From the NCBI GenBank assembly GCA_036569045.1, contig DATCRI010000084.1, positions 1-64,000 of the forward strand: a stretch of 64,000 bases of DNA, given 5' to 3'. Below are positions 1 through 64,000 of the stretch, in pieces. Within the stretch, counting starts at the first letter, position 1; each line of letters starts with the position of its first letter. Position numbers and translations under genes: made by a program. Source of the DNA: Chthoniobacterales bacterium. GTDB lineage: Bacteria; Verrucomicrobiota; Verrucomicrobiia; Chthoniobacterales; JAATET01. Under the pieces are notes generated by a model, which saw only the letters and a list, made by a program, of their open reading frames with translations, ran no database searches and was not told the origin of the DNA.

Positions 1-1829
1 TCGACACGGCCCGGCTCGCGTTGCATGCCGCCCTCGCCGCAAGCGCGGTGCTCGTTTTCGCCCTCGTCGGCATCCCCCTCGCGAGAACCGCTCTCGTCGC
101 CGCCACCCGCGGCCGCATCGTCTTCGAGCAACTCTTCCTCGCCGGCATCCTTGGCGCCTTCGCCGCCTCCGTCATTTCGAGCCTCACCGGCGTTGGCCAC
201 GTCTATTACGAAGTCGTCGCCATCCTGCTCGCGATCTACACGTTCGGTCGCACGCTGGGCGACCGCCGCCGCGAAGCCGCGCTGCAGGCGGCCCAGGCGC
301 TCGGCGAGGAATTCGAAACCTGCGAACGCCTGGCTCCCGAGGGTGCCCTCCAACGCATCCCGGTGCGCGAGATTCGCCGCGGCGATCTCGTCCACATCGC
401 CGCCGGCAGCGCGGTGCCGATCGACGGCGTCATCACCGAGGGCTCGGCCCTCGTGCAGGAAAACACGCTCACCGGCGAAGCGTTTCCCGTCACCCGCCGC
501 CCCGGCGATCCCGTGCTCGCGGGCAGCCGCCTCCTCGATGGCCCCCTTCGCGTGCGCGCGACCGCTCCCGGAAACGAACGCCAGCTCGATGCCTTGTTCG
601 AACGCGTGCGCGCCGCCCAGTCCCGCCCCGCCCACCTCCAGCGCGAGGCCGACCGCCTCGTCGCGTGGTTTCTTCCGGCCGTGATGCTCGTCGCGGCGCT
701 CACCTTCGCGGGCAGGACCCTTCACTCCGGCTGGACGGTCGGCCTGTTCAACGCCCTCGCCGTGCTCCTCGTCGCCTGCCCGTGCTCGATGGGCCTCGCC
801 ACGCCGATCGGCGTCTGGTCCGCGCTGGCCGATCTCGCCCGTCACGGCATCGCCGCCGGCACCAGCGACCTCGTCGAGCGGCTCGCGCAGGTCGAGCAGG
901 TCGTCTTCGACAAGACCGGCACCCTCGGCGACGAGCGCCTCGCCCTGGTCGATTTCGTCAGCGCGCCCGGCATCGACCGCGAAACCCTCCTCGGCGAGAT
1001 TTCTGCGCTCGAGGCCGCCAGCGATCACCCGATCGCCAATGCCTTTCGCCTCCATCCGCCGGCCGGCATCGCGACGAACGTGCGATTGATCTCCGGAGTC
1101 GGCATCGAAGGCCGCGTCGGCGACGTCCACCTTCAGATCGGCAACGCCTCGCTCCTCGCCGGTCGCTCCGCCGACATCCTGCGCGCGGAACTTCCCGCCG
1201 CTCTTCCCGGCGAACGAGAGCTCCTTGTTCTGCGCGACGGCGAACTGGCCGGCGTGGCCCGGCTTCGCGAGCAACTGCGCGAGGCCGCTCGCACCATCGT
1301 CGCCGACCTCGAGGCCGCCGGCCTCCCCTGCACGATCCTCACCGGCGACTCCTCGCCCACCGCGCACGGCCTTGCCGCGACGGAATCCGGCCTCACTCCG
1401 GAAAGGAAGGCTGCTCGGGTGCGCGAACTGTCCGCCGCCGGGCGCGTCCTCTTCGTCGGCGACGGCGTGAACGACGCTCCCGCCATGGCCGAGGCCCATG
1501 CCTCGCTGGCGCTGGCGACCGGCAGTTCGCTCGCTCGCGAGACCGCGCTCGGCGAGTTCCACGACCTCCGCGCCATTCCTTTCGCCATCGCCCGCAGCCG
1601 CGCCACGCTCCGCGCCATTCGGCAGAACCTCCTGTTCGCCGCCGCCTACAATGGCCTTGGCATCACCCTCGCCGCCGCGGGCATCCTGCACCCCGTCGCC
1701 GCCGCGCTGCTCATGCTCGCCTCCAGCCTCACGGTAAGCGTCCGCGCCCTCCGGCCCGTGAACGTCCGATTGACTCCGCGCCCGCGGCGCGCTCCGCTGG
1801 CGGACATTCCGCATCCGCAACCCGTCTGA
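1..1829 (+). CDS. P1B-type heavy-metal (probably Cu) transporting ATPase, 5' truncated by window edge
   Basis: This is an inner-membrane ATPase that moves a soft metal ion, probably copper. The reading frame is open to the first base, so the start and any N-terminal metal-binding domain lie outside the window. Counting from the TTG at 21, one sees the actuator TGEAFP near residue 151, the membrane CPC metal motif (C253, C255), the phosphorylation motif DKTG (D297), the P1B-specific SDHPIA, TGD, and GDGVND near 480-485. The last two helices carry the conserved N, YN and SS residues that complete the metal site. It sits 2 bases upstream of resB and ccsA, so a CcoI-like role in supplying copper to a cytochrome oxidase is a plausible inference; CopA is the alternative. 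Confidence 0.93.
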   Translation, partial: DTARLALHAALAASAVLVFALVGIPLARTALVAATRGRIVFEQLFLAGILGAFAASVISSLTGVGHVYYEVVAILLAIYTFGRTLGDRRREAALQAAQALGEEFETCERLAPEGALQRIPVREIRRGDLVHIAAGSAVPIDGVITEGSALVQENTLTGEAFPVTRRPGDPVLAGSRLLDGPLRVRATAPGNERQLDALFERVRAAQSRPAHLQREADRLVAWFLPAVMLVAALTFAGRTLHSGWTVGLFNALAVLLVACPCSMGLATPIGVWSALADLARHGIAAGTSDLVERLAQVEQVVFDKTGTLGDERLALVDFVSAPGIDRETLLGEISALEAASDHPIANAFRLHPPAGIATNVRLISGVGIEGRVGDVHLQIGNASLLAGRSADILRAELPAALPGERELLVLRDGELAGVARLREQLREAARTIVADLEAAGLPCTILTGDSSPTAHGLAATESGLTPERKAARVRELSAAGRVLFVGDGVNDAPAMAEAHASLALATGSSLARETALGEFHDLRAIPFAIARSRATLRAIRQNLLFAAAYNGLGITLAAAGILHPVAAALLMLASSLTVSVRALRPVNVRLTPRPRRAPLADIPHPQPV

Positions 1830-1831
1830 AA

Positions 1832-3610
1832 ATGCCCGCCACTCCTGCCGCCGAAGCCACGCACCGCGCGCATGTCGCCGCCCGGCGCGAGCGCTCGCCG
1901 TTGTGGCGCGTCATCCACGCCCTCGGCTCGCTGAAGCTGGCCCTGCTCCTTCTCGCGACCATCGCGATCGCCTGCGCCGTCGCCACGTTCGCCGAGAGCC
2001 GTTTCGACACCAAGGTCGCGCAGGCCTACATTTACAAGGCGCCGTGGTTCACCGTCTGGCTCGGCGTCCTTTGCCTCAACCTCTTCGCCGTCACGCTCAC
2101 CCGCTGGCCCTGGCAGCGAAAGCACCTCGGCTTTGTCATCACGCATTACGGCATCATCACGCTGCTCATCGGCGCGATCATCGGCTCGCACTTCGGCTTC
2201 GAGGGCAACGTCACCCTCCACCGAGGCGCGCCTCCCGCCGACCGCATCACCACCAGTCGAAGCCTCCTCCAGATTCAGAATGCCACCACCGACGACTTCG
2301 ACCTCGCCCCCTTCGACGCCCAGCTCGTGCGTCCTTCCGAGGCCCGTCCCCGTGAATTTCCGGTGCCCGGCACGGATTGGAAGATCCGCGTCGACGCCTG
2401 GGCCGACGCCCTGACCACGAGCGAACGTCTCGCCCCGGCCGAGAGCGGCCCACCCGGCGTCACTCTCGACTTCTCATCGAAAATGATGGGCCAGCACATC
2501 AGCCTGCCGCTCGTTCTCGCCCCCGACGCCCCCGCGCCGCGCGACTTCTTCGGCCTCGCAAAGGTCTCCCTCGTTCCCGATCTCCCGGCCCGCGCCCCTC
2601 TTGCCATCACGGAATCCCAGCTCGTCTTCGCGAGATTTGCTTCCGTCACTCAGGCCGAGGGCGACGTCCGCACCGGCGTGCAGGCCGCATTGAGTTCCGA
2701 CGGCGCGATTCTCACCGTCACGCTCGCAGACGGCAAATCCGTCGACTTCGACCGCGTGAAGATTACCGGCCAGCCGCAAAAGGTCGGCCCCGCCACGATC
2801 ACCGCGACCGAATACTGGCCCGACTTCGTCTTCGCGAACGGCAAACCCGCCACCGCCAGCACCGAGCCGCGGAATCCCGCCGTGCTCGTCCGGGTCGAAG
2901 CCCCACGGCCCCTGCCCGGCGCGCGCCCCATGCTCGAGGTCGCCCCGGCCGCGGACGGCATCACCTACCAGCTTGGGCGCGGCGATTACGCCATTTCTCG
3001 CGGCGCTGCGAAGGTCGGCGCGTCGTTCCCGCTCGGCTGGGCGGACTGGACCGCTACGCTTTCGCAGTCGCTTCCTCACGCCCGCCTGGTCACGGAGCGA
3101 CGCCCCGCCGGGGCCGGCGAAAATGGCGCGCCCGGCCTGCGCGCCCGACTGGTCAGCCCCGCTGGCGTGGCCGGCGCCCCGCACTGGCTGGCCTCCGGCG
3201 ATGCACTCACGCTCACCGGCGATGGCGTGACCGCCCGCCTCGGTTACGGCCTCGAGTCCCGCCCCGTCCCGTTCGAGATCGGCCTGCGCAATTTCGAAGT
3301 GCCCCGCCTCGAAGGCACCGACACCCCCGCGAACTTCATCGCCACCGTGGAATTCCGCGATCCGAAAACCGGCGCGACGAAACAGGATGTCGCCCAGATG
3401 AACCACCCCGCGAGCTGGCCCGGCGGCGCATTTGCCGTCACCACCGGATTGAACTACAAATTCTCCCAGGCCCAGTGGAATCCCGAGGACCTCGGCGAAA
3501 CCACGCTCCAGGTCCTCTACGACCCCGGCTGGCTCCTCAAGTGGACCGGCTCGCTCGCCATCTGCTGCGGCATTTTCATCATGTTCTACCTGCGCCCGAA
3601 AAAATCATGA
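1832..3610 (+). CDS. resB: ResB-like cytochrome c biogenesis protein
   Basis: This is a system II cytochrome c maturation component. With CcsA it delivers haem to apocytochromes on the periplasmic side. The 592-residue protein has an N-terminal helix in a segment beginning LGSLKLALLLLATIAIA, a WLGVLCLNLFAVTL helix, a third helix near GIITLLIGAIIGS, a long periplasmic domain of about 400 residues, and one C-terminal helix (LAICCGIFIMFYL) followed by a basic tail. This matches the ResB plan. The ATG lies 2 bases after the ATPase stop, and the 3' end overlaps ccsA by ATGA, implying translational coupling. The frame stays open upstream inside the ATPase gene, but that part reads as Arg/Pro-rich shadow sequence. 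Confidence 0.88.
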   Translation: MPATPAAEATHRAHVAARRERSPLWRVIHALGSLKLALLLLATIAIACAVATFAESRFDTKVAQAYIYKAPWFTVWLGVLCLNLFAVTLTRWPWQRKHLGFVITHYGIITLLIGAIIGSHFGFEGNVTLHRGAPPADRITTSRSLLQIQNATTDDFDLAPFDAQLVRPSEARPREFPVPGTDWKIRVDAWADALTTSERLAPAESGPPGVTLDFSSKMMGQHISLPLVLAPDAPAPRDFFGLAKVSLVPDLPARAPLAITESQLVFARFASVTQAEGDVRTGVQAALSSDGAILTVTLADGKSVDFDRVKITGQPQKVGPATITATEYWPDFVFANGKPATASTEPRNPAVLVRVEAPRPLPGARPMLEVAPAADGITYQLGRGDYAISRGAAKVGASFPLGWADWTATLSQSLPHARLVTERRPAGAGENGAPGLRARLVSPAGVAGAPHWLASGDALTLTGDGVTARLGYGLESRPVPFEIGLRNFEVPRLEGTDTPANFIATVEFRDPKTGATKQDVAQMNHPASWPGGAFAVTTGLNYKFSQAQWNPEDLGETTLQVLYDPGWLLKWTGSLAICCGIFIMFYLRPKKS

Positions 3611-5226
3611 GACTCGTCCTGTTCCTCGCGCTCATGCTCGCCGCGCCGCTCGCCCGCGCCCTCGACGCCACGCCGCTCGAGGCGATTCCCGTGCAGGAAG
3701 GCGGCCGGAAGAAACCCTTCCTCGTCTTCGCGCAGGAGAATCTCCTCACCCTCAGCGGCCGCACCGCGCTCACGCTCGACGGCCGTTCGCAGTCCGCTTC
3801 CGAGATCATCAGCCGCCTCTGGCTCACCCCCGAGAAAGCCGGCTCGCTGCCCCTCATCCTCGTCAACAATCTCCCGCTGAAAGCCGCCGCCGGTCTCGAC
3901 GAATCCCGCAAATGGTTCTCCCGCGACGAGCTCGCCGCCAGCGCCGGCTTCCTCGCCCTCTACCAGCGGGCCGAGGTCGCCCGCCGCACCGCGAAGGACG
4001 GCAAGCTCACCGGCACCGACAAGACCGTCGACCAGATCGCCCAGCGCATTGCTCGACTCGATGCCCTGCGGACGGGCGAACTCCTCCGCCTCGTCGCGAA
4101 TCCCGCCGGCGATTCCGCCGCATGGAGCCCGCTCCCTCTCGACAATCCCGCCGTCGCATCCCTCCGCGCCGCTCTCCTCTCGGACAACGACGCCGCCTTC
4201 AAAGCCGCCGCCGATTCCCTGCGCACCTCCCTCGCCGCGCAGGCCCCGCAGTTCCAGCCGTCCGCCTGGAAAATCTCGCTCGAGCTGCTCTATCAAAAAG
4301 CTCACCCGTTCCGCTGGGCCTGGATTCTTTACCTCGCCGCCGGCATTACCCTCGCCGTCACCTCCGTGCGGGGACGACGGGCCGGCTACGCCATCGCCTG
4401 GGGGCTCGCCGGGGTCGGGGCGCTGTTCCAGGCCGCCGGATTCACCGGCCGCATCCTCATCGCCGGCCGGCCGCCCGTCTCGAACATGTATGAGTCGATC
4501 ATCTGGGTCGCGTTCGGCGCCGTGTTCTTCGCGCTCGTCTTCGAGGCCATCCACCGCGGACGCTATTTCCTGCTCGGCGCCACGTTTGCGGCCGTCATTC
4601 CGCTGCTCCTCGCCGACTTCCAGCCGCTCGCCCTCGACCGCTCGATCCAGCCGCTCACGCCCATTCTCCAGAGCAACTTCTGGCTCGCGACGCACGTCCT
4701 CATCATCACCCTCAGCTACGCCGCCTTCCTCCTCGCCCTCGGTGTCGCCCACATCGCCCTCGGCAAGATCGTCCTCGGCCGGAAACCCTCCGCCGCGCTC
4801 TACAACTACATCTACCGCACCCTTCAGGTCGGCGTCCTCCTGCTCGCCATCGGCACCATCCTCGGCGCCGTGTGGGCGAATTACTCCTGGGGCCGCTTCT
4901 GGGACTGGGACCCCAAGGAAACCTGGGCGCTCATCGCGCTCCTCGGCTATCTCATCGTGCTGCACGGCCGCATCGCCGGGGCGTGGGGTGGCTTCGGCCT
5001 CGCGCTCGGCGCGTTGCTCGCGTTCCAATCCGTCCTCATGGCCTGGTATGGCGTGAACTTCGTGCTCGGCGTCGGCCTCCACAGTTATGGCTTCGGCTCC
5101 GGCGGTTTTGGCTACGCGGTGACGTTCGTGACCGTGGAACTCGCCTTTGCGGGGCTCGCCGCTTGGCGCCATCTCGGCCAGGCCAAATCCCCCGCAGGAG
5201 TTCGCGGGATCGATCAGCCCGCGTAA
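3607..5226 (+). CDS. ccsA: CcsA/CcsB-type cytochrome c assembly protein (haem handling, WWD domain)
   Basis: This is the membrane partner of ResB in system II cytochrome c biogenesis. The protein has 539 residues: a signal-like N-terminus ending near ARALDA, an extracytoplasmic region of about 230 residues, and then eight or so hydrophobic helices. The haem-binding WWD motif is visible near residues 423-442 (WANYSWGRFWDWDPKETWAL), with conserved His residues around it (HVLIITLSYAA before, LHSYGFG after). The N-terminal extracytoplasmic extension is longer than in minimal CcsA proteins and resembles two-part forms. The ATG overlaps the resB stop (ATGA). The last 13 bases overlap the convergent serine hydrolase gene. 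Confidence 0.92.
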   Translation: MRLVLFLALMLAAPLARALDATPLEAIPVQEGGRKKPFLVFAQENLLTLSGRTALTLDGRSQSASEIISRLWLTPEKAGSLPLILVNNLPLKAAAGLDESRKWFSRDELAASAGFLALYQRAEVARRTAKDGKLTGTDKTVDQIAQRIARLDALRTGELLRLVANPAGDSAAWSPLPLDNPAVASLRAALLSDNDAAFKAAADSLRTSLAAQAPQFQPSAWKISLELLYQKAHPFRWAWILYLAAGITLAVTSVRGRRAGYAIAWGLAGVGALFQAAGFTGRILIAGRPPVSNMYESIIWVAFGAVFFALVFEAIHRGRYFLLGATFAAVIPLLLADFQPLALDRSIQPLTPILQSNFWLATHVLIITLSYAAFLLALGVAHIALGKIVLGRKPSAALYNYIYRTLQVGVLLLAIGTILGAVWANYSWGRFWDWDPKETWALIALLGYLIVLHGRIAGAWGGFGLALGALLAFQSVLMAWYGVNFVLGVGLHSYGFGSGGFGYAVTFVTVELAFAGLAAWRHLGQAKSPAGVRGIDQPA

Positions 5227-6374
5227 AGCGCCTCGACCAGCGCGAGCGCGCGCCGCTTCGGCAGCACGCCCATCTCCATCTGGTTCATCACGTAGGCAAA
5301 CCCGAGGCCGGCATCCGGATCCGCAAAGGCCAGGCTGCCGCCCGCGCCGGGATGCCCGAACGCCCGCGTGGACGGCCCAAAATTCGCCCGGATCTTGCGC
5401 CCCTCGCCGTCTACGGGATCCCGCATGAACCCCGCCGAGAACGCCGTCTCGAGACGAAGCACCTTGTCGAGGCCCTGCGAGAGGGTGTGCGTCATGTGGG
5501 CGAGGGAATGCGGACTGAAGTAATGCACTCCACCCCAGGCGCCGCCGGCCGCCAGCATCGCGTAGAACTTCGCGAGCGCGGAGGCCGTGCCGATGCCGCT
5601 GAGCGACGGGATGGACGCGCCGCGCACGGCGGGAGAATTCATCGGCGACACGCCCGCCAGCCCGCCGGGCGACGCAAACGCGCGACGCGTGAGCGAATCC
5701 GGCCGGGCCATCGCCTCGGCGAACTCATCCTCCGGCTCCACGCAACCCCCGGCCTTCGGCGGCAACATCTGCGCCACGCGATCGTGCAGTTCCGCCGGCA
5801 TGCCGATCCAAAGATCGAGCTCCAGCGGATCGCCGAAGTGCGTCCGAAAATATTCGCCCAGCGGCACGCCATTCGCGAGCCGGCGCACCATCTCGTCGGC
5901 GACGAATCCAAACGTGCGCGGGCCGTAGCCGTGGCCGCCATCCTGCCACAGCGGGACCTGCCCCTCGATCGCTCGCGCCACGCCGTCGTGATCGAGGATC
6001 GAGAGATCCTTCGCGTCCAGTGCGCTCAATCCCGCCCGGTGCGAGAGCACCTGCCCGACGGTGAGCGACTCCTTGCCGCAGCGACCAAACTCCGGCCAGA
6101 ACTCCATCACCCGCGCCTCCAGCGGCACGCCGCGGCGCTCCAACGCATGAAGCACGCACGCGCTGGCCAGCCCCTTCGTCGCGGACCAGATCAGCACCGG
6201 CGTCGCGACCTCCCACGGCAGCGACCGCGCGCCATCGCGCCAGCCGTCGTGCAACGAGAGAATCTCCTCGCCGTCCTGCCAGATCGCGACCGCCGCGCCC
6301 ACCTCGGCGCCGCGGGCAAAATTCTCCGCGAAGGCCGCGCGCACGCCTGCGAGGTTCAATCCCGCCGCGCTCAC
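5214..6374 (-). CDS. Serine hydrolase of the beta-lactamase / class C esterase (EstB-like) family
   Basis: This is a serine hydrolase with the penicillin-binding-protein fold; the substrate cannot be told from sequence. The protein has 386 residues. The catalytic SxxK tetrad is WSATKG with S64 and K67. A YGPRTFG segment stands where the second-motif Tyr is expected, and a late GHPGAGGS occupies the KTG/HxG position, as in EstB-type esterases and LACTB-like proteins. No signal peptide is visible, which argues against a classical periplasmic beta-lactamase. The GTG start overlaps the stop of the upstream TPR gene (GTGA), so the two are probably co-translated. The 3' end overlaps ccsA on the other strand by 13 bases. 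Confidence 0.85.
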   Translation of the reverse strand: MSAAGLNLAGVRAAFAENFARGAEVGAAVAIWQDGEEILSLHDGWRDGARSLPWEVATPVLIWSATKGLASACVLHALERRGVPLEARVMEFWPEFGRCGKESLTVGQVLSHRAGLSALDAKDLSILDHDGVARAIEGQVPLWQDGGHGYGPRTFGFVADEMVRRLANGVPLGEYFRTHFGDPLELDLWIGMPAELHDRVAQMLPPKAGGCVEPEDEFAEAMARPDSLTRRAFASPGGLAGVSPMNSPAVRGASIPSLSGIGTASALAKFYAMLAAGGAWGGVHYFSPHSLAHMTHTLSQGLDKVLRLETAFSAGFMRDPVDGEGRKIRANFGPSTRAFGHPGAGGSLAFADPDAGLGFAYVMNQMEMGVLPKRRALALVEALYAG

Positions 6375-6838
6375 AGGCTCATCATCACTTCCTTCAGGTC
6401 CGGATCGTATTTCGCAATCTCGCGAAACTTGTCGTCCATCTTGAAACTGATCTCGAGGGCATGCTGCGCATCCTGGAGATTGCCGAGCACCGCGTCGTAG
6501 CAGCCCATGTTGTAATAATACGTCGCCTCGCGCAGCAGCGAGGCCGGCCCCTTGAGCAGAAGCTCCTTCGCCTCGCGCGTCTGCCCAAGCTCGTGCAGGC
6601 AAAATGCACCGTGAATGTAGCCCGTCGTCTGCTGCGGATCGGCGGTGCGGAGCTGTTCGCACACAACCATCGCCTCGCGCCAGCGCCGGGCGCGCATGTG
6701 AATGAAAAGGCGCACCTGCAGGACCTCGAGGCAGGCCTGCTCGGCCGTCGGCAGCTCGTCGAGTTCGCGCAGAGCCTCATCGGGCATTTCCAGCTCGATG
6801 TATCCTTGCGCCGCGAGGAGCGTGCGTTCGATCGCCAT
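6371..6838 (-). CDS. Small TPR-repeat protein
   Basis: The protein has 155 residues and is predicted cytoplasmic. It is mostly paired amphipathic helices with TPR spacing: AQGYIELEMPDEALRELDEL, then RARRWREAMVVCEQL, GAFCLHELGQTREAKELL, and YYNMGCYDAVLGNLQDAQHAL. TPR arrays bind protein partners; the partner here is unknown. ATG at 6838 is preferred to start codons further upstream because the preceding sequence is non-repetitive and lies in the short region divergent from recJ. The stop overlaps the GTG of the serine hydrolase, forming a two-gene unit. Confidence 0.75.
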   Translation of the reverse strand: MAIERTLLAAQGYIELEMPDEALRELDELPTAEQACLEVLQVRLFIHMRARRWREAMVVCEQLRTADPQQTTGYIHGAFCLHELGQTREAKELLLKGPASLLREATYYYNMGCYDAVLGNLQDAQHALEISFKMDDKFREIAKYDPDLKEVMMSL

Positions 6839-6926
6839 GCGGGGAAAATGCGCGCGACCCGCCCGATTGAAAAGTCGAAACCCATTTCGCATTCCCCAAT
6901 CGGCAATCCTTATTACCATCCGGGGA

Positions 6927-8621
6927 ATGGAGCGCAGATGGATTTTACCCGAAGCCGTGAACGCCGCCGCCGCGCAGGCGCTGGCCCGCGAGCACGGCCT
7001 GCCGCGATTCGTGGCGGATCTCCTGTGCTCCGCCGGCCGCATCGGCAGTGAAGCCGTCGCCACCTTCCTCCAGCCGCGTCTCCGTTCGCTCTCCGATCCC
7101 AACCTCCTGCCCGGCATGCCCGCCGCGGTGGCGCGACTGGACGCCGCCCTGCGCGCGAACCAGCGCATCGTCCTCTACGGCGACTACGACGTGGACGGCG
7201 TCGCCTCGCTCGCACTCCTCCATCGCGTGCTGCGCGCCTACGGCGCCCGCGTGGAATGCTTCCTGCCGCTCCGCGTCGGCGAAGGCTACGGCCTCAGCGC
7301 CGCCGGCCTCGAGCGGTGCGTGGAAATCCACGCGCCGGACCTGCTCGTCGCCGTGGATTGCGGCACGAACTCCACCGCCGAGATCGCGGCCCTGCGCGAC
7401 CGCGGCATCGACGTCATCGTGCTCGACCACCACGAGCCGGACGTCTCGTTGCCGGCCTGCGCGGCCCTCGTGAATCCCAAGCTCGGCGACGGCGCCTTCG
7501 CGTATCTGTGCAGCGCCGGCATCGTCTTCAAGGTCGCCCACGCCCTGCTCAAGGCCTCGCCGCTTCCCGGCTTCGATCTCCGCGACGTCCTCGACCTCGT
7601 CGCTCTCGCCACGCTTTGCGACCTCGTGCCGCTCGTCGGTGAGAATCGCATCCTCGTCCGCGCCGGCCTCGACCAGATGACCCGCAGCCGGTGGCCGGGC
7701 ATCACCGCCCTGCTCTCCGCCGCCGGGGTCAGCACGCCCGTGCGCGCCGCCGACATCGGCTTTCGCGTCGGCCCCCGCATCAATGCCGCCGGCCGCCTCG
7801 GCACCGCGCAGGAAGCCCTTCAACTTCTCCTCACCGACGATCCCGCCGAGGCCCTGCGCATCGCCGCGAGCCTCGACGCGCAGAATCGCGAGCGCCAGGC
7901 CGTCGAGCGCGCCGTCGCCATCGAGGTCGAAACCTGGCTCGACGCGAACTTCGATGCCGCCCGCGATGCGAGCATCGTCGCCGGCGCGCGCGACTGGCAC
8001 CAGGGCGTGCTCGGCATCGTCGCGTCTCGCATCTCGCGGCGTCACCACCGGCCCACGCTCATCGTCGGCTTCGACGAGACCGGCCAGGGCAAGGGCAGCG
8101 GCCGCAGCATCGAGGGGTTGTCGCTCGTCGAGGCGCTCCGTCGCTGCGAGACGCACCTTGGCAACTTCGGCGGGCACGAGATGGCCGCCGGGCTGAATGT
8201 TCACGAAGACCGCTTCTCGGAATTCCGCGCCGCGTTCGAATCCACCACCCGCTCCCTTGTCACCCGTGAAATGCTCGTCCCCCGTCTCCACCTCGACGCC
8301 GAGGTGTCCCTCGCCGCGTTTGGTCACGACCTTCTCGACGCCCAGGACATGCTCGCCCCGTTTGGCAACGGCAACCACCAGCCGCTTCTGCTCGCCCGCG
8401 CCGTCACTCCCGCCGCCGAGCCGCGCGTGCTCAAGGAGAAGCACCTGCGCATCGCCTTCATCGGCGACCGCCGCCAGACCGTGAACGCCATTTTCTTCAA
8501 CGGCGCCGAGCACCCCCTGCCTCGCCCGCCGTGGGACGTGGCCTTCCACCTCGAGCGCAACGCCTGGAACGGCCGCGTCGAGGCCCAGATGCAAATCATC
8601 GCGATTCGTTCCGCCGCGTGA
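6927..8621 (+). CDS. recJ: Single-stranded-DNA-specific 5'-3' exonuclease RecJ
   Basis: RecJ degrades single-stranded DNA 5' to 3' in recombination (RecF pathway), mismatch repair and base excision repair. The protein has 564 residues, the normal length. DHH-family metal motifs are visible: DYDVDG at D86, DCGTN, and LDHHEPD with D167-H168-H169. The DHHA1 motif GxGHxxAAG appears late as FGGHEMAAGLN. The C-terminal OB-like region follows. The ATG lies 88 bases from the divergent TPR gene. The stop overlaps the GTG of recG in a GTGA, so the two recombination enzymes are likely made from one message. Confidence 0.96.
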   Translation: MERRWILPEAVNAAAAQALAREHGLPRFVADLLCSAGRIGSEAVATFLQPRLRSLSDPNLLPGMPAAVARLDAALRANQRIVLYGDYDVDGVASLALLHRVLRAYGARVECFLPLRVGEGYGLSAAGLERCVEIHAPDLLVAVDCGTNSTAEIAALRDRGIDVIVLDHHEPDVSLPACAALVNPKLGDGAFAYLCSAGIVFKVAHALLKASPLPGFDLRDVLDLVALATLCDLVPLVGENRILVRAGLDQMTRSRWPGITALLSAAGVSTPVRAADIGFRVGPRINAAGRLGTAQEALQLLLTDDPAEALRIAASLDAQNRERQAVERAVAIEVETWLDANFDAARDASIVAGARDWHQGVLGIVASRISRRHHRPTLIVGFDETGQGKGSGRSIEGLSLVEALRRCETHLGNFGGHEMAAGLNVHEDRFSEFRAAFESTTRSLVTREMLVPRLHLDAEVSLAAFGHDLLDAQDMLAPFGNGNHQPLLLARAVTPAAEPRVLKEKHLRIAFIGDRRQTVNAIFFNGAEHPLPRPPWDVAFHLERNAWNGRVEAQMQIIAIRSAA

Positions 8622-10699
8622 CCTCGCTTCCCGAACCACCCGCCGCCATCAGCCCGGACACGCCGCTCAATAAGCTCGACTGGATCCCGCCGAAGCGCGC
8701 CGCCAGCCTGCGCAAGCTCGGCCTCCGCACGCTCGGCGACCTCGTCCTGCACTATCCCCGCCGCCACGAGGACCGCCGCCACTTCGCGCCCTTCCCCGAC
8801 GCCGCCGGCGAGAAGCCCGTCCTGCTCTGCGGCACCGTCGTGAAGGCCGGCTACCTGCCCTACGGCGGATGGAAACGCGGCTTCCAGGCCGTGCTCGAAG
8901 AACTCGGCGCCGGTGCGCTCGCCCGCCGGATTTCCTGCCGCTGGTTCAACATGCCCTACGTCGGCAAACTCATCGCCGTCGGCATGCGGATGGTCGCCTA
9001 CGGCCGGCCGAAAGCCCGGGGAAAGCAACTCCTGCTCGATTTCCCCGAGTTCGAAATGATCGAGGACGACGGCGACACCCTCGTCCACCTGCACCGCATC
9101 ACGCCCGTGCATCCCGCCGGCGAGGGCGTCACCCCGCGCCGGCTCCGCGAGTGGATTTTTCAAGCCCTCCAGACCACGGATCTCGCCCGCATCCCGAGCC
9201 TGCTGCCGGGCGCGGACGCCCATCCGAAGCGCGCCGCCACCCTGCGCGCGATCCACTTTCCGGAATCCTTCGAGGCCCTCGAGAAGGCCCGCCGCCAGCT
9301 CGTCGCCGAGGAATTCTTCGCCATGCAGGCGCTCATCGTCGCGCGGCGCGCCCGCGTCGAGGCGCTGCCCGGCAAGGCGAAGGTCGCCCCGGGCGAACTT
9401 CTCGCAAGACTTCACGCCGCCCTGCCCTTCGCGCTCACCCGGGCACAATCCCGCGCGATTGCCGCGATCCGCGCCGACATGGCCAGCGACCGCCGGATGA
9501 ACCGCCTGCTCCAGGGTGACGTCGGCTCCGGAAAGACCCTCGTCGCGCTCTCCGCCGCGTTGCTCGCCATCGAGGCCGGCACGCAGGCGGCGATCATGGC
9601 CCCCACCCAGCTCCTCGCCGAGCAGCACTACGCGAATTTCCGGCGCCTGCTCGCCCCGCTCGGCATTCGCATCGCCCTGCGCACCGGCTCACGGCGCACC
9701 AGCGACAATCTCGAACTCTGGTCGGGCGAGGGCGCCCCGCAACTCGTCGTTGGCACGCACGCCCTGCTCTACGACCCCGAGGAACTCCAGAATCCCGGCC
9801 TCATCGTCATCGACGAGCAGCACAAATTCGGCGTGCTCCAGCGCGCGAAGCTCATTCTCCGCGCCGACGCGCCAGACGTGCTCGTGATGACCGCCACGCC
9901 GATTCCCCGCACCCTCGCGCAGACCGCCTACGGCGATCTCGACGTCACCGTCATCGACGAGATGCCCGCCAATCGCGGCCGGATCATTACCGGCATTCGC
10001 GACACCGCGAAACTGCCCGACGCCGCCGCGTTTCTTCGGAAGCAGATCGAGACCGGCCGGCAGGTTTACATCGTCTACCCGCTCGTCGAGGAATCCGAAA
10101 AGATGGAGGCCAAGGCGGCCACCGCGGAGTTCGAGAAGTGGCGCCAGTTGCTCGCTCCGCACGCCTGCGGGCTGCTCCACGGCCGCCTGAAGCCGGAGGC
10201 GAAGGAAGCGGCCATGCGCGCCTTCGCCCAAGGCGAGACGAAGGCTCTCGTCGCCACCACCGTCATCGAAGTCGGCATCGACGTGCCGAATGCGAACGTC
10301 CTGCTCGTTGAGAATGCCGAGCGCTTCGGCCTCGCCCAGCTTCACCAGCTCCGGGGGCGTATCGGCCGCGGCGAGCACACGTCGTATTGCATTCTCATGC
10401 CCGGCGAGGACACACCCGAAGCTCGCGAGAAACTCGCCGTGCTGGAGCAGACGCGCGACGGTTTTGCGGTCGCCGAGGCGGACCTCCGCCTGCGCGGCCC
10501 GGGCGACCTGCTCGGCACCGCGCAGACCGGCCTGCCGCCGCTTCGGCTCGGCGATCTCTTCCGCGATGGCGAAATCCTCGAGGCCGCCCGCAAAAGGGCG
10601 ACCGCGATTTTCCAATCCGATCCCGAGCTCGCCCGCCCCGAGCACGCGCCGCTCAAGGCCTGGCTCGCCCTTCAGGACGCCACCGCCCTCGAAGGCTAG
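8618..10699 (+). CDS. recG: ATP-dependent DNA helicase RecG
   Basis: RecG remodels stalled forks and branch-migrates Holliday junctions. The protein has 693 residues, close to the family norm. It has an N-terminal wedge/OB domain (residues about 20-200), Walker A GDVGSGKT from G300, the DEQH box at D399, MTATPIPRTLA, and the helicase C motifs ending in the Q-rich LHQLRGRIGRG and the LRGPGDLLGT segment. The GTG start overlaps the recJ stop. The stop codon TAG at 10697 forms, with the preceding C, a CTAG that is also the stop of the convergent oxidase gene. Confidence 0.97.
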   Translation: MTSLPEPPAAISPDTPLNKLDWIPPKRAASLRKLGLRTLGDLVLHYPRRHEDRRHFAPFPDAAGEKPVLLCGTVVKAGYLPYGGWKRGFQAVLEELGAGALARRISCRWFNMPYVGKLIAVGMRMVAYGRPKARGKQLLLDFPEFEMIEDDGDTLVHLHRITPVHPAGEGVTPRRLREWIFQALQTTDLARIPSLLPGADAHPKRAATLRAIHFPESFEALEKARRQLVAEEFFAMQALIVARRARVEALPGKAKVAPGELLARLHAALPFALTRAQSRAIAAIRADMASDRRMNRLLQGDVGSGKTLVALSAALLAIEAGTQAAIMAPTQLLAEQHYANFRRLLAPLGIRIALRTGSRRTSDNLELWSGEGAPQLVVGTHALLYDPEELQNPGLIVIDEQHKFGVLQRAKLILRADAPDVLVMTATPIPRTLAQTAYGDLDVTVIDEMPANRGRIITGIRDTAKLPDAAAFLRKQIETGRQVYIVYPLVEESEKMEAKAATAEFEKWRQLLAPHACGLLHGRLKPEAKEAAMRAFAQGETKALVATTVIEVGIDVPNANVLLVENAERFGLAQLHQLRGRIGRGEHTSYCILMPGEDTPEAREKLAVLEQTRDGFAVAEADLRLRGPGDLLGTAQTGLPPLRLGDLFRDGEILEAARKRATAIFQSDPELARPEHAPLKAWLALQDATALEG

Positions 10700-12087
10700 G
10701 CGTCGTCGCGCAACCCGTCGAAGTAGTCGAAAAACACGCCGTCCGGATCGTGTCTGGCGCGCAGTTCCGCCAGCCGCGCCCAGCTCTCCGACGAGAAGGC
10801 CCGCCGTGCATTCGACGGCCGGCCCACGGTATCCGACTCGCCGACATAGAAGCCCGCGACGAGGGGATCGAGCCGCTCCACGAGCTCGCGATGCCATTCG
10901 GAATTCACGGCATCGTCCGCCGCATCGGTCCACATCGTCCACGGCCCGCCGTAAATCCGTGCATGCATGGAATACGCGCCGGCGGCTGGGTCCGGCGCCG
11001 GATTCGCGCCCGTGAAGAAGACAAACAGCACGAGCGACAGCGGCGACGGCGCGTTCGCAAAATGCGGCCCTACCGCATCGACGAGATCGCCGGCATTGGC
11101 ATCGGAAAACGTCGCCTCGACGCGATTGCGCAGCCCCTCCGGCCACAACGCCCCGGAGGCATCGAAGAGTTCCTCGAACGTCACGGGCGCAGGCGGCGTG
11201 TGCCCGACATTTCGGGCAAAAATCGGCCCCTCGGCGAGCGGCCGCAATTCCGCAAGCGCCTGCTCCCCGGTTTCTACAAACGCCGTCGCCGTCACGAGGC
11301 AGATTTTCCCGCTCGAAGTTGGGCGATCCGCCGGCGCGGCCAGCAGGAAGAGGCTCAACTCGACGCACGGCGCCAGCTTCGGCGCGATCTCGCCGAGCCA
11401 TGCCGCGACTTCCGCGGCGTCCTCGTATGCGTAGGAAATGCTGGTTCCGTGGATCGCCGCCGGCAGCGGATAGAGCCGCAGGTGATACCGCGTCGCCACC
11501 CCGAAAAAGCCGGAGCCCGCGCCTCGCGCGGCCCAGAAATACTCCGCGTTCTCGGTCGCGCTGGCGATGATGCGTTCGCCCGCCGCCGTCACGATTTCCA
11601 CCGCCTCGACGCTGCCGGCGCCAGGCCCCCAGATGCCCTGATTCCACGACATCCCGCCGCCCAGCAGGTAGCCGCTCAGCTTCACCTGCGGACAATGCCC
11701 GCTCGGAAACGCCAGCCCGTGGGCATTGAGAGCGCGCTGGGCCTCGCGATTGCTGATGATCGGCTGCACGACGGCGCGCCGCGCCTCGACGTCGATCGAG
11801 ATCACGCGATCGAGGTGGGTGAGATCGATCAGGACGCCGCCGTTGCGGAGCGTGGGCTGGCACCAGTTGTGCCCGCCGCCGCGCACCACGACTTTCAAGC
11901 CGTTGGCCCGCGCGAATCGAATCGCCGCGACGACATCCTCCTCGTCGGCCACGCGCACCACGACATCCGGCGCACGCTCGGGGATCAGGCGATTCCAGAG
12001 ATTGCCGTGGAGGAGTTCGTAAAAATGGGAATCCGTCCGCCCGGCGACATCGCCGCGGCAGGCTTCCTTCAATGCCGAGAGGTCCAT
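10696..12087 (-). CDS. FAD-linked oxidase, BBE/oligosaccharide-oxidase type, probably bicovalent FAD
   Basis: This is a VAO/PCMH-fold flavoenzyme that oxidises an alcohol or sugar and reduces O2 or another acceptor. The protein has 463 residues. The FAD-binding region runs from about residue 40 to 215, with RGGGHNW at H73 and a Cys at C132 in SGHCPQV followed by the Gly-rich GYLLGGG. The His-Cys spacing of 59 is almost that of the 8-alpha-histidyl/6-S-cysteinyl pair of berberine-bridge and glucooligosaccharide oxidases. The BBE C-terminal signature RHDPDGVF is present near 445. There is no signal peptide. It is last in a leftward cluster with the GuaD-like deaminase, the ABM protein and the porin. 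The substrate is unknown; a carbohydrate is a reasonable guess. Confidence 0.87.
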   Translation of the reverse strand: MDLSALKEACRGDVAGRTDSHFYELLHGNLWNRLIPERAPDVVVRVADEEDVVAAIRFARANGLKVVVRGGGHNWCQPTLRNGGVLIDLTHLDRVISIDVEARRAVVQPIISNREAQRALNAHGLAFPSGHCPQVKLSGYLLGGGMSWNQGIWGPGAGSVEAVEIVTAAGERIIASATENAEYFWAARGAGSGFFGVATRYHLRLYPLPAAIHGTSISYAYEDAAEVAAWLGEIAPKLAPCVELSLFLLAAPADRPTSSGKICLVTATAFVETGEQALAELRPLAEGPIFARNVGHTPPAPVTFEELFDASGALWPEGLRNRVEATFSDANAGDLVDAVGPHFANAPSPLSLVLFVFFTGANPAPDPAAGAYSMHARIYGGPWTMWTDAADDAVNSEWHRELVERLDPLVAGFYVGESDTVGRPSNARRAFSSESWARLAELRARHDPDGVFFDYFDGLRDDA

Positions 12088-12141
12088 GACGAAAGGGGAC
12101 GGCCCGTCCCGGGAGACGGGCCGCCATTCACGCGAACCGGA

Positions 12142-12633
12142 TCAATACTGAATCTTGTCGGGCTTGGCCTGGTATTCCTTCCAGACCTCGACGGCCTCCT
12201 CGCGGAGGAGCTGGGTGAGCTTGATCGAGCGCTGCTCCTTCGGCAGGGCGAGTTCCTTGTAGATCGGGCTGTCGTCGAAGTTCCCGTATTTGAAGGCATC
12301 CTCGACCGTCGCGGCGTAGAAGACCTGGTCGATGCCGGCCCAGTAACACGTCGCCATGCACATGGGGCAGGGCTCGGCCGAGGTGTAGAGCGTGCAGCCG
12401 GTGAGCTTGAAGTTCTGCAGCGTGATGCAGGCGAGACGGATGGCCTCCATTTCGGCGTGCCAGGTGGGATCGTGGCTGGCGACGACGCGATTCATCCCCT
12501 CGGAGACGATCTCGCCATCCTTCACGATGACAGCGCCAAAGACGCCTCCCGTGCAGTATTCGAGGGAGGCCCGGCGCGACATCGCAATGGCGCGGCGGAT
12601 GAATTTTTCGTGATCGGGGTTTGCAGTGCTCAT
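12142..12633 (-). CDS. Nucleoside/guanine deaminase-like CMP/dCMP-deaminase-fold enzyme
   Basis: This is a zinc deaminase. The protein has 163 residues and carries HAE (H59, E61) and PCPMC (C89, C92), the zinc ligands and proton-shuttling Glu of the cytidine-deaminase fold. The C-terminal part (VFYAATVEDAFKYGNFDDSPIYKEL, then a segment ending near KPDKIQY) resembles Bacillus GuaD, where a swapped C-terminal tail closes the active site, so guanine deamination to xanthine is the best guess. A tRNA adenosine deaminase (TadA) is less likely because of this tail. ATG at 12633. It lies 54 bases upstream of the FAD oxidase. Confidence 0.85.
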   Translation of the reverse strand: MSTANPDHEKFIRRAIAMSRRASLEYCTGGVFGAVIVKDGEIVSEGMNRVVASHDPTWHAEMEAIRLACITLQNFKLTGCTLYTSAEPCPMCMATCYWAGIDQVFYAATVEDAFKYGNFDDSPIYKELALPKEQRSIKLTQLLREEAVEVWKEYQAKPDKIQY

Positions 12634-12671
12634 GGTGTGTTTTGTGGTGTGTTTGGGAGAAGGAAACGGGG

Positions 12672-13616
12672 CTACCAGGGCAGCAGCCACCAAAGGGCAA
12701 TGATTTCGGCGACGAAGAGCCCCGCGAGAATTGCGGAGCCGCGCCAGCTCGTGGCCGCGGATGCGGGCTCGGGAAACAGCCACCAGCCGAACCACCGCAC
12801 GAACAGCGGCATCGTGGCAAAGCTCGTCGCGAAGACGCTGATGACATTGCCGATGAAGGTCGCGAGCGACGCGTGCAGCCCGAGCGCATGCAGCACCGGG
12901 CTGAGATATTTCATTTCCAGCATCACGATCGGAAACAACCCCAGCAGCACGAGCAGCGAGGTCTTCCAGTTCGGCGGGCCCTTGCCCGTGACGGGATCCA
13001 CCGGCACCCAGCCGGGAAACGATGTCGCCAGCCGCATGAGCTCCTCGCTCTCGATGAAGGCCTTCGATTCCGTGAGCAGCTCCGCCCGCTCGGGCGCGGC
13101 CATCCATGCTTCGAGGTGCTCGGCGGTGTCGTAGCGGACAAGCGTCGTCCAATGCGAATCCTTCCCCGACGGCGGCTGGAGATACATGCCGCGATAGCCC
13201 GGGTATTTCGCCTGCGCGGCCTGAATGCGGGTCGCCCATTCGCGGTAGGTCGCCTCCATGCCGGGCTTCACTTTCGAGAGGATCACCTCGGTAACGGTCG
13301 TTCCCGGGGACGTCGGGCCGGCGCCCGGTTCCATCACTTCGCCGATGTTGCCGCCCTCGAAGAATGGCAGCGCCTCCGCGAGCACCGCCGCCCGCTCGGG
13401 CGATCTCTGCCACACCTCGAGCTGCGCCGCAGTCTCGAAATTCAGGATGAACGTCCATTCCTCGCTGCCCGCGCTGCCGGGCGGCATGAGGTCGCTGCTC
13501 AGGAATCCGGGAAACTTCGAGACGACGGCGTCGTGGTGCCCCTGCCAGGCCGTGAACGCGTCGGCGTCCTCGGGACGAACTTTGGCGGTGGCGATCAGGA
13601 CGGCAGGGGCGCTCAT
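12672..13616 (-). CDS. Membrane-anchored protein with two ABM (antibiotic biosynthesis monooxygenase) domains
   Basis: The protein has 314 residues. Two repeats of a dimeric alpha-beta barrel of about 95 residues occur at about 5-95 and 105-200. Each has a PGF/PGY turn and a Trp-containing 'EEWTFILNFET' or 'SHWTTLVRYDT' strand. A C-terminal part with three hydrophobic helices follows (about 220-240, 255-275, 290-312). Two ABM domains plus a membrane tail match the architecture of the COG3224-type proteins, whose role is unknown. ABM domains can act as cofactor-free oxygenases or haem binders, but no catalytic residue can be assigned here. It sits between the porin and the deaminase on the same strand, 7 bases after the porin. 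Confidence 0.82.
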   Translation of the reverse strand: MSAPAVLIATAKVRPEDADAFTAWQGHHDAVVSKFPGFLSSDLMPPGSAGSEEWTFILNFETAAQLEVWQRSPERAAVLAEALPFFEGGNIGEVMEPGAGPTSPGTTVTEVILSKVKPGMEATYREWATRIQAAQAKYPGYRGMYLQPPSGKDSHWTTLVRYDTAEHLEAWMAAPERAELLTESKAFIESEELMRLATSFPGWVPVDPVTGKGPPNWKTSLLVLLGLFPIVMLEMKYLSPVLHALGLHASLATFIGNVISVFATSFATMPLFVRWFGWWLFPEPASAATSWRGSAILAGLFVAEIIALWWLLPW

Positions 13617-13623
13617 GAATTTC

Positions 13624-14913
13624 TCAAAACAAGACGGTCAGTCGCATCGTGGCGGCCCAGGCTCCGCCGAGCTCCGCGCCGAGGCCGGGAGTCGGAATGT
13701 AACTGACGACCGGCTGCAGGTAGGTGGCGGCGACGAGATGCGCCTGGTAGTAGCCCTGAAACATCAGTTCGCTCTCGCGCGAGAATTCCCGGGGGTTCAA
13801 CCGCGACCACGCCACGCCCAGACCGGCGGAATCCTGCGAGCGCCCGGGCACGAGGCCGAAAGCCGTGATCCCGCCGCCAAAATAGCGCTGGAACGGCAGC
13901 GTCTCGGAGTCGTTCGCGCCAAACTGGAAAAACGCGCTCACCCCGGCGTTGTCCCGGCCGGGATGCTGCAGCCACAGGCGCTGCGAGCCGAAGAGATACA
14001 CGCCCGTCGCGCCGTTCTCGGTCACGCCCGGCCCGCGCAGTTCGCCGATTTGATTCCACAGGCCGATGGCAAACGAGCCCGGCAGATTTCCCGCGCGACC
14101 GGCGGGAATCTCCCACGCGCCGCCCGCCTCCCAGATCTGGAAATAGTAGCCGTTGAACTGCGGCCCCAGCATGCCCGTCTGCGTGTTGTTGTTCGCGATA
14201 TTCCCGTCGTAGAAGCCGTAGTTGAAATAGCAATTTTCCGTCGGCGCGAGCGTCGTCGTCACGCCACAGGTCGAATTGTAATAACCGGGCATCACACCAA
14301 GCGCCGTGGGATTCACGAAGACCGGGGTGAAGGCGAGCCCCGACACCGCCGGCACGGCCAGCGTCTCGTCCTGCGTCGGCACGGGCCGCAGCACGTTGCC
14401 GAAGTCATTCGTCGGCACCATCTTGCCGACGCGCGCGACGAGCTTGCCGTCGAAGAATTCCTGCCGCCACCAGAGCTGATAAAGCTCCGAGCGGTGCAGC
14501 GGCTCCGGCCCCGGCAGCGAATTGTAACCCTGCGCGCTGCCGGCCTGCTGGTTTGTCTGCTGTCCGTCGAACTGCAGGAACTCGATGCCGAATTTGCCGC
14601 CCTTCCAGCCGATGAGCTTCTCCGCGTCCAGACCGAGACTCAGGATGAACAGGCTGTTGAAGCTCCACGCCTGCGGATCCGCCCCGCCGGAGATCACGAA
14701 GTTCGCGTCGCCCACCCACACGCCGCCGAGGAACACGCCAGAGTCCTTTTTGAAACCCGCGAGCCGGCCCAACTGACCCGTGCCGGTGGACTGGTTGATC
14801 GCGCCGGGGTTTGCGCTGATCCCCAACGCCTCGTCCGTCGAGCCTGCCCGGGTCTCCGTCGCCGTGAACATCACGCCAGCGACAAGCATTGGAAACCAGC
14901 GAACGCGGCGCAT
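13624..14913 (-). CDS. Carbohydrate-selective outer-membrane porin, OprB family
   Basis: This is an outer-membrane beta-barrel for diffusion of sugars. The protein has 429 residues: a signal peptide of about 23 residues ending near ETRAGS, then a Gly/Asn/aromatic-rich sequence with alternating hydrophobic strands and a terminal Phe (MRLTVLF), as barrel proteins require for assembly. The GVFLGG start of the mature part, the WWRQEFFDGKLVARVGKMVPTNDF segment and the closing GLGAELGGAWAATMRLTVLF fit OprB. It is the first gene of the leftward cluster with the ABM protein, deaminase and FAD oxidase, so it may import the oxidase substrate (inference). Confidence 0.85.
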   Translation of the reverse strand: MRRVRWFPMLVAGVMFTATETRAGSTDEALGISANPGAINQSTGTGQLGRLAGFKKDSGVFLGGVWVGDANFVISGGADPQAWSFNSLFILSLGLDAEKLIGWKGGKFGIEFLQFDGQQTNQQAGSAQGYNSLPGPEPLHRSELYQLWWRQEFFDGKLVARVGKMVPTNDFGNVLRPVPTQDETLAVPAVSGLAFTPVFVNPTALGVMPGYYNSTCGVTTTLAPTENCYFNYGFYDGNIANNNTQTGMLGPQFNGYYFQIWEAGGAWEIPAGRAGNLPGSFAIGLWNQIGELRGPGVTENGATGVYLFGSQRLWLQHPGRDNAGVSAFFQFGANDSETLPFQRYFGGGITAFGLVPGRSQDSAGLGVAWSRLNPREFSRESELMFQGYYQAHLVAATYLQPVVSYIPTPGLGAELGGAWAATMRLTVLF

Positions 14914-15049
14914 TTTTCACGACGTTAGCGCGCCGCCCGTCGCGCTGCGAATGAATTGCATCGACCTCTCGAAAAATTTTCGCCCTTCGAGAACGGACAA
15001 TCCGCAGATTGTTCTTCCCGGTCCCGCCCCGGCGCAAAATGCTGGAGCC

Positions 15050-15682
15050 ATGACGCCCGCGGCCATTTTTCGCGCCTTTTCCGATCACGGAAACCGGCTG
15101 CGACTGCGTTTCTCGGTGCGGGAGCCGTTCGCCATCCTCACGAACAACTGCTGGGGCTCCGCGCTCTATCGCGACCTCGACATCTCCTACAACACACCCT
15201 TCGTCGGCACGCTCGTCCCGCCGGAGTGCTACCTGCGTTTCCTCGGCGACGTCCCCGGTTATCTCGCGCAACCCCTTCGGTTCATCGAGACCTCGCGCTA
15301 CGGCTGGCCGATCAAATACCCGCTTGCGCTCCTCGGCGACGCGGAGGTCCACTTCATGCATTTTCCGACCCGCGAGGAGGCCGCCGGAAAATGGACCCGC
15401 CGCCTCGAGCGCATGCCGCGCGACCCCGCCACGTGGCGCGTGAAGTTCTGCGATCACCACCTCAGCCTCGATCCCGCCGAAGCCACCGCCATGCTCCGCG
15501 CCTTCGACGCCCTGCCCTTCGCGCACAAGATCACCCTCCTCGGGCGCGAGAACCCCGGCCTCGCCAGCGGCATCGTGCTTCGGGAATGCCTCGCCGCCGG
15601 CCGCGTGCCCGATGGCCATGCCGCCTACCGGCCGTCGCTCCGCTATTTCAATGCCGCCGCGTGGTTGAACGGCGACCGGTAG
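15050..15682 (+). CDS. DUF1919 protein, probable polysaccharide-modification function
   Basis: The protein has 210 residues. The N-terminal signature NNCWGSALYRDLDISYNTPFVG (N32-N33-C34-W35-G36) is the hallmark of DUF1919, a family often found in capsule and exopolysaccharide loci; its biochemical activity is unknown to me. A second conserved patch is ARYGWPIKYPLALLGDAEVHFMHF-like around residues 84-107, followed by W/K/FCDHH. The ATG at 15050 is chosen because it begins the homologous part. The following gene is a response regulator and the next a membrane glycosyltransferase, consistent with a surface-glycan context. Confidence 0.8.
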   Translation: MTPAAIFRAFSDHGNRLRLRFSVREPFAILTNNCWGSALYRDLDISYNTPFVGTLVPPECYLRFLGDVPGYLAQPLRFIETSRYGWPIKYPLALLGDAEVHFMHFPTREEAAGKWTRRLERMPRDPATWRVKFCDHHLSLDPAEATAMLRAFDALPFAHKITLLGRENPGLASGIVLRECLAAGRVPDGHAAYRPSLRYFNAAAWLNGDR

Positions 15683-15723
15683 TTGTTTTTCGCAGGATCC
15701 TCGCGTAAGAAGAGCGAGACAAA

Positions 15724-17097
15724 ATGGCACGCTCGCAACCCACCGTCCTCATCGTCGACGACGAAAAGAACACCCGCGAAGGACTGCGCGACGCCCTCGA
15801 GGACAGTTTCGAGGTTTACATCGCCGGGGACCAGGACGGCGCGCTGGCCACGCTGGATGCCGAGTCCGCCGACGTGATGATCACCGATCTCCGCCTCGGC
15901 GCGGACAACGGCATGCAGCTCATCGAGCAGGTGCTGAAGCGCCCGCGGCCGCCGGTCTGCATCATGATGACCGCCTACGGTTCGGTGGACACCGCCGTCG
16001 AGGCCATGAAACGCGGCGCCTACGATTTCGTGACGAAGCCGGTGAACATCGACCGCCTCGAGATGCTCATCCGCCGCGCTCTCCGCGAGCGCGACACCGT
16101 GCGGGAGAACGTCGAGTTGAAGGAACGCGTGCAGCGCAACGAATCCCTCGACGCGATGATCGGCCGCTCGCCGCAGATGGTGCAGGTATTCGACACCCTC
16201 AAGCAGGTCGCTCCCTCCCGCGCCACCGTGCTCATCCAGGGCGAAAGCGGCACCGGCAAGGAACTCGCCGCCCACGCCATCCACCACCTCAGCCCCCGCG
16301 CCGGGAAGAAATTCGTCGCCGTGCACTGCGCGGCGCTCTCCCCGCAGCTCCTCGAGAGCGAGCTGTTCGGCCACGAACGCGGCGCCTTCACCGGCGCGAC
16401 CGAGAAACGCATCGGCCGCTTCGAGCAGGCCAATGGCGGCACGCTCTTCCTCGACGAAATCGGCGAGATCGACTCCTCCACGCAGGTGAAAATCCTCCGG
16501 GTGCTCGGCGAGCGCGCCTTCGAACGCGTCGGCGGCAACCAGACGATCCAGACCGACGTGCGCCTCGTCGCCGCGACGAACAAGGACCTCGCGAAACTCG
16601 TCGCCGAGGGCAAATTCCGCGACGACCTCTTCTTCCGCCTGAACGTCGTGCCCATCACTCTGCCGCCGCTGCGCACCCGCAAGGAGGACATCCCGCTTCT
16701 CGTGCAGGCCTTTCTCAAGGATGCCGCGCGGGAAAACGAGAAGCCCTTCCGCGAACTCACGCCCGAGGCGATGGCCTGCATCCTCGACTACGACTGGCCC
16801 GGCAACGTCCGCGAACTCCGCACCGCGGTCGAGCACGGCGTCGTGATGTGCAGCACCCCGCGCATCGGCGTGCGCGACCTGCCGGCGGCCATTCGGAGCG
16901 CCATTCCGCCGGTCGCGACCGATACGGCCCCTTCCCAAAAGCCAGACGCTTTGGATTTGCACCACGCGGAACGCGTCCTTATCTTCCGCGCGCTGGAAGA
17001 AAGCGGCGGCAATCGGTCCGCGGCCGCTGAACGGCTGGGGATAAGCCGACGCACCCTTCATCGCCGGCTCAAAGAACTGAACATCACCAAACGCTAG
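15724..17097 (+). CDS. Sigma-54-dependent response regulator, NtrC family
   Basis: This is a transcription activator. Phosphorylation of the receiver releases an AAA+ domain that remodels sigma-54 RNA polymerase. The protein has 457 residues. The receiver has D12-D13, phospho-acceptor D55 and K105. The AAA+ domain has Walker A GESGTGKE near 173-180, the sigma-54-contacting GAFTGA at 220-225, and Walker B GTLFLDE. A Fis-type helix-turn-helix sits at about 425-455 (NRSAAAERLGISRRTLHRRLKEL). No sensor kinase gene is adjacent within the window, so this is an orphan regulator here. Confidence 0.95.
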   Translation: MARSQPTVLIVDDEKNTREGLRDALEDSFEVYIAGDQDGALATLDAESADVMITDLRLGADNGMQLIEQVLKRPRPPVCIMMTAYGSVDTAVEAMKRGAYDFVTKPVNIDRLEMLIRRALRERDTVRENVELKERVQRNESLDAMIGRSPQMVQVFDTLKQVAPSRATVLIQGESGTGKELAAHAIHHLSPRAGKKFVAVHCAALSPQLLESELFGHERGAFTGATEKRIGRFEQANGGTLFLDEIGEIDSSTQVKILRVLGERAFERVGGNQTIQTDVRLVAATNKDLAKLVAEGKFRDDLFFRLNVVPITLPPLRTRKEDIPLLVQAFLKDAARENEKPFRELTPEAMACILDYDWPGNVRELRTAVEHGVVMCSTPRIGVRDLPAAIRSAIPPVATDTAPSQKPDALDLHHAERVLIFRALEESGGNRSAAAERLGISRRTLHRRLKELNITKR

Positions 17098-17121
17098 CGC
17101 GCGCCTTTTCCTCCGTCGTTT

Positions 17122-18855
17122 ATGGTTCCGTCTCCCGGCCAGGGTTTTCAAACCGCCATCCACTCCCTCGAACAGGGTAAACTTGCCCCGTTGCTGCGGG
17201 CATTCGCCGGCGTTGTCGTCCTGCTCACGGTGGCCCTGCTCTATCTTTTCGTGCAGTTCACGGGCTTCGACTCGCCCACCGCGATGGATCAGGGCCAGAT
17301 CTCCCGGTCGCTGGCCTCGGGAGAAGGTTTCTCGACGAAATACATCCGTCCGCTGGCCCTCTGGCAGCTCAACCACGCCGAAAAATCCATCCCCGCCGGC
17401 AATTTCCCCGATTTCCTCCAGCCCCCGCTCTCCCCGCTGGTCAACACGATCCCGCTTCTGCTCGCGAGGTCCCACTGGGACATGACCCCGAAGGACATCG
17501 TCTACGCCGGCGACCGCGCCATCGCGATTTTCTCGACGCTCCTCTTCCTCGCCGCCGTCGCCGTCGGCTATTTCGTGGCTCGGCGCCTCTTCGACGCGTC
17601 TCTGGCCCTCGTCGCCTGTCTGCTGGCGCTCGTCACCGACATCCTGTGGAAGTTCTCGCTCTCGGGGCTGCCCCACATGCTCCTGTTGCTTCTTCTGATG
17701 GTCGCGAGCTGGATGATCGTTCGCGCCATGGACGAGCAGGAGACAGCTCCCCAGGCTCCGCCGCTCAAGAAATGGCTTTTGCAGGCAGGCATTGGCGCGC
17801 TCTTCGGCCTGATGACGCTCTCGCACTGGCTCGCGTGCTGGTTCTTCTTCGGCTACCTCTTCTTCGCGTTCTTCTATTTCCGCCCGCGGATTCTTCCCCT
17901 TGCTGCGCTCGCCACCTTCCTCGTCGTGCTCACGCCGTGGATCGTGCGGAACATCCAGGTTTGCGGCCATCCGTTCGGCATTGCCCTGTTCCCGCTTGGG
18001 CAGGACATGACCCTCGTCCGCTCGCTCCAGCCGGACTTCAGCGATCTCTTCTACGGCTTCAAGATGAAGGTCCGCACCGGCATCGTGGACCAGATGGGCG
18101 CGCTGTTCTCCTATCTCGGGCTGAACCTCGCCGCCCTCGCCTTCTTCGGCTCGCTCTTTCACCCTTTCAAAAGCCCGACCGCCGCGCGCTTCCGCTGGTG
18201 CATCCTCGCCATGTGGGTCGCCGCCGTCCTCGGCATGGCCGCCTACGGACCGATCACCAACGCGGTGAGCGATCCGCAGCTCCACTCGGTCTTCATCCCG
18301 CTGATGATCTTCTACGGGCTCGCGTTTCTGCTCGTTCTGTGGAATCGCCTCGGCTTCCAGCACTCGCTCTTCCGCCTGATCTTCAACGCCGTGATCGTCA
18401 TTCTCGCCGCGATCCCGATGCTGCTCACGCTCTTTGCCGGACAGGCCCGCTCCGTCAACTGGCCGCCCTACGTCCCGCCCTACATCGCCATTCTTGGAGA
18501 CTGGTATGATCCCAAGGAAGCGCTCTGCTCCGACATGCCCTGGGCCGTCGCCTGGTATGCGAATCGCAAATGCCTCCTGCTGCCCGACACGCCGAAAACG
18601 ATGATCGAGATCAGCGACTACGACATCATTGGCGCCCCGATCCAGGGCCTCTACCTCACGCCCATCACCGGGGACGCGAGATTCCTCTCCGACATCGCCA
18701 CCGGCGAATACAAGGCGTGGGCCGGCCTCATCACGCGCCAGCCGCAGAGCGTGAAAGCCTTTCCGCTGAAGGCCGCCACGCTCCTGCCGGTGGATGGAAA
18801 GGTCGTCCTCTTCGCCGACCACGACCGCTGGTCCAGCGCCGTCAAAACGCCATGA
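17122..18855 (+). CDS. Polytopic membrane glycosyltransferase-like protein (GT39/ArnT type)
   Basis: The protein has 577 residues with about ten hydrophobic helices and a soluble C-terminal part of about 110 residues after SVNWPPYVPPYIAIL. The first extracytoplasmic loop holds an acidic MDQGQISRSLASGEGF segment (D56), in the place where polyprenyl-phosphate sugar transferases of the PMT/ArnT fold keep their catalytic Asp. This suggests transfer of a sugar from a lipid carrier to an envelope acceptor. Identification to family level only. The stop overlaps the ATG of xseB (ATGA), an unrelated gene, probably just reflecting compaction. Confidence 0.7.
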   Translation: MVPSPGQGFQTAIHSLEQGKLAPLLRAFAGVVVLLTVALLYLFVQFTGFDSPTAMDQGQISRSLASGEGFSTKYIRPLALWQLNHAEKSIPAGNFPDFLQPPLSPLVNTIPLLLARSHWDMTPKDIVYAGDRAIAIFSTLLFLAAVAVGYFVARRLFDASLALVACLLALVTDILWKFSLSGLPHMLLLLLLMVASWMIVRAMDEQETAPQAPPLKKWLLQAGIGALFGLMTLSHWLACWFFFGYLFFAFFYFRPRILPLAALATFLVVLTPWIVRNIQVCGHPFGIALFPLGQDMTLVRSLQPDFSDLFYGFKMKVRTGIVDQMGALFSYLGLNLAALAFFGSLFHPFKSPTAARFRWCILAMWVAAVLGMAAYGPITNAVSDPQLHSVFIPLMIFYGLAFLLVLWNRLGFQHSLFRLIFNAVIVILAAIPMLLTLFAGQARSVNWPPYVPPYIAILGDWYDPKEALCSDMPWAVAWYANRKCLLLPDTPKTMIEISDYDIIGAPIQGLYLTPITGDARFLSDIATGEYKAWAGLITRQPQSVKAFPLKAATLLPVDGKVVLFADHDRWSSAVKTP

Positions 18856-19112
18856 GCAAAGCCACCCCATCTCCGGAATCCCCCGCGCCCTCGCTGGAAG
18901 CAGCCCTCGAGCGCCTCGACGCGATCGTCCGCGAAATGGAGGCCGGCGAGCTCCCGCTCGAGACGCTCATTGCCAAATACGAGGAAGGCATCGGCCTCTC
19001 GAAATTCTGCGAGGAAAAACTCGCCCGCGCCGAGGAACGGATCCGCATCATCACCCGCGACGCCGCCGGAAATCCCATGCTTGAGGAATTCGACGCAACC
19101 GGCGAAGAATAG
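18852..19112 (+). CDS. xseB: Exodeoxyribonuclease VII small subunit
   Basis: XseB is the small helical subunit of exonuclease VII, which cuts single-stranded DNA from both ends together with XseA. The protein has 86 residues. The family pattern LEAALERLDAIVREMEAGELPLETLIAKYEEGIGLSKFCEEKLARAEERI is complete, with the typical L-E-x-G-x-L-P-L-E segment near 33-45. xseA is not in the window. The gene overlaps the preceding membrane-protein stop and lies 4 bases before dxs; xseB and dxs are neighbours in many bacteria. Confidence 0.93.
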   Translation: MSKATPSPESPAPSLEAALERLDAIVREMEAGELPLETLIAKYEEGIGLSKFCEEKLARAEERIRIITRDAAGNPMLEEFDATGEE

Positions 19113-19116
19113 CCGA

Positions 19117-21006
19117 ATGCCGCTATTGCAGCGAATCAAGTCTCCGGCCGACGTCAAGGCTCTGCCCGCCGCCGACCTTCCCGTCCTCGCCGAAGAAGTT
19201 CGCCAGGAACTCATCCGTGTCCTTTCGCAAACCGGCGGCCACCTCGGCCCGAATCTCGGCGTCGTCGAGCTCACCATCGCGCTGCACCGCGTCTTCGATA
19301 CGCCCACCGACAAATTCGTGTTCGACGTCAGCCACCAGGGCTACGTCCACAAGCTGCTCACCGGCCGCTACGAGCGATTCGACACCATCCGGCAATACGA
19401 GGGCCTGAACGGCTTCCTTCTCCGCACCGAGAGCGAGCACGATTGCTACGGCGCCGGCCACGCGGGCACCGCGCTCAGCGCCGCCCTCGGCATGGCCACC
19501 GGTCGCGACCTCCGCGGGAGCGACGAACACGTCGTCTGTGTCGCTGGCGATGCCGCCTTCACCTGCGGCGTCAGTTTCGAGGCCCTCAACAACGTCGCGA
19601 ATTCCACCCGGCGATTCATCGTCGTCCTGAACGACAACGAATGGTCCATCGCGAAGAACGTGGGCGCCGTCGCCGAGTATCTCAACCGCATCGTCGCGAA
19701 CCCATCCTACGCGCACCTCCACGAAAAGGCCGCGCACTTCGTCGAGCGCCTCGGCGGAAAAACCGCCCGCAAACTCGCCGGCAAGATCGAGGCCGGCGTG
19801 AAGAATCTCATCGCCCCGTCCGTGATCTTCGAGGATCTCGGCCTGCGCTACTACGGCCCGATCGACGGCCACGATGTCGATCTGCTCACGCAAACCTTCG
19901 AGTTCCTCAAGACGCAGACCGAGCCCGTCATCCTTCACATCCTCACGAAGAAGGGCAAAGGCTACGCGCCCGCCCTCGCGAAGCCCGACAAGTTCCACGG
20001 CCTCGGCAAATTCCAGGCCGACACCGGCGAAACCGCCGCCGCCCCCACCCCGACGTATTCCGAGCTCCTCGGCCACACGCTGGCCGACTTCGCCGACCGC
20101 GACAATCGCATCGTCGCCATCACCGCCGCCATGCCCACCGGCACCGGCCTCGTCAGCTTTGCCAAGCGCCATCCGAAGCGCTTCTTCGACGTCGGCATCG
20201 CCGAGGAACACGCCGCCCTCTTCGCCTGCGGCCTCGCCACCCAGGGGCGCAAACCCTTCCTCGCGATCTACTCCACCTTCATGCAGCGCGCTTACGACAT
20301 GATCCTGCACGACATCGCGCTGCAGAATCTCGACGTCGCCCTGTGCATGGACCGCGCCGGCCTCTCCGGTGACGACGGTCCCACGCACCACGGTCTCTTC
20401 GACATCGGCTACCTCCGCCCCGTGCCCGGACTCGTGCACATGCAGCCGAAGGACGAGGACGAATTCGTCGACATGCTCTGGACGATGGCCCACTACAACG
20501 GCCCCATCGCCATTCGCTACCCCCGCGGCGCCGGCACCGGCGTGAAGCCCAAGGACCAGCCAAGGCTGCTCGAGATCGGCAAGGCCGAGGTCGTCCGCCA
20601 TGGCAAGCAGGTCGCCCTCTTCGGCCTCGGCAACATGTGCGAGGTCGCGCTCGAGACCGCCCGCCTGCTCGAGGCGCACGGCATCGATGCCGCCGTCATC
20701 AACCCCCGCTGGATCAAGCCGCTCGACACCGCCACCCTCGAATTCTTCGCCCGCGGCTGCGACGTCATCTGCACGCTCGAGGATCACGTCCTGCCCAACG
20801 GCTTCGGCTGCTCCGTGATGGAGCATCTCTCCGAGCAACGCATCACGACGCCCGTGGTCCGCATCGGCTGGCCCGACGAATTCATCGAGCACGGCAGCGT
20901 GCCGATCCTCCGCGAAAAGCACGGCCTCACCGCCGCGGCTGCCGCTGAGAAAATCCTCGCCGCCCTTCCGACCCGCAAGCGCGCCGCCGCGCCGTCCGCA
21001 GCCTGA
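19117..21006 (+). CDS. dxs: 1-deoxy-D-xylulose-5-phosphate synthase
   Basis: DXS condenses pyruvate and glyceraldehyde 3-phosphate to DXP, the first step of the MEP isoprenoid pathway and a source for thiamine and pyridoxal. The protein has 629 residues. Recognisable parts are GGHLGPNLGVVELTIALH near 37, FDVSHQGYVHKLLTGR, the thiamine-diphosphate motif beginning GDAAFTCGVSFEALNN (the usual GDG is GDA here), the transketolase pyrimidine domain with DVGIAEEHAALFACGLA, and DRAGLSGDDGPTHHGLFD. ATG at 19117 lies 4 bases after xseB. The GDG-to-GDA change is seen in divergent members and does not by itself argue against activity. Confidence 0.93.
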   Translation: MPLLQRIKSPADVKALPAADLPVLAEEVRQELIRVLSQTGGHLGPNLGVVELTIALHRVFDTPTDKFVFDVSHQGYVHKLLTGRYERFDTIRQYEGLNGFLLRTESEHDCYGAGHAGTALSAALGMATGRDLRGSDEHVVCVAGDAAFTCGVSFEALNNVANSTRRFIVVLNDNEWSIAKNVGAVAEYLNRIVANPSYAHLHEKAAHFVERLGGKTARKLAGKIEAGVKNLIAPSVIFEDLGLRYYGPIDGHDVDLLTQTFEFLKTQTEPVILHILTKKGKGYAPALAKPDKFHGLGKFQADTGETAAAPTPTYSELLGHTLADFADRDNRIVAITAAMPTGTGLVSFAKRHPKRFFDVGIAEEHAALFACGLATQGRKPFLAIYSTFMQRAYDMILHDIALQNLDVALCMDRAGLSGDDGPTHHGLFDIGYLRPVPGLVHMQPKDEDEFVDMLWTMAHYNGPIAIRYPRGAGTGVKPKDQPRLLEIGKAEVVRHGKQVALFGLGNMCEVALETARLLEAHGIDAAVINPRWIKPLDTATLEFFARGCDVICTLEDHVLPNGFGCSVMEHLSEQRITTPVVRIGWPDEFIEHGSVPILREKHGLTAAAAAEKILAALPTRKRAAAPSAA

Positions 21007-21015
21007 CGCCCGCGC

Positions 21016-21330
21016 TCACGTCGCGAGTTTCAGGCCGACGATTCCGCCGCCGATCGCCAGCAGGCAGGCTGCGCGGGCCAGCGTGAGCGCGTCGCCAAAG
21101 GCCACGACTCCCACGATTGCCGTGCCGATTGTGCCGATGCCGGCCCAGATCGCGTAGCTCGAACCAAGCGGCAGCGTCCGGACGGCCTGCGCAAGGAAGA
21201 CAACGCTCGCGACCATCGCCGCCAGCGTGAACGCCGTGGCCACGGGCCGCGTGAACCCGTGCGTGTATTTGAGCCCGATCGACCAGCCGATCTCGAGCAC
21301 TCCCGCAACGAACAGATAAAACCAAGCCAT
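21016..21330 (-). CDS. gdx: Guanidinium exporter Gdx (SugE-type small multidrug resistance protein)
   Basis: This small proton-coupled antiporter exports guanidinium. The protein has 104 residues with four helices. The first helix carries the essential Glu (AGVLEIGWSIGLKYTHGF, E13), and the G-x-W-S/A-x-G-L-K-Y-T-H-G-F segment is the Gdx/SugE signature rather than EmrE-like. Later conserved parts are LPLGSSYAIWAGIGTIGTAIVG and GGGIVGLKL. The start at 21330 matches family N-termini (MAWFYL); an in-frame ATG at 21336 would add two residues. The leader holds a guanidine-II riboswitch, which independently supports the substrate. Confidence 0.92.
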   Translation of the reverse strand: MAWFYLFVAGVLEIGWSIGLKYTHGFTRPVATAFTLAAMVASVVFLAQAVRTLPLGSSYAIWAGIGTIGTAIVGVVAFGDALTLARAACLLAIGGGIVGLKLAT

Positions 21331-21332
21331 AA

Positions 21333-21350
21333 CCATTTTCGAAAAAATGG
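21333..21350 (-). promoter_or_regulatory. Hairpin over the gdx start region, candidate expression platform
   Basis: On the coding strand the bases read CCATTTT, a TTCG loop, then AAAATGG: a perfect 7-bp stem with a stable tetraloop. Its 3' arm contains the alternative ATG at 21336 and ends 2 bases before the ATG at 21330. Its first two bases (21349-21350) are also the last two bases of the second riboswitch hairpin, so the two cannot both form fully. That it blocks translation when ligand is absent is an inference. Confidence 0.5.
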
Positions 21351-21392
21351 AGGCCGTCCCCCGTCTTCCAACTCTCTCCGGGGTCGTCCCCG
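21349..21392 (-). promoter_or_regulatory. Guanidine-II (mini-ykkC) riboswitch upstream of gdx
   Basis: Two short hairpins with ACGR tetraloops stand in tandem on the coding strand, as the guanidine-II class requires. Hairpin 1 (21392 to 21379) is a 5-bp C+4G/4C+G stem with loop ACGA. Hairpin 2 (21362 to 21349) is GGGGG-ACGG-CCTCC with one G-U pair. A linker of 16 bases separates them. The downstream gene encodes the guanidinium exporter, the commonest target of this riboswitch. Confidence 0.88.
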
Positions 21393-21423
21393 AAGCGTCA
21401 CCGCGAAATGCGGCGACGCGCAA

Positions 21424-21451
21424 AGTTTAACGCACGATCGCGGGATGGCAA
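21424..21451 (-). promoter_or_regulatory. Candidate sigma-70-type promoter of gdx
   Basis: On the coding strand TTGCCA (21451-21446) is followed after 16 bases by TAAACT (21429-21424). The match is 5/6 and 4/6 to the consensus. A transcript starting near 21416 would begin about 25 bases before the first riboswitch hairpin, which fits a leader of roughly 85 bases. Found by eye only. Confidence 0.4.
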
Positions 21452-21462
21452 CCCGCCCGAGA

Positions 21463-22062
21463 TCAATGATCCTTGGCTGCGATCGCCGACTGCGTCGTGA
21501 TGCGATCCGTCAGCGCCAGCAATAGAGCGGAGACCACGAAGGTGATATGGACAACGACCTGCCACAGAATCTGCATGTTCGCGTCCAGGCCGCCGGGGGT
21601 GGTTTTCAGAGAACCGATCTCGATGAACGTGCGGAGCAGATGGATCGAGGAAATCCCGATGAGCGCCGTGGCCAGCTTGACCTTCAGCGCGCCGGCATTC
21701 ACGTGCGACAGCCACTCCGGCTCGTCCGGATGCCCACGCAGGTTCAACCGCGAAACGAAGGTCTCGTAGCCACCGACGATGACCATCACCAGCAGGTTCG
21801 CAACCATCACCACATCGATCATGCCGAGAACGGCAATCATGATGTCCTGCTCGGTAAACTTCGCCAGCTCTCCAGTCAGCGGATCCAGCGTCGGATAAAA
21901 CAGCCCGTGGATGAGGTGGACGAGCTCCTTGAAAAATTGAACGACGTAGACAGCCTGGGCAACGATCAGGCCCAGATACAAAGGCGCCTGCAGCCAGCGG
22001 CTGAAAAAGATCAGGCTGCCGAGGCCGCGAAGATAGATGGGTTGGGAAGAGCGATCCGTCAT
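21463..22062 (-). CDS. UPF0114 (YqhA-like) inner-membrane protein
   Basis: The protein has 199 residues and three to four hydrophobic helices. The family pattern is clear: FFSRWLQAPLYLGLIVAQAVYVVQFFKEL at the N-terminus, then IAVLGMIDVVMVANLLVMVIVGGYETFVSRL, and VKLATALIGISSIHLLRTFI. Function is unknown; members are small integral membrane proteins. An alternative in-frame ATG at 22080 would add six residues; no Shine-Dalgarno sequence decides between them. It is followed on the same strand by gdx, but gdx has its own promoter and riboswitch. Confidence 0.87.
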   Translation of the reverse strand: MTDRSSQPIYLRGLGSLIFFSRWLQAPLYLGLIVAQAVYVVQFFKELVHLIHGLFYPTLDPLTGELAKFTEQDIMIAVLGMIDVVMVANLLVMVIVGGYETFVSRLNLRGHPDEPEWLSHVNAGALKVKLATALIGISSIHLLRTFIEIGSLKTTPGGLDANMQILWQVVVHITFVVSALLLALTDRITTQSAIAAKDH

Positions 22063-22169
22063 GAGATTTTGAAGGCGCATGGCGATACCACGGACCGCGA
22101 TTCCGCGCAACCGGAACGCGTTTTCCCCCTGTCCGTGCCGCGCGCTCTGTGTTTTACTCGCCGACCCTT

Positions 22170-23534
22170 ATGTCCACGAAAGACCCCAACGCCCAGCGCA
22201 TGGAAAAGATCGTCAGCCTGTGCAAACGGCGCGGCTTCATCTTCCAATCGAGCGAAATCTACGGCGGCCTGAACGGCTTTTGGGACTACGGTCCGCTCGG
22301 CGCCGAGCTCAAAAAGAACCTCAAGGATTTCTGGTGGCGCCGCAATGTCCGCGAGCGCGACGACATGGTCGGCATGGACGGCTCGATCATCATGAACCGC
22401 GCCGTCTGGAAGGCGAGCGGCCACGAGGCGACGTTCAGCGACCCGATGGTCGACTGCAAAACGTGCAAGACCCGCTACCGCGCGGACCAGCTGCCGGAGA
22501 AGAACGGCGAGAAGTATTGCCAGAACTGCGGCGGTCGCGACCTCACCGAGCCGCGCGACTTCAACCTGATGTTCAAGTCGCACGCCGGTCCGCTCGAGAG
22601 CGAGGATAACCTCGTTTACCTCCGCCCGGAGACCGCGCAGGCGATTTTCGTGAACTTCCGCAACGTGCTCGACACCTCGCGCAAGAAGCTGCCCTTCGGC
22701 ATCGCGCAGATCGGCAAGGCCTTCCGCAACGAAATCAATCCCCGCAACTACACGTTCCGCTCGCGTGAGTTCGAGCAGATGGAGATCGAGTATTTCTGCC
22801 GCGCCGAGGATGGCCTGCGCCTCACCGACGAGTGGCTCGAGCACCGGCTCAAATTCTACGAAGACATCGGCATTCCTCGATCGAAGATCCACATCCTCGA
22901 CGTGCCGGACGGCGACCGCGCGTTCTATTCGAAGAAGACCTACGATCTCGAATACGAGTTCCCGTTCGGCATCAGCGAACTCGAGGGCATTGCCTACCGC
23001 ACGGACTACGATCTTTCCGCGCACATCGCCGCCAGCGGCAAGCCGCTGGACTATTTCGACCAGGAGAAGAACGAGAAGTTCGTGCCGCACGTCGTCGAGC
23101 CCAGTGCCGGCGTGGATCGCACCACGCTCGCGCTGATCTGCGAGGCTTTCGACGAGGAAACCGTCACCGACGAGAAGGGCAAGGCCGAGGTGCGCACCGT
23201 GCTGCGCTTTCACCCGCGCATGGCCCCGATCAAGGTCGGCATTTTCCCGCTCCTGAAGAACAAGCCCGAGCTCGTCGCGAAGGCCGAGGAAATCGTCGCC
23301 CTGCTCCGTCCGCACATGATGGTGCAATACGACGAGACCGGCGCCATCGGCCGCCGCTACCGCCGCCAGGACGAAGCCGGCACGCCCTTTTGCGTGACGG
23401 TCGATTTCGACACCATTGGCGAAAACGGCCCGGAGACGCAGGACACCGTCACGCTGCGCCACCGCGACTCGATGGAACAGAAACGCATGGCCATCGCCGA
23501 CCTGAAGGCCTGGCTGATCGAGCAGATCAGCTGA
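22170..23534 (+). CDS. glyS: Glycine--tRNA ligase, dimeric class II type
   Basis: This enzyme charges tRNA-Gly. The protein has 454 residues and is the alpha2 (eukaryote/Gram-positive-like) form, not the alpha2beta2 form. Visible are the N-terminal LCKRRGFIFQSSEIYGGLNGFWDYGPLGAELKKN, a four-Cys insertion (CKTC and CQNC near 92-115), motif 2 FGIAQIGKAFRNEINPRNYTFRSREFEQMEIEYF, motif 3 EPSAGVDRTTLALICEAFDEE, and the anticodon-binding domain from about 355. ATG at 22170 is preferred over an upstream in-frame ATG at 22149 because it fits the family N-terminus. Confidence 0.96.
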   Translation: MSTKDPNAQRMEKIVSLCKRRGFIFQSSEIYGGLNGFWDYGPLGAELKKNLKDFWWRRNVRERDDMVGMDGSIIMNRAVWKASGHEATFSDPMVDCKTCKTRYRADQLPEKNGEKYCQNCGGRDLTEPRDFNLMFKSHAGPLESEDNLVYLRPETAQAIFVNFRNVLDTSRKKLPFGIAQIGKAFRNEINPRNYTFRSREFEQMEIEYFCRAEDGLRLTDEWLEHRLKFYEDIGIPRSKIHILDVPDGDRAFYSKKTYDLEYEFPFGISELEGIAYRTDYDLSAHIAASGKPLDYFDQEKNEKFVPHVVEPSAGVDRTTLALICEAFDEETVTDEKGKAEVRTVLRFHPRMAPIKVGIFPLLKNKPELVAKAEEIVALLRPHMMVQYDETGAIGRRYRRQDEAGTPFCVTVDFDTIGENGPETQDTVTLRHRDSMEQKRMAIADLKAWLIEQIS

Positions 23535-23768
23535 CCGGTATTGCCTCTCCGGGGGAGGATTCCGCCGATCCCCGCGTGAGAGCCTCGTCAATCCTTCTTC
23601 ACCCGCGCGGCCTGCAGACCCGGGCATGAAAAGACCCGGCGGAAGGAATTCTCCAGCGGGTTTTTCCCGGAGACCGGGCGCGCGCCCCTGCGCGCTCATG
23701 GAGAGCCGAGAATACCGTCGGCGCCGACCTTCCCGGGAGGCGCCGTGCTTCGAATCCTCTCGAACCGG
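23535..23768. other. Convergent intergenic region, no gene recognised
   Basis: These 234 bases lie between the ends of glyS and the TonB-position gene. A short imperfect hairpin (CCTCTCC/GGGGGAGG region, 23543-23558) could help end transcription but lacks a T tract. A possible 79-codon frame starting at 23626 is Arg/Pro-rich, overlaps the neighbouring gene and looks like a shadow. Nothing else was seen. Confidence 0.4.
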
Positions 23769-25205
23769 TTACGGAGTGCCGGGCAGGGCGGGAAGCCCGC
23801 TGGATGACCTTTCGGCCGATCTGAATGGAGAACCGGTCAGCGACTCCTGGGGCAAATATTTTTGAAGCACGCCCTTGGCCGAATCGGAGATCGGGGCGAT
23901 CGAGAAGAGCGGCAGTTGCGGGATTCCGGATGGCCCCGGCGTCCATTTCATGCCCTCCGTCTCGACGAATAATCCCGCACAATAAATTCCGCCTTCGTCG
24001 CCGACGAGGATTTCGATCGACTTGCTTTCTCCCTCCCTGAGCGTGAACCACTTTCCGGCAAAGATCGGCGTCGATCTTTTGTTCGGAAAGGAAGCTGCGC
24101 CCATTTCCTCCCGGGCGGTGCCGGAATAGCCATGATCCGAAGCGTCGAGGACGAGTGTGCCGCCCAGCTTCACGATCATCACGTTGTCGCCAAATCCGAC
24201 CAGCCGGAAGGTGCCCGACTTGGCGGCCACCACGGTTCCTTTGTAGTGGGCGATCCATTCGCCGGGATCGGATTCCGGAGCCTGAAAAGCCCTGCCCGCC
24301 TCGGTATCGGGAATGGCGGGAAAGAAAAACTGGTTCGCGTAAAGTTTCGTCGGCGACTTCCAGTATTTATTCTCGCTGGGGATGCGCCAGGCCCCGGACA
24401 GGAATTTCTTAAGGAATCCGGTGTATTGGGGGACGTTCATGCCCGTGGGCCGATCGGCGCGATCCCGCTTCATGTCGTAGAAATTTCCCTCGATTCCGCC
24501 GTTCGGCGATGACACCCCGAAAAAGGGAGTGGCGGCCATGCCGGGAGAATTCGTCGCCCCCAGGCCTCCCAATCCCAACGAGGCGCCTCGACCGGGGAGA
24601 CCCAATCCCTGGGTGTCGCTGAGAAGCGAGCTATCGGTATCCGGCGTGAGTTCGAGCTCCGGCAAATTGACCGCCGAGGCGCCGGTTGCCGTGATCCGCT
24701 TTGGCTGGACCGGGGCGCTCATGGCCTCGCGCTTTTGCGCAAGCTGCACGGTGTGTTCGATCTTCTTCTGGCTGTCGGTTGGCGGCACCACCACGGCTTT
24801 GAAGTTCGTGGGGCGCTCGGTGATGGTATTGACGACCAGATACCACGCTCCCGCCAGGAAAACGACGTGCGCAAGCACGCTGATGATGATGAACCATATC
24901 CGGTTCTTGCCGTCCGGCGTCTTCGACTGCGATTCGGTCGGAGCTGCCAGCTTCGGCGTTTCTTCCACCGGAGCGGGAGGCGTCTTCGGTGCAGCGACCG
25001 GCTTCGTTGGAGAGGGACGCTTGGCGACCGGCGGTCCTTTCGGTTTCAACGATGCCTTTGGGATTGGCGCCGCTTTCATGGCGGCCGCGGGGGCGGGAGC
25101 CGCCGGCGGGGAGGAAGGCCGGAGAGCGGAGGCGCCCGCCTGGTGGTAGCGAGGGACGCGCGCCGGGCGGGAGTTTGGCGGAAGCGGAATGCCTTTATTC
25201 ATCAT
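23769..25205 (-). CDS. TonB-position membrane protein with Pro/Ala/Lys-rich N-terminus and PA14-like C-terminus
   Basis: The protein has 478 residues. Residues 1 to about 105 are Pro/Ala/Lys-rich. One helix follows at about 105-127 (IWFIIISVLAHVVFLAGAWYLVV). Next is a Thr/Ser/Gly-rich linker with a GLGLPGRGASLGLGGLG stretch, then a folded domain from about 250: FLSGAWRIPSENKYW, W-I-A-H-Y-K-G-T-V-V-A-A-K-S-G-T-F-R-L, G-D-N-V-M-I-V, and later F-A-G-K-W-F-T-L-R-E-G-E-S-K-S-I-E-I-L-V. The order 'sGtyrl..gdd..vv.lgg..vld..aG' resembles PA14 beta-barrels; this is a weak fold guess. Its place after exbB-exbD-exbD suggests a TonB-like energy transducer, but no TonB C-terminal domain is visible. The start overlaps the exbD stop. 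Confidence 0.6.
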   Translation of the reverse strand: MMNKGIPLPPNSRPARVPRYHQAGASALRPSSPPAAPAPAAAMKAAPIPKASLKPKGPPVAKRPSPTKPVAAPKTPPAPVEETPKLAAPTESQSKTPDGKNRIWFIIISVLAHVVFLAGAWYLVVNTITERPTNFKAVVVPPTDSQKKIEHTVQLAQKREAMSAPVQPKRITATGASAVNLPELELTPDTDSSLLSDTQGLGLPGRGASLGLGGLGATNSPGMAATPFFGVSSPNGGIEGNFYDMKRDRADRPTGMNVPQYTGFLKKFLSGAWRIPSENKYWKSPTKLYANQFFFPAIPDTEAGRAFQAPESDPGEWIAHYKGTVVAAKSGTFRLVGFGDNVMIVKLGGTLVLDASDHGYSGTAREEMGAASFPNKRSTPIFAGKWFTLREGESKSIEILVGDEGGIYCAGLFVETEGMKWTPGPSGIPQLPLFSIAPISDSAKGVLQKYLPQESLTGSPFRSAERSSSGLPALPGTP

Positions 25206-25641
25206 CGGAAACGGTAAACGTGACAGCTTCGATCCGCGCTGCGGCCAGGGCATCCAGCACCTGAATGGCGCGACTGTATCGGGCGACCTGATCGCTCACG
25301 ATGGTGACCACGAGCGGGGACTTGGCGGCTTCGGCACTTTGCCTGAGCCGTGACAGCGCCGCCGTCAGTTGCGGCAGCTGGGCGCTCTGGGGGGAGTCCA
25401 TCGGCTCGTCGTTCAAGGTCACGTCGCCAACGTCGGAGACCGTGATGATCTGCTCATCAACGAAGTTCACGGGCGCATCCGTATCCGCCACGCCAGGAAG
25501 GTCGATGTTCAGCTCTTTCTCCACTTTCACGGCCCCGGCCATCACCATGAAAAACAGCATGATGACGAAAACGACGTCGATCATGGGAGCGATCTGGAAT
25601 CCCAGAGCCCCCTCGTCGATGGATGGATCTACGCGCGCCAT
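25195..25641 (-). CDS. ExbD/TolR-type biopolymer transport protein (second copy)
   Basis: The protein has 148 residues: a short cytoplasmic N-terminus, one helix with the key Asp (QIAPMIDVVFVIMLFFMVMAG, D22), and a periplasmic domain ending in ALAAARIEAVTFTVSDDE. The membrane Asp carries protons in the ExbB-ExbD motor. It differs clearly from the neighbouring ExbD (25648-26103) in length and periplasmic sequence, so this is not a recent duplication. It lies 6 bases after that gene and overlaps the TonB-position gene by about 11 bases. Confidence 0.9.
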   Translation of the reverse strand: MARVDPSIDEGALGFQIAPMIDVVFVIMLFFMVMAGAVKVEKELNIDLPGVADTDAPVNFVDEQIITVSDVGDVTLNDEPMDSPQSAQLPQLTAALSRLRQSAEAAKSPLVVTIVSDQVARYSRAIQVLDALAAARIEAVTFTVSDDE

Positions 25642-25647
25642 AATTGG

Positions 25648-26103
25648 TTACTCCTTGTTTACGGAAGAAAACGAGATGTCGGAGATTCCCGCAGCCGCTC
25701 CGGCGTTCATGAGTTGAGAGATGACGCCGAGTTCCGCGTCGCGATCCGCGCGAATGACCAGGCGCGGCGGCAACTTCGGATCCACCGGCGGCTTGCGACT
25801 GTTGGACTTCGCGGCCTGAAGGTCCGTCGCAAGGCTGTCGATGGTGGCATAAGTCCGGTCATTCATGATGAAGTTCGCGACCTTCTTTTTGTCATCCCAT
25901 CGCACGTTGACGACGATCTCGGTGCGGCTGTTTTCCTTTTTCAGGCCATTGGCCGCCACGGGTAGCTTGATGGTCTTATCCACCTTCAGGACCTGCGCCG
26001 ACGTGATCGCCATGAAAAACACGAGCAGGACGAGCAGCACGTCCACCATCGGAGCGACCTGAAATTCCGGGTCGCCATTCAAACTGCCTCCGCCTCCTGC
26101 CAT
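25648..26103 (-). CDS. ExbD/TolR-type biopolymer transport protein (first copy)
   Basis: The protein has 151 residues. The single helix VAPMVDVLLVLLVFFMAITSA carries the essential Asp (D20), followed by an ExbD periplasmic domain (PPRLVIRADRDAELGVISQLMNAGAAAGISDISFSS). The N-terminus is Gly-rich (MAGGGGSLNGDPEF). It starts 37 bases after exbB. With the second ExbD it may form the two unlike copies of the ExbD dimer that sits inside an ExbB pentamer; this is inference. Confidence 0.9.
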   Translation of the reverse strand: MAGGGGSLNGDPEFQVAPMVDVLLVLLVFFMAITSAQVLKVDKTIKLPVAANGLKKENSRTEIVVNVRWDDKKKVANFIMNDRTYATIDSLATDLQAAKSNSRKPPVDPKLPPRLVIRADRDAELGVISQLMNAGAAAGISDISFSSVNKE

Positions 26104-26140
26104 GGCTTATTCTCCGATCGATAACGTTTCCCAGGCCCGA

Positions 26141-26965
26141 TCAGGCAACGGAAGGTTCCTGAGTGACGGGCACAACCGTTTCCGAAGACACGAGCCAGCT
26201 CGGCCAGCCGGCCTGGGGTTCGTTTTCGCCGATGATGACGCCAGGCATCGCCTCGTAGGGCATTTTCCGAAACAGTCGCGCGACGACGTCCTGCACGTCG
26301 TGGATCCCTGCCGCGGCCCGATTGCGGAGGAAGTAATAGGCGCCAAAGGCGGGAATCGCGATGAACAGGCCGCTCGCCGTGGCGACAAGCACCTCGCCGA
26401 TCGCGGCGGAGAGGCTGGAGGGATCCCCGATGCCGGTGCTGCCCAGCGTCGCAAAGGCCTTGATCATTCCTGTAACCGTTCCGAGCAGACCGATCATCGG
26501 CGTGCAGACGCCAATCACCGACAGGTAGCTGATCATCGTTTGAATGCGGGAGTTCTCCTTGAGGACCTCCGTGGTGATGGCCTCCTGGGTGGCCTCCGCG
26601 CCATCTCCCACCAGGCTGAGGCCTGCGCGGGTCACATTGGTCAGCACCGAAGGGTTGGCGCGGCAATAGTCGTAGGCGTCGAGGTAATCGCCCCGTTGGA
26701 ACAGGCTCTTCAGCACGGCCTGCTGGTCGAGGGGCGCGATCTTCTTTCGGCCGGTGCGAAGGATTCCATCGCCGATCAGGTAAACCGTGGCCATCGAGCA
26801 GATGGCGATCGGGAACATGACCCAGCCGCCCTCCTTGAGCTGCTCGAAAAGCGTTTTGGTGTGGACGGCGGCGGGCGCTCCGGGCTCTGCCGCGCAGAGG
26901 GAGCCGATGCTAAGGAGGAAGGCGCCAGCCAGAAGAAGACTGGAGATGAGTTTGGTTTTATTCAT
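26141..26965 (-). CDS. ExbB/TolQ/MotA-family proton channel protein
   Basis: The protein has 274 residues. A signal-like segment (MNKTKLISSLLLAGAFLLSIGSLCAAEP) is followed by a helix near WVMFPIAICSMATVYLIGDGI, a cytoplasmic helical region, and the two MotA/TolQ/ExbB helices: MISYLSVIGVCTPMIGLLGTVTGMIKAFATL and IGEVLVATASGLFIAIPAFGAYYFL. These line the proton path with ExbD. The cleavable-looking N-terminus is typical of the longer ExbB forms. The ATG overlaps the upstream TPR gene by 8 bases. Confidence 0.92.
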   Translation of the reverse strand: MNKTKLISSLLLAGAFLLSIGSLCAAEPGAPAAVHTKTLFEQLKEGGWVMFPIAICSMATVYLIGDGILRTGRKKIAPLDQQAVLKSLFQRGDYLDAYDYCRANPSVLTNVTRAGLSLVGDGAEATQEAITTEVLKENSRIQTMISYLSVIGVCTPMIGLLGTVTGMIKAFATLGSTGIGDPSSLSAAIGEVLVATASGLFIAIPAFGAYYFLRNRAAAGIHDVQDVVARLFRKMPYEAMPGVIIGENEPQAGWPSWLVSSETVVPVTQEPSVA

Positions 26966-27857
26966 TCGTGGTCGGTGGATATTCGGTGTCGTTGGTCGGA
27001 CTCGTAGAGTCGGAATTGAGTTTGGCCAGTTCGATTTTGGCCTTGGCAGCCTCCGGCGAGGCGGGGTTTCCCCGGATGAGTTTTTTCAGGACGGCGACGG
27101 CGTGGGTTTTGTCCTCGAGACCGAGGTAAGCCTCCGCGGCCCCGAGCAGCGATGCGGGCAGGACGGTTTCCTGGTCCGAATAAAGTGTCGGCACTCGGAG
27201 GTAAGCGAGCAACGCGGCGTCATACTGCTCCAGCGCGAGGAGCGCATCGCCCTTCCGGCACCAGGCCGTGGCGATGGTCTGGGGATTGGTGCTCTCGGCG
27301 ATGGCCTTGTCGTAATAATTGTCCGCCTTTTGGTATTCCCCGGAGCGCGCCCACACCGCCATGATCTCGACCAGCGCCGCCCGGATCACTTCGGGATCGT
27401 CGGCGTTCTTCGTGAGCTGGTCGATAATCTGCCGGGCCTCCTGCTCGCGCTTGAGTCCCGCCAGGGCCTTGACCTTGATCACGGCGCTTGCGGCCGCGTC
27501 GTTTCCCCGGACTGCCGCGAGCTTCTGCCGGTCCGCAAGCACGGGATTGATCAACGCCAGGGCCTCCGCCGGCCGGCCAAGATCGATCAACTGCATGGCG
27601 CGCTTGAGCCGGGGATTCTCGGGAAACTCGATCTTTTCCACCATTTTCGGGTTGTAGTCGATCTGGGCGACCACTCCGGGGGCCAGCTCGCGATTGACGG
27701 AGACATAACCGTCACGGGCTCCCTTGACGGTGTCGGTTTCGAGGGTCGTGCCGTCGCGAAGCTGAATTTTGGAAGAATTGAAGGTGCTCTGCGCGGCTGC
27801 CCCTGAGGCCATGGCCACGAGCCCAGCGAATGCAATTCCGATAATCTGTGGGTTCAT
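26958..27857 (-). CDS. Exported TPR-repeat protein
   Basis: The protein has 299 residues with a signal peptide (MNPQIIGIAFAGLVAMASGAAAQ). Next comes a short beta-rich part (SKIQLRDGTTLETDTVKGARDGYVSV), which looks like a small domain that recurs in similar Verrucomicrobia/Planctomycetes proteins. Several TPR-like pairs follow from about residue 85 (RAMQLIDLGRPAEALALI, ARSGEYQKADNYYDKAI, ALLALEQYDAALLAYLRV, AYLGLEDKTHAVAVLKKL). It is probably periplasmic. It overlaps the larger TPR gene by 4 bases (ATGA) and exbB by 8 bases. Confidence 0.8.
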   Translation of the reverse strand: MNPQIIGIAFAGLVAMASGAAAQSTFNSSKIQLRDGTTLETDTVKGARDGYVSVNRELAPGVVAQIDYNPKMVEKIEFPENPRLKRAMQLIDLGRPAEALALINPVLADRQKLAAVRGNDAAASAVIKVKALAGLKREQEARQIIDQLTKNADDPEVIRAALVEIMAVWARSGEYQKADNYYDKAIAESTNPQTIATAWCRKGDALLALEQYDAALLAYLRVPTLYSDQETVLPASLLGAAEAYLGLEDKTHAVAVLKKLIRGNPASPEAAKAKIELAKLNSDSTSPTNDTEYPPTTNE

Positions 27858-30703
27858 CCTTGCGTCATCTCCGCCAGGCGCTTGCGCGCGGTTTCGAATT
27901 CCGGGAAGCCGGAGAGATTCTGATGTTGGAGGAACTCCTCGTAGATCGAGCGGGCTTTGGCCCCGTCTCCCAATTTCTCGTAACAGCCTGCGTTAGCGGC
28001 GTAGGCCTTCGCGACCCACGGCAAATACAGGCGATAGCCCATGTAGACTTTCTCGTAATAGGCGATGGCTTTGGGCAGGTTTCCGGCCTGACTCTCGATC
28101 TGACCAAGCGCGAAAATGCTGGACGCCGTCGCCTCGCCTCGCCATTCGCGGGTGGACGCCACCGCCTCGAACAACGCCCGGGCCTCGTCAAAGCGCCCCA
28201 GCGCGAACAGGGTATTCGCCTTGCCGAGGGTCGCCTCCTTCAACTTCGCGCGAGCTCCGCTCTTCTCGAGAGCGGTCTGGAAATGCCTCAACGCCTCCGT
28301 GAGCCGGCCTTCGTTCAAGGCGATCTGGCCGAGACCCACATCGGTGTATTCCCGGTAGCTGCTCTTGGGAAACGACTTTTCCAGACGCTCGTAATACGCG
28401 GTCGCCCGCCGGGAGTCTCCCTTGCCGAGGAGAAAGTCTCCGGTGAATGCCAGCAACGCCGGGCTGAGCACATCCGGCTTGTAGGCATTGGCGAGCGTCG
28501 TCATGGCGGCTTCGCTTCCGCCTTCGTCCTTGAACTCCCGGCAAAGTTCCGCCTTTGCGTAGAGAAGGCGGGCTTGCGTCACCGGAGTCTTGTCCTCGCT
28601 CACCTCCGCCATCAGCCGGTCAAACTCGCGCTGAGGTTCCGGGCGCTTGCCCGTCTGGTCGGGTCGCATTCGCACACAAAGCGTCACGAGCTGCGCAATC
28701 AATTCCTCCACGGTTTCCCGGCGCACGTCGGCGATCGTGAGGAGGATGGCGTCGGCCACATACTGGCGAGCCTCGTCGGCGCGGCCCAGGCGGGCCTTGG
28801 CCTGGGTCACGGCAGAGATCCCTGCCAGCACGGAAGGGTGGGACGGATGGCGGCTGACGAAGTCGCTGAACACGGCCTCGATGCGTTTCCAGTCCTTCTT
28901 CTGCTGGAGCAACTTCCTCATCGCAAATAGCGAGTAACCAATCACGCCGTCGTTTTTGCCCAGATTGTAGGCTTGCTGATAGGCGTCGATCGCCTCGTCG
29001 ATCTGGTCGTTCTCGGCGAGGGCGTCGGCTTTCAAGGCGATGACTTCCGCGGAAAGCTGGGCGCCGGGATAGTCTTTCATCCATTGGTCGCAGTCGGCGA
29101 TGACCTCCGCATATTTGGACGCGCTGAATTTGCAGACTCCCAGCCGGTAGCGAGCGTCCGGGACGAAAAATCCATCCGGATAGGTCTTCAGATAATCGTT
29201 CAGGGAAGTTGTTGCCGCGTCATAATCTCCCGAGAGAAGCTGGCAAAGGCCGATGCGAAACCGGGATTCCTCCACGAATTGACCGCTCGGAAAATCGGTC
29301 AGATACCGACGGTAATCGTTGAGCGCCACCTCATACTTGCCCTGGGCGAAGCGGCTGTTCCCGAGAAAAAACCGGATCTGTTCCGTAAATTTGCTGTTCG
29401 GTTGCTCCTTGAGCATCCTTCCGAAATAAGTCTCCGCCGCCACGGGATCGTTCGCCGTTAGCGCGGTCGTGCCCAGCAGGTAACCGATCGCATCCGCGTT
29501 TGGGTGGTCGGGAAACTCGTTCAGATACAGCTCGGCATAGCGCCGTGTCTCCGCGATACGGCCGGCTTCCGCAGATTCCACGGTGATGCCATAAAGGGCT
29601 TCCTGGCGTTCGGGATCTTCCGGATAACGCCGCAAAAACTCGCCGTAGATCGCGAGCGCCTCCCAATGTTGCTTGGTCTCCGCGTAGGCCCGCGCAAGTC
29701 GCAGAAGGTGCGCGGAGGAAAAGTCCGGGGTGTTCCGGTATTCAGTCAGCATCCGGGACGCCTCGGAGATACTCTGCGACAGAAACGTGTTCTGGCCCAT
29801 TAGCTCCGCGACCTTGCTGGGATCGGTCCGCATCGTCAGAGCATTGTCCGCCAGCTGCTTCTGCATGTTCTGGAGACCCGCCTCCTGCAGTTCGATGACC
29901 CTTTGCTTGGAAAGGACAACTTCGTAGGCTCCGAGCGCGAGATCGGCCTTCTTTTCGTTGAGGAGTTGATCTCCGAGACGGAAAGCCATCGTGTTCAGTC
30001 GGAAAATGTTCGGCAGGTAGCCGACGTTTTTGCGCAACTGGCCAAGGGTCGCAATGGCCTTATCGTAAGCCTTGCCTCTCGCGTAGGAGTCCGCCAGCAG
30101 CAGCAATCCCTCGGCCTGCCACGCGTTCTTGACGCCCGTGCCGACCAGAAGGCGCAAAATCTCGACGGCCCGGTCGTATTGCTGCGATTCCAGATAAACC
30201 TTTCCCTCACCAAGCAGCGCCCGCTCCCGGAATTTCGGATTAGCCTCCAGTTGCTTGTAGCCGGCGATCGCGGCTTCAAAATTTCCGGACTTCAAGGCAG
30301 CAAAGCCGAGCGAGACCATCGCCTCGTTCCGGCTGGGCGAAGAGGGATATCTTTCGAGGAATTTCCGCAGTGTTTCCGTGGCCGGGGCATATTGCTCGCT
30401 CCGCATGTAGGCGGCCGCAAGCGTCAGATAGACGACTTCGATGCGTGCTTCGGGAGGTGCCTGGGACACCACCGTCTCGAGAAGCGGCGCAGCGGTGGCG
30501 TAATCGCCCCGGGCGAAGGCCGCCGCGCCATCCTGGTAGGCCTTCTGAAGCGGTATTCCCGAGGCGGCCGGGGCCGTCTCCGGGGCCGGAAATCCGGCAG
30601 GCGCCTGAGCAGGAGCGTTCGAACTCGCCAGAAGACCCAGAAGGATCACGCCGGCTGCCAAGCAAAATCCAGAATTAATGAGGAAGCCGTTGCTGGAACC
30701 CAT
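27854..30703 (-). CDS. Large exported TPR-repeat protein, first gene of the ExbB/ExbD operon
   Basis: The protein has 949 residues. A signal peptide of about 35 residues (CLAAGVILLGLLASSNAPAQA) is followed by some 18-20 TPR-like helix pairs over the whole length, for example AAFARGDYATAAPLLETVV, FRIGLCQLLSGDYDAATTSLNDYL, and YTDVGLGQIALNEGRLTEALRHF. Long exported TPR arrays act as periplasmic scaffolds, and related ones pair with Tol/ExbB motors. ATG at 30703 is chosen because it gives a good signal peptide; a GTG five codons upstream is possible. The stop overlaps the next gene (ATGA). Confidence 0.82.
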   Translation of the reverse strand: MGSSNGFLINSGFCLAAGVILLGLLASSNAPAQAPAGFPAPETAPAASGIPLQKAYQDGAAAFARGDYATAAPLLETVVSQAPPEARIEVVYLTLAAAYMRSEQYAPATETLRKFLERYPSSPSRNEAMVSLGFAALKSGNFEAAIAGYKQLEANPKFRERALLGEGKVYLESQQYDRAVEILRLLVGTGVKNAWQAEGLLLLADSYARGKAYDKAIATLGQLRKNVGYLPNIFRLNTMAFRLGDQLLNEKKADLALGAYEVVLSKQRVIELQEAGLQNMQKQLADNALTMRTDPSKVAELMGQNTFLSQSISEASRMLTEYRNTPDFSSAHLLRLARAYAETKQHWEALAIYGEFLRRYPEDPERQEALYGITVESAEAGRIAETRRYAELYLNEFPDHPNADAIGYLLGTTALTANDPVAAETYFGRMLKEQPNSKFTEQIRFFLGNSRFAQGKYEVALNDYRRYLTDFPSGQFVEESRFRIGLCQLLSGDYDAATTSLNDYLKTYPDGFFVPDARYRLGVCKFSASKYAEVIADCDQWMKDYPGAQLSAEVIALKADALAENDQIDEAIDAYQQAYNLGKNDGVIGYSLFAMRKLLQQKKDWKRIEAVFSDFVSRHPSHPSVLAGISAVTQAKARLGRADEARQYVADAILLTIADVRRETVEELIAQLVTLCVRMRPDQTGKRPEPQREFDRLMAEVSEDKTPVTQARLLYAKAELCREFKDEGGSEAAMTTLANAYKPDVLSPALLAFTGDFLLGKGDSRRATAYYERLEKSFPKSSYREYTDVGLGQIALNEGRLTEALRHFQTALEKSGARAKLKEATLGKANTLFALGRFDEARALFEAVASTREWRGEATASSIFALGQIESQAGNLPKAIAYYEKVYMGYRLYLPWVAKAYAANAGCYEKLGDGAKARSIYEEFLQHQNLSGFPEFETARKRLAEMTQG

Positions 30704-30773
30704 ACTCCCCGAGATCACCGATATTCATGATTGATGCGGATTTCCGGAGGGACGGTAAATGGCTTTAAAGTTC

Positions 30774-30849
30774 GTCAATGATAGAGCTTTGAATCGAGTT
30801 TTCGGCACCTCCTCTAATCAGCGAAATTTGTGTGTCAATGGAAATTGAC
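30774..30849 (-). promoter_or_regulatory. AT-rich candidate promoter/operator of the TPR-ExbB operon
   Basis: On the coding strand a perfect TTGACA (30838-30833) is followed by a poor -10 (TTAGAG-like, 15-16 bases away). GTCAATG on the + strand occurs twice, 60 bases apart (30774 and 30834). The second copy is part of a perfect inverted repeat, GTCAAT-GGAA-ATTGAC (30834-30849). The region between 30704 and 30892 is clearly richer in A/T than the flanks and holds no gene. Confidence 0.35.
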
Positions 30850-30892
30850 CCGCATATCTGTAAGATTTTTTCGCCGTGGGGGGGCGACAAAG

Positions 30893-31612
30893 TCAATCGC
30901 GGCCCGGCTCGAGGGAACCTCCGAGGATGTGCATCCAATGCGCGAGGAAGAATTGTTTTTCCGTCGGCAGGAGAGTCGGCGAGGCGCCGACGATGGGCCG
31001 CATCGCGGTCATCATCTGCAGGCAGACGAGCACGTAGATGCAGGCCCAGACGCCCAGCCGGCTGCTCGCGCCGCTCCAGGCGATGATGGCCGATTTTGAG
31101 AGCAGCCGCAGGCCGAAGCCGAGCGCGACAAGCCACAGCACGATGTGCAGGCACGCCATGAACGCGACGGAATCGGTGGATTGCGAAAAGATCCACGCGA
31201 TCGGCGCGAGACTCACCAGCAGAACGGCCGTCAGGCAGATGCTCGCCATCAGCAAGCTGACCACATCGCGCAGCCGCACGTCCGCCCCATTCAGGCACAG
31301 GAAGACAAAAAGGCTCGGCAAACAGATCAGCGCGGCAACGGCGGAGCCGCCCACGATCTTGGCTGGGGCGATCCCGTATTGCGCCCCGCCTTCCAGGCTG
31401 CCCACCACGAGGCCGTAGAGCCCGAGCGCGACGACCGCCACGAGGGAGAGCGCGCCGAGCACCGTGGCGGCCCGCCCTTCCAGAAGCTCGCAGACGACCT
31501 TCCCCGGCTGTTTGAGCAACGCGGAAATCACGCTCCAGGTTGTGGGTGGTTCGTCCATCCGGACATATTCGAAGGAGTTGCGAGGCGGCAGGGCGGGTGG
31601 TTCGTCGTTCAT
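30893..31612 (-). CDS. Polytopic membrane protein, paralogue of the adjacent gene
   Basis: The protein has 239 residues and about six hydrophobic helices after a Pro-rich cytoplasmic N-terminus of about 50 residues. I do not recognise the family. It shares an order of motifs with the protein encoded at 31627-32319: a helix followed by G-x-x-x-G, LICLPSLFVFLCLNG, then VVSLLMASICLTAVLLVSLAPIAWIF, and a closing MRPIVGASP with an aromatic tail. ATG at 31612 is 14 bases after the paralogue's stop, so the two form a unit. A Yip1-like or transport-accessory role is possible but unsupported. Confidence 0.65.
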   Translation of the reverse strand: MNDEPPALPPRNSFEYVRMDEPPTTWSVISALLKQPGKVVCELLEGRAATVLGALSLVAVVALGLYGLVVGSLEGGAQYGIAPAKIVGGSAVAALICLPSLFVFLCLNGADVRLRDVVSLLMASICLTAVLLVSLAPIAWIFSQSTDSVAFMACLHIVLWLVALGFGLRLLSKSAIIAWSGASSRLGVWACIYVLVCLQMMTAMRPIVGASPTLLPTEKQFFLAHWMHILGGSLEPGRD

Positions 31613-31626
31613 GGCATGTGTTTGGG

Positions 31627-32319
31627 TTAAAGGAGGTGGTGAATCGCGCGCCAGACGGCCTGGAAAAAATTGCCGTGCAGCGGATCGGGCCGAAAAAATT
31701 CCACGGCGAGCCCGGGACTGCCGATGAAGGGACGGAGCACCCACGCGAGCTGCGTGCCGAGCAGAAGCGCGCCGGCGAGCCAGCCGAACAACACGCGCCG
31801 GGCCACCGCCGCGCTACCGCTCGTGACGACAACCAGCCGGAAAAGACGCCGCACGCCGATGATACCAGCGAAAGCGATGACGCCCACATGCGCGAGCAGC
31901 GTGACGTTATGCCCACCGATGCCATTTCCTGCGGCAAGCGATGGCGTGTTCCAAAGCAGGAAAAGCATGATCGGCGCAATGGCCGCGAGCACCATGGCGG
32001 TCACCGAGAAACTCATCAGGATGGCGAGCGTCGTCTGGCGGAATCCCATCCCACTGCCGAGAAGCTGGCCGAGGCAGCCATTGAGCGCGGCATTTCCGCC
32101 GCAGGTCAGGAAGACGAGGAGCGGAAACTTGATCGCCGTGAACACCGCCTGCCATCCATCGCGCCAGAGGCCAAGCGTGGCTCCGTAGAGCCCGCCACCA
32201 ATCACGATGACCAGGACGCACACGCCGGCCCAGCGCCAGCTTCGTTCCTCCAGCCACGTCCGCTGGGCCGAGGCGTTGCCTCCCAGCAGGCGTCGGAAAC
32301 GAGCGGGCGCGTTGAACAT
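31627..32319 (-). CDS. Polytopic membrane protein, paralogue of the adjacent gene
   Basis: The protein has 230 residues and six hydrophobic helices. It aligns by eye with its neighbour: IKFPLLVFLTCGGNAALNG corresponds to LICLPSLFVFLCLNG, LAILMSFSVTAMVLAAIAPIMLFLL to the following helix, and LRPFIGSPGLAVEFFRPDPLHGNFFQAVWRAI to the MRPIVGASP end. The family is not recognised. ATG at 32319. The gene ends 14 bases before its partner. Confidence 0.68.
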   Translation of the reverse strand: MFNAPARFRRLLGGNASAQRTWLEERSWRWAGVCVLVIVIGGGLYGATLGLWRDGWQAVFTAIKFPLLVFLTCGGNAALNGCLGQLLGSGMGFRQTTLAILMSFSVTAMVLAAIAPIMLFLLWNTPSLAAGNGIGGHNVTLLAHVGVIAFAGIIGVRRLFRLVVVTSGSAAVARRVLFGWLAGALLLGTQLAWVLRPFIGSPGLAVEFFRPDPLHGNFFQAVWRAIHHLL

Positions 32320-32380
32320 GCGTCGACCCTGCGCGACGTCGGTGGGGAATCGATGAAGGCCGCGTGAAATGCGCGCGAAA

Positions 32381-33523
32381 TCAATCCAGCGTCTGCCGGT
32401 AGCGCTTCACGCCGACGGTGAGCACGATGAGTGCGAAGAGCGCGAGCGGCCAGACGTCGCGGGCAATGTCGGCCGCGCCATTTCCTTTGAGCAGGATGCC
32501 ACGGACGATGCGCAGGAAATGGGTGAGCGGAAAGACCTCGCCCAGCCACTGCGCCCAGACAGGCATGCCCCGAAAGGGAAACATGAATCCGGACAGCAGG
32601 ATCGACGGAAGAAAAACGAAGAACGTCATCTGCATCGCCTGGAGCTGATTCCTTGCGACGGTGGAGATCGTGATCCCGAGGGCCAGATTCGCGGCGATGA
32701 AGACAAACGCCGCCGCGAGCAACAGCGCGATGCTCCCGAGCATCGGCACATGAAAGAGGAAATGCGCGACAAGCAGGATGATGCCCACCTGCACGTAGCC
32801 GACCATGATGTAGGGCACGATCTTGCCGACGAGCACCTCGCTGGGCCGGGTGGGCATCGAGAGCAAGGTTTCCATCGTGCCGCGCTCGCGTTCGCGCGTG
32901 ATCGCAAGCCCGGTGATCATCACCATCGTCATCGTGAGAATCACGCCCATCAGGCCTGGCACGATGTTGTATTGCGTAATGACCTCGGGATTGTAGAGCG
33001 CGTGCACCCGCACATCGACGGGACCGCTCGTGCCGGCGAGAAAGGCGAGCGGCCCCTTGAGATCGTTGGTCAGCGCCTGATCGAACAAACTCGTCAGCGA
33101 CCCGAGCGCCTGTCCCGTGGCGGAGGGATCGGTGGCGTCTGCCTCGACAAGAATCGCCGGCCGATCGCCGCGCTGCAGATCCCGTGAAAAATTTTCCGGG
33201 ATGTTGACCACGAACTGGATCTGCCCGCGGGCGAGCAGATCGCGCCCCTCCTGCTCGGTCTTCACCACGCGCGTGAAGTTGTAATAGGTGCTGTTTTGCA
33301 GGGCGTGAAGAATGGTTCGCGCCTGCGGGCCATGGTCGGCGATCAACACCGCGGCCGGCAGATGACGCGGGTCGGAATTGATCGCGTAGCCGAAGAGCAG
33401 CAGCTGGATCACGGGGATGCCGAGCATCATCGCAAACGTGAGCCGGTCGCGGCGCATTTGCGTGAATTCCTTCACGATCATTGCGCCGAGCCGGCGCGGC
33501 GAGAAAGGCGACCGCTCGTTCAT
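32381..33523 (-). CDS. ABC-2 type exporter permease (YbhR/YbhS-like)
   Basis: The protein has 380 residues. It has an N-terminal helix (LTFAMMLGIPVIQLLLFGYAI), a large extracytoplasmic domain (about 50-175), and five further helices ending with PLALFALIVLTVGVKRYRQTLD. The ITRERERGTMETLLSMPTRPSEVLVGKI segment is the typical ABC-2 coupling region. It pairs with the ATPase encoded just upstream, whose stop overlaps its ATG (ATGA). The only permease gene of the operon, it probably works as a homodimer. Confidence 0.92.
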   Translation of the reverse strand: MNERSPFSPRRLGAMIVKEFTQMRRDRLTFAMMLGIPVIQLLLFGYAINSDPRHLPAAVLIADHGPQARTILHALQNSTYYNFTRVVKTEQEGRDLLARGQIQFVVNIPENFSRDLQRGDRPAILVEADATDPSATGQALGSLTSLFDQALTNDLKGPLAFLAGTSGPVDVRVHALYNPEVITQYNIVPGLMGVILTMTMVMITGLAITRERERGTMETLLSMPTRPSEVLVGKIVPYIMVGYVQVGIILLVAHFLFHVPMLGSIALLLAAAFVFIAANLALGITISTVARNQLQAMQMTFFVFLPSILLSGFMFPFRGMPVWAQWLGEVFPLTHFLRIVRGILLKGNGAADIARDVWPLALFALIVLTVGVKRYRQTLD

Positions 33524-34443
33524 TCGCGAAAATTGTCCTCCGACCGGTCCATCAGATGGATGAAGACATCCTCGAGGCCGGAGCGAATCTTTGTCCATTC
33601 GCGTCCTTCCCGGAACGGCTCGATCGCCCGCTCGAGCGCCGCCGGATCATCCCCGCTCACGTGAAGCATGTTGCCGAAGGCCACCGCCTGCTGGATGCCC
33701 GGCCGACCGCGCAGCTCCCGGGCGAGCGCCGGCAAATCTCCACCGGACACGCTCCACGTCGCAAGCCCGACGTGATCGATGACCTCGCGCACCGTGCCAT
33801 GCGTGAGCAGATTCCCGTAGGCGATGTAGGCGAGCCGGTGGCAGCGCTCGGCCTCGTCCATGTAGTGCGTCGTGATCAGAAACGTCAGCCCGTCGGCCGC
33901 GAGTTCGTGAATGTGCTCCCAGAAATCGCGGCGCGCCTTGGGATCGACGCCGGCGGTCGGTTCATCGAGCAGCAGCAACTTCGGCGAATGAATCAGGCAC
34001 GCCGCCAGCGCGAGACGTTGCTTCCAGCCGCCGGAGAGCTGTCCGGCGAGCTGGTTCTGCCGCCCGGCGAGGCCGAGGCGTTCGATGCTTTCCTCGACCG
34101 CGCGACGTCGATTCGGCACCCCATACATCCTCGCCACGAAATCGAGGTTCTCGGCGATGCTGAGATCCTCGTAGAAACTGAACCGCTGCGTCATGTAGCC
34201 AACGTGCCGCTTGATGGCCTCGCTCTCGCGGATCACATCGTGCCCGAGGCAGGTTCCGCTCCCCGCATCCGCGCGCAGCAGGCCGCAGAGCATGCGAATG
34301 AACGTCGTCTTGCCGCTGCCGTTCGGGCCCAGGAAGCCGTAGATCTCGCCGGTGCGGACCTGCAGCGCGATGTCGTTGACCACCGTGCGGTCGCCGAACC
34401 GCTTCGTCATTCCGCGAACGTCGATCGCGAGGTCCGCACTCAT
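33520..34443 (-). CDS. ABC transporter ATP-binding subunit (YbhF/CcmA-like)
   Basis: The protein has 307 residues with Walker A GPNGSGKT at 39-46, signature LSGGWKQ at 136-142, Walker B LLLLDEP near 157-162, and the H-loop ITTHYMDEAERC. The C-terminal 80 residues form the extension found in drug- and lipid-export ATPases. In E. coli YbhF two such domains are fused; here there is one. It overlaps both neighbours by ATGA and powers the ABC-2 permease. Confidence 0.95.
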   Translation of the reverse strand: MSADLAIDVRGMTKRFGDRTVVNDIALQVRTGEIYGFLGPNGSGKTTFIRMLCGLLRADAGSGTCLGHDVIRESEAIKRHVGYMTQRFSFYEDLSIAENLDFVARMYGVPNRRRAVEESIERLGLAGRQNQLAGQLSGGWKQRLALAACLIHSPKLLLLDEPTAGVDPKARRDFWEHIHELAADGLTFLITTHYMDEAERCHRLAYIAYGNLLTHGTVREVIDHVGLATWSVSGGDLPALARELRGRPGIQQAVAFGNMLHVSGDDPAALERAIEPFREGREWTKIRSGLEDVFIHLMDRSEDNFRE

Positions 34444-35393
34444 GGCGTCTCGAATTCGACGTCCACCGGCTGGCCGGGATGGAGCTTCGCCGCCGTTGCC
34501 GGATCGAAGACCGACTCCACCATGAACACCAGCTTGCCGCGGCTCTCCTGACTGTAGATCACGGGCGGCGTGTATTCGGCCCGCGGCGAAATGAAGCTCA
34601 CCGTGCCGGCATACGGCTGAGCGACGCCATCGGCAAACACGCGCACCGGCTCGCCGTAGCGCAGACTGCCCACGCGTCCCTCCGGCACGAACGCCCGCAC
34701 TTTCACGTTGGCCGGGGGAAGCAGCGTCACGACCGGACGCCCAGCCGCCACCCATTCGCCGGTCTGGTAGAGCGTATCGAAGACCAGTCCCGAAATCGGC
34801 GCGAACTGCTGCTTCTGCGCGAGGGCCCACTCGGCATACGCCAGCGCTGCCTCCTGCGCCCGCACCGCGGCCTCCGCCGCGGCAACCTGGCCGCTCCGCG
34901 AGCCCAGCCGCGCGGTCTGAAGATCGGCCTCCAGCTTTGCCACGATCTTGAGATCCTGATCCTTCGCGGCGCGCGCCCGATCCAGTTCCTGCACCGCCGA
35001 AGCGCCCGTGCGCACGAGCCGTTCCTGCCGCGTAAACTCCTTGCCGGAAAGCAGCGCCGCGGCCTGGGCCTGCTGGAGCTGGGCCTGGAGTGCGTCGATC
35101 TCCGTCGGGCGCTGTCCCTGGCGCGCATCCTCCAGATTTGCCCGCGCCTGCGCGAGCTTCCGCGCCGCCTCGTCGCGCTGCGCCGTCTCCGCGCCGCATT
35201 CCAACGCAAACAGCGGATAACCCTTGCCAACCTGCGCGCCGCGTTGCACCGAGAGTGTTTCGAGCTGACCCGCCAGCGGCGAGGCCACGTAAACGAACTC
35301 GCCCTCCACATAGCCCTGCACCCGTCCGGAATCAGACCGAGAGCAGCCCGTGAACAGCGCCGCGATCGCGAGCAGCCAGAATCCGCGCTTCAC
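34440..35393 (-). CDS. HlyD-family membrane fusion lipoprotein (YbhG-like)
   Basis: The protein has 317 residues. A lipoprotein signal with lipobox LFTGC (C17) is followed by a biotinyl-lipoyl half (GYVEGEFVYVASPLAGQLETLSVQRGAQVGKGYPLF), a coiled-coil hairpin of about 110 residues (ARKLAQARANLEDARQ... VRAQEAALAYAEWALAQ), the second lipoyl half, and a beta-barrel (VKVRAFVPEGRVGSLRYGEPV). It would bridge the inner-membrane exporter to the periplasm or an outer-membrane channel. GTG at 35393 overlaps the tetR stop (GTGA) and its frame gives a clean signal peptide. Confidence 0.9.
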   Translation of the reverse strand: MKRGFWLLAIAALFTGCSRSDSGRVQGYVEGEFVYVASPLAGQLETLSVQRGAQVGKGYPLFALECGAETAQRDEAARKLAQARANLEDARQGQRPTEIDALQAQLQQAQAAALLSGKEFTRQERLVRTGASAVQELDRARAAKDQDLKIVAKLEADLQTARLGSRSGQVAAAEAAVRAQEAALAYAEWALAQKQQFAPISGLVFDTLYQTGEWVAAGRPVVTLLPPANVKVRAFVPEGRVGSLRYGEPVRVFADGVAQPYAGTVSFISPRAEYTPPVIYSQESRGKLVFMVESVFDPATAAKLHPGQPVDVEFETP

Positions 35394-36016
35394 AGCTGTC
35401 GCCTCCCCTTGTCGGTCGTCGCGCCGATGAGAAAAAGCGTGAGGATCTGGTTGAACGCGGCCTTCGGCGTCAGCCCCAGCTCGCCCAGCATCGGCGGATT
35501 CACGATCGCATCGGTCACGCCCCCGAGGAACTCGATCATCATCCGCTCGGGCACGTCCTTGCGGATCATTCCCGCCGCCCGGCCCTCCTTCAGAAGGCTC
35601 CCAAAATGTCGGTGAATCAGCCGGCGCCGTTGCTTCTTCACGAACTCGAAGAGTTCCGGCGTCTCCCGGGCAATGTCCCTCAGGAAGGAAGGCTGGATCT
35701 CCTCCGCCTGGAGACGAATACACCGCAACAACGCGTGCAATCGGGCCGAAAAGTCCAGCCCCTCATCCCCGGCCACGTCCGCCAGTTGTCGCTCCGCCTG
35801 CGCAAACTTGGCCGCGATCACCGCCTCCACCAGAGCCCGTTTGCTCGGGAAGTGCTCGTAGAGCGTCTTCTTGCTCATGCCGAGCTCGCTGGCGAGATCG
35901 GCCATCGTCACCGCGCGGAAGCCGTGCGCGAGAAAGTGCTTCCGCGCCCCGGCCACGATGCGATCAACGGCCATCACGACGCCGGCGGCGGATTCGATGA
36001 GAGAGGACTTTGCCAT
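35390..36016 (-). CDS. TetR-family repressor of the ABC exporter operon (CecR-like)
   Basis: The protein has 208 residues. The N-terminal helix-turn-helix is at about 30-60 (FRAVTMADLASELGMSKKTLYEHFPSKRALVEAVI), and a helical ligand domain follows. It is the first gene of tetR-hlyD-ATPase-permease, the order also found for E. coli cecR-ybhGFSR, so it probably controls its own operon in response to a drug or lipid-like molecule. A perfect inverted repeat starts 7 bases upstream of the start codon. Confidence 0.93.
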   Translation of the reverse strand: MAKSSLIESAAGVVMAVDRIVAGARKHFLAHGFRAVTMADLASELGMSKKTLYEHFPSKRALVEAVIAAKFAQAERQLADVAGDEGLDFSARLHALLRCIRLQAEEIQPSFLRDIARETPELFEFVKKQRRRLIHRHFGSLLKEGRAAGMIRKDVPERMMIEFLGGVTDAIVNPPMLGELGLTPKAAFNQILTLFLIGATTDKGRRQL

Positions 36017-36022
36017 GCGATT

Positions 36023-36050
36023 GGAAACCCGTTAAGTCTCTCGGGTTTCC
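36023..36050. promoter_or_regulatory. Probable TetR operator: perfect 9-bp inverted repeat
   Basis: GGAAACCCG (36023-36031), a 10-base spacer, and CGGGTTTCC (36042-36050) form a perfect inverted repeat. It lies immediately upstream of the repressor gene, where autoregulatory TetR operators usually sit. The repeat centres are about two DNA turns apart, fitting a dimer. Confidence 0.6.
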
Positions 36051-36082
36051 ACGCATCTCGCAATCGATTTTTGAAACTTGCG

Positions 36083-36826
36083 CTACTTCCGGAGCATCCC
36101 CCGGCTTTGAAACCAGTGGCCGACGAGCCAGCAAAGGGCGGCCCAACCGATTCCCGCGGTCCATCCCGCAAGCACGTCGCTCGGATAATGCACGCCAATG
36201 ATGACCCGGCTCACCCCCACGAGAAAGGCAAGCGCAAGGGCCGCGACGACGATGTAGATTTTTCCGCGCCGATTTTCGATCGTCTGGGCGAGCACGGCGG
36301 CGAGCGTGAGATAGACGATTGCGGAGAGCATCGAGTGACCGCTCGGATAGCTGGAGTTCGAGATTTCCGCCAGGTGGGGGACGGCATTCGGGCGATCACG
36401 ATTGATCAGGTGCTTCAGGCCCTGACTGAGCAGCGTGCCGCCAACGGTCGCCCCAAAAAGAAGGCCCGCCGCTCCGAAACGACGCTGCAGGACGAGAAAT
36501 CCGAGGACCAGAATGGTCAGGATGGTCAGCACGGAGGCGCCGCCGAGAGCCGTGATGTCCAGGCTCGCCGACGTCACCCACGACGGTCCGATCGGACGAT
36601 GCAGGTCCGCCGGATCGCGTAGCGCGAGCATCAGTGCATTCTCGGTCTCGTGATGCTCCTGCTCGCGCATTTCCTCGGTGATGGCCACGAAGGACCAGAG
36701 GCACGCGGTCAAGGCGCCTACCGAAACGAGCAGCACGAACTCCCGCCAGCCGTAGGCACGGAAATTTCGCCAGCGCACACGAGAGTCGGCACTGCCTGCC
36801 GGGGAGGAGGAATTGGGATTCGACAT
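36083..36826 (-). CDS. PAP2-family membrane phosphatase (lipid phosphatase-like)
   Basis: The protein has 247 residues and six hydrophobic helices. The three phosphatase motifs are visible: K-x6-RP as KHLINRDRP, PSGH as SSYPSGHSM, and SR-x5-H-x3-D as SRVIIGVHYPSD. The active site faces the periplasm. Such enzymes release phosphate from undecaprenyl pyrophosphate or phosphatidic acid; the substrate is not decided by sequence. ATG at 36826 is preferred; an earlier ATG at 36904 would add an Arg-rich stretch of 26 residues. Confidence 0.9.
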   Translation of the reverse strand: MSNPNSSSPAGSADSRVRWRNFRAYGWREFVLLVSVGALTACLWSFVAITEEMREQEHHETENALMLALRDPADLHRPIGPSWVTSASLDITALGGASVLTILTILVLGFLVLQRRFGAAGLLFGATVGGTLLSQGLKHLINRDRPNAVPHLAEISNSSYPSGHSMLSAIVYLTLAAVLAQTIENRRGKIYIVVAALALAFLVGVSRVIIGVHYPSDVLAGWTAGIGWAALCWLVGHWFQSRGMLRK

Positions 36827-36904
36827 ACGAGGAAAGAACGGGCGGCGCTGGCTTCCCGGTCCCATCGCAGGTTGACCGGACTTCCGTCGAAGCGGAAGCC
36901 GCAT

Positions 36905-36933
36905 TTGCCATTGCCGGGCGGCCCTGCTATCCT
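36905..36933 (+). promoter_or_regulatory. Candidate promoter of the copper-efflux genes, nearly leaderless
   Basis: TTGCCA (36905-36910), 17 bases, then TATCCT (36928-36933). This matches the sigma-70 consensus at 5/6 and 4/6 with ideal spacing. Transcription would start about 36940, only 2-3 bases before the GTG at 36943, giving a leaderless message. Confidence 0.45.
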
Positions 36934-36942
36934 GAAACTATC

Positions 36943-37365
36943 GTGAAAGCCCGAGTCCGCAAGACCACTCCATTTACCGTGGCGGTGGTATTGATTCTGA
37001 CGCTCGGCTCGCTCATCGCCGGCAGCCATTGCTACCTCGGCGGAATGAAGGTTGTTCACCCCTCGGAGCATGCGTGCTGCGCGAAGCCGGCCCAGACCAG
37101 GGCCCCGGCGCCCCTGTCGAACTACGCGGAATGCTGCGCCTCGCTCGCCGCACCGCTGCCGGCCCATGCTTCCGCCCCCGCCCTGCGCCTTCACGAGCTG
37201 TTCGCCGCGTGGCCGCCCCTGCTCGACGTTTTTGCCATTCCGTCGGAAATCACCCCCTCGCCGGTTGCCAGGAGCGCCCAAGTCCCTCCCGATCCTCCGC
37301 CCCTTTACGAACTCGTCCTGAGTCACAGTCTGCCGGCCCACGCGCCGCCGTCGTCCCTCGTTTGA
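36943..37365 (+). CDS. Small exported Cys/His protein preceding CusBA
   Basis: The protein has 140 residues with an uncleaved or signal-type N-terminal helix (VAVVLILTLGSLIAGSHCYLGGM). Residues 30-65 carry H29, C30, H39, H43 and two CC pairs (HACC and AECC); the rest is Pro/Ala-rich. The family is not recognised. Cys/His content and position before the efflux genes suggest periplasmic copper or silver binding (inference). The GTG start is used because it follows a promoter directly and gives the signal helix. Confidence 0.6.
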   Translation: MKARVRKTTPFTVAVVLILTLGSLIAGSHCYLGGMKVVHPSEHACCAKPAQTRAPAPLSNYAECCASLAAPLPAHASAPALRLHELFAAWPPLLDVFAIPSEITPSPVARSAQVPPDPPPLYELVLSHSLPAHAPPSSLV

Positions 37366-37454
37366 TCCCGCCTCCGCGGCGCGCACGTGCGTGCCCGGTT
37401 CCCGCTTCGCCGTGCCGCTTCCGCGGTGCGCTCACCATCAACGATCGACGACTC

Positions 37455-39095
37455 ATGAAAAATTTTCTCTTCGCCCTGCTCCTTGCGAGCCTGGCCGCGT
37501 GCTCGAAAACGCCGCCCGCCGCCACTCGCCCGGTTAAGTTTTACCAAAGCCCGATGCATCCGTGGATCACCTCGGACCATCCCGGGAACTGCACCATCTG
37601 CGGGATGGCGCTGGTTCCCGTCTACGAAGGTGACGCCGGATCATCCCCCGCCGCCCCGAGCGACCTCATCACGCTGCAGGATGCCTCCCTGCGCGTGCTT
37701 GGCGTCGCGACGGTGCCGGCGCGAAGGATGGAACTCACCCGCTCGCTGCGGTTCAGCGGCATCTTCGAGGATGACGATACCACGCATCGCCTCGTCGCCG
37801 CGTTCTACGACGGCCGCATCGAGCGCGTGTATATCGATCACGTCGGAGAATACGTGAAGAAGGGGCAGCCCCTGGCCGCGATCTACAGTCCGGAGCTACT
37901 CTACGTCGTGCGCGAGTTCCAGACGGCCGTGAAGAACGCCTCGGCGAATATCCTCAGCACTTCGGCCCGACGCCTCGTTCAATACGGCCTCAGCCCCGAG
38001 CAGGTCGAAGCTCTCGGGCGGCAGAAGGAGCCCGCCTATACGATCGACCTGCTCGCGCCAGCCGACGGCACCGTCCTCGTGCGAAAGGCTTACCAGGGCC
38101 AATACATCAAAACCGGCGAGCCGCTTTTCGAGATCGGCTCGCTGTCGCACCTGTGGTTTCACGCCGAGGTCTACGAACGTGATCTCCCCGACGTGAAACT
38201 CGGGCAGAAGGCGACGCTTACCACGCCCACCGTTCCGGGCCGCGAGTTTCCCGGCGTCGTCACGTTCATCGACCCGAACTTCGATCCCGCCACGCGCAGC
38301 ACGAAGGTTCGCATCGAGGTGAACAACCCCCTCGTTGACCAGAACGAGCCCGGCATGCGCTACGTCCTGCCCCATCGCGCCTATGCCGAGGCCAGCATCG
38401 CGGCCAGCCTCGGGGAGGTCCTCGTCGTGCCGCGCTCCGCGGTCCTGCGCGACGGCAGCCGGTCCGTCGTCTACGTGCAGAAAGCTCCGGGGCAATTCGA
38501 ACCGCGCCCCGTGAAGGTCGGCCGCGTCGGTGACGAAGGCATCGAAATTCTGGAAGGTCTCACCGAGAACGAACCCGTTGTCGCCGCCGGCAATCTCCTC
38601 ATCGATGCCGAGGCCCAGCTCCGCGGTGACGTGACGAAGGCCGAGCCGCATCCCCCGCACGCCGTCACGATTCCGGCCGGCGCCAGCGCCTTTCTCGCGC
38701 AGTTGAGCAAGGTCTCCGCGAGTCTCGCCGCCGAGGACACCGTCGCCACCACGGCCGCCGCCCGCTCCCTGCCCTCGCTCGCGGCCGCCATTACCGGCGA
38801 TCCGGACAACGCCGCGTTGCGCGACCTCCAGGCGCTGACCACTCCGCCGCAGGGCGAGGACCTCCGCGCCTTGCGCAAAAGTTTCCTCCCGTGGAGCCAG
38901 GCCGGCACGGCGCTGGCGACCGAGCTTCGGCAGCACGGAGCCGACGCCGGCGTGCGCGTCTTCGAGTGCCCGATGACGTCCGGCAGCTTCCCCGGCGCTC
39001 CCGCGCGCGCCCGCTGGGTGCAGACCGGCGCGGACACCCGCAACCCCTATCTCGGCGCCGCCATGCTCACCTGCGGCGAGGAGGTGCGACCATGA
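37455..39095 (+). CDS. cusB: CusB-type periplasmic adaptor of a copper/silver RND efflux pump
   Basis: This periplasmic lipoprotein links CusA to an outer-membrane channel. The protein has 546 residues: lipobox LAAC (C16); a heavy-metal-binding domain YQSPMHPWITSDHPGNCTICGMALVPVY (C46, C49, M36, M51); the adaptor core with barrel-sandwich parts (RIERVYIDHVGEYVKKGQPLAAIYSPEL, LLAPADGTVLVRKAYQGQYIKTGEPLFEI); and a C-terminal DUF3347-like domain ending in VFECPMTS and NPYLGAAMLTCGEEV, an additional metal-binding module. No cusC-like channel gene is in the window. The stop overlaps cusA (ATGA). Confidence 0.92.
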   Translation: MKNFLFALLLASLAACSKTPPAATRPVKFYQSPMHPWITSDHPGNCTICGMALVPVYEGDAGSSPAAPSDLITLQDASLRVLGVATVPARRMELTRSLRFSGIFEDDDTTHRLVAAFYDGRIERVYIDHVGEYVKKGQPLAAIYSPELLYVVREFQTAVKNASANILSTSARRLVQYGLSPEQVEALGRQKEPAYTIDLLAPADGTVLVRKAYQGQYIKTGEPLFEIGSLSHLWFHAEVYERDLPDVKLGQKATLTTPTVPGREFPGVVTFIDPNFDPATRSTKVRIEVNNPLVDQNEPGMRYVLPHRAYAEASIAASLGEVLVVPRSAVLRDGSRSVVYVQKAPGQFEPRPVKVGRVGDEGIEILEGLTENEPVVAAGNLLIDAEAQLRGDVTKAEPHPPHAVTIPAGASAFLAQLSKVSASLAAEDTVATTAAARSLPSLAAAITGDPDNAALRDLQALTTPPQGEDLRALRKSFLPWSQAGTALATELRQHGADAGVRVFECPMTSGSFPGAPARARWVQTGADTRNPYLGAAMLTCGEEVRP

Positions 39096-42000
39096 ACCCG
39101 CGTCCCGACTCCCGCCGCGGCGCCATCGCCGCCATCATCGACTGGTCGCTCGACAACCGCTTCATCGTCGCCTGCGCCGCGCTCCTGCTCATCGGCTGGG
39201 GCGTGTGGGCGGTGAGGAATTCCCCGGTCGATGCCGTGCCGGACCTCAGCGAAAACCAGGTCATCGTTTTCGCGGATTGGGCCGGGCGCAGCCCGCAGGA
39301 AGTCGAGGATCAGGTCACCTACCCGCTCACGACGAATCTCCAGGGTCTCGCGGGCGTGCGCGAGGTGCGCGCGCAATCGATGTTCGGCTTCTCGTTGCTC
39401 ACCGTCGTCTTCCGCGACGATGTCGACAACTACTTTGCCCGCACCCGCGTGCTCGAGCGGCTGAGCTACCTTCAGCAACTCCTGCCTGCCGGCGTCACCC
39501 CGCAGCTCGGCCCCGACGCCACCGGGCTCGGCTGGGTGTATCAATATTACTTCAAGGTCGATCCGGCCAAACTCGCCCCGGGCGACGGAGGCACCCCCGG
39601 TTACGATCTTGGCTCGCTCCGCGCACTCCAGGATTTCTTCGTCCGTTACCAGCTCGCCGCGGTCCCTGGCGTGGCCGAGGTGGCCAGCGTCGGCGGCTTC
39701 GTCCGGCAATATCAGGTCGCGGTGGATACCGGGAAGATGCGGCAATCCGGCGTCACTCTCCGCGAGGTGATGGACGCGCTCGGCAACAGCAACCTCAACG
39801 TCGGCGGGAAAGTCATCGAGGAGAACGGCATGGAATTCGTCGTGCGCGGCCTCGGCCTCGTGAACTCGATCGACGATCTCAAGCGGATCGCCGTGCGCAC
39901 CACGAATGGGCTCCCGATCTACCTCGAGGACATCGCCTCCGTGACCCTCGGCGGAGATTTTCGCCGCAGCGCCCTCGACGTCGACGGGCGCGAAGTCGTC
40001 GGCGGCATCATCGTCATGCGCACCGGCGAGAACGCCATGGAAGTGATCCGCCAGGTGAAGGAAAAAATCGCGCAGATCACTCCCAGCCTGCCGCCCGGCG
40101 TCACCATCCAGCCCTTCTACGACCGCAGCGGACTCATCGATCGCACCATCGACACCCTGCGCCACGCGCTCATCGAGGAAATCATCCTGGTGACCCTCGC
40201 GCACGTTGTCTTCCTCTGGCACTTCCGCAGCATCCTGATCGTCACGATCCCGCTGCCGACCTCGATCCTCATCTCGTTCATCCTGATGAAGGAGTTCGGC
40301 ATCACCTCGAACATCATGTCCCTCGCGGGCATTGCCATCGCCATCGGCGTGCTCGTCGATGCCGGCATCGTGATGACCGAAAACGTCATCCGGCATTGCG
40401 AGGAGGCGGAGCGACGAAAGGGCGCCCGCCTCACGCCGGGAGAAACTATCGCCGTCACCCGCGAGGCCGCGCATCAGGTCGGCCGTCCCATCTTCTTCGC
40501 GATGGCCATCATCATCCTCGCGTTCCTGCCCGTCTTCGCCCTCACCGGCCAGGAGGGCAAACTTTTCCATCCCCTCGCCTTCACGAAGACCTTCGCGATG
40601 GCCGGCGCGACAATTCTCGGCGTCACCCTCGTGCCCGTGCTGTGCACGTGGCTCGTGCGCGGCCCCTTCCATGCCGAGCGCGAGAATGTGGTCATGCGCC
40701 TGCTCATGGCGCTTTATCGCCCCGTGCTGGGCGCCGCTCTCCGCCATGGCCGCCTCGTGCTGATCGTCGCCGCCGCGCTGCTCGTCGGCGCCGTGGCGCT
40801 CGCCAGCCGCCTCGGCAGCGAGTTCATGCCGCCCCTCGACGAAGGCAGCCTGCTCTTCATGCCCGTGCTGCTGCCGAGCACGTCCCTCAGCGAAGTGAAA
40901 CGCATCGTCTCCTGGCAGGACCAGGTCATCAAAAGCGTGCCCGAGGTCGAATCCGCCGCCGGCAAGCTCGGTCGCGCCGACACCGCGACCGATCCCGCGC
41001 CCGTCGAGATGATCGAGACGACCATCACATTGCGACCACCCTCGCAATGGCGGCCCGGCATGACACGGGAGAAACTCGTCGCCGAGCTCAGCGAGAAGCT
41101 GAGCGTCATTCCCGGCTACGTTCCCGGTTTTCTCCAGCCGATCGAGAATCGCATCCTCATGCTCAGCACCGGCATTCGCGCCCAGCTCGGCGTCAAGGTC
41201 CTGGGGTCCGACCTCGGCCAGATCCAGGGGATCGCCCTGCAAATCGAGCAAGTCGTCCGAAAGGTCCCCGGCGCCGTCGGCGTGGCCGCCTCACGCGTGC
41301 AGGGCAAGCCCTACGTCGAGATCCTTCCGGACCGGCTCGCCCTCGCTCGCTACGGCCTGCAGATCCGGGACCTCATGGACGTCGTCGAGACGGGCCTCGG
41401 CGGTCTGAACATCAGCACCACCATCGAAGGCCGCGCCCGCTACCCGATCCAGCTTCGCCTCGAGCGCAGCGAACGTGACGACATCGAGCGCATCGGCAAC
41501 ATCCTCATCACGACGTCGAAAGGCGTGTCCGTGCCGCTCGGTCAGGTCGCGCATGTCCAGCGCGCCATCGGTCCCAGCGAGATCGCGAGCGAAGACGGCC
41601 TCCTCCGCGTCTTCGTGCAAAGCAACGTGCAGGGGCGCGATCTCGGCGGGTTCGTTCGCGAAGTGCGGGAGCGCGTTGCCCGGGAGATCAAGCTCCCACC
41701 CGGCGTCACCATCGAGTGGAGCGGCCAGTTCGAAAATCAACTCCGCGCCCAGCGCACGCTCGAGCTCATCGTGCCCGTCGTGCTGCTTGTCATCTTCGTC
41801 CTTCTCACCCTGGTCTTCCGCTCTCCGATCGAAGCGATGCACGTGATCTTCGCGGTGCCGTTCTCCCTCACCGGCGGCCTGTTTCTCCAATACCTCCTCG
41901 GCACGAATTTCAGCGTCGCCGTGTGGATCGGCTACATCGCGCTCTTCGGCACGGCCATCCAGACCGGCGTCGTGATGGTCGTCTATCTCGAGGAGGCCCT

Positions 42001-42301
42001 GCAGAAGCGACGCGCCGAACGCGGCAACGCCTTCTCCCTCGCCGATCTGCGCTCCGCCGTCATCGACGGCGCCATGCTGCGCCTTCGCCCGAAGGTCATG
42101 ACGGTGGCCACGGTCATCGCCAGCCTCCTTCCGATCATGTGGAGCGTCCGCACCGGCGCGGAGGTCATGAAACCCCTCGCCACGCCGGTGATTGGCGGCA
42201 TGGTCAGCAGCCTGCTGCACGTCCTCATCGTCACGCCGGTGATCTTTTACTGGATCCGCCGGCGCGCGCTGTTCGGAAAGGCCACGACTATTCGACCGTG
42301 A
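39092..42301 (+). CDS. cusA: CusA-type heavy-metal efflux RND transporter
   Basis: This inner-membrane proton-driven pump exports Cu(I)/Ag(I). The protein has 1069 residues with the RND layout of twelve helices and two large periplasmic loops. Heavy-metal RND features include SPVDAVPDLSENQVIVFADWAGRSPQEVEDQVTYPL near the N-terminus, IAIGVLVDAGIVMTENVIRHCEEA around residue 420 (charged helix-4 residues of the proton relay), and FMPPLDEGSLLFMPVLLPSTSLSE. The C-terminus overlaps glmS on the other strand by 14 bases, so the pair has no room for a terminator. Confidence 0.96.
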   Translation: MNPRPDSRRGAIAAIIDWSLDNRFIVACAALLLIGWGVWAVRNSPVDAVPDLSENQVIVFADWAGRSPQEVEDQVTYPLTTNLQGLAGVREVRAQSMFGFSLLTVVFRDDVDNYFARTRVLERLSYLQQLLPAGVTPQLGPDATGLGWVYQYYFKVDPAKLAPGDGGTPGYDLGSLRALQDFFVRYQLAAVPGVAEVASVGGFVRQYQVAVDTGKMRQSGVTLREVMDALGNSNLNVGGKVIEENGMEFVVRGLGLVNSIDDLKRIAVRTTNGLPIYLEDIASVTLGGDFRRSALDVDGREVVGGIIVMRTGENAMEVIRQVKEKIAQITPSLPPGVTIQPFYDRSGLIDRTIDTLRHALIEEIILVTLAHVVFLWHFRSILIVTIPLPTSILISFILMKEFGITSNIMSLAGIAIAIGVLVDAGIVMTENVIRHCEEAERRKGARLTPGETIAVTREAAHQVGRPIFFAMAIIILAFLPVFALTGQEGKLFHPLAFTKTFAMAGATILGVTLVPVLCTWLVRGPFHAERENVVMRLLMALYRPVLGAALRHGRLVLIVAAALLVGAVALASRLGSEFMPPLDEGSLLFMPVLLPSTSLSEVKRIVSWQDQVIKSVPEVESAAGKLGRADTATDPAPVEMIETTITLRPPSQWRPGMTREKLVAELSEKLSVIPGYVPGFLQPIENRILMLSTGIRAQLGVKVLGSDLGQIQGIALQIEQVVRKVPGAVGVAASRVQGKPYVEILPDRLALARYGLQIRDLMDVVETGLGGLNISTTIEGRARYPIQLRLERSERDDIERIGNILITTSKGVSVPLGQVAHVQRAIGPSEIASEDGLLRVFVQSNVQGRDLGGFVREVRERVAREIKLPPGVTIEWSGQFENQLRAQRTLELIVPVVLLVIFVLLTLVFRSPIEAMHVIFAVPFSLTGGLFLQYLLGTNFSVAVWIGYIALFGTAIQTGVVMVVYLEEALQKRRAERGNAFSLADLRSAVIDGAMLRLRPKVMTVATVIASLLPIMWSVRTGAEVMKPLATPVIGGMVSSLLHVLIVTPVIFYWIRRRALFGKATTIRP

Positions 42302-44135
42302 CGCTCTTGGCGAGATTGCGCGGCTTGTCCACGTCGCAGCCGCGCTCGACGGCGATGTGGTAGGCCAGCAACTGCAACGGGATCACTGTGAGGATGGGCG
42401 TCAGGAAATCCGGCGCCTCGGGGATGAGGATGACGTCGTCCGCCACGTGCGCGAGACGATCCTCGCCTTCCGTGCCGATGGCGATCACCGGCCCCTTGCG
42501 CGCCTTCACCTCCTCGATGTTGCTGAGATTTTTTTCAAAGACGGCGTCGCGCGGAGCGATGAAGACCGAGGGGGTCTTCTCGTCGATCAACGCGATCACG
42601 CCGTGCTTCAGCTCCGCGCTCGGGTGGCCGCTGGCCGCAATATAGCTCGTCTCCTTGAGCTTGAGCGCGCCCTCGAGCGCGATCGGGTAATTGAACTGCC
42701 GCCCCATGAACAGCATCGTCTCGGTCTGCGCGTATTTCCGCGCAATCGCGGCGATCTGGTCGTTGAGCTCGAGGGTCTTCGCGACCTTCTCGGGCAGCTT
42801 TTCCATCTCGCGAATGATGTTCAACCCCTCGCTGTGCGAAAGATGCGTGATGCGGCCGAGCAGGAGCGCGATGAGCGCCTGGACGACGAGCTGAGAGGTG
42901 AAGGACTTCGTCGCCGCGACGCCGATCTCCGGACCGGCGTGCATGTAAACGCCGCCGTCGCTTTCGCGGGCGATCGTGGACCCGACGTTGTTGCAGATGC
43001 CGAGCGTGCGATGGCCCTTCCGCTGGCTCTCGCGCAAGGCGGCCAGCGTGTCGGCGGTCTCACCACTTTGGCTGATCACGAAGACGAGCGTATCCTTCGG
43101 CAGCGGGAGATTGCGGTAGCGCAGTTCGCTCGCGAACTCGCATTCGACCGGGATGTGCGCGAGCGACTCGATCATGTATTCGCCGGTCATCCCCGCATGA
43201 AGCGCGGTGCCGCAACCGGCGATGACGACGCGTTCCACGGCGCGCAGCTCGGCATTGGACATCTCGAGTCCGCCAAGCTTGGCGGTGCCCTCCTCCGGGG
43301 CAAGGCGGCCGCGCATGGCGTCGCGCACGGTGCGAGGCTGCTCGAAGATTTCCTTCAGCATGTAGTGGGGGTAATCCCCCTTGCTGACGTCCTTCTCGCT
43401 GAACTCGACCTTGCTGACCTCGTAGCCCGCGCCCTCGCCCTGGAGCGTGGTGATGTCGAACCCATCCGCGTCGAGCGCGACGAGTTCGTAGTCCTTCAAA
43501 TACACGACGTCGCGCGTGTGGCTGACCATCGCCGCCGCATCGCTTGCCAGGAGATTCTCGCCCTTGCCGATCCCCAGCACGAGCGGGCTGCCGCGCCGCG
43601 CGCCGATCAGCACGCCGGGAACATCCTGATGAATCATCGCGATCCCGTAGGTGCCGATCACCTGGCCGAGCGCGTTACGCAGCGCCTCGACGAGAGCAGC
43701 CTTCGACGGCCGGTGGAGGCGGTCGAACTCGCGCCCGACGAGATGCGCGAGGACTTCGGTGTCCGTCTGCGATTTGAAAACGTGGCCCTGCTCCTCGAGG
43801 GCGACCCGCAGCTCCAGATAGTTCTCGATCACGCCATTATGGACGAGCACGAGACGTCCGGACTGGTCGAAATGCGGGTGCGCGTTCTCTTGGGTGACCG
43901 CCCCGTGCGTGGCCCAGCGAGTGTGGCAAATGCCCGTCTGCCCATGGATCGGCTGCTCGGCGACGAGACGTTCCAGATCGGCAATGCGGCCCACCGATTT
44001 GCGGATGGCGATCTCGCCCCCGTTCAGCGTGGCGATGCCCGCCGAATCATATCCGCGATATTCCAGCCGACGAAGTCCCTGCAACAGGGCCCGGGGCGCC
44101 TCGGCTTTACCAACGTAACCAACGATTCCACACAT
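42288..44135 (-). CDS. glmS: Glutamine--fructose-6-phosphate aminotransferase
   Basis: GlmS makes glucosamine 6-phosphate from fructose 6-phosphate and glutamine, the entry to UDP-GlcNAc for peptidoglycan and LPS. The protein has 615 residues. The N-terminal nucleophile C2 follows Met1 (MCGIVGYVG), the glutaminase has LEYRGYDSAGIA, HTRWATHG, and HNGVIENY, and two SIS domains follow with the end DKPRNLAKSVTVE. No glmS ribozyme was recognised in the 115 bases upstream. It diverges from glgC. The 3' end overlaps cusA. Confidence 0.97.
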   Translation of the reverse strand: MCGIVGYVGKAEAPRALLQGLRRLEYRGYDSAGIATLNGGEIAIRKSVGRIADLERLVAEQPIHGQTGICHTRWATHGAVTQENAHPHFDQSGRLVLVHNGVIENYLELRVALEEQGHVFKSQTDTEVLAHLVGREFDRLHRPSKAALVEALRNALGQVIGTYGIAMIHQDVPGVLIGARRGSPLVLGIGKGENLLASDAAAMVSHTRDVVYLKDYELVALDADGFDITTLQGEGAGYEVSKVEFSEKDVSKGDYPHYMLKEIFEQPRTVRDAMRGRLAPEEGTAKLGGLEMSNAELRAVERVVIAGCGTALHAGMTGEYMIESLAHIPVECEFASELRYRNLPLPKDTLVFVISQSGETADTLAALRESQRKGHRTLGICNNVGSTIARESDGGVYMHAGPEIGVAATKSFTSQLVVQALIALLLGRITHLSHSEGLNIIREMEKLPEKVAKTLELNDQIAAIARKYAQTETMLFMGRQFNYPIALEGALKLKETSYIAASGHPSAELKHGVIALIDEKTPSVFIAPRDAVFEKNLSNIEEVKARKGPVIAIGTEGEDRLAHVADDVILIPEAPDFLTPILTVIPLQLLAYHIAVERGCDVDKPRNLAKSVTVE

Positions 44136-44195
44136 GCGTTCGAGGATTCATCCATAGATTACGGGGTTTTTACACCGATTTAATTTCGGATGAGT

Positions 44196-44225
44196 TTGGC
44201 CACCGCCCCCGAATCTGCGTATTCT
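44196..44225 (+). promoter_or_regulatory. Candidate promoter of glgC
   Basis: TTGGCC (44196-44201), 18 bases, TATTCT (44220-44225) in the 115-base region between the divergent glmS and glgC. The ATG follows about 19 bases after the predicted start of transcription. Confidence 0.35.
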
Positions 44226-44250
44226 TCAAATCCCTCTCCGTAAAAAAGTC

Positions 44251-45543
44251 ATGAGCGCTCCCCTGATTCCACCCGCCAGCCGCACCCTCGCCATCATCAT
44301 GGGCGGCGGCGCCGGCACCCGTCTCTTCCCCCTCACCAAGGAGCGTGCGAAGCCCGCCGTTCCACTCGGCGGAAAATTTCGTCTGGTCGATATTCCGATC
44401 AGCAACTGCCTGAATTCCGGAATTCGCGGCATGTATGTGCTCACGCAGTTCAACAGCACGTCGTTGCACAGCCACATCAACGCCACCTACAAGTTCGACC
44501 ACTTCTCGCCGAGCTTCGTGGAAATTCTTGCCGCGCAGCAGACGCCCGAGGGCTCGCACTGGTATCAGGGCACGGCCGACGCGGTGCGCCAGAATCTTCG
44601 CTACTTCCTCCAGAAGCCCTACGACTACTACATCATCCTCAGCGGCGATCAGCTTTACCGCATGGATTACCGCGACATCCTGCGCCAGCACATCGAGGCC
44701 GGCACGGATCTCACGATTGCGACGATTCCCGTGAATCGCGCCGCGTCCTCGGATTTCGGCATCATGGATACGGACGAGGATCGCCGCATCATCCGCTTCG
44801 TCGAGAAGCCGAAGGATCCCGCCGTGCAGGATACCCTGCGCATTCCCCCGCACCTCCTTCAGTCGATCGGGCTTTCTCCCAAGGAAGAACTCTTCCAGGC
44901 CTCGATGGGCATTTACGTCTTTAACCGCGACGTCCTCATCGACTGCCTCGACAACGATTTCGTCGACTTCGGCAAGCACGTCATTCCCGCCGCGATCGAT
45001 CGGCTGAAGGTCGACGCCTACATCTTCCAGGGCTACTGGGAAGACATCGGCACCATCCGCGCATTCTTCGACGCGAATCTCAACCTTGCCGACCTCAATC
45101 CCCCCTACCGCTTTTACGTGGCCGGCCGGCCGATTTACACCCAGCCGCGCTTCCTGCCTGCCAGCATCGTGCGCAACAGCACGATCAACAACGCCATCAT
45201 CTCCGACGGCAGCCACATCTTCGACTCGAAGATCGAGCGCTGCGTCGTCGGCATCCGGAGCATCATTCGCTCCGGATCCACGGTCAAAAACACCATCCTC
45301 ATGGGCGCGGACTATTACGATGACGACGTGCACGACGCCCCCGTCGGCGCGCCGCCAATCGGCATCGGCCGGAACTGCGTGATCGACCACGCCATCATCG
45401 ACAAGAACGCCCGCATCGGCGACGGCGTCGTCATCACTCCCGAGGGCAAATCGCAGGACACCGACGGCAACGGCTACTACGTGCGCGACGGCATTGTCGT
45501 GATCCCGAAGAACTCCGTGATTGCCCCGGGCACGTGGATTTGA
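44251..45543 (+). CDS. glgC: Glucose-1-phosphate adenylyltransferase (ADP-glucose pyrophosphorylase)
   Basis: GlgC makes ADP-glucose for glycogen synthesis. The protein has 430 residues. It has GGGAGTRLFPLTKERAKPAVPLGGKFRLVDIPISNCLNSG at about 18-57, the LSGDQLYRMDY motif, FVEKP, and a C-terminal left-handed beta helix (NSTINNAIISDGSHIFDSKIERCVVGIRS, IGRNCVIDHAIIDKNARIGDG). Sequence details (HINATYKFD, SGDQLYRMDY, GYWEDIGTI) resemble cyanobacterial and plant enzymes more than E. coli GlgC, as is common in this phylum. Confidence 0.96.
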   Translation: MSAPLIPPASRTLAIIMGGGAGTRLFPLTKERAKPAVPLGGKFRLVDIPISNCLNSGIRGMYVLTQFNSTSLHSHINATYKFDHFSPSFVEILAAQQTPEGSHWYQGTADAVRQNLRYFLQKPYDYYIILSGDQLYRMDYRDILRQHIEAGTDLTIATIPVNRAASSDFGIMDTDEDRRIIRFVEKPKDPAVQDTLRIPPHLLQSIGLSPKEELFQASMGIYVFNRDVLIDCLDNDFVDFGKHVIPAAIDRLKVDAYIFQGYWEDIGTIRAFFDANLNLADLNPPYRFYVAGRPIYTQPRFLPASIVRNSTINNAIISDGSHIFDSKIERCVVGIRSIIRSGSTVKNTILMGADYYDDDVHDAPVGAPPIGIGRNCVIDHAIIDKNARIGDGVVITPEGKSQDTDGNGYYVRDGIVVIPKNSVIAPGTWI

Positions 45544-45600
45544 TGAGAGTGCGGGCGGCTTTCCGTTGAACCCCGGAGACCGCCCGTCACGATTCGCACC

Positions 45601-46272
45601 ATGCTCCGCCACCCGCTCGCTCTGCTCCTGCTGGTCCTGCTTCCGCTCGGCCTCGGCGGTTGTCTTTTCGACCAGCCGCTCACCGACCCGAACTCGCTGA
45701 CGACGCCGAACATCGACAGCCGCCTGCTCGGGGTCTTCGAATTTCGCGAAGGACCGCAGGAGAAGCGCAAGCCGGCGAAGCCTGATCCCGAAGCCAGCCC
45801 CACGCCGTCCCCCACGCCCGATAACGTCAACGTCCAGCGCCTTGCGGTCATGCCGCTCGGCCCGAACAAATACATCATCTACTACCGGGACTTCAGCAAA
45901 AGGCCGGCAAAGACCTACAAGTTCACCGGCTGGCTCTCGCGCGTGGACTCGACGAACTACATCTCGTTCCGCGATGACACCGACGGCTCGGAAAGCTTCG
46001 GCAAATACGGTTTCTTCAAATTCGAGTGGGAGTTTCCCGGCAACTTCCTGCTCTACGCGCCGGACATGAAGGAGTCCGAGAACGCAAAGTCGCCCTTCGA
46101 AATGCGGAAGGCTCTGCGTGCGAAGATCAAGGCCGGCACCGCCTTCCCCTACACGGCGACCTACTGGTCGAAGATCGCGCGCATCTGGTGGGATCCCAAG
46201 GCCGCTGAGGCCGGCACGAACATCCCGCCGGAGTTCGAGAACGGCACCACCCGGCAAGATCCCGGCCTGTAA
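45601..46272 (+). CDS. Hypothetical lipoprotein
   Basis: The protein has 223 residues with a lipoprotein signal (LLLLVLLPLGLGGC, lipobox Cys 21). A Pro/Ser/Thr-rich linker follows (about 55-72, PEASPTPSPTP), then a domain with conserved-looking aromatic residues (YIIYYRDFSKRPAKTYKFTGWLSRV, GKYGFFKFEWEF). The family is not recognised. It lies 58 bases after glgC and 6 bases before an AmpG-like transporter. Confidence 0.65.
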   Translation: MLRHPLALLLLVLLPLGLGGCLFDQPLTDPNSLTTPNIDSRLLGVFEFREGPQEKRKPAKPDPEASPTPSPTPDNVNVQRLAVMPLGPNKYIIYYRDFSKRPAKTYKFTGWLSRVDSTNYISFRDDTDGSESFGKYGFFKFEWEFPGNFLLYAPDMKESENAKSPFEMRKALRAKIKAGTAFPYTATYWSKIARIWWDPKAAEAGTNIPPEFENGTTRQDPGL

Positions 46273-46278
46273 TTCTCC

Positions 46279-47604
46279 GTGACCTCGCGGGACGACCGTT
46301 TCCGCACCGAAGGCCTCGCTCCGGGCGCTCGCCGTCACCCGTTGCTCTGGGTGCCATCGCTTTATTTTGCGATGGGGATCCCGAACGTCACGGTCTCCGT
46401 GCTCGCAGCGATCCTCTACAAGAACCTCGGCTATTCGAACGAGGTGATCGCGCTCGCGACGAGCCAGATGTATCTGCCCTGGGCGCTGAAGCCGCTGTGG
46501 GCGCCGTTCATGGAGCCCTTCCGCACGAAGCGCTTCTGGGCGATCTCCATGCAGTTCCTCATCGCCGCCCTGCTCGGCCTCATCGCGTTCAGCCTGCCCC
46601 TCCCGGGCTTCTTCGCGATGTCGCTGGCCTTTTTCTGGATCGTCGGCTTCGCTTCCGCGACGCAAGACATCGCCGCCGACGCCATCTACCTCACCACCCT
46701 TCCCCCGAAGGCCCAGGCCCGCTTCATCGGCGTGCAAAGCATGTTCTACCACGTCGGGTTCGTGCTCGCCGCCGGTCTGCTGGTCACTCTGACCGGCCGC
46801 CTGCATGACGATCTCGGACTCGACTGGCCGCACGCGTGGATGGTCATCATGGCCATCATCGCGACCATCATGCTCGCCTGCGGGCTCTGGCATTCTCGAA
46901 TGCTTCCGCCGGGAGATTCACCCAGATTTCCCGCCCCGCCCTTCGTCGCGGCCCTCGATTCTCTGAGAGAAACGTGGCGCACCTTTTTTCAGAAACCGCA
47001 GATCGGAATGATGCTGCTCGTCTGCTTCTTCTACCGGTTCGGCGAGGGCTTCATCGAAAAGTTCGGCCCCCTTTTCCTGCTCGATCCGCGCACGGTCGGC
47101 GGCCTCGGACTCAGCAATGCGGCGATCGGCAACATTTACGGCACTCTGGGCACGCTTGGCTTTCTCGCCGGCAGCGTGCTCGGCGGACTTTTCGCCGCGA
47201 AGATGACGCTCCGGCGTTCGTTCCTCGTGCTGGCGCTCGCCGTGAATCTGCCCCACGTCACGTATTACCTGCTCAGCGTCGGCCAGCCCGAGAATCTCTG
47301 GCTGATCGCGACCGCCGTCACGATCGAGAAGTTCGGCTACGGCTTCGGCGCGGTGGGTCACATGCTCTACATGATGCAACAGATCGCGCCCGGGCCATTC
47401 CGGATGACGCACTACGCCTTCGCGACCGCCGTGATGGGACTCACGAAATGGGCTTCCGGCTCGCTCAGCGCCGGCCTCTACGCCGCAACCGGGCACAGCT
47501 ACCAGCTGTTTTTCCTCTTCGTTCTCGCGGCCTCGCTTCCGCCAATTCTCCTCGCCTGGCTCGCCCCATTTCCGCGCAGCGAAGACTCCGAGCCGAAGAA
47601 TTAG
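46279..47604 (+). CDS. Major facilitator transporter, AmpG-like (muropeptide permease type)
   Basis: The protein has 441 residues and twelve helices. The N-terminal WVPSLYFAMGIPNVTVSVLAAILYKNLGYSNEVIALATS corresponds to AmpG's SLYFAxGLP segment, and ASATQDIAADAIYL matches the AmpG/PAT DIAxDAxxxE-like motif of helix 4-5 (Glu is absent here, LTTL instead). AmpG imports anhydro-muropeptides for recycling; with glmS and nagA in the window that is attractive but unproven. GTG start. The stop TAG is in a TTAG that also stops thiD. Confidence 0.8.
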   Translation: MTSRDDRFRTEGLAPGARRHPLLWVPSLYFAMGIPNVTVSVLAAILYKNLGYSNEVIALATSQMYLPWALKPLWAPFMEPFRTKRFWAISMQFLIAALLGLIAFSLPLPGFFAMSLAFFWIVGFASATQDIAADAIYLTTLPPKAQARFIGVQSMFYHVGFVLAAGLLVTLTGRLHDDLGLDWPHAWMVIMAIIATIMLACGLWHSRMLPPGDSPRFPAPPFVAALDSLRETWRTFFQKPQIGMMLLVCFFYRFGEGFIEKFGPLFLLDPRTVGGLGLSNAAIGNIYGTLGTLGFLAGSVLGGLFAAKMTLRRSFLVLALAVNLPHVTYYLLSVGQPENLWLIATAVTIEKFGYGFGAVGHMLYMMQQIAPGPFRMTHYAFATAVMGLTKWASGSLSAGLYAATGHSYQLFFLFVLAASLPPILLAWLAPFPRSEDSEPKN

Positions 47605-48413
47605 CGACCGTCCTGCGCCAGAATCTCGGTTTGGCCCCACCGGTGCCGGCGCTCGATCGCCCGCGTGATGAAAACCTTCGCCTCGCCGACCGCTTCCCGG
47701 AGAGAGGCGCCCCTGGCCAGCGCCGTCGCAATCGCCGCCGAATACGTGCAGCCCGTGCCGTGCGGGTCCGCCCCGCGAATGAAGGGCGCCGAGAATTTCT
47801 CGCTGCGTCCGCCCGGCTCGACGAGCACATCCACCGCCTCGCGGCCGCGCAGATGGCCTCCCTTGAGCAGAAAAGCCACGCCGAACTCCGCGGCCAGCGC
47901 GGCGCCGGCGCTCTCCATCTCGCGCACGCTCGTCACCTTCGTGCCGGCCAGGACTTCGAGTTCGTTGAGATTCGGCGTCACGAGCGTCGCGAGCGGCAGC
48001 AACGAACGGCGGTAGGCGCGCACCGCCGCGGCCTTGAGCAGGAGATCACCACTCGAGGCGACCATCACGGGATCCACGACCAGCGCAGGCTTCACCTTGC
48101 GGCGAGCCGTCGCCGCAAGCAGCGCATTGATCACCGCCTCGATGATCGCCGAGGAATAGAGCATCCCGGTCTTCACCGCAGCGACCGGGAACGCCCCGAA
48201 GCTCAGCGCGACCTGCTCGGCCACGACCGCCGCGCGAATCGGCTGGATCATCGAGACCTTGCCGGGCACCTCGGCGACGACGCACGTCACCGCGGTGAGC
48301 GCATAGCCGCCCAGCGCGGTGATGGTTTTCGAATCGGCCTGCAACCCGGCCCCGGCGGAGTTGTCGGAGCCGGCAATCGTCAGGACGACGGGAAGCGCCC
48401 CGGCGCGACTCAC
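47601..48413 (-). CDS. thiD: Hydroxymethylpyrimidine/phosphomethylpyrimidine kinase
   Basis: ThiD phosphorylates HMP twice for thiamine synthesis. The protein has 270 residues. It has the ribokinase-fold start LTIAGSDNSAGAGLQADSKTITALGGYA, AVKTGMLYS, DPVMVASSGD, TPNLNELEVL and the anion-hole motif DPHGTGCTYSAAIA. GTG at 48413 overlaps the protease stop (GTGA). No TPP riboswitch was seen in front of the operon. Confidence 0.93.
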   Translation of the reverse strand: MSRAGALPVVLTIAGSDNSAGAGLQADSKTITALGGYALTAVTCVVAEVPGKVSMIQPIRAAVVAEQVALSFGAFPVAAVKTGMLYSSAIIEAVINALLAATARRKVKPALVVDPVMVASSGDLLLKAAAVRAYRRSLLPLATLVTPNLNELEVLAGTKVTSVREMESAGAALAAEFGVAFLLKGGHLRGREAVDVLVEPGGRSEKFSAPFIRGADPHGTGCTYSAAIATALARGASLREAVGEAKVFITRAIERRHRWGQTEILAQDGR

Positions 48414-49096
48414 CGGCGATTCCCCAGGAGGATCATCAGGTAGTAAAGAAGCTGGCCGAGCACCGCGACGAAAGCAGCGACGTAAGTGAGCGCGGCCGAG
48501 TCCAGGACGTTGTTCACGCCCGCGGCCTCGTTGCCGGGCTGGATCAGTCCCATCTGGCCAAGGATGACCTTCGCGCGACGCGTGGCGTCGAATTCCACTG
48601 GCAGGGTGACGAGCTGAAAAACCGCGAGCACCGCGTAGCAGATCGCCGCGACCATGATGGCGTGATAGCCAAGGGCCGGAATGAAGAAGCCCGCAATGAT
48701 GACGATCGGGAGAATCTTCGAGACAGCCATCGTCGCCGGCACGACCGCCATGCGCCACTTGAGCGGCGCGTAAGCCTTCGCGTGCTGGATCGCGTGACCG
48801 ACTTCGTGCGCCGCGATACCCAGCGCCGCGACCGACGGCGTGTTGTAGACATCCGTCGAGAGGCAAAGCCGCTTGTTCATCGGATCGTAGTGATCGCCGA
48901 GCATGTCGTTGATCTCGACGACATCGACATCGTGAATGTTCGCGGCGCGCAGAATTTCGCGGGCGGCCTCGGCGCCGGTGACGTTCGAGCTGGCGCGGAC
49001 GTTCTTCCACTTGCCAAAGGCCGACGACACTTTCGCCTGCGCCACGAGCCCGAGGATCATCGGCAGGCCGATCAGAATAATCATCCAGAGAATCAT
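48410..49096 (-). CDS. YugP-like zinc metalloprotease (membrane)
   Basis: The protein has 228 residues. It has an N-terminal helix (MIILIGLPMILGLVAQ), a zinc motif AAHEVGHAIQHA (HExGH, near 88-93), and two C-terminal pairs of helices. The pattern, with a conserved NVTGAEAAREIL and HYDPMNKRLCLS before the motif, fits the YugP family of neutral zinc metallopeptidases. ATG at 49096 is chosen by hydrophobic start; a GTG at 49129 would add eleven residues. It overlaps thiD. Confidence 0.85.
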   Translation of the reverse strand: MILWMIILIGLPMILGLVAQAKVSSAFGKWKNVRASSNVTGAEAAREILRAANIHDVDVVEINDMLGDHYDPMNKRLCLSTDVYNTPSVAALGIAAHEVGHAIQHAKAYAPLKWRMAVVPATMAVSKILPIVIIAGFFIPALGYHAIMVAAICYAVLAVFQLVTLPVEFDATRRAKVILGQMGLIQPGNEAAGVNNVLDSAALTYVAAFVAVLGQLLYYLMILLGNRR

Positions 49097-49160
49097 AAAA
49101 TTAATGGGGTTTTCGTTGAAGTGAGACACATTGCCGCGCCCGACGTTCAACGCAAGTGAA

Positions 49161-49877
49161 TCAAACTTTCGCCTCAATCACGGCATAGAGCTCGTCGGGG
49201 TCCGTGAACAGCACGCGAGACTCGCGGAATCCCGCGGCGGCGAGCATCTCCGCATAGGTCTCCAGGGACTCCGCGTAGTCGTAGGCAAAGGCATGATCCC
49301 GCACCTTCGCAAGTTCCTCGGGGTCGAGCGCGGCCCACCGCACGCGAACGACCTCCCACCAGCGCAGCAACGTGTCGCCGCGCGTTTCTCCGGGCCGCGA
49401 GATGGCCTCGAAGAGAAGCAGCCGTCCCCCGGGCGCGATGAGCTGGCGAATTTTCGGAAGAAGCTGCCGTTTGTCCCCCCGAGGGAAGTGGTGGAGGTTC
49501 AGTCCAATCAGGATGATGTCGAAGATGTCGCTCGACTCGCGCAGATAATCGAACAGGTCCGCCTGCACGAAGCTCTTCTCGCCCCGCAGCGAAACGGCAT
49601 ATTCCTCGACGAGGCGTAGCGCCGTCGCCGAGAGATCCACTGCCCGGTAGTGCGAGAATGATTTGCCGGCGAGCGCCCCTACGGTCCATTCCCCATCGCC
49701 GACGCCAAGATCGAGGAGCGAGAACGGCCTCCCGTGATCTGCGAAAGCCTGCCCGATTGCCGCATAGGCCTCGCGATGATGCAGGCCATTGAACTCGAGA
49801 ATCTTTCGAAAGATCACCCAGTAGGAGAAAAACTCCCTCGCCTGCTCGGGCTCGTCGTCGGAAAGCGGCGTCGGCAT
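49161..49877 (-). CDS. Class I SAM-dependent methyltransferase
   Basis: The protein has 238 residues. Motif I is LLDLGVGDGEWT (near 54-65), motif II DIILIGLNLHHF, motif III GGRLLLFEAISR. The fold is clear but the substrate is not; methyltransferases of this shape act on small molecules. The ATG shares its A with the stop of the upstream peptidase (TGATG), so it is translated by re-initiation with it. Confidence 0.85.
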   Translation of the reverse strand: MPTPLSDDEPEQAREFFSYWVIFRKILEFNGLHHREAYAAIGQAFADHGRPFSLLDLGVGDGEWTVGALAGKSFSHYRAVDLSATALRLVEEYAVSLRGEKSFVQADLFDYLRESSDIFDIILIGLNLHHFPRGDKRQLLPKIRQLIAPGGRLLLFEAISRPGETRGDTLLRWWEVVRVRWAALDPEELAKVRDHAFAYDYAESLETYAEMLAAAGFRESRVLFTDPDELYAVIEAKV

Positions 49878-51007
49878 CAGATTTCCAAAGGTTTCGGAAA
49901 GCGACTGAGCACTCGGTGGCCGCGCTCGGTGATCACGACGACATCCTCGTGCCGCACGCCGCCGATGCCCGGCACGTAGATTCCCGGCTCGACCGTGAAG
50001 ACCTGGCCCGGTCGCAGCGTCGTCCGTGCGATGCGCGGCTCCTCGTGCAGTTCCAGACCAAGACCATGCCCGAGGCCGTGAAAAAAGCCCTGCCAGCGAC
50101 CCTTTCGTTGCTCGGTGGGATATCCGCTCGCGGTGAAAAATTCGCGGACACCATCCTGGATCGCGAGACCGGCCGCGCCGGGTCGCAACGCGCGCAGCGA
50201 CTGGCGCTGACCCTCCAGACACGTCTCCCACAACCGCCGCTGGGCGTCGGTCGCCCTGCCGCGAACGACGGTGCGCGTGAGGTCGCCGTAGAACCCGCTC
50301 TTCGCAGCCCGCGGAAAAATATCGAGAATGATGAGTTCGTGGGCCTTGAGCGGCCCGTGCCCGCGTTCATGCGGGTCGCAGGCCTGCTCACCTCCGGCGA
50401 CGATCGAATTGTTCGTGGCGAAGCCGCCGGCGAAAAGCATCGCGGATTCCAGCTCGGCGCGCAGCCGCTCGGCGGTGAGGACGATGCCGTTCCAGTCCAG
50501 CTTCCGATCCTTCCGGATCGTGCAGGCCCGCAAAATTTCCACCGCGCGTTCGAGGCCAATCTCCGTGATGCGGATCGCCGCGGTGATCGCGCGAACTTCG
50601 GCCGGCGTTTTGATTTCGCGCTCCGGCCAGAAATGGCCCTCGACCGGGCGCACGGTCACTCCCGCCTTCGCGAGCGCAGCCGCAAGACCGCAGGGAAAAT
50701 CGGCCGGCACGAGCGGGCGCGCCGCCCGGTGCTTTTTCGCAAAGGCCGCGACGACCTCGGCGAATGTCGAGTCCGCCTTCTTCTTACGACGCACGAGAGC
50801 CTCGTAATCCGCATACGCCTCCACCGCATCCACGCGCGCCTGCCGCCGCCCGCGATCGACCTCGAGATTGCTCAGTAGAACGGCGGTGCGCCCGCCGGAC
50901 GCGACGAACGCGAAGGCATCGGGGACGTGAAAGCCGGTGGCGTAGAGCTGATCGGCATTCGATTCGCTCGCGGCGACAATGAGACGGCTGGGATTGCTTC
51001 GAGGCAC
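49877..51007 (-). CDS. M24-family Xaa-Pro aminopeptidase
   Basis: The protein has 376 residues: an N-terminal creatinase-like domain to about 150, then the pita-bread fold. Metal ligands appear as D in LIILDIFPR, D in GFYGDLTR, H in GLGHGLGLELHE, E in FTVEPGIY and E in RHEDVVVI, the full M24 set. This suggests proline aminopeptidase activity with two Mn or Co ions. GTG at 51007 is taken as start since no nearer ATG is in frame. It diverges from prmA with only 15 bases between. Confidence 0.9.
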   Translation of the reverse strand: MPRSNPSRLIVAASESNADQLYATGFHVPDAFAFVASGGRTAVLLSNLEVDRGRRQARVDAVEAYADYEALVRRKKKADSTFAEVVAAFAKKHRAARPLVPADFPCGLAAALAKAGVTVRPVEGHFWPEREIKTPAEVRAITAAIRITEIGLERAVEILRACTIRKDRKLDWNGIVLTAERLRAELESAMLFAGGFATNNSIVAGGEQACDPHERGHGPLKAHELIILDIFPRAAKSGFYGDLTRTVVRGRATDAQRRLWETCLEGQRQSLRALRPGAAGLAIQDGVREFFTASGYPTEQRKGRWQGFFHGLGHGLGLELHEEPRIARTTLRPGQVFTVEPGIYVPGIGGVRHEDVVVITERGHRVLSRFPKPLEI

Positions 51008-51022
51008 GGCAGTTGTTTTACC

Positions 51023-51895
51023 ATGATGAGCATGAAGCGCATGAAGAATCCGCAGGCCTCCCCGGGCAATGTCGCCCTCTGGCGATGGTCGCGAATGACC
51101 TCGGAAAAATGGGAGGACGCGTGGCAGGAGCGCCTGCAATTCCTCGGCCCCGGCCGCGCCGCCTTCATTGGCTGGCCCGGCTCGCGCAGCGTGCGCATCG
51201 AAGCCTTCGTCGACGAGAAGACCGCCCGGAAGCTCGTGAAGGAATTCGGCGGCAAGGTCACGAAAGCGCGGGATTGGATTGCCGATCCCGAGCGTCCGCG
51301 GAAACCGCTGCGCATCCGCGGTCGGCTCACCGTCCATGGCGACGCCGAGAGCTTCGCCGCGCGAAAGCCCGGCTCGACCGGCATTCTCGTGCCCGCAGGG
51401 ATGGCCTTCGGCACGGGCGACCACGCGACCACCGCGAGCGTGCTGCGCATGCTCTGCGATCTCGCCCCGGAGATGCCCCCGGGCTGGCGCGCGATCGACG
51501 CCGGCTGCGGCAGCGGCATTCTGGCCCTCGGCGCCGTGGCGCTCGGCGCGGCGAGCGTGGAGGCCTTCGACTACGACGAGGGCTGCGTGCGCATCACGAA
51601 GGCAAACGCTCGCGCGAACAAGGTTCGCTCGATCGATACGGCCGTCGCCGACGTGCTCCAATGGCAGCCGACCGCGCGTGTGGAGATCGTCATGGCGAAT
51701 CTCTTCAGCGACCTGCTCATCAAGGCCGCGCCGCGCCTGAAGCGGGCCACGAAGGCCCATGGCTGGCTGCTTTTTTCCGGCGTGCTGCGGACGCAGCTGG
51801 CCGAGGTGATCGCCGCCTTCGAAAAGCTCGATTTCGTGGTCGAACGCACCGTCGTGCGCGGCAAGTGGTCCGCCGGACGCCTGCGGCGGAAATGA
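51023..51895 (+). CDS. prmA: Ribosomal protein L11 methyltransferase PrmA-like
   Basis: The protein has 290 residues. The N-terminal ferredoxin-like domain (WQERLQFLGPGRAAFIGWPGSRS) is followed by the PrmA signature AFGTGDHATTASVLRML, motif I IDAGCGSGILALGAVALGAASVEAFDYD, and MANLFSDLLIKAAPRL at the post-motif II position. PrmA methylates L11 on the ribosome. The usual NPP-like residues are replaced by N-L-F-S. ATG at 51023 is the first of several close ATGs. Confidence 0.88.
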   Translation: MMSMKRMKNPQASPGNVALWRWSRMTSEKWEDAWQERLQFLGPGRAAFIGWPGSRSVRIEAFVDEKTARKLVKEFGGKVTKARDWIADPERPRKPLRIRGRLTVHGDAESFAARKPGSTGILVPAGMAFGTGDHATTASVLRMLCDLAPEMPPGWRAIDAGCGSGILALGAVALGAASVEAFDYDEGCVRITKANARANKVRSIDTAVADVLQWQPTARVEIVMANLFSDLLIKAAPRLKRATKAHGWLLFSGVLRTQLAEVIAAFEKLDFVVERTVVRGKWSAGRLRRK

Positions 51896-51932
51896 TTTGA
51901 CCCTGCCACCCTTGTTCGCTTCCCTGCCGACC

Positions 51933-52316
51933 ATGTTCCGTCGGCTCGGCATTCTGCTCGCCGCGCTCGCGCTCTTCACGGTCGCGGGCGGGCATTGGGC
52001 CGTGCTGCAATCCGTCGCCTGGGCGCAGATGCTACGCACCTACTCGCAGGACGCGACGGTTTCCGCCGCGATCGCGAAGACCTTCAGCGGCCAGTATCCC
52101 TGCGGCCTGTGCCGAAAAATCGCCGAGGCGAAGAAGACCGAAGAGCAGAAAGCTCCGGAATTCATCGCCGCGAAGAAATCCCCGGAATTTCTGGCCGCGC
52201 GCCGCAGCATGCTGCCCGCGCCTTTTGTGACGACGAGGGAATACCCCCGCGTCGTCGTGCTCGATCCCGGCTCGGCCGCGCCTGAGCCGGCGGTGCCTGT
52301 CCCGCTCCGCGCCTAG
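51933..52316 (+). CDS. Small exported CxxC protein, unrecognised family
   Basis: The protein has 127 residues with a signal-like helix (LGILLAALALFTVAGGHWAVLQ). A conserved-looking QYPCGLCRKIAEAKKTEEQ follows near 52-70 (C55 and C58), then Lys/Ala repeats and a Pro-rich tail. Proteins of this shape (signal, then H-P/Y-P-C-x-L-C-K-x-I) occur in Verrucomicrobia, often near copper genes; here the neighbours are prmA and a pseudopilin. A metal-binding role is speculation. Confidence 0.55.
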   Translation: MFRRLGILLAALALFTVAGGHWAVLQSVAWAQMLRTYSQDATVSAAIAKTFSGQYPCGLCRKIAEAKKTEEQKAPEFIAAKKSPEFLAARRSMLPAPFVTTREYPRVVVLDPGSAAPEPAVPVPLRA

Positions 52317-52437
52317 TCCTTCCCATCGTTCCCGTCGTCCGGTCTCTGCGACCGGCGGCTCGTTGAATTTGCCCGGCGGCATTGTGCCTCCGTGGCCCAG
52401 ATGAAAGGCGGCGCGCGCGTTTCCCGCGGGCGCGACC

Positions 52438-53079
52438 GTGCGGAAACCATTGAAAAGACATCCTTCCCGGCGAGGCTTCACCCTCGTCGAGATCCTCGCG
52501 ACCATGGCGGTCTCGGCCCTGCTGGCCGGGCTCGCGTTTGCTGGCTGGCAACGCACATTCCTCGCCGGCAAGAACACCCAGTGCCTCGCCAACCTCCGCG
52601 CGATCGGCGTGGCGGCGGCAGCGTATTCCTCGGACAACGACGGCGCGCTGCCCGCGACCGCGCACCAGCGCGATTCGTGGATCGCTTCGCTCCAGCCGTA
52701 TCTCGGCACGAAGAAGCCCTACCGATGCCCGCTGGATCCCAATCCTCGACGAGTCTCCAGCTACGCGATCAACGACGCGCTCACCCCGCGCGCCAGAGGG
52801 CCGAACTTCTCGCGCCGACAGAACATTCCGCGCCCCGCGGCCACGATGTTCATGGCCGAGACCGCGGACAGTTTCTCGGGCGGCGATCACTTCCATTTCT
52901 TCGATGAAGAAACCGGGGAGTTCGTCCTCGTGAGCATGCCCGGCGAGCTCGGGCCGATCCGCCATTCGCTCGGGTCGAACTACCTCTTCGTGGACGGCCA
53001 CGTCGAGACCCTCACCCACCGGGAGCTGAACCAGCGTCTCCGGGAGGCCGACTCCGCCTTCATCAATCCCAATCCCTGA
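52438..53079 (+). CDS. Type II secretion pseudopilin-like protein
   Basis: The protein has 213 residues. The prepilin leader RRGFTLVEILATMAVSALLAGLAFAGW has cleavage before F13 and Glu at +5. The rest includes the typical CLANLRAIGVAAAAYSSDNDGALP and a C-terminal YLFVDGHVETL, the H-x-DG tail of the large Planctomycetes/Verrucomicrobia pseudopilin family. The GTG start is used because no ATG is available before the leader. It lies 16 bases before the PEP-CTERM gene. Confidence 0.88.
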   Translation: MRKPLKRHPSRRGFTLVEILATMAVSALLAGLAFAGWQRTFLAGKNTQCLANLRAIGVAAAAYSSDNDGALPATAHQRDSWIASLQPYLGTKKPYRCPLDPNPRRVSSYAINDALTPRARGPNFSRRQNIPRPAATMFMAETADSFSGGDHFHFFDEETGEFVLVSMPGELGPIRHSLGSNYLFVDGHVETLTHRELNQRLREADSAFINPNP

Positions 53080-53095
53080 AATCACTCACATTCTC

Positions 53096-53797
53096 ATGAA
53101 ATCTCTTCTTCTCATCGTCCCGATCCTCGTCACCCTCGCCGGCCCGCTGTGCGCCCAGCACAGCCACCTCAACGCCGGCATCATCGACGCAAATCACAAC
53201 GGCATCGCCGACGCCGGCGAGCGACTCGCCTTCGTCAACGGCGCGACATTCAACACCGCATCGGGCTACGCGCTCTCGCTGACGTGGAAGACCACCGGCG
53301 ACTATGCCGGAACCTTCAGCGGCAACCTCACTTTCACCGCGCTCGCGGCGACTCCCGACCGCGGCGGCCCCGAGGCCGACCATGCCGCGCTCGGCTCGCA
53401 TATCGTCGTGCAACTCGTGTCCGTAAGCGGACCGACCGGCGGCACGTTTTCGTTTTGGGAGGACAACGCCGTCAGCCCGACGATCAGTCTCGGCGTCGGT
53501 GCAGCCTCGTCCCCGACGATGCGCTGGGACCTCAGCGAAAACAACGCCCTGCCCGGCGACGATCCCTTTGGCCACGTCCACGGCCGGCAATTCAGCGTCG
53601 ATCAGGCCGGCACTTACACGGCGACTTTCCAGCTCTTCGACACTTCGACGAACGGACCCGGCGGTGGCCCGCTCCACGCCGCCAGCGACACGTTCCAGAT
53701 GAGCTTCGTCGCCGTGCCCGAGCCAGGCGTGCTCGCGCTCTTTGCAATCGGCGCGGTTGGCGCGATCTTGGGAGGCCGCCTTCGTCGGCGGTCGTAA
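53096..53797 (+). CDS. PEP-CTERM surface protein
   Basis: The protein has 233 residues: a signal peptide (MKSLLLIVPILVTLAGPLCAQ), a His- and Gly-containing beta-rich domain (HSHLNAGIIDANHNGIADAGE, DDPFGHVHGRQFSVDQAGTYTATFQLFDT), and the sorting signal VPEPGVLALFAIGAVGAILGGRLRRRS. PEP-CTERM proteins are cut by exosortase and displayed on the surface. No exosortase is in the window. The His pairs may bind metal, which resembles the Zur-regulated PEP-CTERM family (low-confidence suggestion). Confidence 0.88.
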   Translation: MKSLLLIVPILVTLAGPLCAQHSHLNAGIIDANHNGIADAGERLAFVNGATFNTASGYALSLTWKTTGDYAGTFSGNLTFTALAATPDRGGPEADHAALGSHIVVQLVSVSGPTGGTFSFWEDNAVSPTISLGVGAASSPTMRWDLSENNALPGDDPFGHVHGRQFSVDQAGTYTATFQLFDTSTNGPGGGPLHAASDTFQMSFVAVPEPGVLALFAIGAVGAILGGRLRRRS

Positions 53798-53833
53798 CGC
53801 ATCCATCAACCCACCCTCAATCGAACGCCGCAT

Positions 53834-54571
53834 ATGATCACTCGTCGTCACGCCCTTCGCACCGCCTTCGCCGCCAGCACCACCCTCGCGATTCCCGCGT
53901 TCCTCGGTCGCGCCGCGGATGCCACGCCGCCCCCGGCGGCCGCCGCTCCCGCACCGACCGGCCCGTTCAAGCTGCCGCCGCTCCCCTATGCCTACGATGC
54001 GCTCGAGCCCCACATCGACGCCCGCACGATGCAGATCCACCACGACAAACATCACGCCGGCTACGTCGCGAAGCTCAACGCCGCCGTGGCCGACTTCCCC
54101 GAAGTCGGCAACAGGCCGATCGAGGAGCTCATCCGCAACCTCGACGCCGTGCCAGAAAAAATCCGCAAGGCCGTCCGCAATCAGGGCGGCGGTCACTACA
54201 ACCACTCGATCTGGTGGCCGATGATGAAGAAGAACGGCGGCGGCGAGCCGACGGGCGCACTGGCCGAGGCCATCACGAAGAAGTTCGGCAGCTTTGCCGA
54301 GTTCCAGAAAAAGTTCTCCGCCGAGGCAGGCAGCATTTTCGGCAGCGGCTGGGCGTGGCTCGTGGTCGGTGACGACGGGCTCGCCATCGAGACCACCGCG
54401 AACCAGGACAACCCGATCTCCAAGGGCGCCTACCCCGTCCTCGGCATCGACGTCTGGGAGCACGCCTACTATCTCAAGCAGCAGAACAAGCGGGCCGATT
54501 ACATCACCGCGTGGTGGAACGTCGTCGACTGGGACCACGCTGGCGAACGCTTCGCGAAGGCCGGAGCCTGA
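53834..54571 (+). CDS. sodA: Superoxide dismutase, Mn-type, exported
   Basis: The protein has 245 residues and dismutates superoxide. An N-terminal RRHALRT with a hydrophobic stretch ending in LGRAADA looks like a Tat signal, and a Pro/Ala linker follows. The enzyme begins at LPPLPYAYDALEPHIDARTMQIHHDKHH. Metal ligands are H69, H124, D206 and H210. G119/G120 of GGGHYNHS and Q191 of TANQDNP match the Mn form (Gly/Gln second-shell pattern) rather than Fe. It lies 36 bases after the PEP-CTERM gene. Confidence 0.93.
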   Translation: MITRRHALRTAFAASTTLAIPAFLGRAADATPPPAAAAPAPTGPFKLPPLPYAYDALEPHIDARTMQIHHDKHHAGYVAKLNAAVADFPEVGNRPIEELIRNLDAVPEKIRKAVRNQGGGHYNHSIWWPMMKKNGGGEPTGALAEAITKKFGSFAEFQKKFSAEAGSIFGSGWAWLVVGDDGLAIETTANQDNPISKGAYPVLGIDVWEHAYYLKQQNKRADYITAWWNVVDWDHAGERFAKAGA

Positions 54572-54635
54572 CCCCCTCGCCGTGGGGCGGCGAAAAAAAG
54601 CCGTTGTCGAACGCCGCCCCGCTTCTTATTGGTTC

Positions 54636-55058
54636 ATGCGAGTGCCACCAGGGAAAAAAGTCGCCGTCAAGAAGGCCGCCTTACGCGGGGGCAAGGAAGT
54701 CTCGGCGATGGGTTGGGTGGAAGACGCCCACGGCGGCGTGCTGATGGTGAAGCAACTCCGCGGCCGGAAGCTCTGGACCCTGCCCGGCGGCAAGATCGGC
54801 GCCATGGAAAGCGTCGAGGCCGGCCTGAAGCGTGAGATTCTCGAGGAAACGAGCGCTCACGTGATCTTCGCCAGCCAGATGGCGCTCTTCGACCGTCCCG
54901 CCAAGCGGAACATCACCTTTCTCTTCCGCGTGACCCTCAAGCCCGACGACGTCCTGAAGCCGCGTCCTCGCGAGATCGCCGCGGTCGAATACCACGCCGA
55001 ACTTCCGCGCGACACCTCGCCCTCGCTCCGGCATTTCTGGAAGCTCATGCGGCACTAG
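54636..55058 (+). CDS. Nudix hydrolase
   Basis: The protein has 140 residues. The Nudix box is GGKIGAMESVEAGLKREILEET, which fits G-x5-E-x7-R-E-U-x-E-E but has Ser for the usual Gly two residues after the last Glu. The substrate is a nucleoside diphosphate linked to another group; it cannot be told which. The N-terminus (PGKKVAVKKAALRGG) is Lys-rich. Confidence 0.85.
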   Translation: MRVPPGKKVAVKKAALRGGKEVSAMGWVEDAHGGVLMVKQLRGRKLWTLPGGKIGAMESVEAGLKREILEETSAHVIFASQMALFDRPAKRNITFLFRVTLKPDDVLKPRPREIAAVEYHAELPRDTSPSLRHFWKLMRH

Positions 55059-55163
55059 CTGCGGAAAAAGCGAATTGACGCCCTTCGGAAGCGGCCGATA
55101 GGTTCTCCCTCCGCTCTGGATGTGCCAAACCGCCGCTCAGGCGGAGTCTCTCAACACATCCGC

Positions 55164-56330
55164 ATGGCCGAAGAGCTCGCATACGCAATCATTACGCCTT
55201 ACTCGATTCGCAAATCGCGGACGGGCGGGATCGTTTCGCGGCTACTCTCCCGCTCCGGGCTCGAGCTCGTCGCCGGCCGGATGTTTGCTCCCGGCCGGGA
55301 ACTCGTCGAGGCCTACGCGGAAACCATTGTCACGGAGACGGAACCCCGCCACCGCCGCACGCAGGAACTCATCCGCGAATACGTTCTCGCGAACCTTGCG
55401 CCGAATGCCGAGGGCAAGCGCCGCCGCGCGCTCCTGCTCATCCTCCGCGGCGAAGACGCCGTGGCCAAAGTCCTTTCCGTCGCCGGCCACATCGTTCACG
55501 AAACGACCGCCGGCGAAACCATTCGCGACACCTACGGCGACTATTTCGCCGACGGGGACACCGTCCACTATTTCGAGCCCGCCGTGCTCGCCGCACCAAA
55601 TCGCGAGACGGCCGAGGCCAATCTCCGCCTCTGGGCGAGCCATTCCGACACCGACGGCGGCATCCTTGAGGGCATCGTGCCTTATCCCGCCGGCAGCGAG
55701 GTCCAGAAGACGCTCGTTCTCATCAAGCCGGACAATTTCCGCTTCCCGAACGCCCGCCCCGGCGGCGTGATCGATCTTTTTTCCCGCACCGGCCTGTCGA
55801 TCATCGGCTTCAAGGTCCATCACATGAGCGTCGCACAGGCCGAGGAATTCTACGGCCCCGTGCTGGCCGTCCTCGAGACCGTGATGCGCGAGTCCACCGG
55901 CCGCCGTGCCCGCCTCGCCGCCGAGGAGGAACTCGGCTGCCCGCTGGGCGACGAGACCGAAGGGAAACTCGGCGACTTGCTCGGCCCGATCGCCGGCCGC
56001 GCGCACTGGGAAAGCATCGTCCAGTTCATGTCGGGCGCCCGCCCCGGCCAGTGTCCGCCGGAGAAGCGCGACACTCCCGGCACCGAAAAATGCGTCGCCC
56101 TCGTTTACGAAGGCATCGACGCCGTGGCCAAGATCCGCGCCGTGCTCGGCCCCACCGATCCTTCGAAGGCCCCCGCCGGCACCATCCGGCGCGAATTCGG
56201 CCAGTCCATGATGGTGAACGCCGCGCATGCCTCGGATTCGCCCGAAAATGCCGCGCGCGAGTTCGGCATCATTCGTATTACCGAAAACAATCTTAAACCG
56301 CTGGTTGAATCGCACTTCGCGAGCCACTAG
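55164..56330 (+). CDS. Tandem nucleoside-diphosphate-kinase-domain protein with degenerate first domain
   Basis: The protein has 388 residues in two NDK-like domains (about 1-165 and 173-388). Domain 2 has IKPD (K178) and the active-site NxxHxSDSxExAxxE as NAAHASDSPENAAREF with H355, plus an insertion of about 60 residues rich in Glu. Domain 1 has ITP in place of IKP and no His where the catalytic one should be (FEPAVLAAPNRETAEANL), so it is likely non-catalytic. NDKs balance NTP pools. ATG at 55164 gives the homologous start. Confidence 0.85.
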   Translation: MAEELAYAIITPYSIRKSRTGGIVSRLLSRSGLELVAGRMFAPGRELVEAYAETIVTETEPRHRRTQELIREYVLANLAPNAEGKRRRALLLILRGEDAVAKVLSVAGHIVHETTAGETIRDTYGDYFADGDTVHYFEPAVLAAPNRETAEANLRLWASHSDTDGGILEGIVPYPAGSEVQKTLVLIKPDNFRFPNARPGGVIDLFSRTGLSIIGFKVHHMSVAQAEEFYGPVLAVLETVMRESTGRRARLAAEEELGCPLGDETEGKLGDLLGPIAGRAHWESIVQFMSGARPGQCPPEKRDTPGTEKCVALVYEGIDAVAKIRAVLGPTDPSKAPAGTIRREFGQSMMVNAAHASDSPENAAREFGIIRITENNLKPLVESHFASH

Positions 56331-56382
56331 CCTCTTTCCACCCGAAAAAACCCGCGCATACCGCCCAACCGTCCGTAATATC

Positions 56383-57546
56383 ATGCAACTCTCTTCCCGC
56401 GTAGAAACGCTCACTCCCTCGCTTACCCTCGCCATCGACAGCAAGGCGAAGGCGATGAAGGCCGAAGGCATCGACGTCTGCGGCTTCGGCGCTGGCGAGC
56501 CCGACTTCGATACGCCCGACCACATCAAGGCCGCCGCCCAGGCCGCCATCGAGACCGGCTTCACGAAATACACGCCCAGCTCCGGCATTCCCGAGCTCCG
56601 CGAGGCCATCTCGCAGAAGTTCGCCGCCGATAACGGCCTCAACTACAAGCCGAGCCAGATCATCGTCAGCAACGGTGCGAAGCAGAGCTGCTACAACGCC
56701 ATTCTCGCCACCTGCGAGCCCGGCGACGAGGTCATCATTCCCGCTCCCTACTGGCTGAGCTATCCCGAGATGGTCCGCCTCGCCGGCGCCGAGCCCGTGA
56801 TCGTTCCCACCACCGAGGAGAACAACTGGAAGATCACGGCCGAGCAGTTCGAAGACGCGATGACGCCCAAGACCAAGATGATCATCCTGAACACCCCGGG
56901 CAACCCGACGGGCTCCGTCTACACGAAGGAGGAGCTTCGCAAGATCAGCGAAGTCGCCGCCGAGGAAGAAATCTACATTCTCTCCGACGAGATCTACGAA
57001 AAGCTCGTCTATGATGGCGCCGAGCACGTCTCGATCGCCTCGCTCACGCCCGAAGCCTACGACCTCACGATCACCGTGAACGGCTTCAGCAAGGCCTACT
57101 CCATGACCGGATGGCGCCTCGGCTACCTCGGCGCGCCCGAGCCGATCGCGAAGGTCATCGATTCGCTCCAGAGCCACAGCACGTCGAACCCCTGCTCGTT
57201 CTCGCAGAAGGGCGGCCTCGCCGCACTCAAGGGCGACCAGCAGTGCGTCGTCGACATGCGCGAGGAGTTCAACATCCGCCGCGAATACATCTACGGCCGC
57301 CTGAACAGCATTACCGGCATCACCGCCGTGAAGCCGCTCGGCGCCTTCTACGTCCTCGCGAACATCAGCGCCCTCGGCCTGAACTCGACGAACTTCGCGG
57401 ACCGCCTCCTCAGCAAGGCCAACGTCGCCGTCGTGCCCGGCATCGCCTTCGGCGACGACCGCACCGTGCGCCTGAGCTACGCGACGAGCATGGACATCAT
57501 CAAGAAGGGCCTCGACCGCATCGAAGACTTCGCCAAGACGCTGTAG
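56383..57546 (+). CDS. aspC: Aspartate/aromatic aminotransferase, class I (PLP)
   Basis: The protein has 387 residues. PLP enzyme motifs: GAGEPDFDTPDHIKAAAQAAIETGFTKYTPSSG near the start, VSNGAKQSCYNAI, LNTPGNPTGSVY, YILSDEIYEKLVY and the Schiff-base Lys in VNGFSKAYSMTGWRLGY. The pattern matches the thermostable aspartate aminotransferase subgroup (1-gamma), common in bacteria. It converts aspartate and 2-oxoglutarate to oxaloacetate and glutamate. A strong terminator follows. Confidence 0.93.
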   Translation: MQLSSRVETLTPSLTLAIDSKAKAMKAEGIDVCGFGAGEPDFDTPDHIKAAAQAAIETGFTKYTPSSGIPELREAISQKFAADNGLNYKPSQIIVSNGAKQSCYNAILATCEPGDEVIIPAPYWLSYPEMVRLAGAEPVIVPTTEENNWKITAEQFEDAMTPKTKMIILNTPGNPTGSVYTKEELRKISEVAAEEEIYILSDEIYEKLVYDGAEHVSIASLTPEAYDLTITVNGFSKAYSMTGWRLGYLGAPEPIAKVIDSLQSHSTSNPCSFSQKGGLAALKGDQQCVVDMREEFNIRREYIYGRLNSITGITAVKPLGAFYVLANISALGLNSTNFADRLLSKANVAVVPGIAFGDDRTVRLSYATSMDIIKKGLDRIEDFAKTL

Positions 57547-57580
57547 CCCGGCGTCTCGGGAACGCTTTCCCACCAAAAAG

Positions 57581-57612
57581 AAAAAGGCCGCTTCGCCCGA
57601 AGCGGCCTTTTT
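57581..57612. terminator. Bidirectional rho-independent terminator
   Basis: AAAAAGGCCGCTTC (57581-57594) and its perfect complement GAAGCGGCCTTTTT (57599-57612) frame a GCCCG loop. The A tract on one side and the T tract on the other let it end transcription from aspC and from the convergent modC. Confidence 0.93.
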
Positions 57613-57626
57613 CCGTTTCAGGAACG

Positions 57627-58256
57627 TCACCCCACGAATCGTCCAGCCTCCATCCGCAACTGACGATCCGCCAGGCGATCCGCCTCGAGCGTCGAATGGG
57701 TGACGTAAAGCATCGGCACACCGAACTCGTCGCGCATCCGCTGCAGATAGGGAAAAATGCGCTCCTTGAGCGGCTGGTCGAGATTCGAAAGCGGCTCGTC
57801 GAGGAGGAGCAGTCGCGGATCGGCGGAAACCGCGCGGGCGAAGGCCACGCGCTGTTTCTCGCCCCCGGAAAGACTCGCCGGCATCCGATCGAGCAGCGCG
57901 CCGATCTCCATCGCGTCGCAAATCGCGGCAAGCTTCTTGCTCGAACTTTCCCCGCCGTAGGTGACGTTGGCCCTGACGTCGAGATGCGGAAACAGCGCCA
58001 GATCCTGCGGCACGTAGCCGATGCGACGATGGCGCGCCGGCAGGTTCACACCCCGCGCGGCGTCGAAGAGGACCTCGCCATCGAGCAGGACGCGTCCGCT
58101 GCGGGGACGCCGCAACCCGGCGATGATCTCCAGCAGCGAGGTCTTGCCAGCACCGGAAGGGCCGAGGATCGCGAGCAGGCGGATGTCGAACTCACCATCG
58201 AGCGCGAGGTCGAAGTCCGCCAGCGGCAGCTGAATATTCTCGAGGCGCAGGTTCAT
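57627..58256 (-). CDS. modC: Molybdate ABC transporter ATP-binding protein, short form
   Basis: The protein has 209 residues with Walker A GPSGAGKT at 32-39, signature LSGGE at 129-133, Walker B LLLLDEP near 149-155 and a late THS switch His. It powers molybdate import. Standard ModC is about 350 residues and has a C-terminal MOP (molybdate-binding) domain; that domain is missing here. The ATG overlaps the modB stop by ATGA. Confidence 0.9.
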   Translation of the reverse strand: MNLRLENIQLPLADFDLALDGEFDIRLLAILGPSGAGKTSLLEIIAGLRRPRSGRVLLDGEVLFDAARGVNLPARHRRIGYVPQDLALFPHLDVRANVTYGGESSSKKLAAICDAMEIGALLDRMPASLSGGEKQRVAFARAVSADPRLLLLDEPLSNLDQPLKERIFPYLQRMRDEFGVPMLYVTHSTLEADRLADRQLRMEAGRFVG

Positions 58257-58924
58257 CCGTGAATGGGGCGTTTGCGGAGGAGCCACTCGCTCCACGCGAC
58301 GGCGCCGAAGGCGAGGACGACCGAGATGGCGAGCAGCCCCCACGCGTGGCCGTCGTGGCCAAGCTGGATGTCACTGTAGATGGCCGTCGACAGCGTCGTG
58401 GTGAGTCCGGGAATATTTCCCGCGACGAGAATGGTCGCGCCGAACTCTCCCAACGCGCGCGCGAAGGCAAGCACGACGCCGGCAAGAATCCCGCGAAACG
58501 CCAGCGGCAGCGTGATCGTGGCAAAGATGCGCGATGGTGAGGCGCCGAGCGACGCGGCCACCCTCTCCAGCCGCGGGTTCACCGACTCGAACGCCAGCCT
58601 CGCGCCGCGCACGAGCAACGGAAAAGACATCACCGCCATCGCAATGACCACGGCCTTCCAAGTGAAGACGACATCCACGCCCCACTGGTGCAGCCAGCGC
58701 CCGATCGGCCCGCGACGCCCGAGCAGCTCGAGCAGGATGAGGCCCGTGGCGACGGGCGGAATCACCAATGGCAGCACGACGCAGGTCTCGACGAGCGCCT
58801 TTCCGGGCCAGGACTTGCGCGCGAGCAGCCAGGCCAGCGCCACACCGGGTCCGAGATTCAGAAGCACGGCAAGTGTCGCCGCAAGGAGAGTGAACCAGAA
58901 GAGCTGCGCGTCGGACTCCACCAT
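58253..58924 (-). CDS. modB: Molybdate ABC transporter permease
   Basis: The protein has 223 residues and five to six helices. The ABC coupling loop is VAASLGASPSRIFATITLPLAFRGILAGVVLAFARALGEFGATI, the ModB form of the EAA motif. It forms the membrane channel of ModABC as a dimer. It lies 12 bases after modA and overlaps modC. Confidence 0.94.
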   Translation of the reverse strand: MVESDAQLFWFTLLAATLAVLLNLGPGVALAWLLARKSWPGKALVETCVVLPLVIPPVATGLILLELLGRRGPIGRWLHQWGVDVVFTWKAVVIAMAVMSFPLLVRGARLAFESVNPRLERVAASLGASPSRIFATITLPLAFRGILAGVVLAFARALGEFGATILVAGNIPGLTTTLSTAIYSDIQLGHDGHAWGLLAISVVLAFGAVAWSEWLLRKRPIHG

Positions 58925-58936
58925 TCCCGGAGTCTC

Positions 58937-59683
58937 CTAGCCCCCGACGGGAAGAAATCCAAACTTCTGAAAAACGGCCATCCCCTCGGCGGACGCGAGA
59001 TAGTCGAGGAAATCCTTCGCGGCAGCGGCATTCTCGGCACCGGACACGATCGCCGCGGGGTAAGCGATCTTCGGACCTTCGGCGCGCGGCACCTCGAAGG
59101 CCGTTCGCGCCGCCTTGGAAATGGCGGCGTCGGTGCGGTAAACGATACCCGCCTCGACGTTGCCGGATTCCACCGCCGCGAGCGCGGCGCGCACGTTTTC
59201 GGTGGGCACAACCTTGGGTTCGATCGCCTTCCAGAGCCCGAGCTTTGTCAGGTATTCGCGCGCGTAGACGCCGGCCGGCACACTTTTTGGATCCGCCAGG
59301 GCGACGCGTTTGACCGAGGTCCGGGCCAGGGCGGCGGGATCGAGGGCAGCGGGGCCATCCGGGGGAACGACGATGACGAGCGTATTCGAGAGCAGATCCC
59401 GGCGACTGGAAACGTCAACGAAGCCAGCCTTCGCCAGCCGATCCATCTGGATTTCGTCCGCGGAAAAAAAGACGTCCGCCGGCGCGCCGGCCTGAATCTG
59501 CCGGGCGAGAGCGTTCGAGCCCGCGAGATTGAAGACCAGCCTGTTCCCGGATTTAGCCGCATAGGCAGGCGCAAGCGCCTTCAGGGCATCGGTGAGGCTG
59601 GCCGCGGCGAAGACATGAACTTCCGAGGCGCGAAGCAGGTTCGAAAACGAGAGAAGCGCAGCGACGGCAAGGAGGAGTCTCAT
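58937..59683 (-). CDS. modA: Molybdate-binding periplasmic protein
   Basis: The protein has 248 residues with a signal peptide (LLAVAALLSFSNLLRASE). ModA features: VFAAASLTDALKALAPAYAAKSGNRLVFNLAGSNALARQIQAGAPADVFFSAD and GNVEAGIVYRTDAAISK. It binds molybdate or tungstate and delivers it to ModBC. No molybdenum-cofactor riboswitch or ModE site was seen in the 18 bases before it. Confidence 0.94.
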   Translation of the reverse strand: MRLLLAVAALLSFSNLLRASEVHVFAAASLTDALKALAPAYAAKSGNRLVFNLAGSNALARQIQAGAPADVFFSADEIQMDRLAKAGFVDVSSRRDLLSNTLVIVVPPDGPAALDPAALARTSVKRVALADPKSVPAGVYAREYLTKLGLWKAIEPKVVPTENVRAALAAVESGNVEAGIVYRTDAAISKAARTAFEVPRAEGPKIAYPAAIVSGAENAAAAKDFLDYLASAEGMAVFQKFGFLPVGG

Positions 59684-59701
59684 GAAGACGAACGGACGGA
59701 C

Positions 59702-60832
59702 CTAGAAACCGGGATTCGGCACCGGCGGGGCCGGGCTCGAGGGATGCGGGACATTCGCCGCCTCCGGCCGCGGCACCGCCGCCTGACGAATGGCAAGCAG
59801 CAGGTTCGACTCGCCCTTCTTCCATTTGTAGCCGGTGCCGAACTCGAGCGAGGTCGCGCCAGCCTGCTGGTAGGCGGCCCCCAGATCGGGCTGAACGTAT
59901 TTTTTGAAGAGGTCGAGGGTGCCGGTGTAGTTACCGAAAAAGTTCAGATGCCAGGGGCCGCTCGCCATGTAGTCACGCAACGGGATGCCGGAGTCGTCCT
60001 GCAGGATCGCGCGGCTCTTCGTGAGCAGGAAGTCGCGCGCCCGCGAGAAATACGGCTCATGCAAAAGATAACTGGCGGCTTTGAGGTAGCCGACGGCGGG
60101 TTGGAATCCACCGGCCCACTCGAGCAACGCGGCGTGCGATTTCAGCCCATCGTTCGAGAGGTCGCCCTGGATGTAGTAGACGACCTGCTCGGCGGCCGCG
60201 GGATTCTTGCGGAAGCGGATGCGCAGGCCGGGAAGTCCCGCGCCGGGACTAAAGGGCTCCGCGCTGAGGATTTGTCCGCCGCCAAGGGCGATGAAGGATT
60301 CCAGGATGGGCAGCACGCCTTTGAAGTCGGTCTGCTCGAAATCGACCTTCATGTCCTTCGTGATGAAGAAGCTGAATTTCAGCGTCACGTCGGTCGCCTT
60401 CCGGAGATTGGCGAGGCCGGCCATGATGCGCGGCAGATCGAGCTGCTCCGGCGGGACGATCGAGCCCACCGGCTCGAGACCGACCATGATGTAGGCGGGG
60501 GCATCGGGGAACAACGCGAAGGCGTTGATGAAATCCGGACCCGAGAAAAGGTAGTAGAGCGTCTGGCCGGAGCCGATGCGCGGCACGAGCTGCTGCGCGG
60601 CGAACTGCCGCATCGGCCCGAAATAGCGCTCGTCGAATTTTCGCCACGTGGCCGCGTATTGCCGCGCATGGTCGACGTATTCCGCCGTGCGCTGCCAGGG
60701 CTCCAGCGGAGATCCTGAAGAAACGCGCAGGCCGGAGAGGAAGCGGGCCTGATCGTTCGGTGTCGAGCCGGCGGGCGGGAGCTGCGCGAACGTGGTCGCG
60801 CACGAGGCGAAGAGGACGCAGAGCCATCTCAT
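59702..60832 (-). CDS. Exported protein of unknown function
   Basis: The protein has 376 residues with a signal peptide (MRWLCVLFASCATTFAQ). The mature part has several conserved-looking pieces (WRKFDERYFGPMRQFAAQQL, GQTLYYLFSGPDFINAFALFPDAPAYIMVGLEPVGSI, YIQGDLSNDGL, NFFGNYTGTLDLFKKYVQPDL) and ends in a Pro-rich tail. I recognise it as a recurrent uncharacterised bacterial type without known function. It lies 18 bases upstream of modA and may share its transcript. Confidence 0.65.
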   Translation of the reverse strand: MRWLCVLFASCATTFAQLPPAGSTPNDQARFLSGLRVSSGSPLEPWQRTAEYVDHARQYAATWRKFDERYFGPMRQFAAQQLVPRIGSGQTLYYLFSGPDFINAFALFPDAPAYIMVGLEPVGSIVPPEQLDLPRIMAGLANLRKATDVTLKFSFFITKDMKVDFEQTDFKGVLPILESFIALGGGQILSAEPFSPGAGLPGLRIRFRKNPAAAEQVVYYIQGDLSNDGLKSHAALLEWAGGFQPAVGYLKAASYLLHEPYFSRARDFLLTKSRAILQDDSGIPLRDYMASGPWHLNFFGNYTGTLDLFKKYVQPDLGAAYQQAGATSLEFGTGYKWKKGESNLLLAIRQAAVPRPEAANVPHPSSPAPPVPNPGF

Positions 60833-60845
60833 GGCGCGCACCATA

Positions 60846-62156
60846 CTACGCCGGCCGCGATTTGCCACGCATCGCGCGCCCGACGTAATAAATCGCCAGC
60901 CCGGCAAGCACCGTTAGCGTGCCGTCCCGCGCGGAATGGGGCTCGTTGATCGCCGTGTAAACGAGGGTGAACCCGGCAATCGTCAAAAAGAGCAGCGGCG
61001 TGACGGGATATCCCCAGCATCGAAACGGCCGCGCCAGCCGTGGTTCGCGGATTCGCAGCACGAGCACGCCCGCGACCGTGAGCAAACCGCAGATGACGAG
61101 AGCGAACTGCGCGGAGACGAGCACGTGCTGGAAGCTGGCATTCCAGAGCAGGACGAGCACGAAGACGGTCTGCGCAATCACGGCGCGCGCGGGGATGCCA
61201 CCGGACGATGTCCGCGCGAAGAATCGCAGCGATCGGAAGTCCTCGCCAATCGTCTGCATCACGCGAGGGCCGGCCCACGTCATCGCGCTGATCGTCGAGA
61301 TGAGGCCCGCGCAGATGAACCCCGAGAGCACGCGACCGCCTTCCTCGCCAAGGATCGCAACCGCCGAGAGATGACCGACGTCGATTTTCCCGACCATCGC
61401 CGCCATCGGCACGGTTTTGAGAAACACGGCGTTGAGCGCCACATAAAGCACGCCGACGAAGAGGGTGCCGGCGATCAGACCCAGCGGCACGTCGCGTGCC
61501 GGATTGCGCACCTCGCCGGTCACGTAAGTCGCCGCGTTCCAGCCCGAGTAGGCATACATCACATACATCAGCGACACCGCGAACGGCGCGGAGAACAGGA
61601 GCGCGGCATCCCCGCTGTGCGGAAGAAAGGAGATCGGCTCGCTCGGTCCACCGAGGCTGCCGGCAACGATGATCACGAGGATGAGCAGGAGTTTCAACGA
61701 GGTGAAGAGCACCTGAAAGCCGCGACTGAGCCCGATCGTGACAAGATGCGCCGCCGTCACCCCCAGGACAACGACAGTCGCGGCAAGCCGCGGCGACGAG
61801 CCCGGAAACACCGCGGCGAAGTATTCCCCGAACGCGAGCGCCGCAAGCGTGACCGGTGCAGCGAACCCGACCGTGGCCGAGACAAACCCTCCCATGAACC
61901 CCATCGGTCGCCCGTAAATCCGGCTGAGAAAATTGTATTCGCCGCCGGACCGCGGCAGCGCCGCCGCCAGCTCGGCGTAGCACAGCGCTCCGCAGAGCGC
62001 GAAAATCGCGCCGAGGGCCCACAGTGTGAGCAGCACAAAACCCGACGGCAGGCCGCCCACCTGATAGCCGAGGCTCGTGAACACGCCGGTGCCCACCATG
62101 TTTGCGACCACGATGGCCGTGCACGTGAACCACCCGATGCGGCGCCGATTGTTCAT
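60846..62156 (-). CDS. APC-family amino acid permease
   Basis: The protein has 436 residues and twelve helices. The N-terminal IGWFTCTAIVVANMVGTGVFTSLGYQVGG contains the unwound G-T-G of helix 1 of the LeuT fold, and the helix-6 region is AYSGWNAATYVTGEVRNPARDVP, the APC consensus. The substrate is an amino acid or related amine. ATG at 62156 is preferred, with an alternative at 62174. It lies 140 bases downstream of nagA. Confidence 0.9.
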   Translation of the reverse strand: MNNRRRIGWFTCTAIVVANMVGTGVFTSLGYQVGGLPSGFVLLTLWALGAIFALCGALCYAELAAALPRSGGEYNFLSRIYGRPMGFMGGFVSATVGFAAPVTLAALAFGEYFAAVFPGSSPRLAATVVVLGVTAAHLVTIGLSRGFQVLFTSLKLLLILVIIVAGSLGGPSEPISFLPHSGDAALLFSAPFAVSLMYVMYAYSGWNAATYVTGEVRNPARDVPLGLIAGTLFVGVLYVALNAVFLKTVPMAAMVGKIDVGHLSAVAILGEEGGRVLSGFICAGLISTISAMTWAGPRVMQTIGEDFRSLRFFARTSSGGIPARAVIAQTVFVLVLLWNASFQHVLVSAQFALVICGLLTVAGVLVLRIREPRLARPFRCWGYPVTPLLFLTIAGFTLVYTAINEPHSARDGTLTVLAGLAIYYVGRAMRGKSRPA

Positions 62157-62295
62157 TGCGGAGACAGGTAGCATATCCGCGCCTCGCCGCCCCGGATTTT
62201 CCGGCACGATCCCGGAACCAACGAAATCGTCCGGCCGCGCCGCGGACAGCATCACCTTCGGCACGGACCTGAATCCGGTCGAGCCCAGGCGCTGA

Positions 62296-63453
62296 TCAGG
62301 GAACCACGCGCCGGCCGGCTACCCACGTTCCGCGCATCCCGAACGCATCGTCGAAGAGCACAAGGTCCGCACAAAAGCCCGGGGCGAGTTGCCCTCGGTC
62401 GACGCATCCGAGAGCGGCTGCGGGCGTGCGGGTCGCGGCGAGCACGGCTTCGCCGATCGGCACACCTGCCTCCTGGACGAGCGTGCGCACCCCATCGATC
62501 ATCCGACAGGTGCTGCCGGCGAGCGCGACGCCATCGGCGGTGAGCGCCACCCCGTCGCCCACGCGACACCGCACCGCGCCGAGCGAAAACTCCGCGCCGC
62601 GCTCCAGTCCGGCTCCGGCCGAGGCATCGGTGATGAGCGCCACGCGCGACGCGCCCTTGGCATTCCACAGCATGCGCAGCAATGTCGGGGAGACATGACA
62701 GCCGTCGGCGATGACCTCGCAGAGCACCTCGGGATCCGCCAGCGCCGCCTCGAGCAACCCCGCCACGCGATACGCCCCCCGACGCCGGGCGGAGGACATG
62801 CAATTAAACGCGTGCGTGACCTGCCGCGCTCCGTCCGCAAACGCCCGCCGCGCCTCCTCATCCCACGCGTCGCTGTGCCCGCAGCTCACGCGCATGCCCG
62901 CCGCGACAAGCTCCGGAATGAGCGTCTCCATGCCGGGAAGTTCCGGCGCGAGCGTGATCTGCGTGATCGTATCGGCGTAGCGCACCCAGTGATCGATGTC
63001 GTCCGCCCTCGGCTCGCGAATGAGCGACAGCTCGTGCGCACCGGGCTTCTCCCGCGAAAAATAGGGGCCCTCGACATGAATTCCCGCCAGCCGCGCCCCG
63101 GTTTTCCCGGATTCGCCTCGCCAGTCGCGCGCAGCGTCCAGCACGCGGCCGATGTCCAGCCACGTCGCGCAGATCGTCGTAAGCGCGAGCGTCGTCGTGC
63201 CGCCCGTCGCGTGGTAACGACAGATCGTCTCGAAGGCCTCGGGCGTCGCCTCCATCGTATCGCGGCCCAGAGCGCCGTGGACATGGAGATCGATGAATCC
63301 CGGGGCGAGAAAACCGCCTTCGCAGTCCACGAGGTCGCCATCGTGGCCAGCGCCACCGACGGATGCGATGCGGCCATCGCGCACGACGAGGTCGCCTTCG
63401 GCGATCGAGCCATCCGGCAGGCAGAGCCGGGCATTTGTGAAGCGCGTGCTCAC
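62296..63453 (-). CDS. nagA: N-acetylglucosamine-6-phosphate deacetylase
   Basis: NagA releases acetate from GlcNAc-6-P, feeding amino-sugar recycling. The protein has 385 residues and the amidohydrolase fold: HVHG (H57, H59), HVEGPYF (E128), GHSDA (H193), THAFNCMS (H214), GCHVSP (H253) and catalytic D276 in TDASAG. In typical NagA the first site has His-x-His plus Glu, as here. It starts 13 bases after the end of the tRNA-Leu gene, so the two may be co-transcribed. Confidence 0.92.
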   Translation of the reverse strand: MSTRFTNARLCLPDGSIAEGDLVVRDGRIASVGGAGHDGDLVDCEGGFLAPGFIDLHVHGALGRDTMEATPEAFETICRYHATGGTTTLALTTICATWLDIGRVLDAARDWRGESGKTGARLAGIHVEGPYFSREKPGAHELSLIREPRADDIDHWVRYADTITQITLAPELPGMETLIPELVAAGMRVSCGHSDAWDEEARRAFADGARQVTHAFNCMSSARRRGAYRVAGLLEAALADPEVLCEVIADGCHVSPTLLRMLWNAKGASRVALITDASAGAGLERGAEFSLGAVRCRVGDGVALTADGVALAGSTCRMIDGVRTLVQEAGVPIGEAVLAATRTPAAALGCVDRGQLAPGFCADLVLFDDAFGMRGTWVAGRRVVP

Positions 63454-63466
63454 AGTCGAGGAAAAC

Positions 63467-63549
63467 TACCGGCGGAGGGTCTCGAACCCACACTCCCAAG
63501 GGGAACCAGATTTTGAGTCTAGCGCGTCTGCCAATTCCGCCACGCCGGC
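63467..63549 (-). tRNA. tRNA-Leu (CAA anticodon)
   Basis: A class II tRNA of 83 bases. The acceptor arm GCCGGCG pairs with CGCCGGT with a G1-U72 wobble, and the discriminator is A. The anticodon loop CTCAAAA gives anticodon CAA (reads UUG). A variable arm with a CCC/GGG stem follows, then the T loop TTCGAGA with one T-T mismatch in its stem. No CCA is encoded, so it is added after transcription. Confidence 0.93.
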
Positions 63550-63590
63550 AATGAGCGGGCAATATGCGGCACGTTCGGCCCGCGCGCCAC

Positions 63591-64000
63591 TCAAAAAGCG
63601 AGGCCCTTCGGCGGACCAAGAATCTCCCGAGCGAGGATGGCCCGGCGAAGGCCTTCCCGACTGCGCAGCAAATCCTCGAGCGTCCCCGAAGCGGCCGGCT
63701 TTCTGTCCGCCGGAGGAACGGGAGCCGGAACGGGCGCAGAGAAGGGAACCGCCGGCGGCCCCTCCTCTTCGACAACCTCCACGTAGCGCCGCTCGAGATC
63801 CGGCGCGAAAACCAGCGGCGGCGGCTCGGGCAGTGGGCGCTCGAAAAGAATCACCGGCTCCGGAGCCGGCAGCGGCGGCGGCACTTCGGCCTCGTCGGGA
63901 AGCCCCAGCGCCTCGCGCAACTTCCGCGCAGCTTCATCACGATCGAAAGCCGGCGGGACCGGCCGCAGCGGCGACGGGGCCGCCGGGCCATCGGCCTTCT
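63591..64000 (-). CDS. Pro-rich protein, 5' part outside the window
   Basis: The frame is open from 63591 to the window end, at least 136 residues, so the start is beyond 64000. Composition is strongly Pro/Ala/Glu-rich (EVPPPLPAPEPVILFERPLPEPPPL, then PPAVPFSAPVPAPVPPADRKPAASGTLEDLLRSREGLRRAILAREILGPP). The C-terminal part LEDLLRSREGLRRAILAREILGPP looks like a short conserved helix. It is not recognised. Confidence 0.5.
   Translation of the reverse strand, partial: KADGPAAPSPLRPVPPAFDRDEAARKLREALGLPDEAEVPPPLPAPEPVILFERPLPEPPPLVFAPDLERRYVEVVEEEGPPAVPFSAPVPAPVPPADRKPAASGTLEDLLRSREGLRRAILAREILGPPKGLAF

Follow-up and report, generated by a model that had tools for sequence, protein, structure and literature searches.

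For other members of the guanidine-II riboswitch class, the literature documents guanidine binding, a loop-loop complex between the two hairpins and extension of the linker that joins them, and in the bound form of the Gloeobacter violaceus riboswitch a 14-nt linker is stretched over ~49 Å (PMC5486947). In the same organism (a cyanobacterium, by description), Huang, Wang and Lilley (2017) pointed to a putative stem-loop that overlaps both the second hairpin, P2, and the ribosome-binding site, and that is mutually exclusive with the folded riboswitch (PMC5486947). In Pseudomonas aeruginosa, guanidine was shown to raise ribosome initiation in a manner dependent on a helix termed P0, in which bases of the linker and of the flanks are described as sequestering a Shine-Dalgarno sequence; a role for the 3' arm of P2 is not described in the text consulted (PMC9561414). 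Enterobacterial gdx/sugE leaders (L050-L065 and others in our set) carry AGGAG-type motifs in the spacer between P2 and the gene, and many of their linkers hold a complementary stretch.

Here we describe a leader from a Chthoniobacterales bacterium, located within a 64,000-nt stretch of DNA (the window). With the enterobacterial leaders it shares aptamer and exporter, whereas its spacer has neither an AGGAG-type motif nor a complement in the linker. With the P. aeruginosa system (PMC9561414) it shares two ACGR-loop hairpins, a predicted translational ON output and a linker helix that might close off the site of initiation, here called P0'. With G. violaceus it shares a P2-overlapping stem-loop predicted to exclude the folded riboswitch, but where the cyanobacterial stem-loop is described as targeting a ribosome-binding site, here it is the start-codon region that is predicted to be paired, in a leader lacking a Shine-Dalgarno sequence. 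The logic of the P2 overlap is therefore not new, having been proposed already for G. violaceus (PMC5486947); the new part would be a platform built on the start codon with no Shine-Dalgarno sequence, the evidence for switching being computational throughout. A search of the open literature, with subscription papers outside its reach, found no description of guanidine-II riboswitches in the window's class, and the locus extends guanidine-II to a lineage without a report in the searchable literature. As aptamer, gene and overlap logic were all known already, the finding is a modest one. Computation supplied the features on which the argument rests: aptamer, exporter, the bases shared between hairpins, the lack of a Shine-Dalgarno sequence, and the start region closed or open in prediction. 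Those with fixed coordinates, all on the minus strand, are as follows.

21424-21451, minus: sigma-70-like promoter, TTGCCA (21451-21446), 16 nt, TAAACT (21429-21424); a consensus match only.
21395-21419, minus: 10-bp hairpin GCGTCGCCGC-ATTTC-GCGGTGACGC, presumably where the transcript begins, from sequence and folding.
21376-21395, minus: first aptamer hairpin, P1, with 8 bp and the loop ACGA at 21387-21384 (RF01068).
21363-21375, minus: linker between P1 and P2, 13 nt, AGAGTTGGAAGAC.
21349-21362, minus: P2 of the aptamer, 5 bp, GGGGG-ACGG-CCTCC, -5.9 kcal/mol (RF01068 and folding).
21333-21350, minus: core of hairpin 3, CCAUUUU-UUCG-AAAAUGG, containing ATG1; -3.8 kcal/mol alone.
21325-21355, minus: full predicted OFF hairpin, hairpin 3 extended by GGCC (21355-21352) paired with GGCU (21328-21325); -8.3 kcal/mol.
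21016-21330, minus: gdx, SMR family guanidine exporter (PF00893), 104 aa from ATG2 (21330).

That this is a guanidine-II riboswitch upstream of a Gdx exporter gene is firmly supported as a class assignment from sequence. An earlier note, written from the letters alone, had called it so, and the Rfam covariance model bears the call out: RF01068 matches 21395-21349 on the minus strand over its full length (model positions 1-48) and scores 39 bits, where the gathering threshold is 32. Two ACGR-loop hairpins (ACGA and ACGG) are joined by a short linker, and the exporter gene starts 12 or 18 nt past P2. Both hairpins lie where the note had placed them, although its first hairpin was only the inner part of the 8-bp P1 (21395-21376), whose pair probabilities are mostly 0.8-1.0 and lower for the outermost pair. 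The match is the single copy in the 3.4-Mb assembly, and a search of the genome for a second guanidine-II or any guanidine-I riboswitch found none. The promoter-like pair that the note had seen at 21451-21424 is likewise present and is the sole match in 650 bp, with 0.1 expected from shuffled sequence. Just upstream of it, on the same strand, lies a UPF0114 family gene (21463-22110). The stable 10-bp hairpin with which the mRNA presumably begins abuts P1, shares C21395 with it and may protect the transcript.

Downstream of the riboswitch the gdx reading frame is complete, and its product has all of the Gdx marker residues E13, W16, S42, Y59 and W62 (numbered from the ATG at 21330). Roles of E13, W16, S42 and W62 in Gdx have been described (PMC7695847); W16 is conserved in Gdx and replaced by Gly or Ala in Qac, and so separates the two types (PMC7695847). 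The best NCBIfam model is SugE (PRK11431), whose equivalog cut-off of 126 bits is not reached by the 109.5 bits scored, and for this reason the product is not filed as a SugE equivalog, the Gdx residues notwithstanding. A second ATG in frame with gdx, ATG1 (21336-21334), precedes the family-typical ATG2 by two codons and would lengthen the protein to 106 aa. Alignment to the SugE model begins at residue 3 of this longer version and the related Gdx proteins compared start at the equivalent of ATG 21330; hairpin 3 accordingly covers an extra upstream ATG, with the typical start just beyond it, and ATG1 may not be the main start of gdx. Horizontal acquisition of the gene was considered, the closest matches being mostly alphaproteobacterial at 60-65%, and was set aside with the tree unresolved; the Gdx tree is weakly resolved and does not unite the window's protein with those of the two genera, g208 and g39, whose leaders are described below.

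Between P2 and the start, the spacer ATTTTTTCGAAAATGGTT holds no Shine-Dalgarno sequence, so that the leader does not belong with those that act by sequestering one. For comparison we assembled 25 leaders from the phylum, the window's included, in which gdx follows P2 by 11-31 nt, and 53 other gdx leaders, mainly from Proteobacteria. A Shine-Dalgarno-like motif occurs in 8 of the former and in 48 of the latter (Fisher p = 2e-7, kinship of the leaders ignored), and the scarcity is concentrated in the window's own class, where one of 17 guanidine-II/gdx leaders (L025) has such a motif, as against seven of the eight from other classes of the phylum. Gene starts more widely were assessed within the window, where 5 of 41 approximate starts have the motif, close to the internal-codon background of 6.7%. 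Some Verrucomicrobia have been listed as Shine-Dalgarno-scarce (PMC10783764), and translation in the window's class seems for the most part to start with no help from such sequences; the 16S tail was sought for its anti-Shine-Dalgarno sequence in the assembly, which contains no 16S gene.

What occupies the start region instead is, in prediction, secondary structure. The earlier note had described a 7-bp TTCG-capped hairpin at 21350-21333 with an in-frame ATG in its 3' arm and bases 21349-21350 in common with P2, and every part of this holds: hairpin 3 has seven Watson-Crick pairs and an exact TTCG loop, its outer two C's (C21350 and C21349) are those with which P2 ends, and ATG1 lies entirely within its 3' arm. 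Alone, it is weaker than P2 (-3.8 vs -5.9 kcal/mol), and folding suggests that it competes with P2 only as the tip of the longer hairpin 21355-21325. This OFF hairpin occupies four of the five bases of the P2 3' arm as well as the G of ATG2, and the predicted exclusion of P2 is therefore stronger than two common bases would imply.

RF01068 matches occur in 21 of 388 genomes of the phylum and 19 of 384 of the class (~5% of those sampled). Genus-mate genomes were found to hold neither the riboswitch nor a close gdx and so offer no close comparison. In the same order, three leaders from genus g208 (L027, L028 and L030) share the design. There the first four codons, start codon included, are predicted to pair with the P2 3' arm and the spacer (GCCCGG-A-UCAU...AUGA-A-CUGGG), CCCGG meeting CUGGG around a paired AUG, in the strongest P2-versus-start-codon hairpins predicted in the set. 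At -12.2 to -13.9 kcal/mol against -4.7 to -6.2 for P2, they leave the start paired at 0.95-1.0 and P2 at a probability of 0. The non-coding 5' arm GATCAT is constant among the g208 species, whose loops vary; against shuffled spacers L028 reaches p = 0.003, and L027 and L030 reach 0.12. These leaders come from one genus and show little covariation, and in the poorly resolved tree their Gdx proteins do not form the sister group of the one in the window. Genus g39 offers a second arrangement, in which a start-codon P0 helix encloses P2, again with no Shine-Dalgarno sequence: in L002, L011 and L023 the pairing CCAUUUU:AAAAUGG closes the start codon, but with CCAUUUU in the linker, and L014 keeps a shortened CCAUU:AAUGG.

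From this material we propose, at a probability of roughly 0.6, that through this guanidine-II riboswitch the ligand switches Gdx translation on, in an organism making little use of Shine-Dalgarno sequences, with the start region closed in the absence of guanidine and both closed forms lost on binding. Without ligand, hairpin 21355-21325 would borrow the P2 3' arm and cover ATG1 and part of ATG2, or else a linker:spacer helix would form around P2. Guanidine would bring the ACGR loops of P1 and P2 together, for which P2 would have to be fully formed and the linker drawn out; and as a paired linker could not span ~49 Å, docking should be incompatible with linker pairing. Docking would destroy both closed forms and give the 30S subunit access to both ATGs and to the U-rich spacer. 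Most likely the leader is a translational ON switch, its response to guanidine and the direction of that response being inferred. The note's own version, in which hairpin 2 competes with the start hairpin, is supported by folding and by the three g208 genomes, but needs amending in that hairpin 3 alone is the weaker partner, the OFF hairpin is larger, P0' would serve just as well to close the start, and the family-typical ATG is not the one that hairpin 3 covers.

Opening the start region 21333-21348 costs ~4-5 kcal/mol in the free ensemble, in either closed form, and 0.2-2.2 kcal/mol once P1 and P2 are formed with the linker unpaired; reaching that state itself costs ~4-6 kcal/mol, a sum that in the model would have to come from docking and the binding of the ligand. 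For the window leader alone the gain in accessibility (1.6 kcal/mol) lies within the shuffled range (p = 0.17). The measure detects platforms as a group, since leaders outside the phylum gain 3.1 kcal/mol against 0.8 when shuffled; inside the phylum the values are 2.1 and 0.7.

How the start is closed admits another answer, in which P0' around an intact P2 is the OFF element, much like P0 of P. aeruginosa, and hairpin 3 is a minor by-product. In this helix UUGGAAGA of the linker (21371-21364) pairs with UUUUUCGA of the spacer (21346-21339), and together with P2 it reaches -10.7 kcal/mol, the minimum free energy in several of the spans folded; on modelling it is an equally stable rival closed form. 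A P0 helix involving the linker is the tested model in P. aeruginosa (PMC9561414), and the g39 leaders place just such a linker pairing on the start codon. Yet P0' leaves both ATGs unpaired, and the balance between the two forms shifts with the length of coding sequence folded: in spans cut at 21318 or earlier P0' with P2 prevails and the probability of hairpin 3 is 0 to 0.31, whereas with ~30 coding bases included hairpin 3 rises to ~0.8 and P0' falls to ~0.1. Linker:start helices, moreover, are not significant across the phylum as a group (Fisher p = 0.15), and the case for them therefore rests on individual leaders (L018 at p = 0.045; L011 at p = 0.054, its pairing repeated in its genus; and L026 at p = 0.0025, where linker and bases just before the gdx ATG form an 8-bp helix, GCGUGCUU:AAGCACGU). 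We regard P0' as the sole OFF element as unlikely.

Less likely still, in our estimation, is that hairpin 3 is a fortuitous pairing and that the riboswitch acts only because an aptamer folding close to the start has some general influence on it. Such a view would account for the non-significant gain in the window leader, for the 7% of shuffled spacers that equal the energy of the whole OFF hairpin (a less exceptional structure than hairpin 3) and for the 24 of 78 leaders in which some fold joins the P2 arm to the start region. It sits poorly with the stronger version in g208 of the same order, and with the overlaps themselves: a hairpin of at least 7 bp overlapping both P2 and ATG1 arises in only 0.8% of shuffles of the 12-nt spacer (0.12% with random bases), and when every ATG in the window is considered, 0.4% fall within the 3' arm of some Watson-Crick hairpin of at least 7 bp. 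Chance is thus an unlikely source of the overlap, with odds that for a single instance are not overwhelming. Control at transcription, with P2 and the AUUUUUU after it as an intrinsic terminator, we consider very improbable indeed. A scan does mark the pair as terminator-like, and L005 too has a long, terminator-like U-run directly after P2, but the stem has only 5 bp including a G-U, terminator-like sites number 2 against 0.8 expected, the U-tract is absent from nearly all other leaders, and guanidine would then repress its own exporter, contrary to known members (PMC5486947, PMC12186494).

Beyond the single leader, a translational ON switch at the start codon invites a tentative generalisation, to which we give slightly under even odds: that guanidine-II riboswitches of this class have replaced Shine-Dalgarno sequestration by direct start-codon occlusion, and have done so by two routes or more, with a start hairpin that overlaps P2 (the window and g208) or a linker:start helix (g39). 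If true, a translational riboswitch class would have adapted its output to a host not reliant on Shine-Dalgarno pairing, the aptamer being kept and the platform rebuilt around the start codon.

Two leaders from Planctomycetota (L049 and L111) are predicted to pair the P2 3' arm with G-rich first codons of gdx, in hairpins of -13 and -18 kcal/mol that are possibly the same design in another phylum. Weak RF01068 matches in family f4 (L115-L119) and in L017, L019-L022 and L031 have no SMR gene nearby and were treated as chance. In one genome (G386; L019 and L022), several GGGGCGGGACGACC-type ACGR hairpins outside gdx contexts have the look of a guanidine-II mimic spread as an interspersed repeat.
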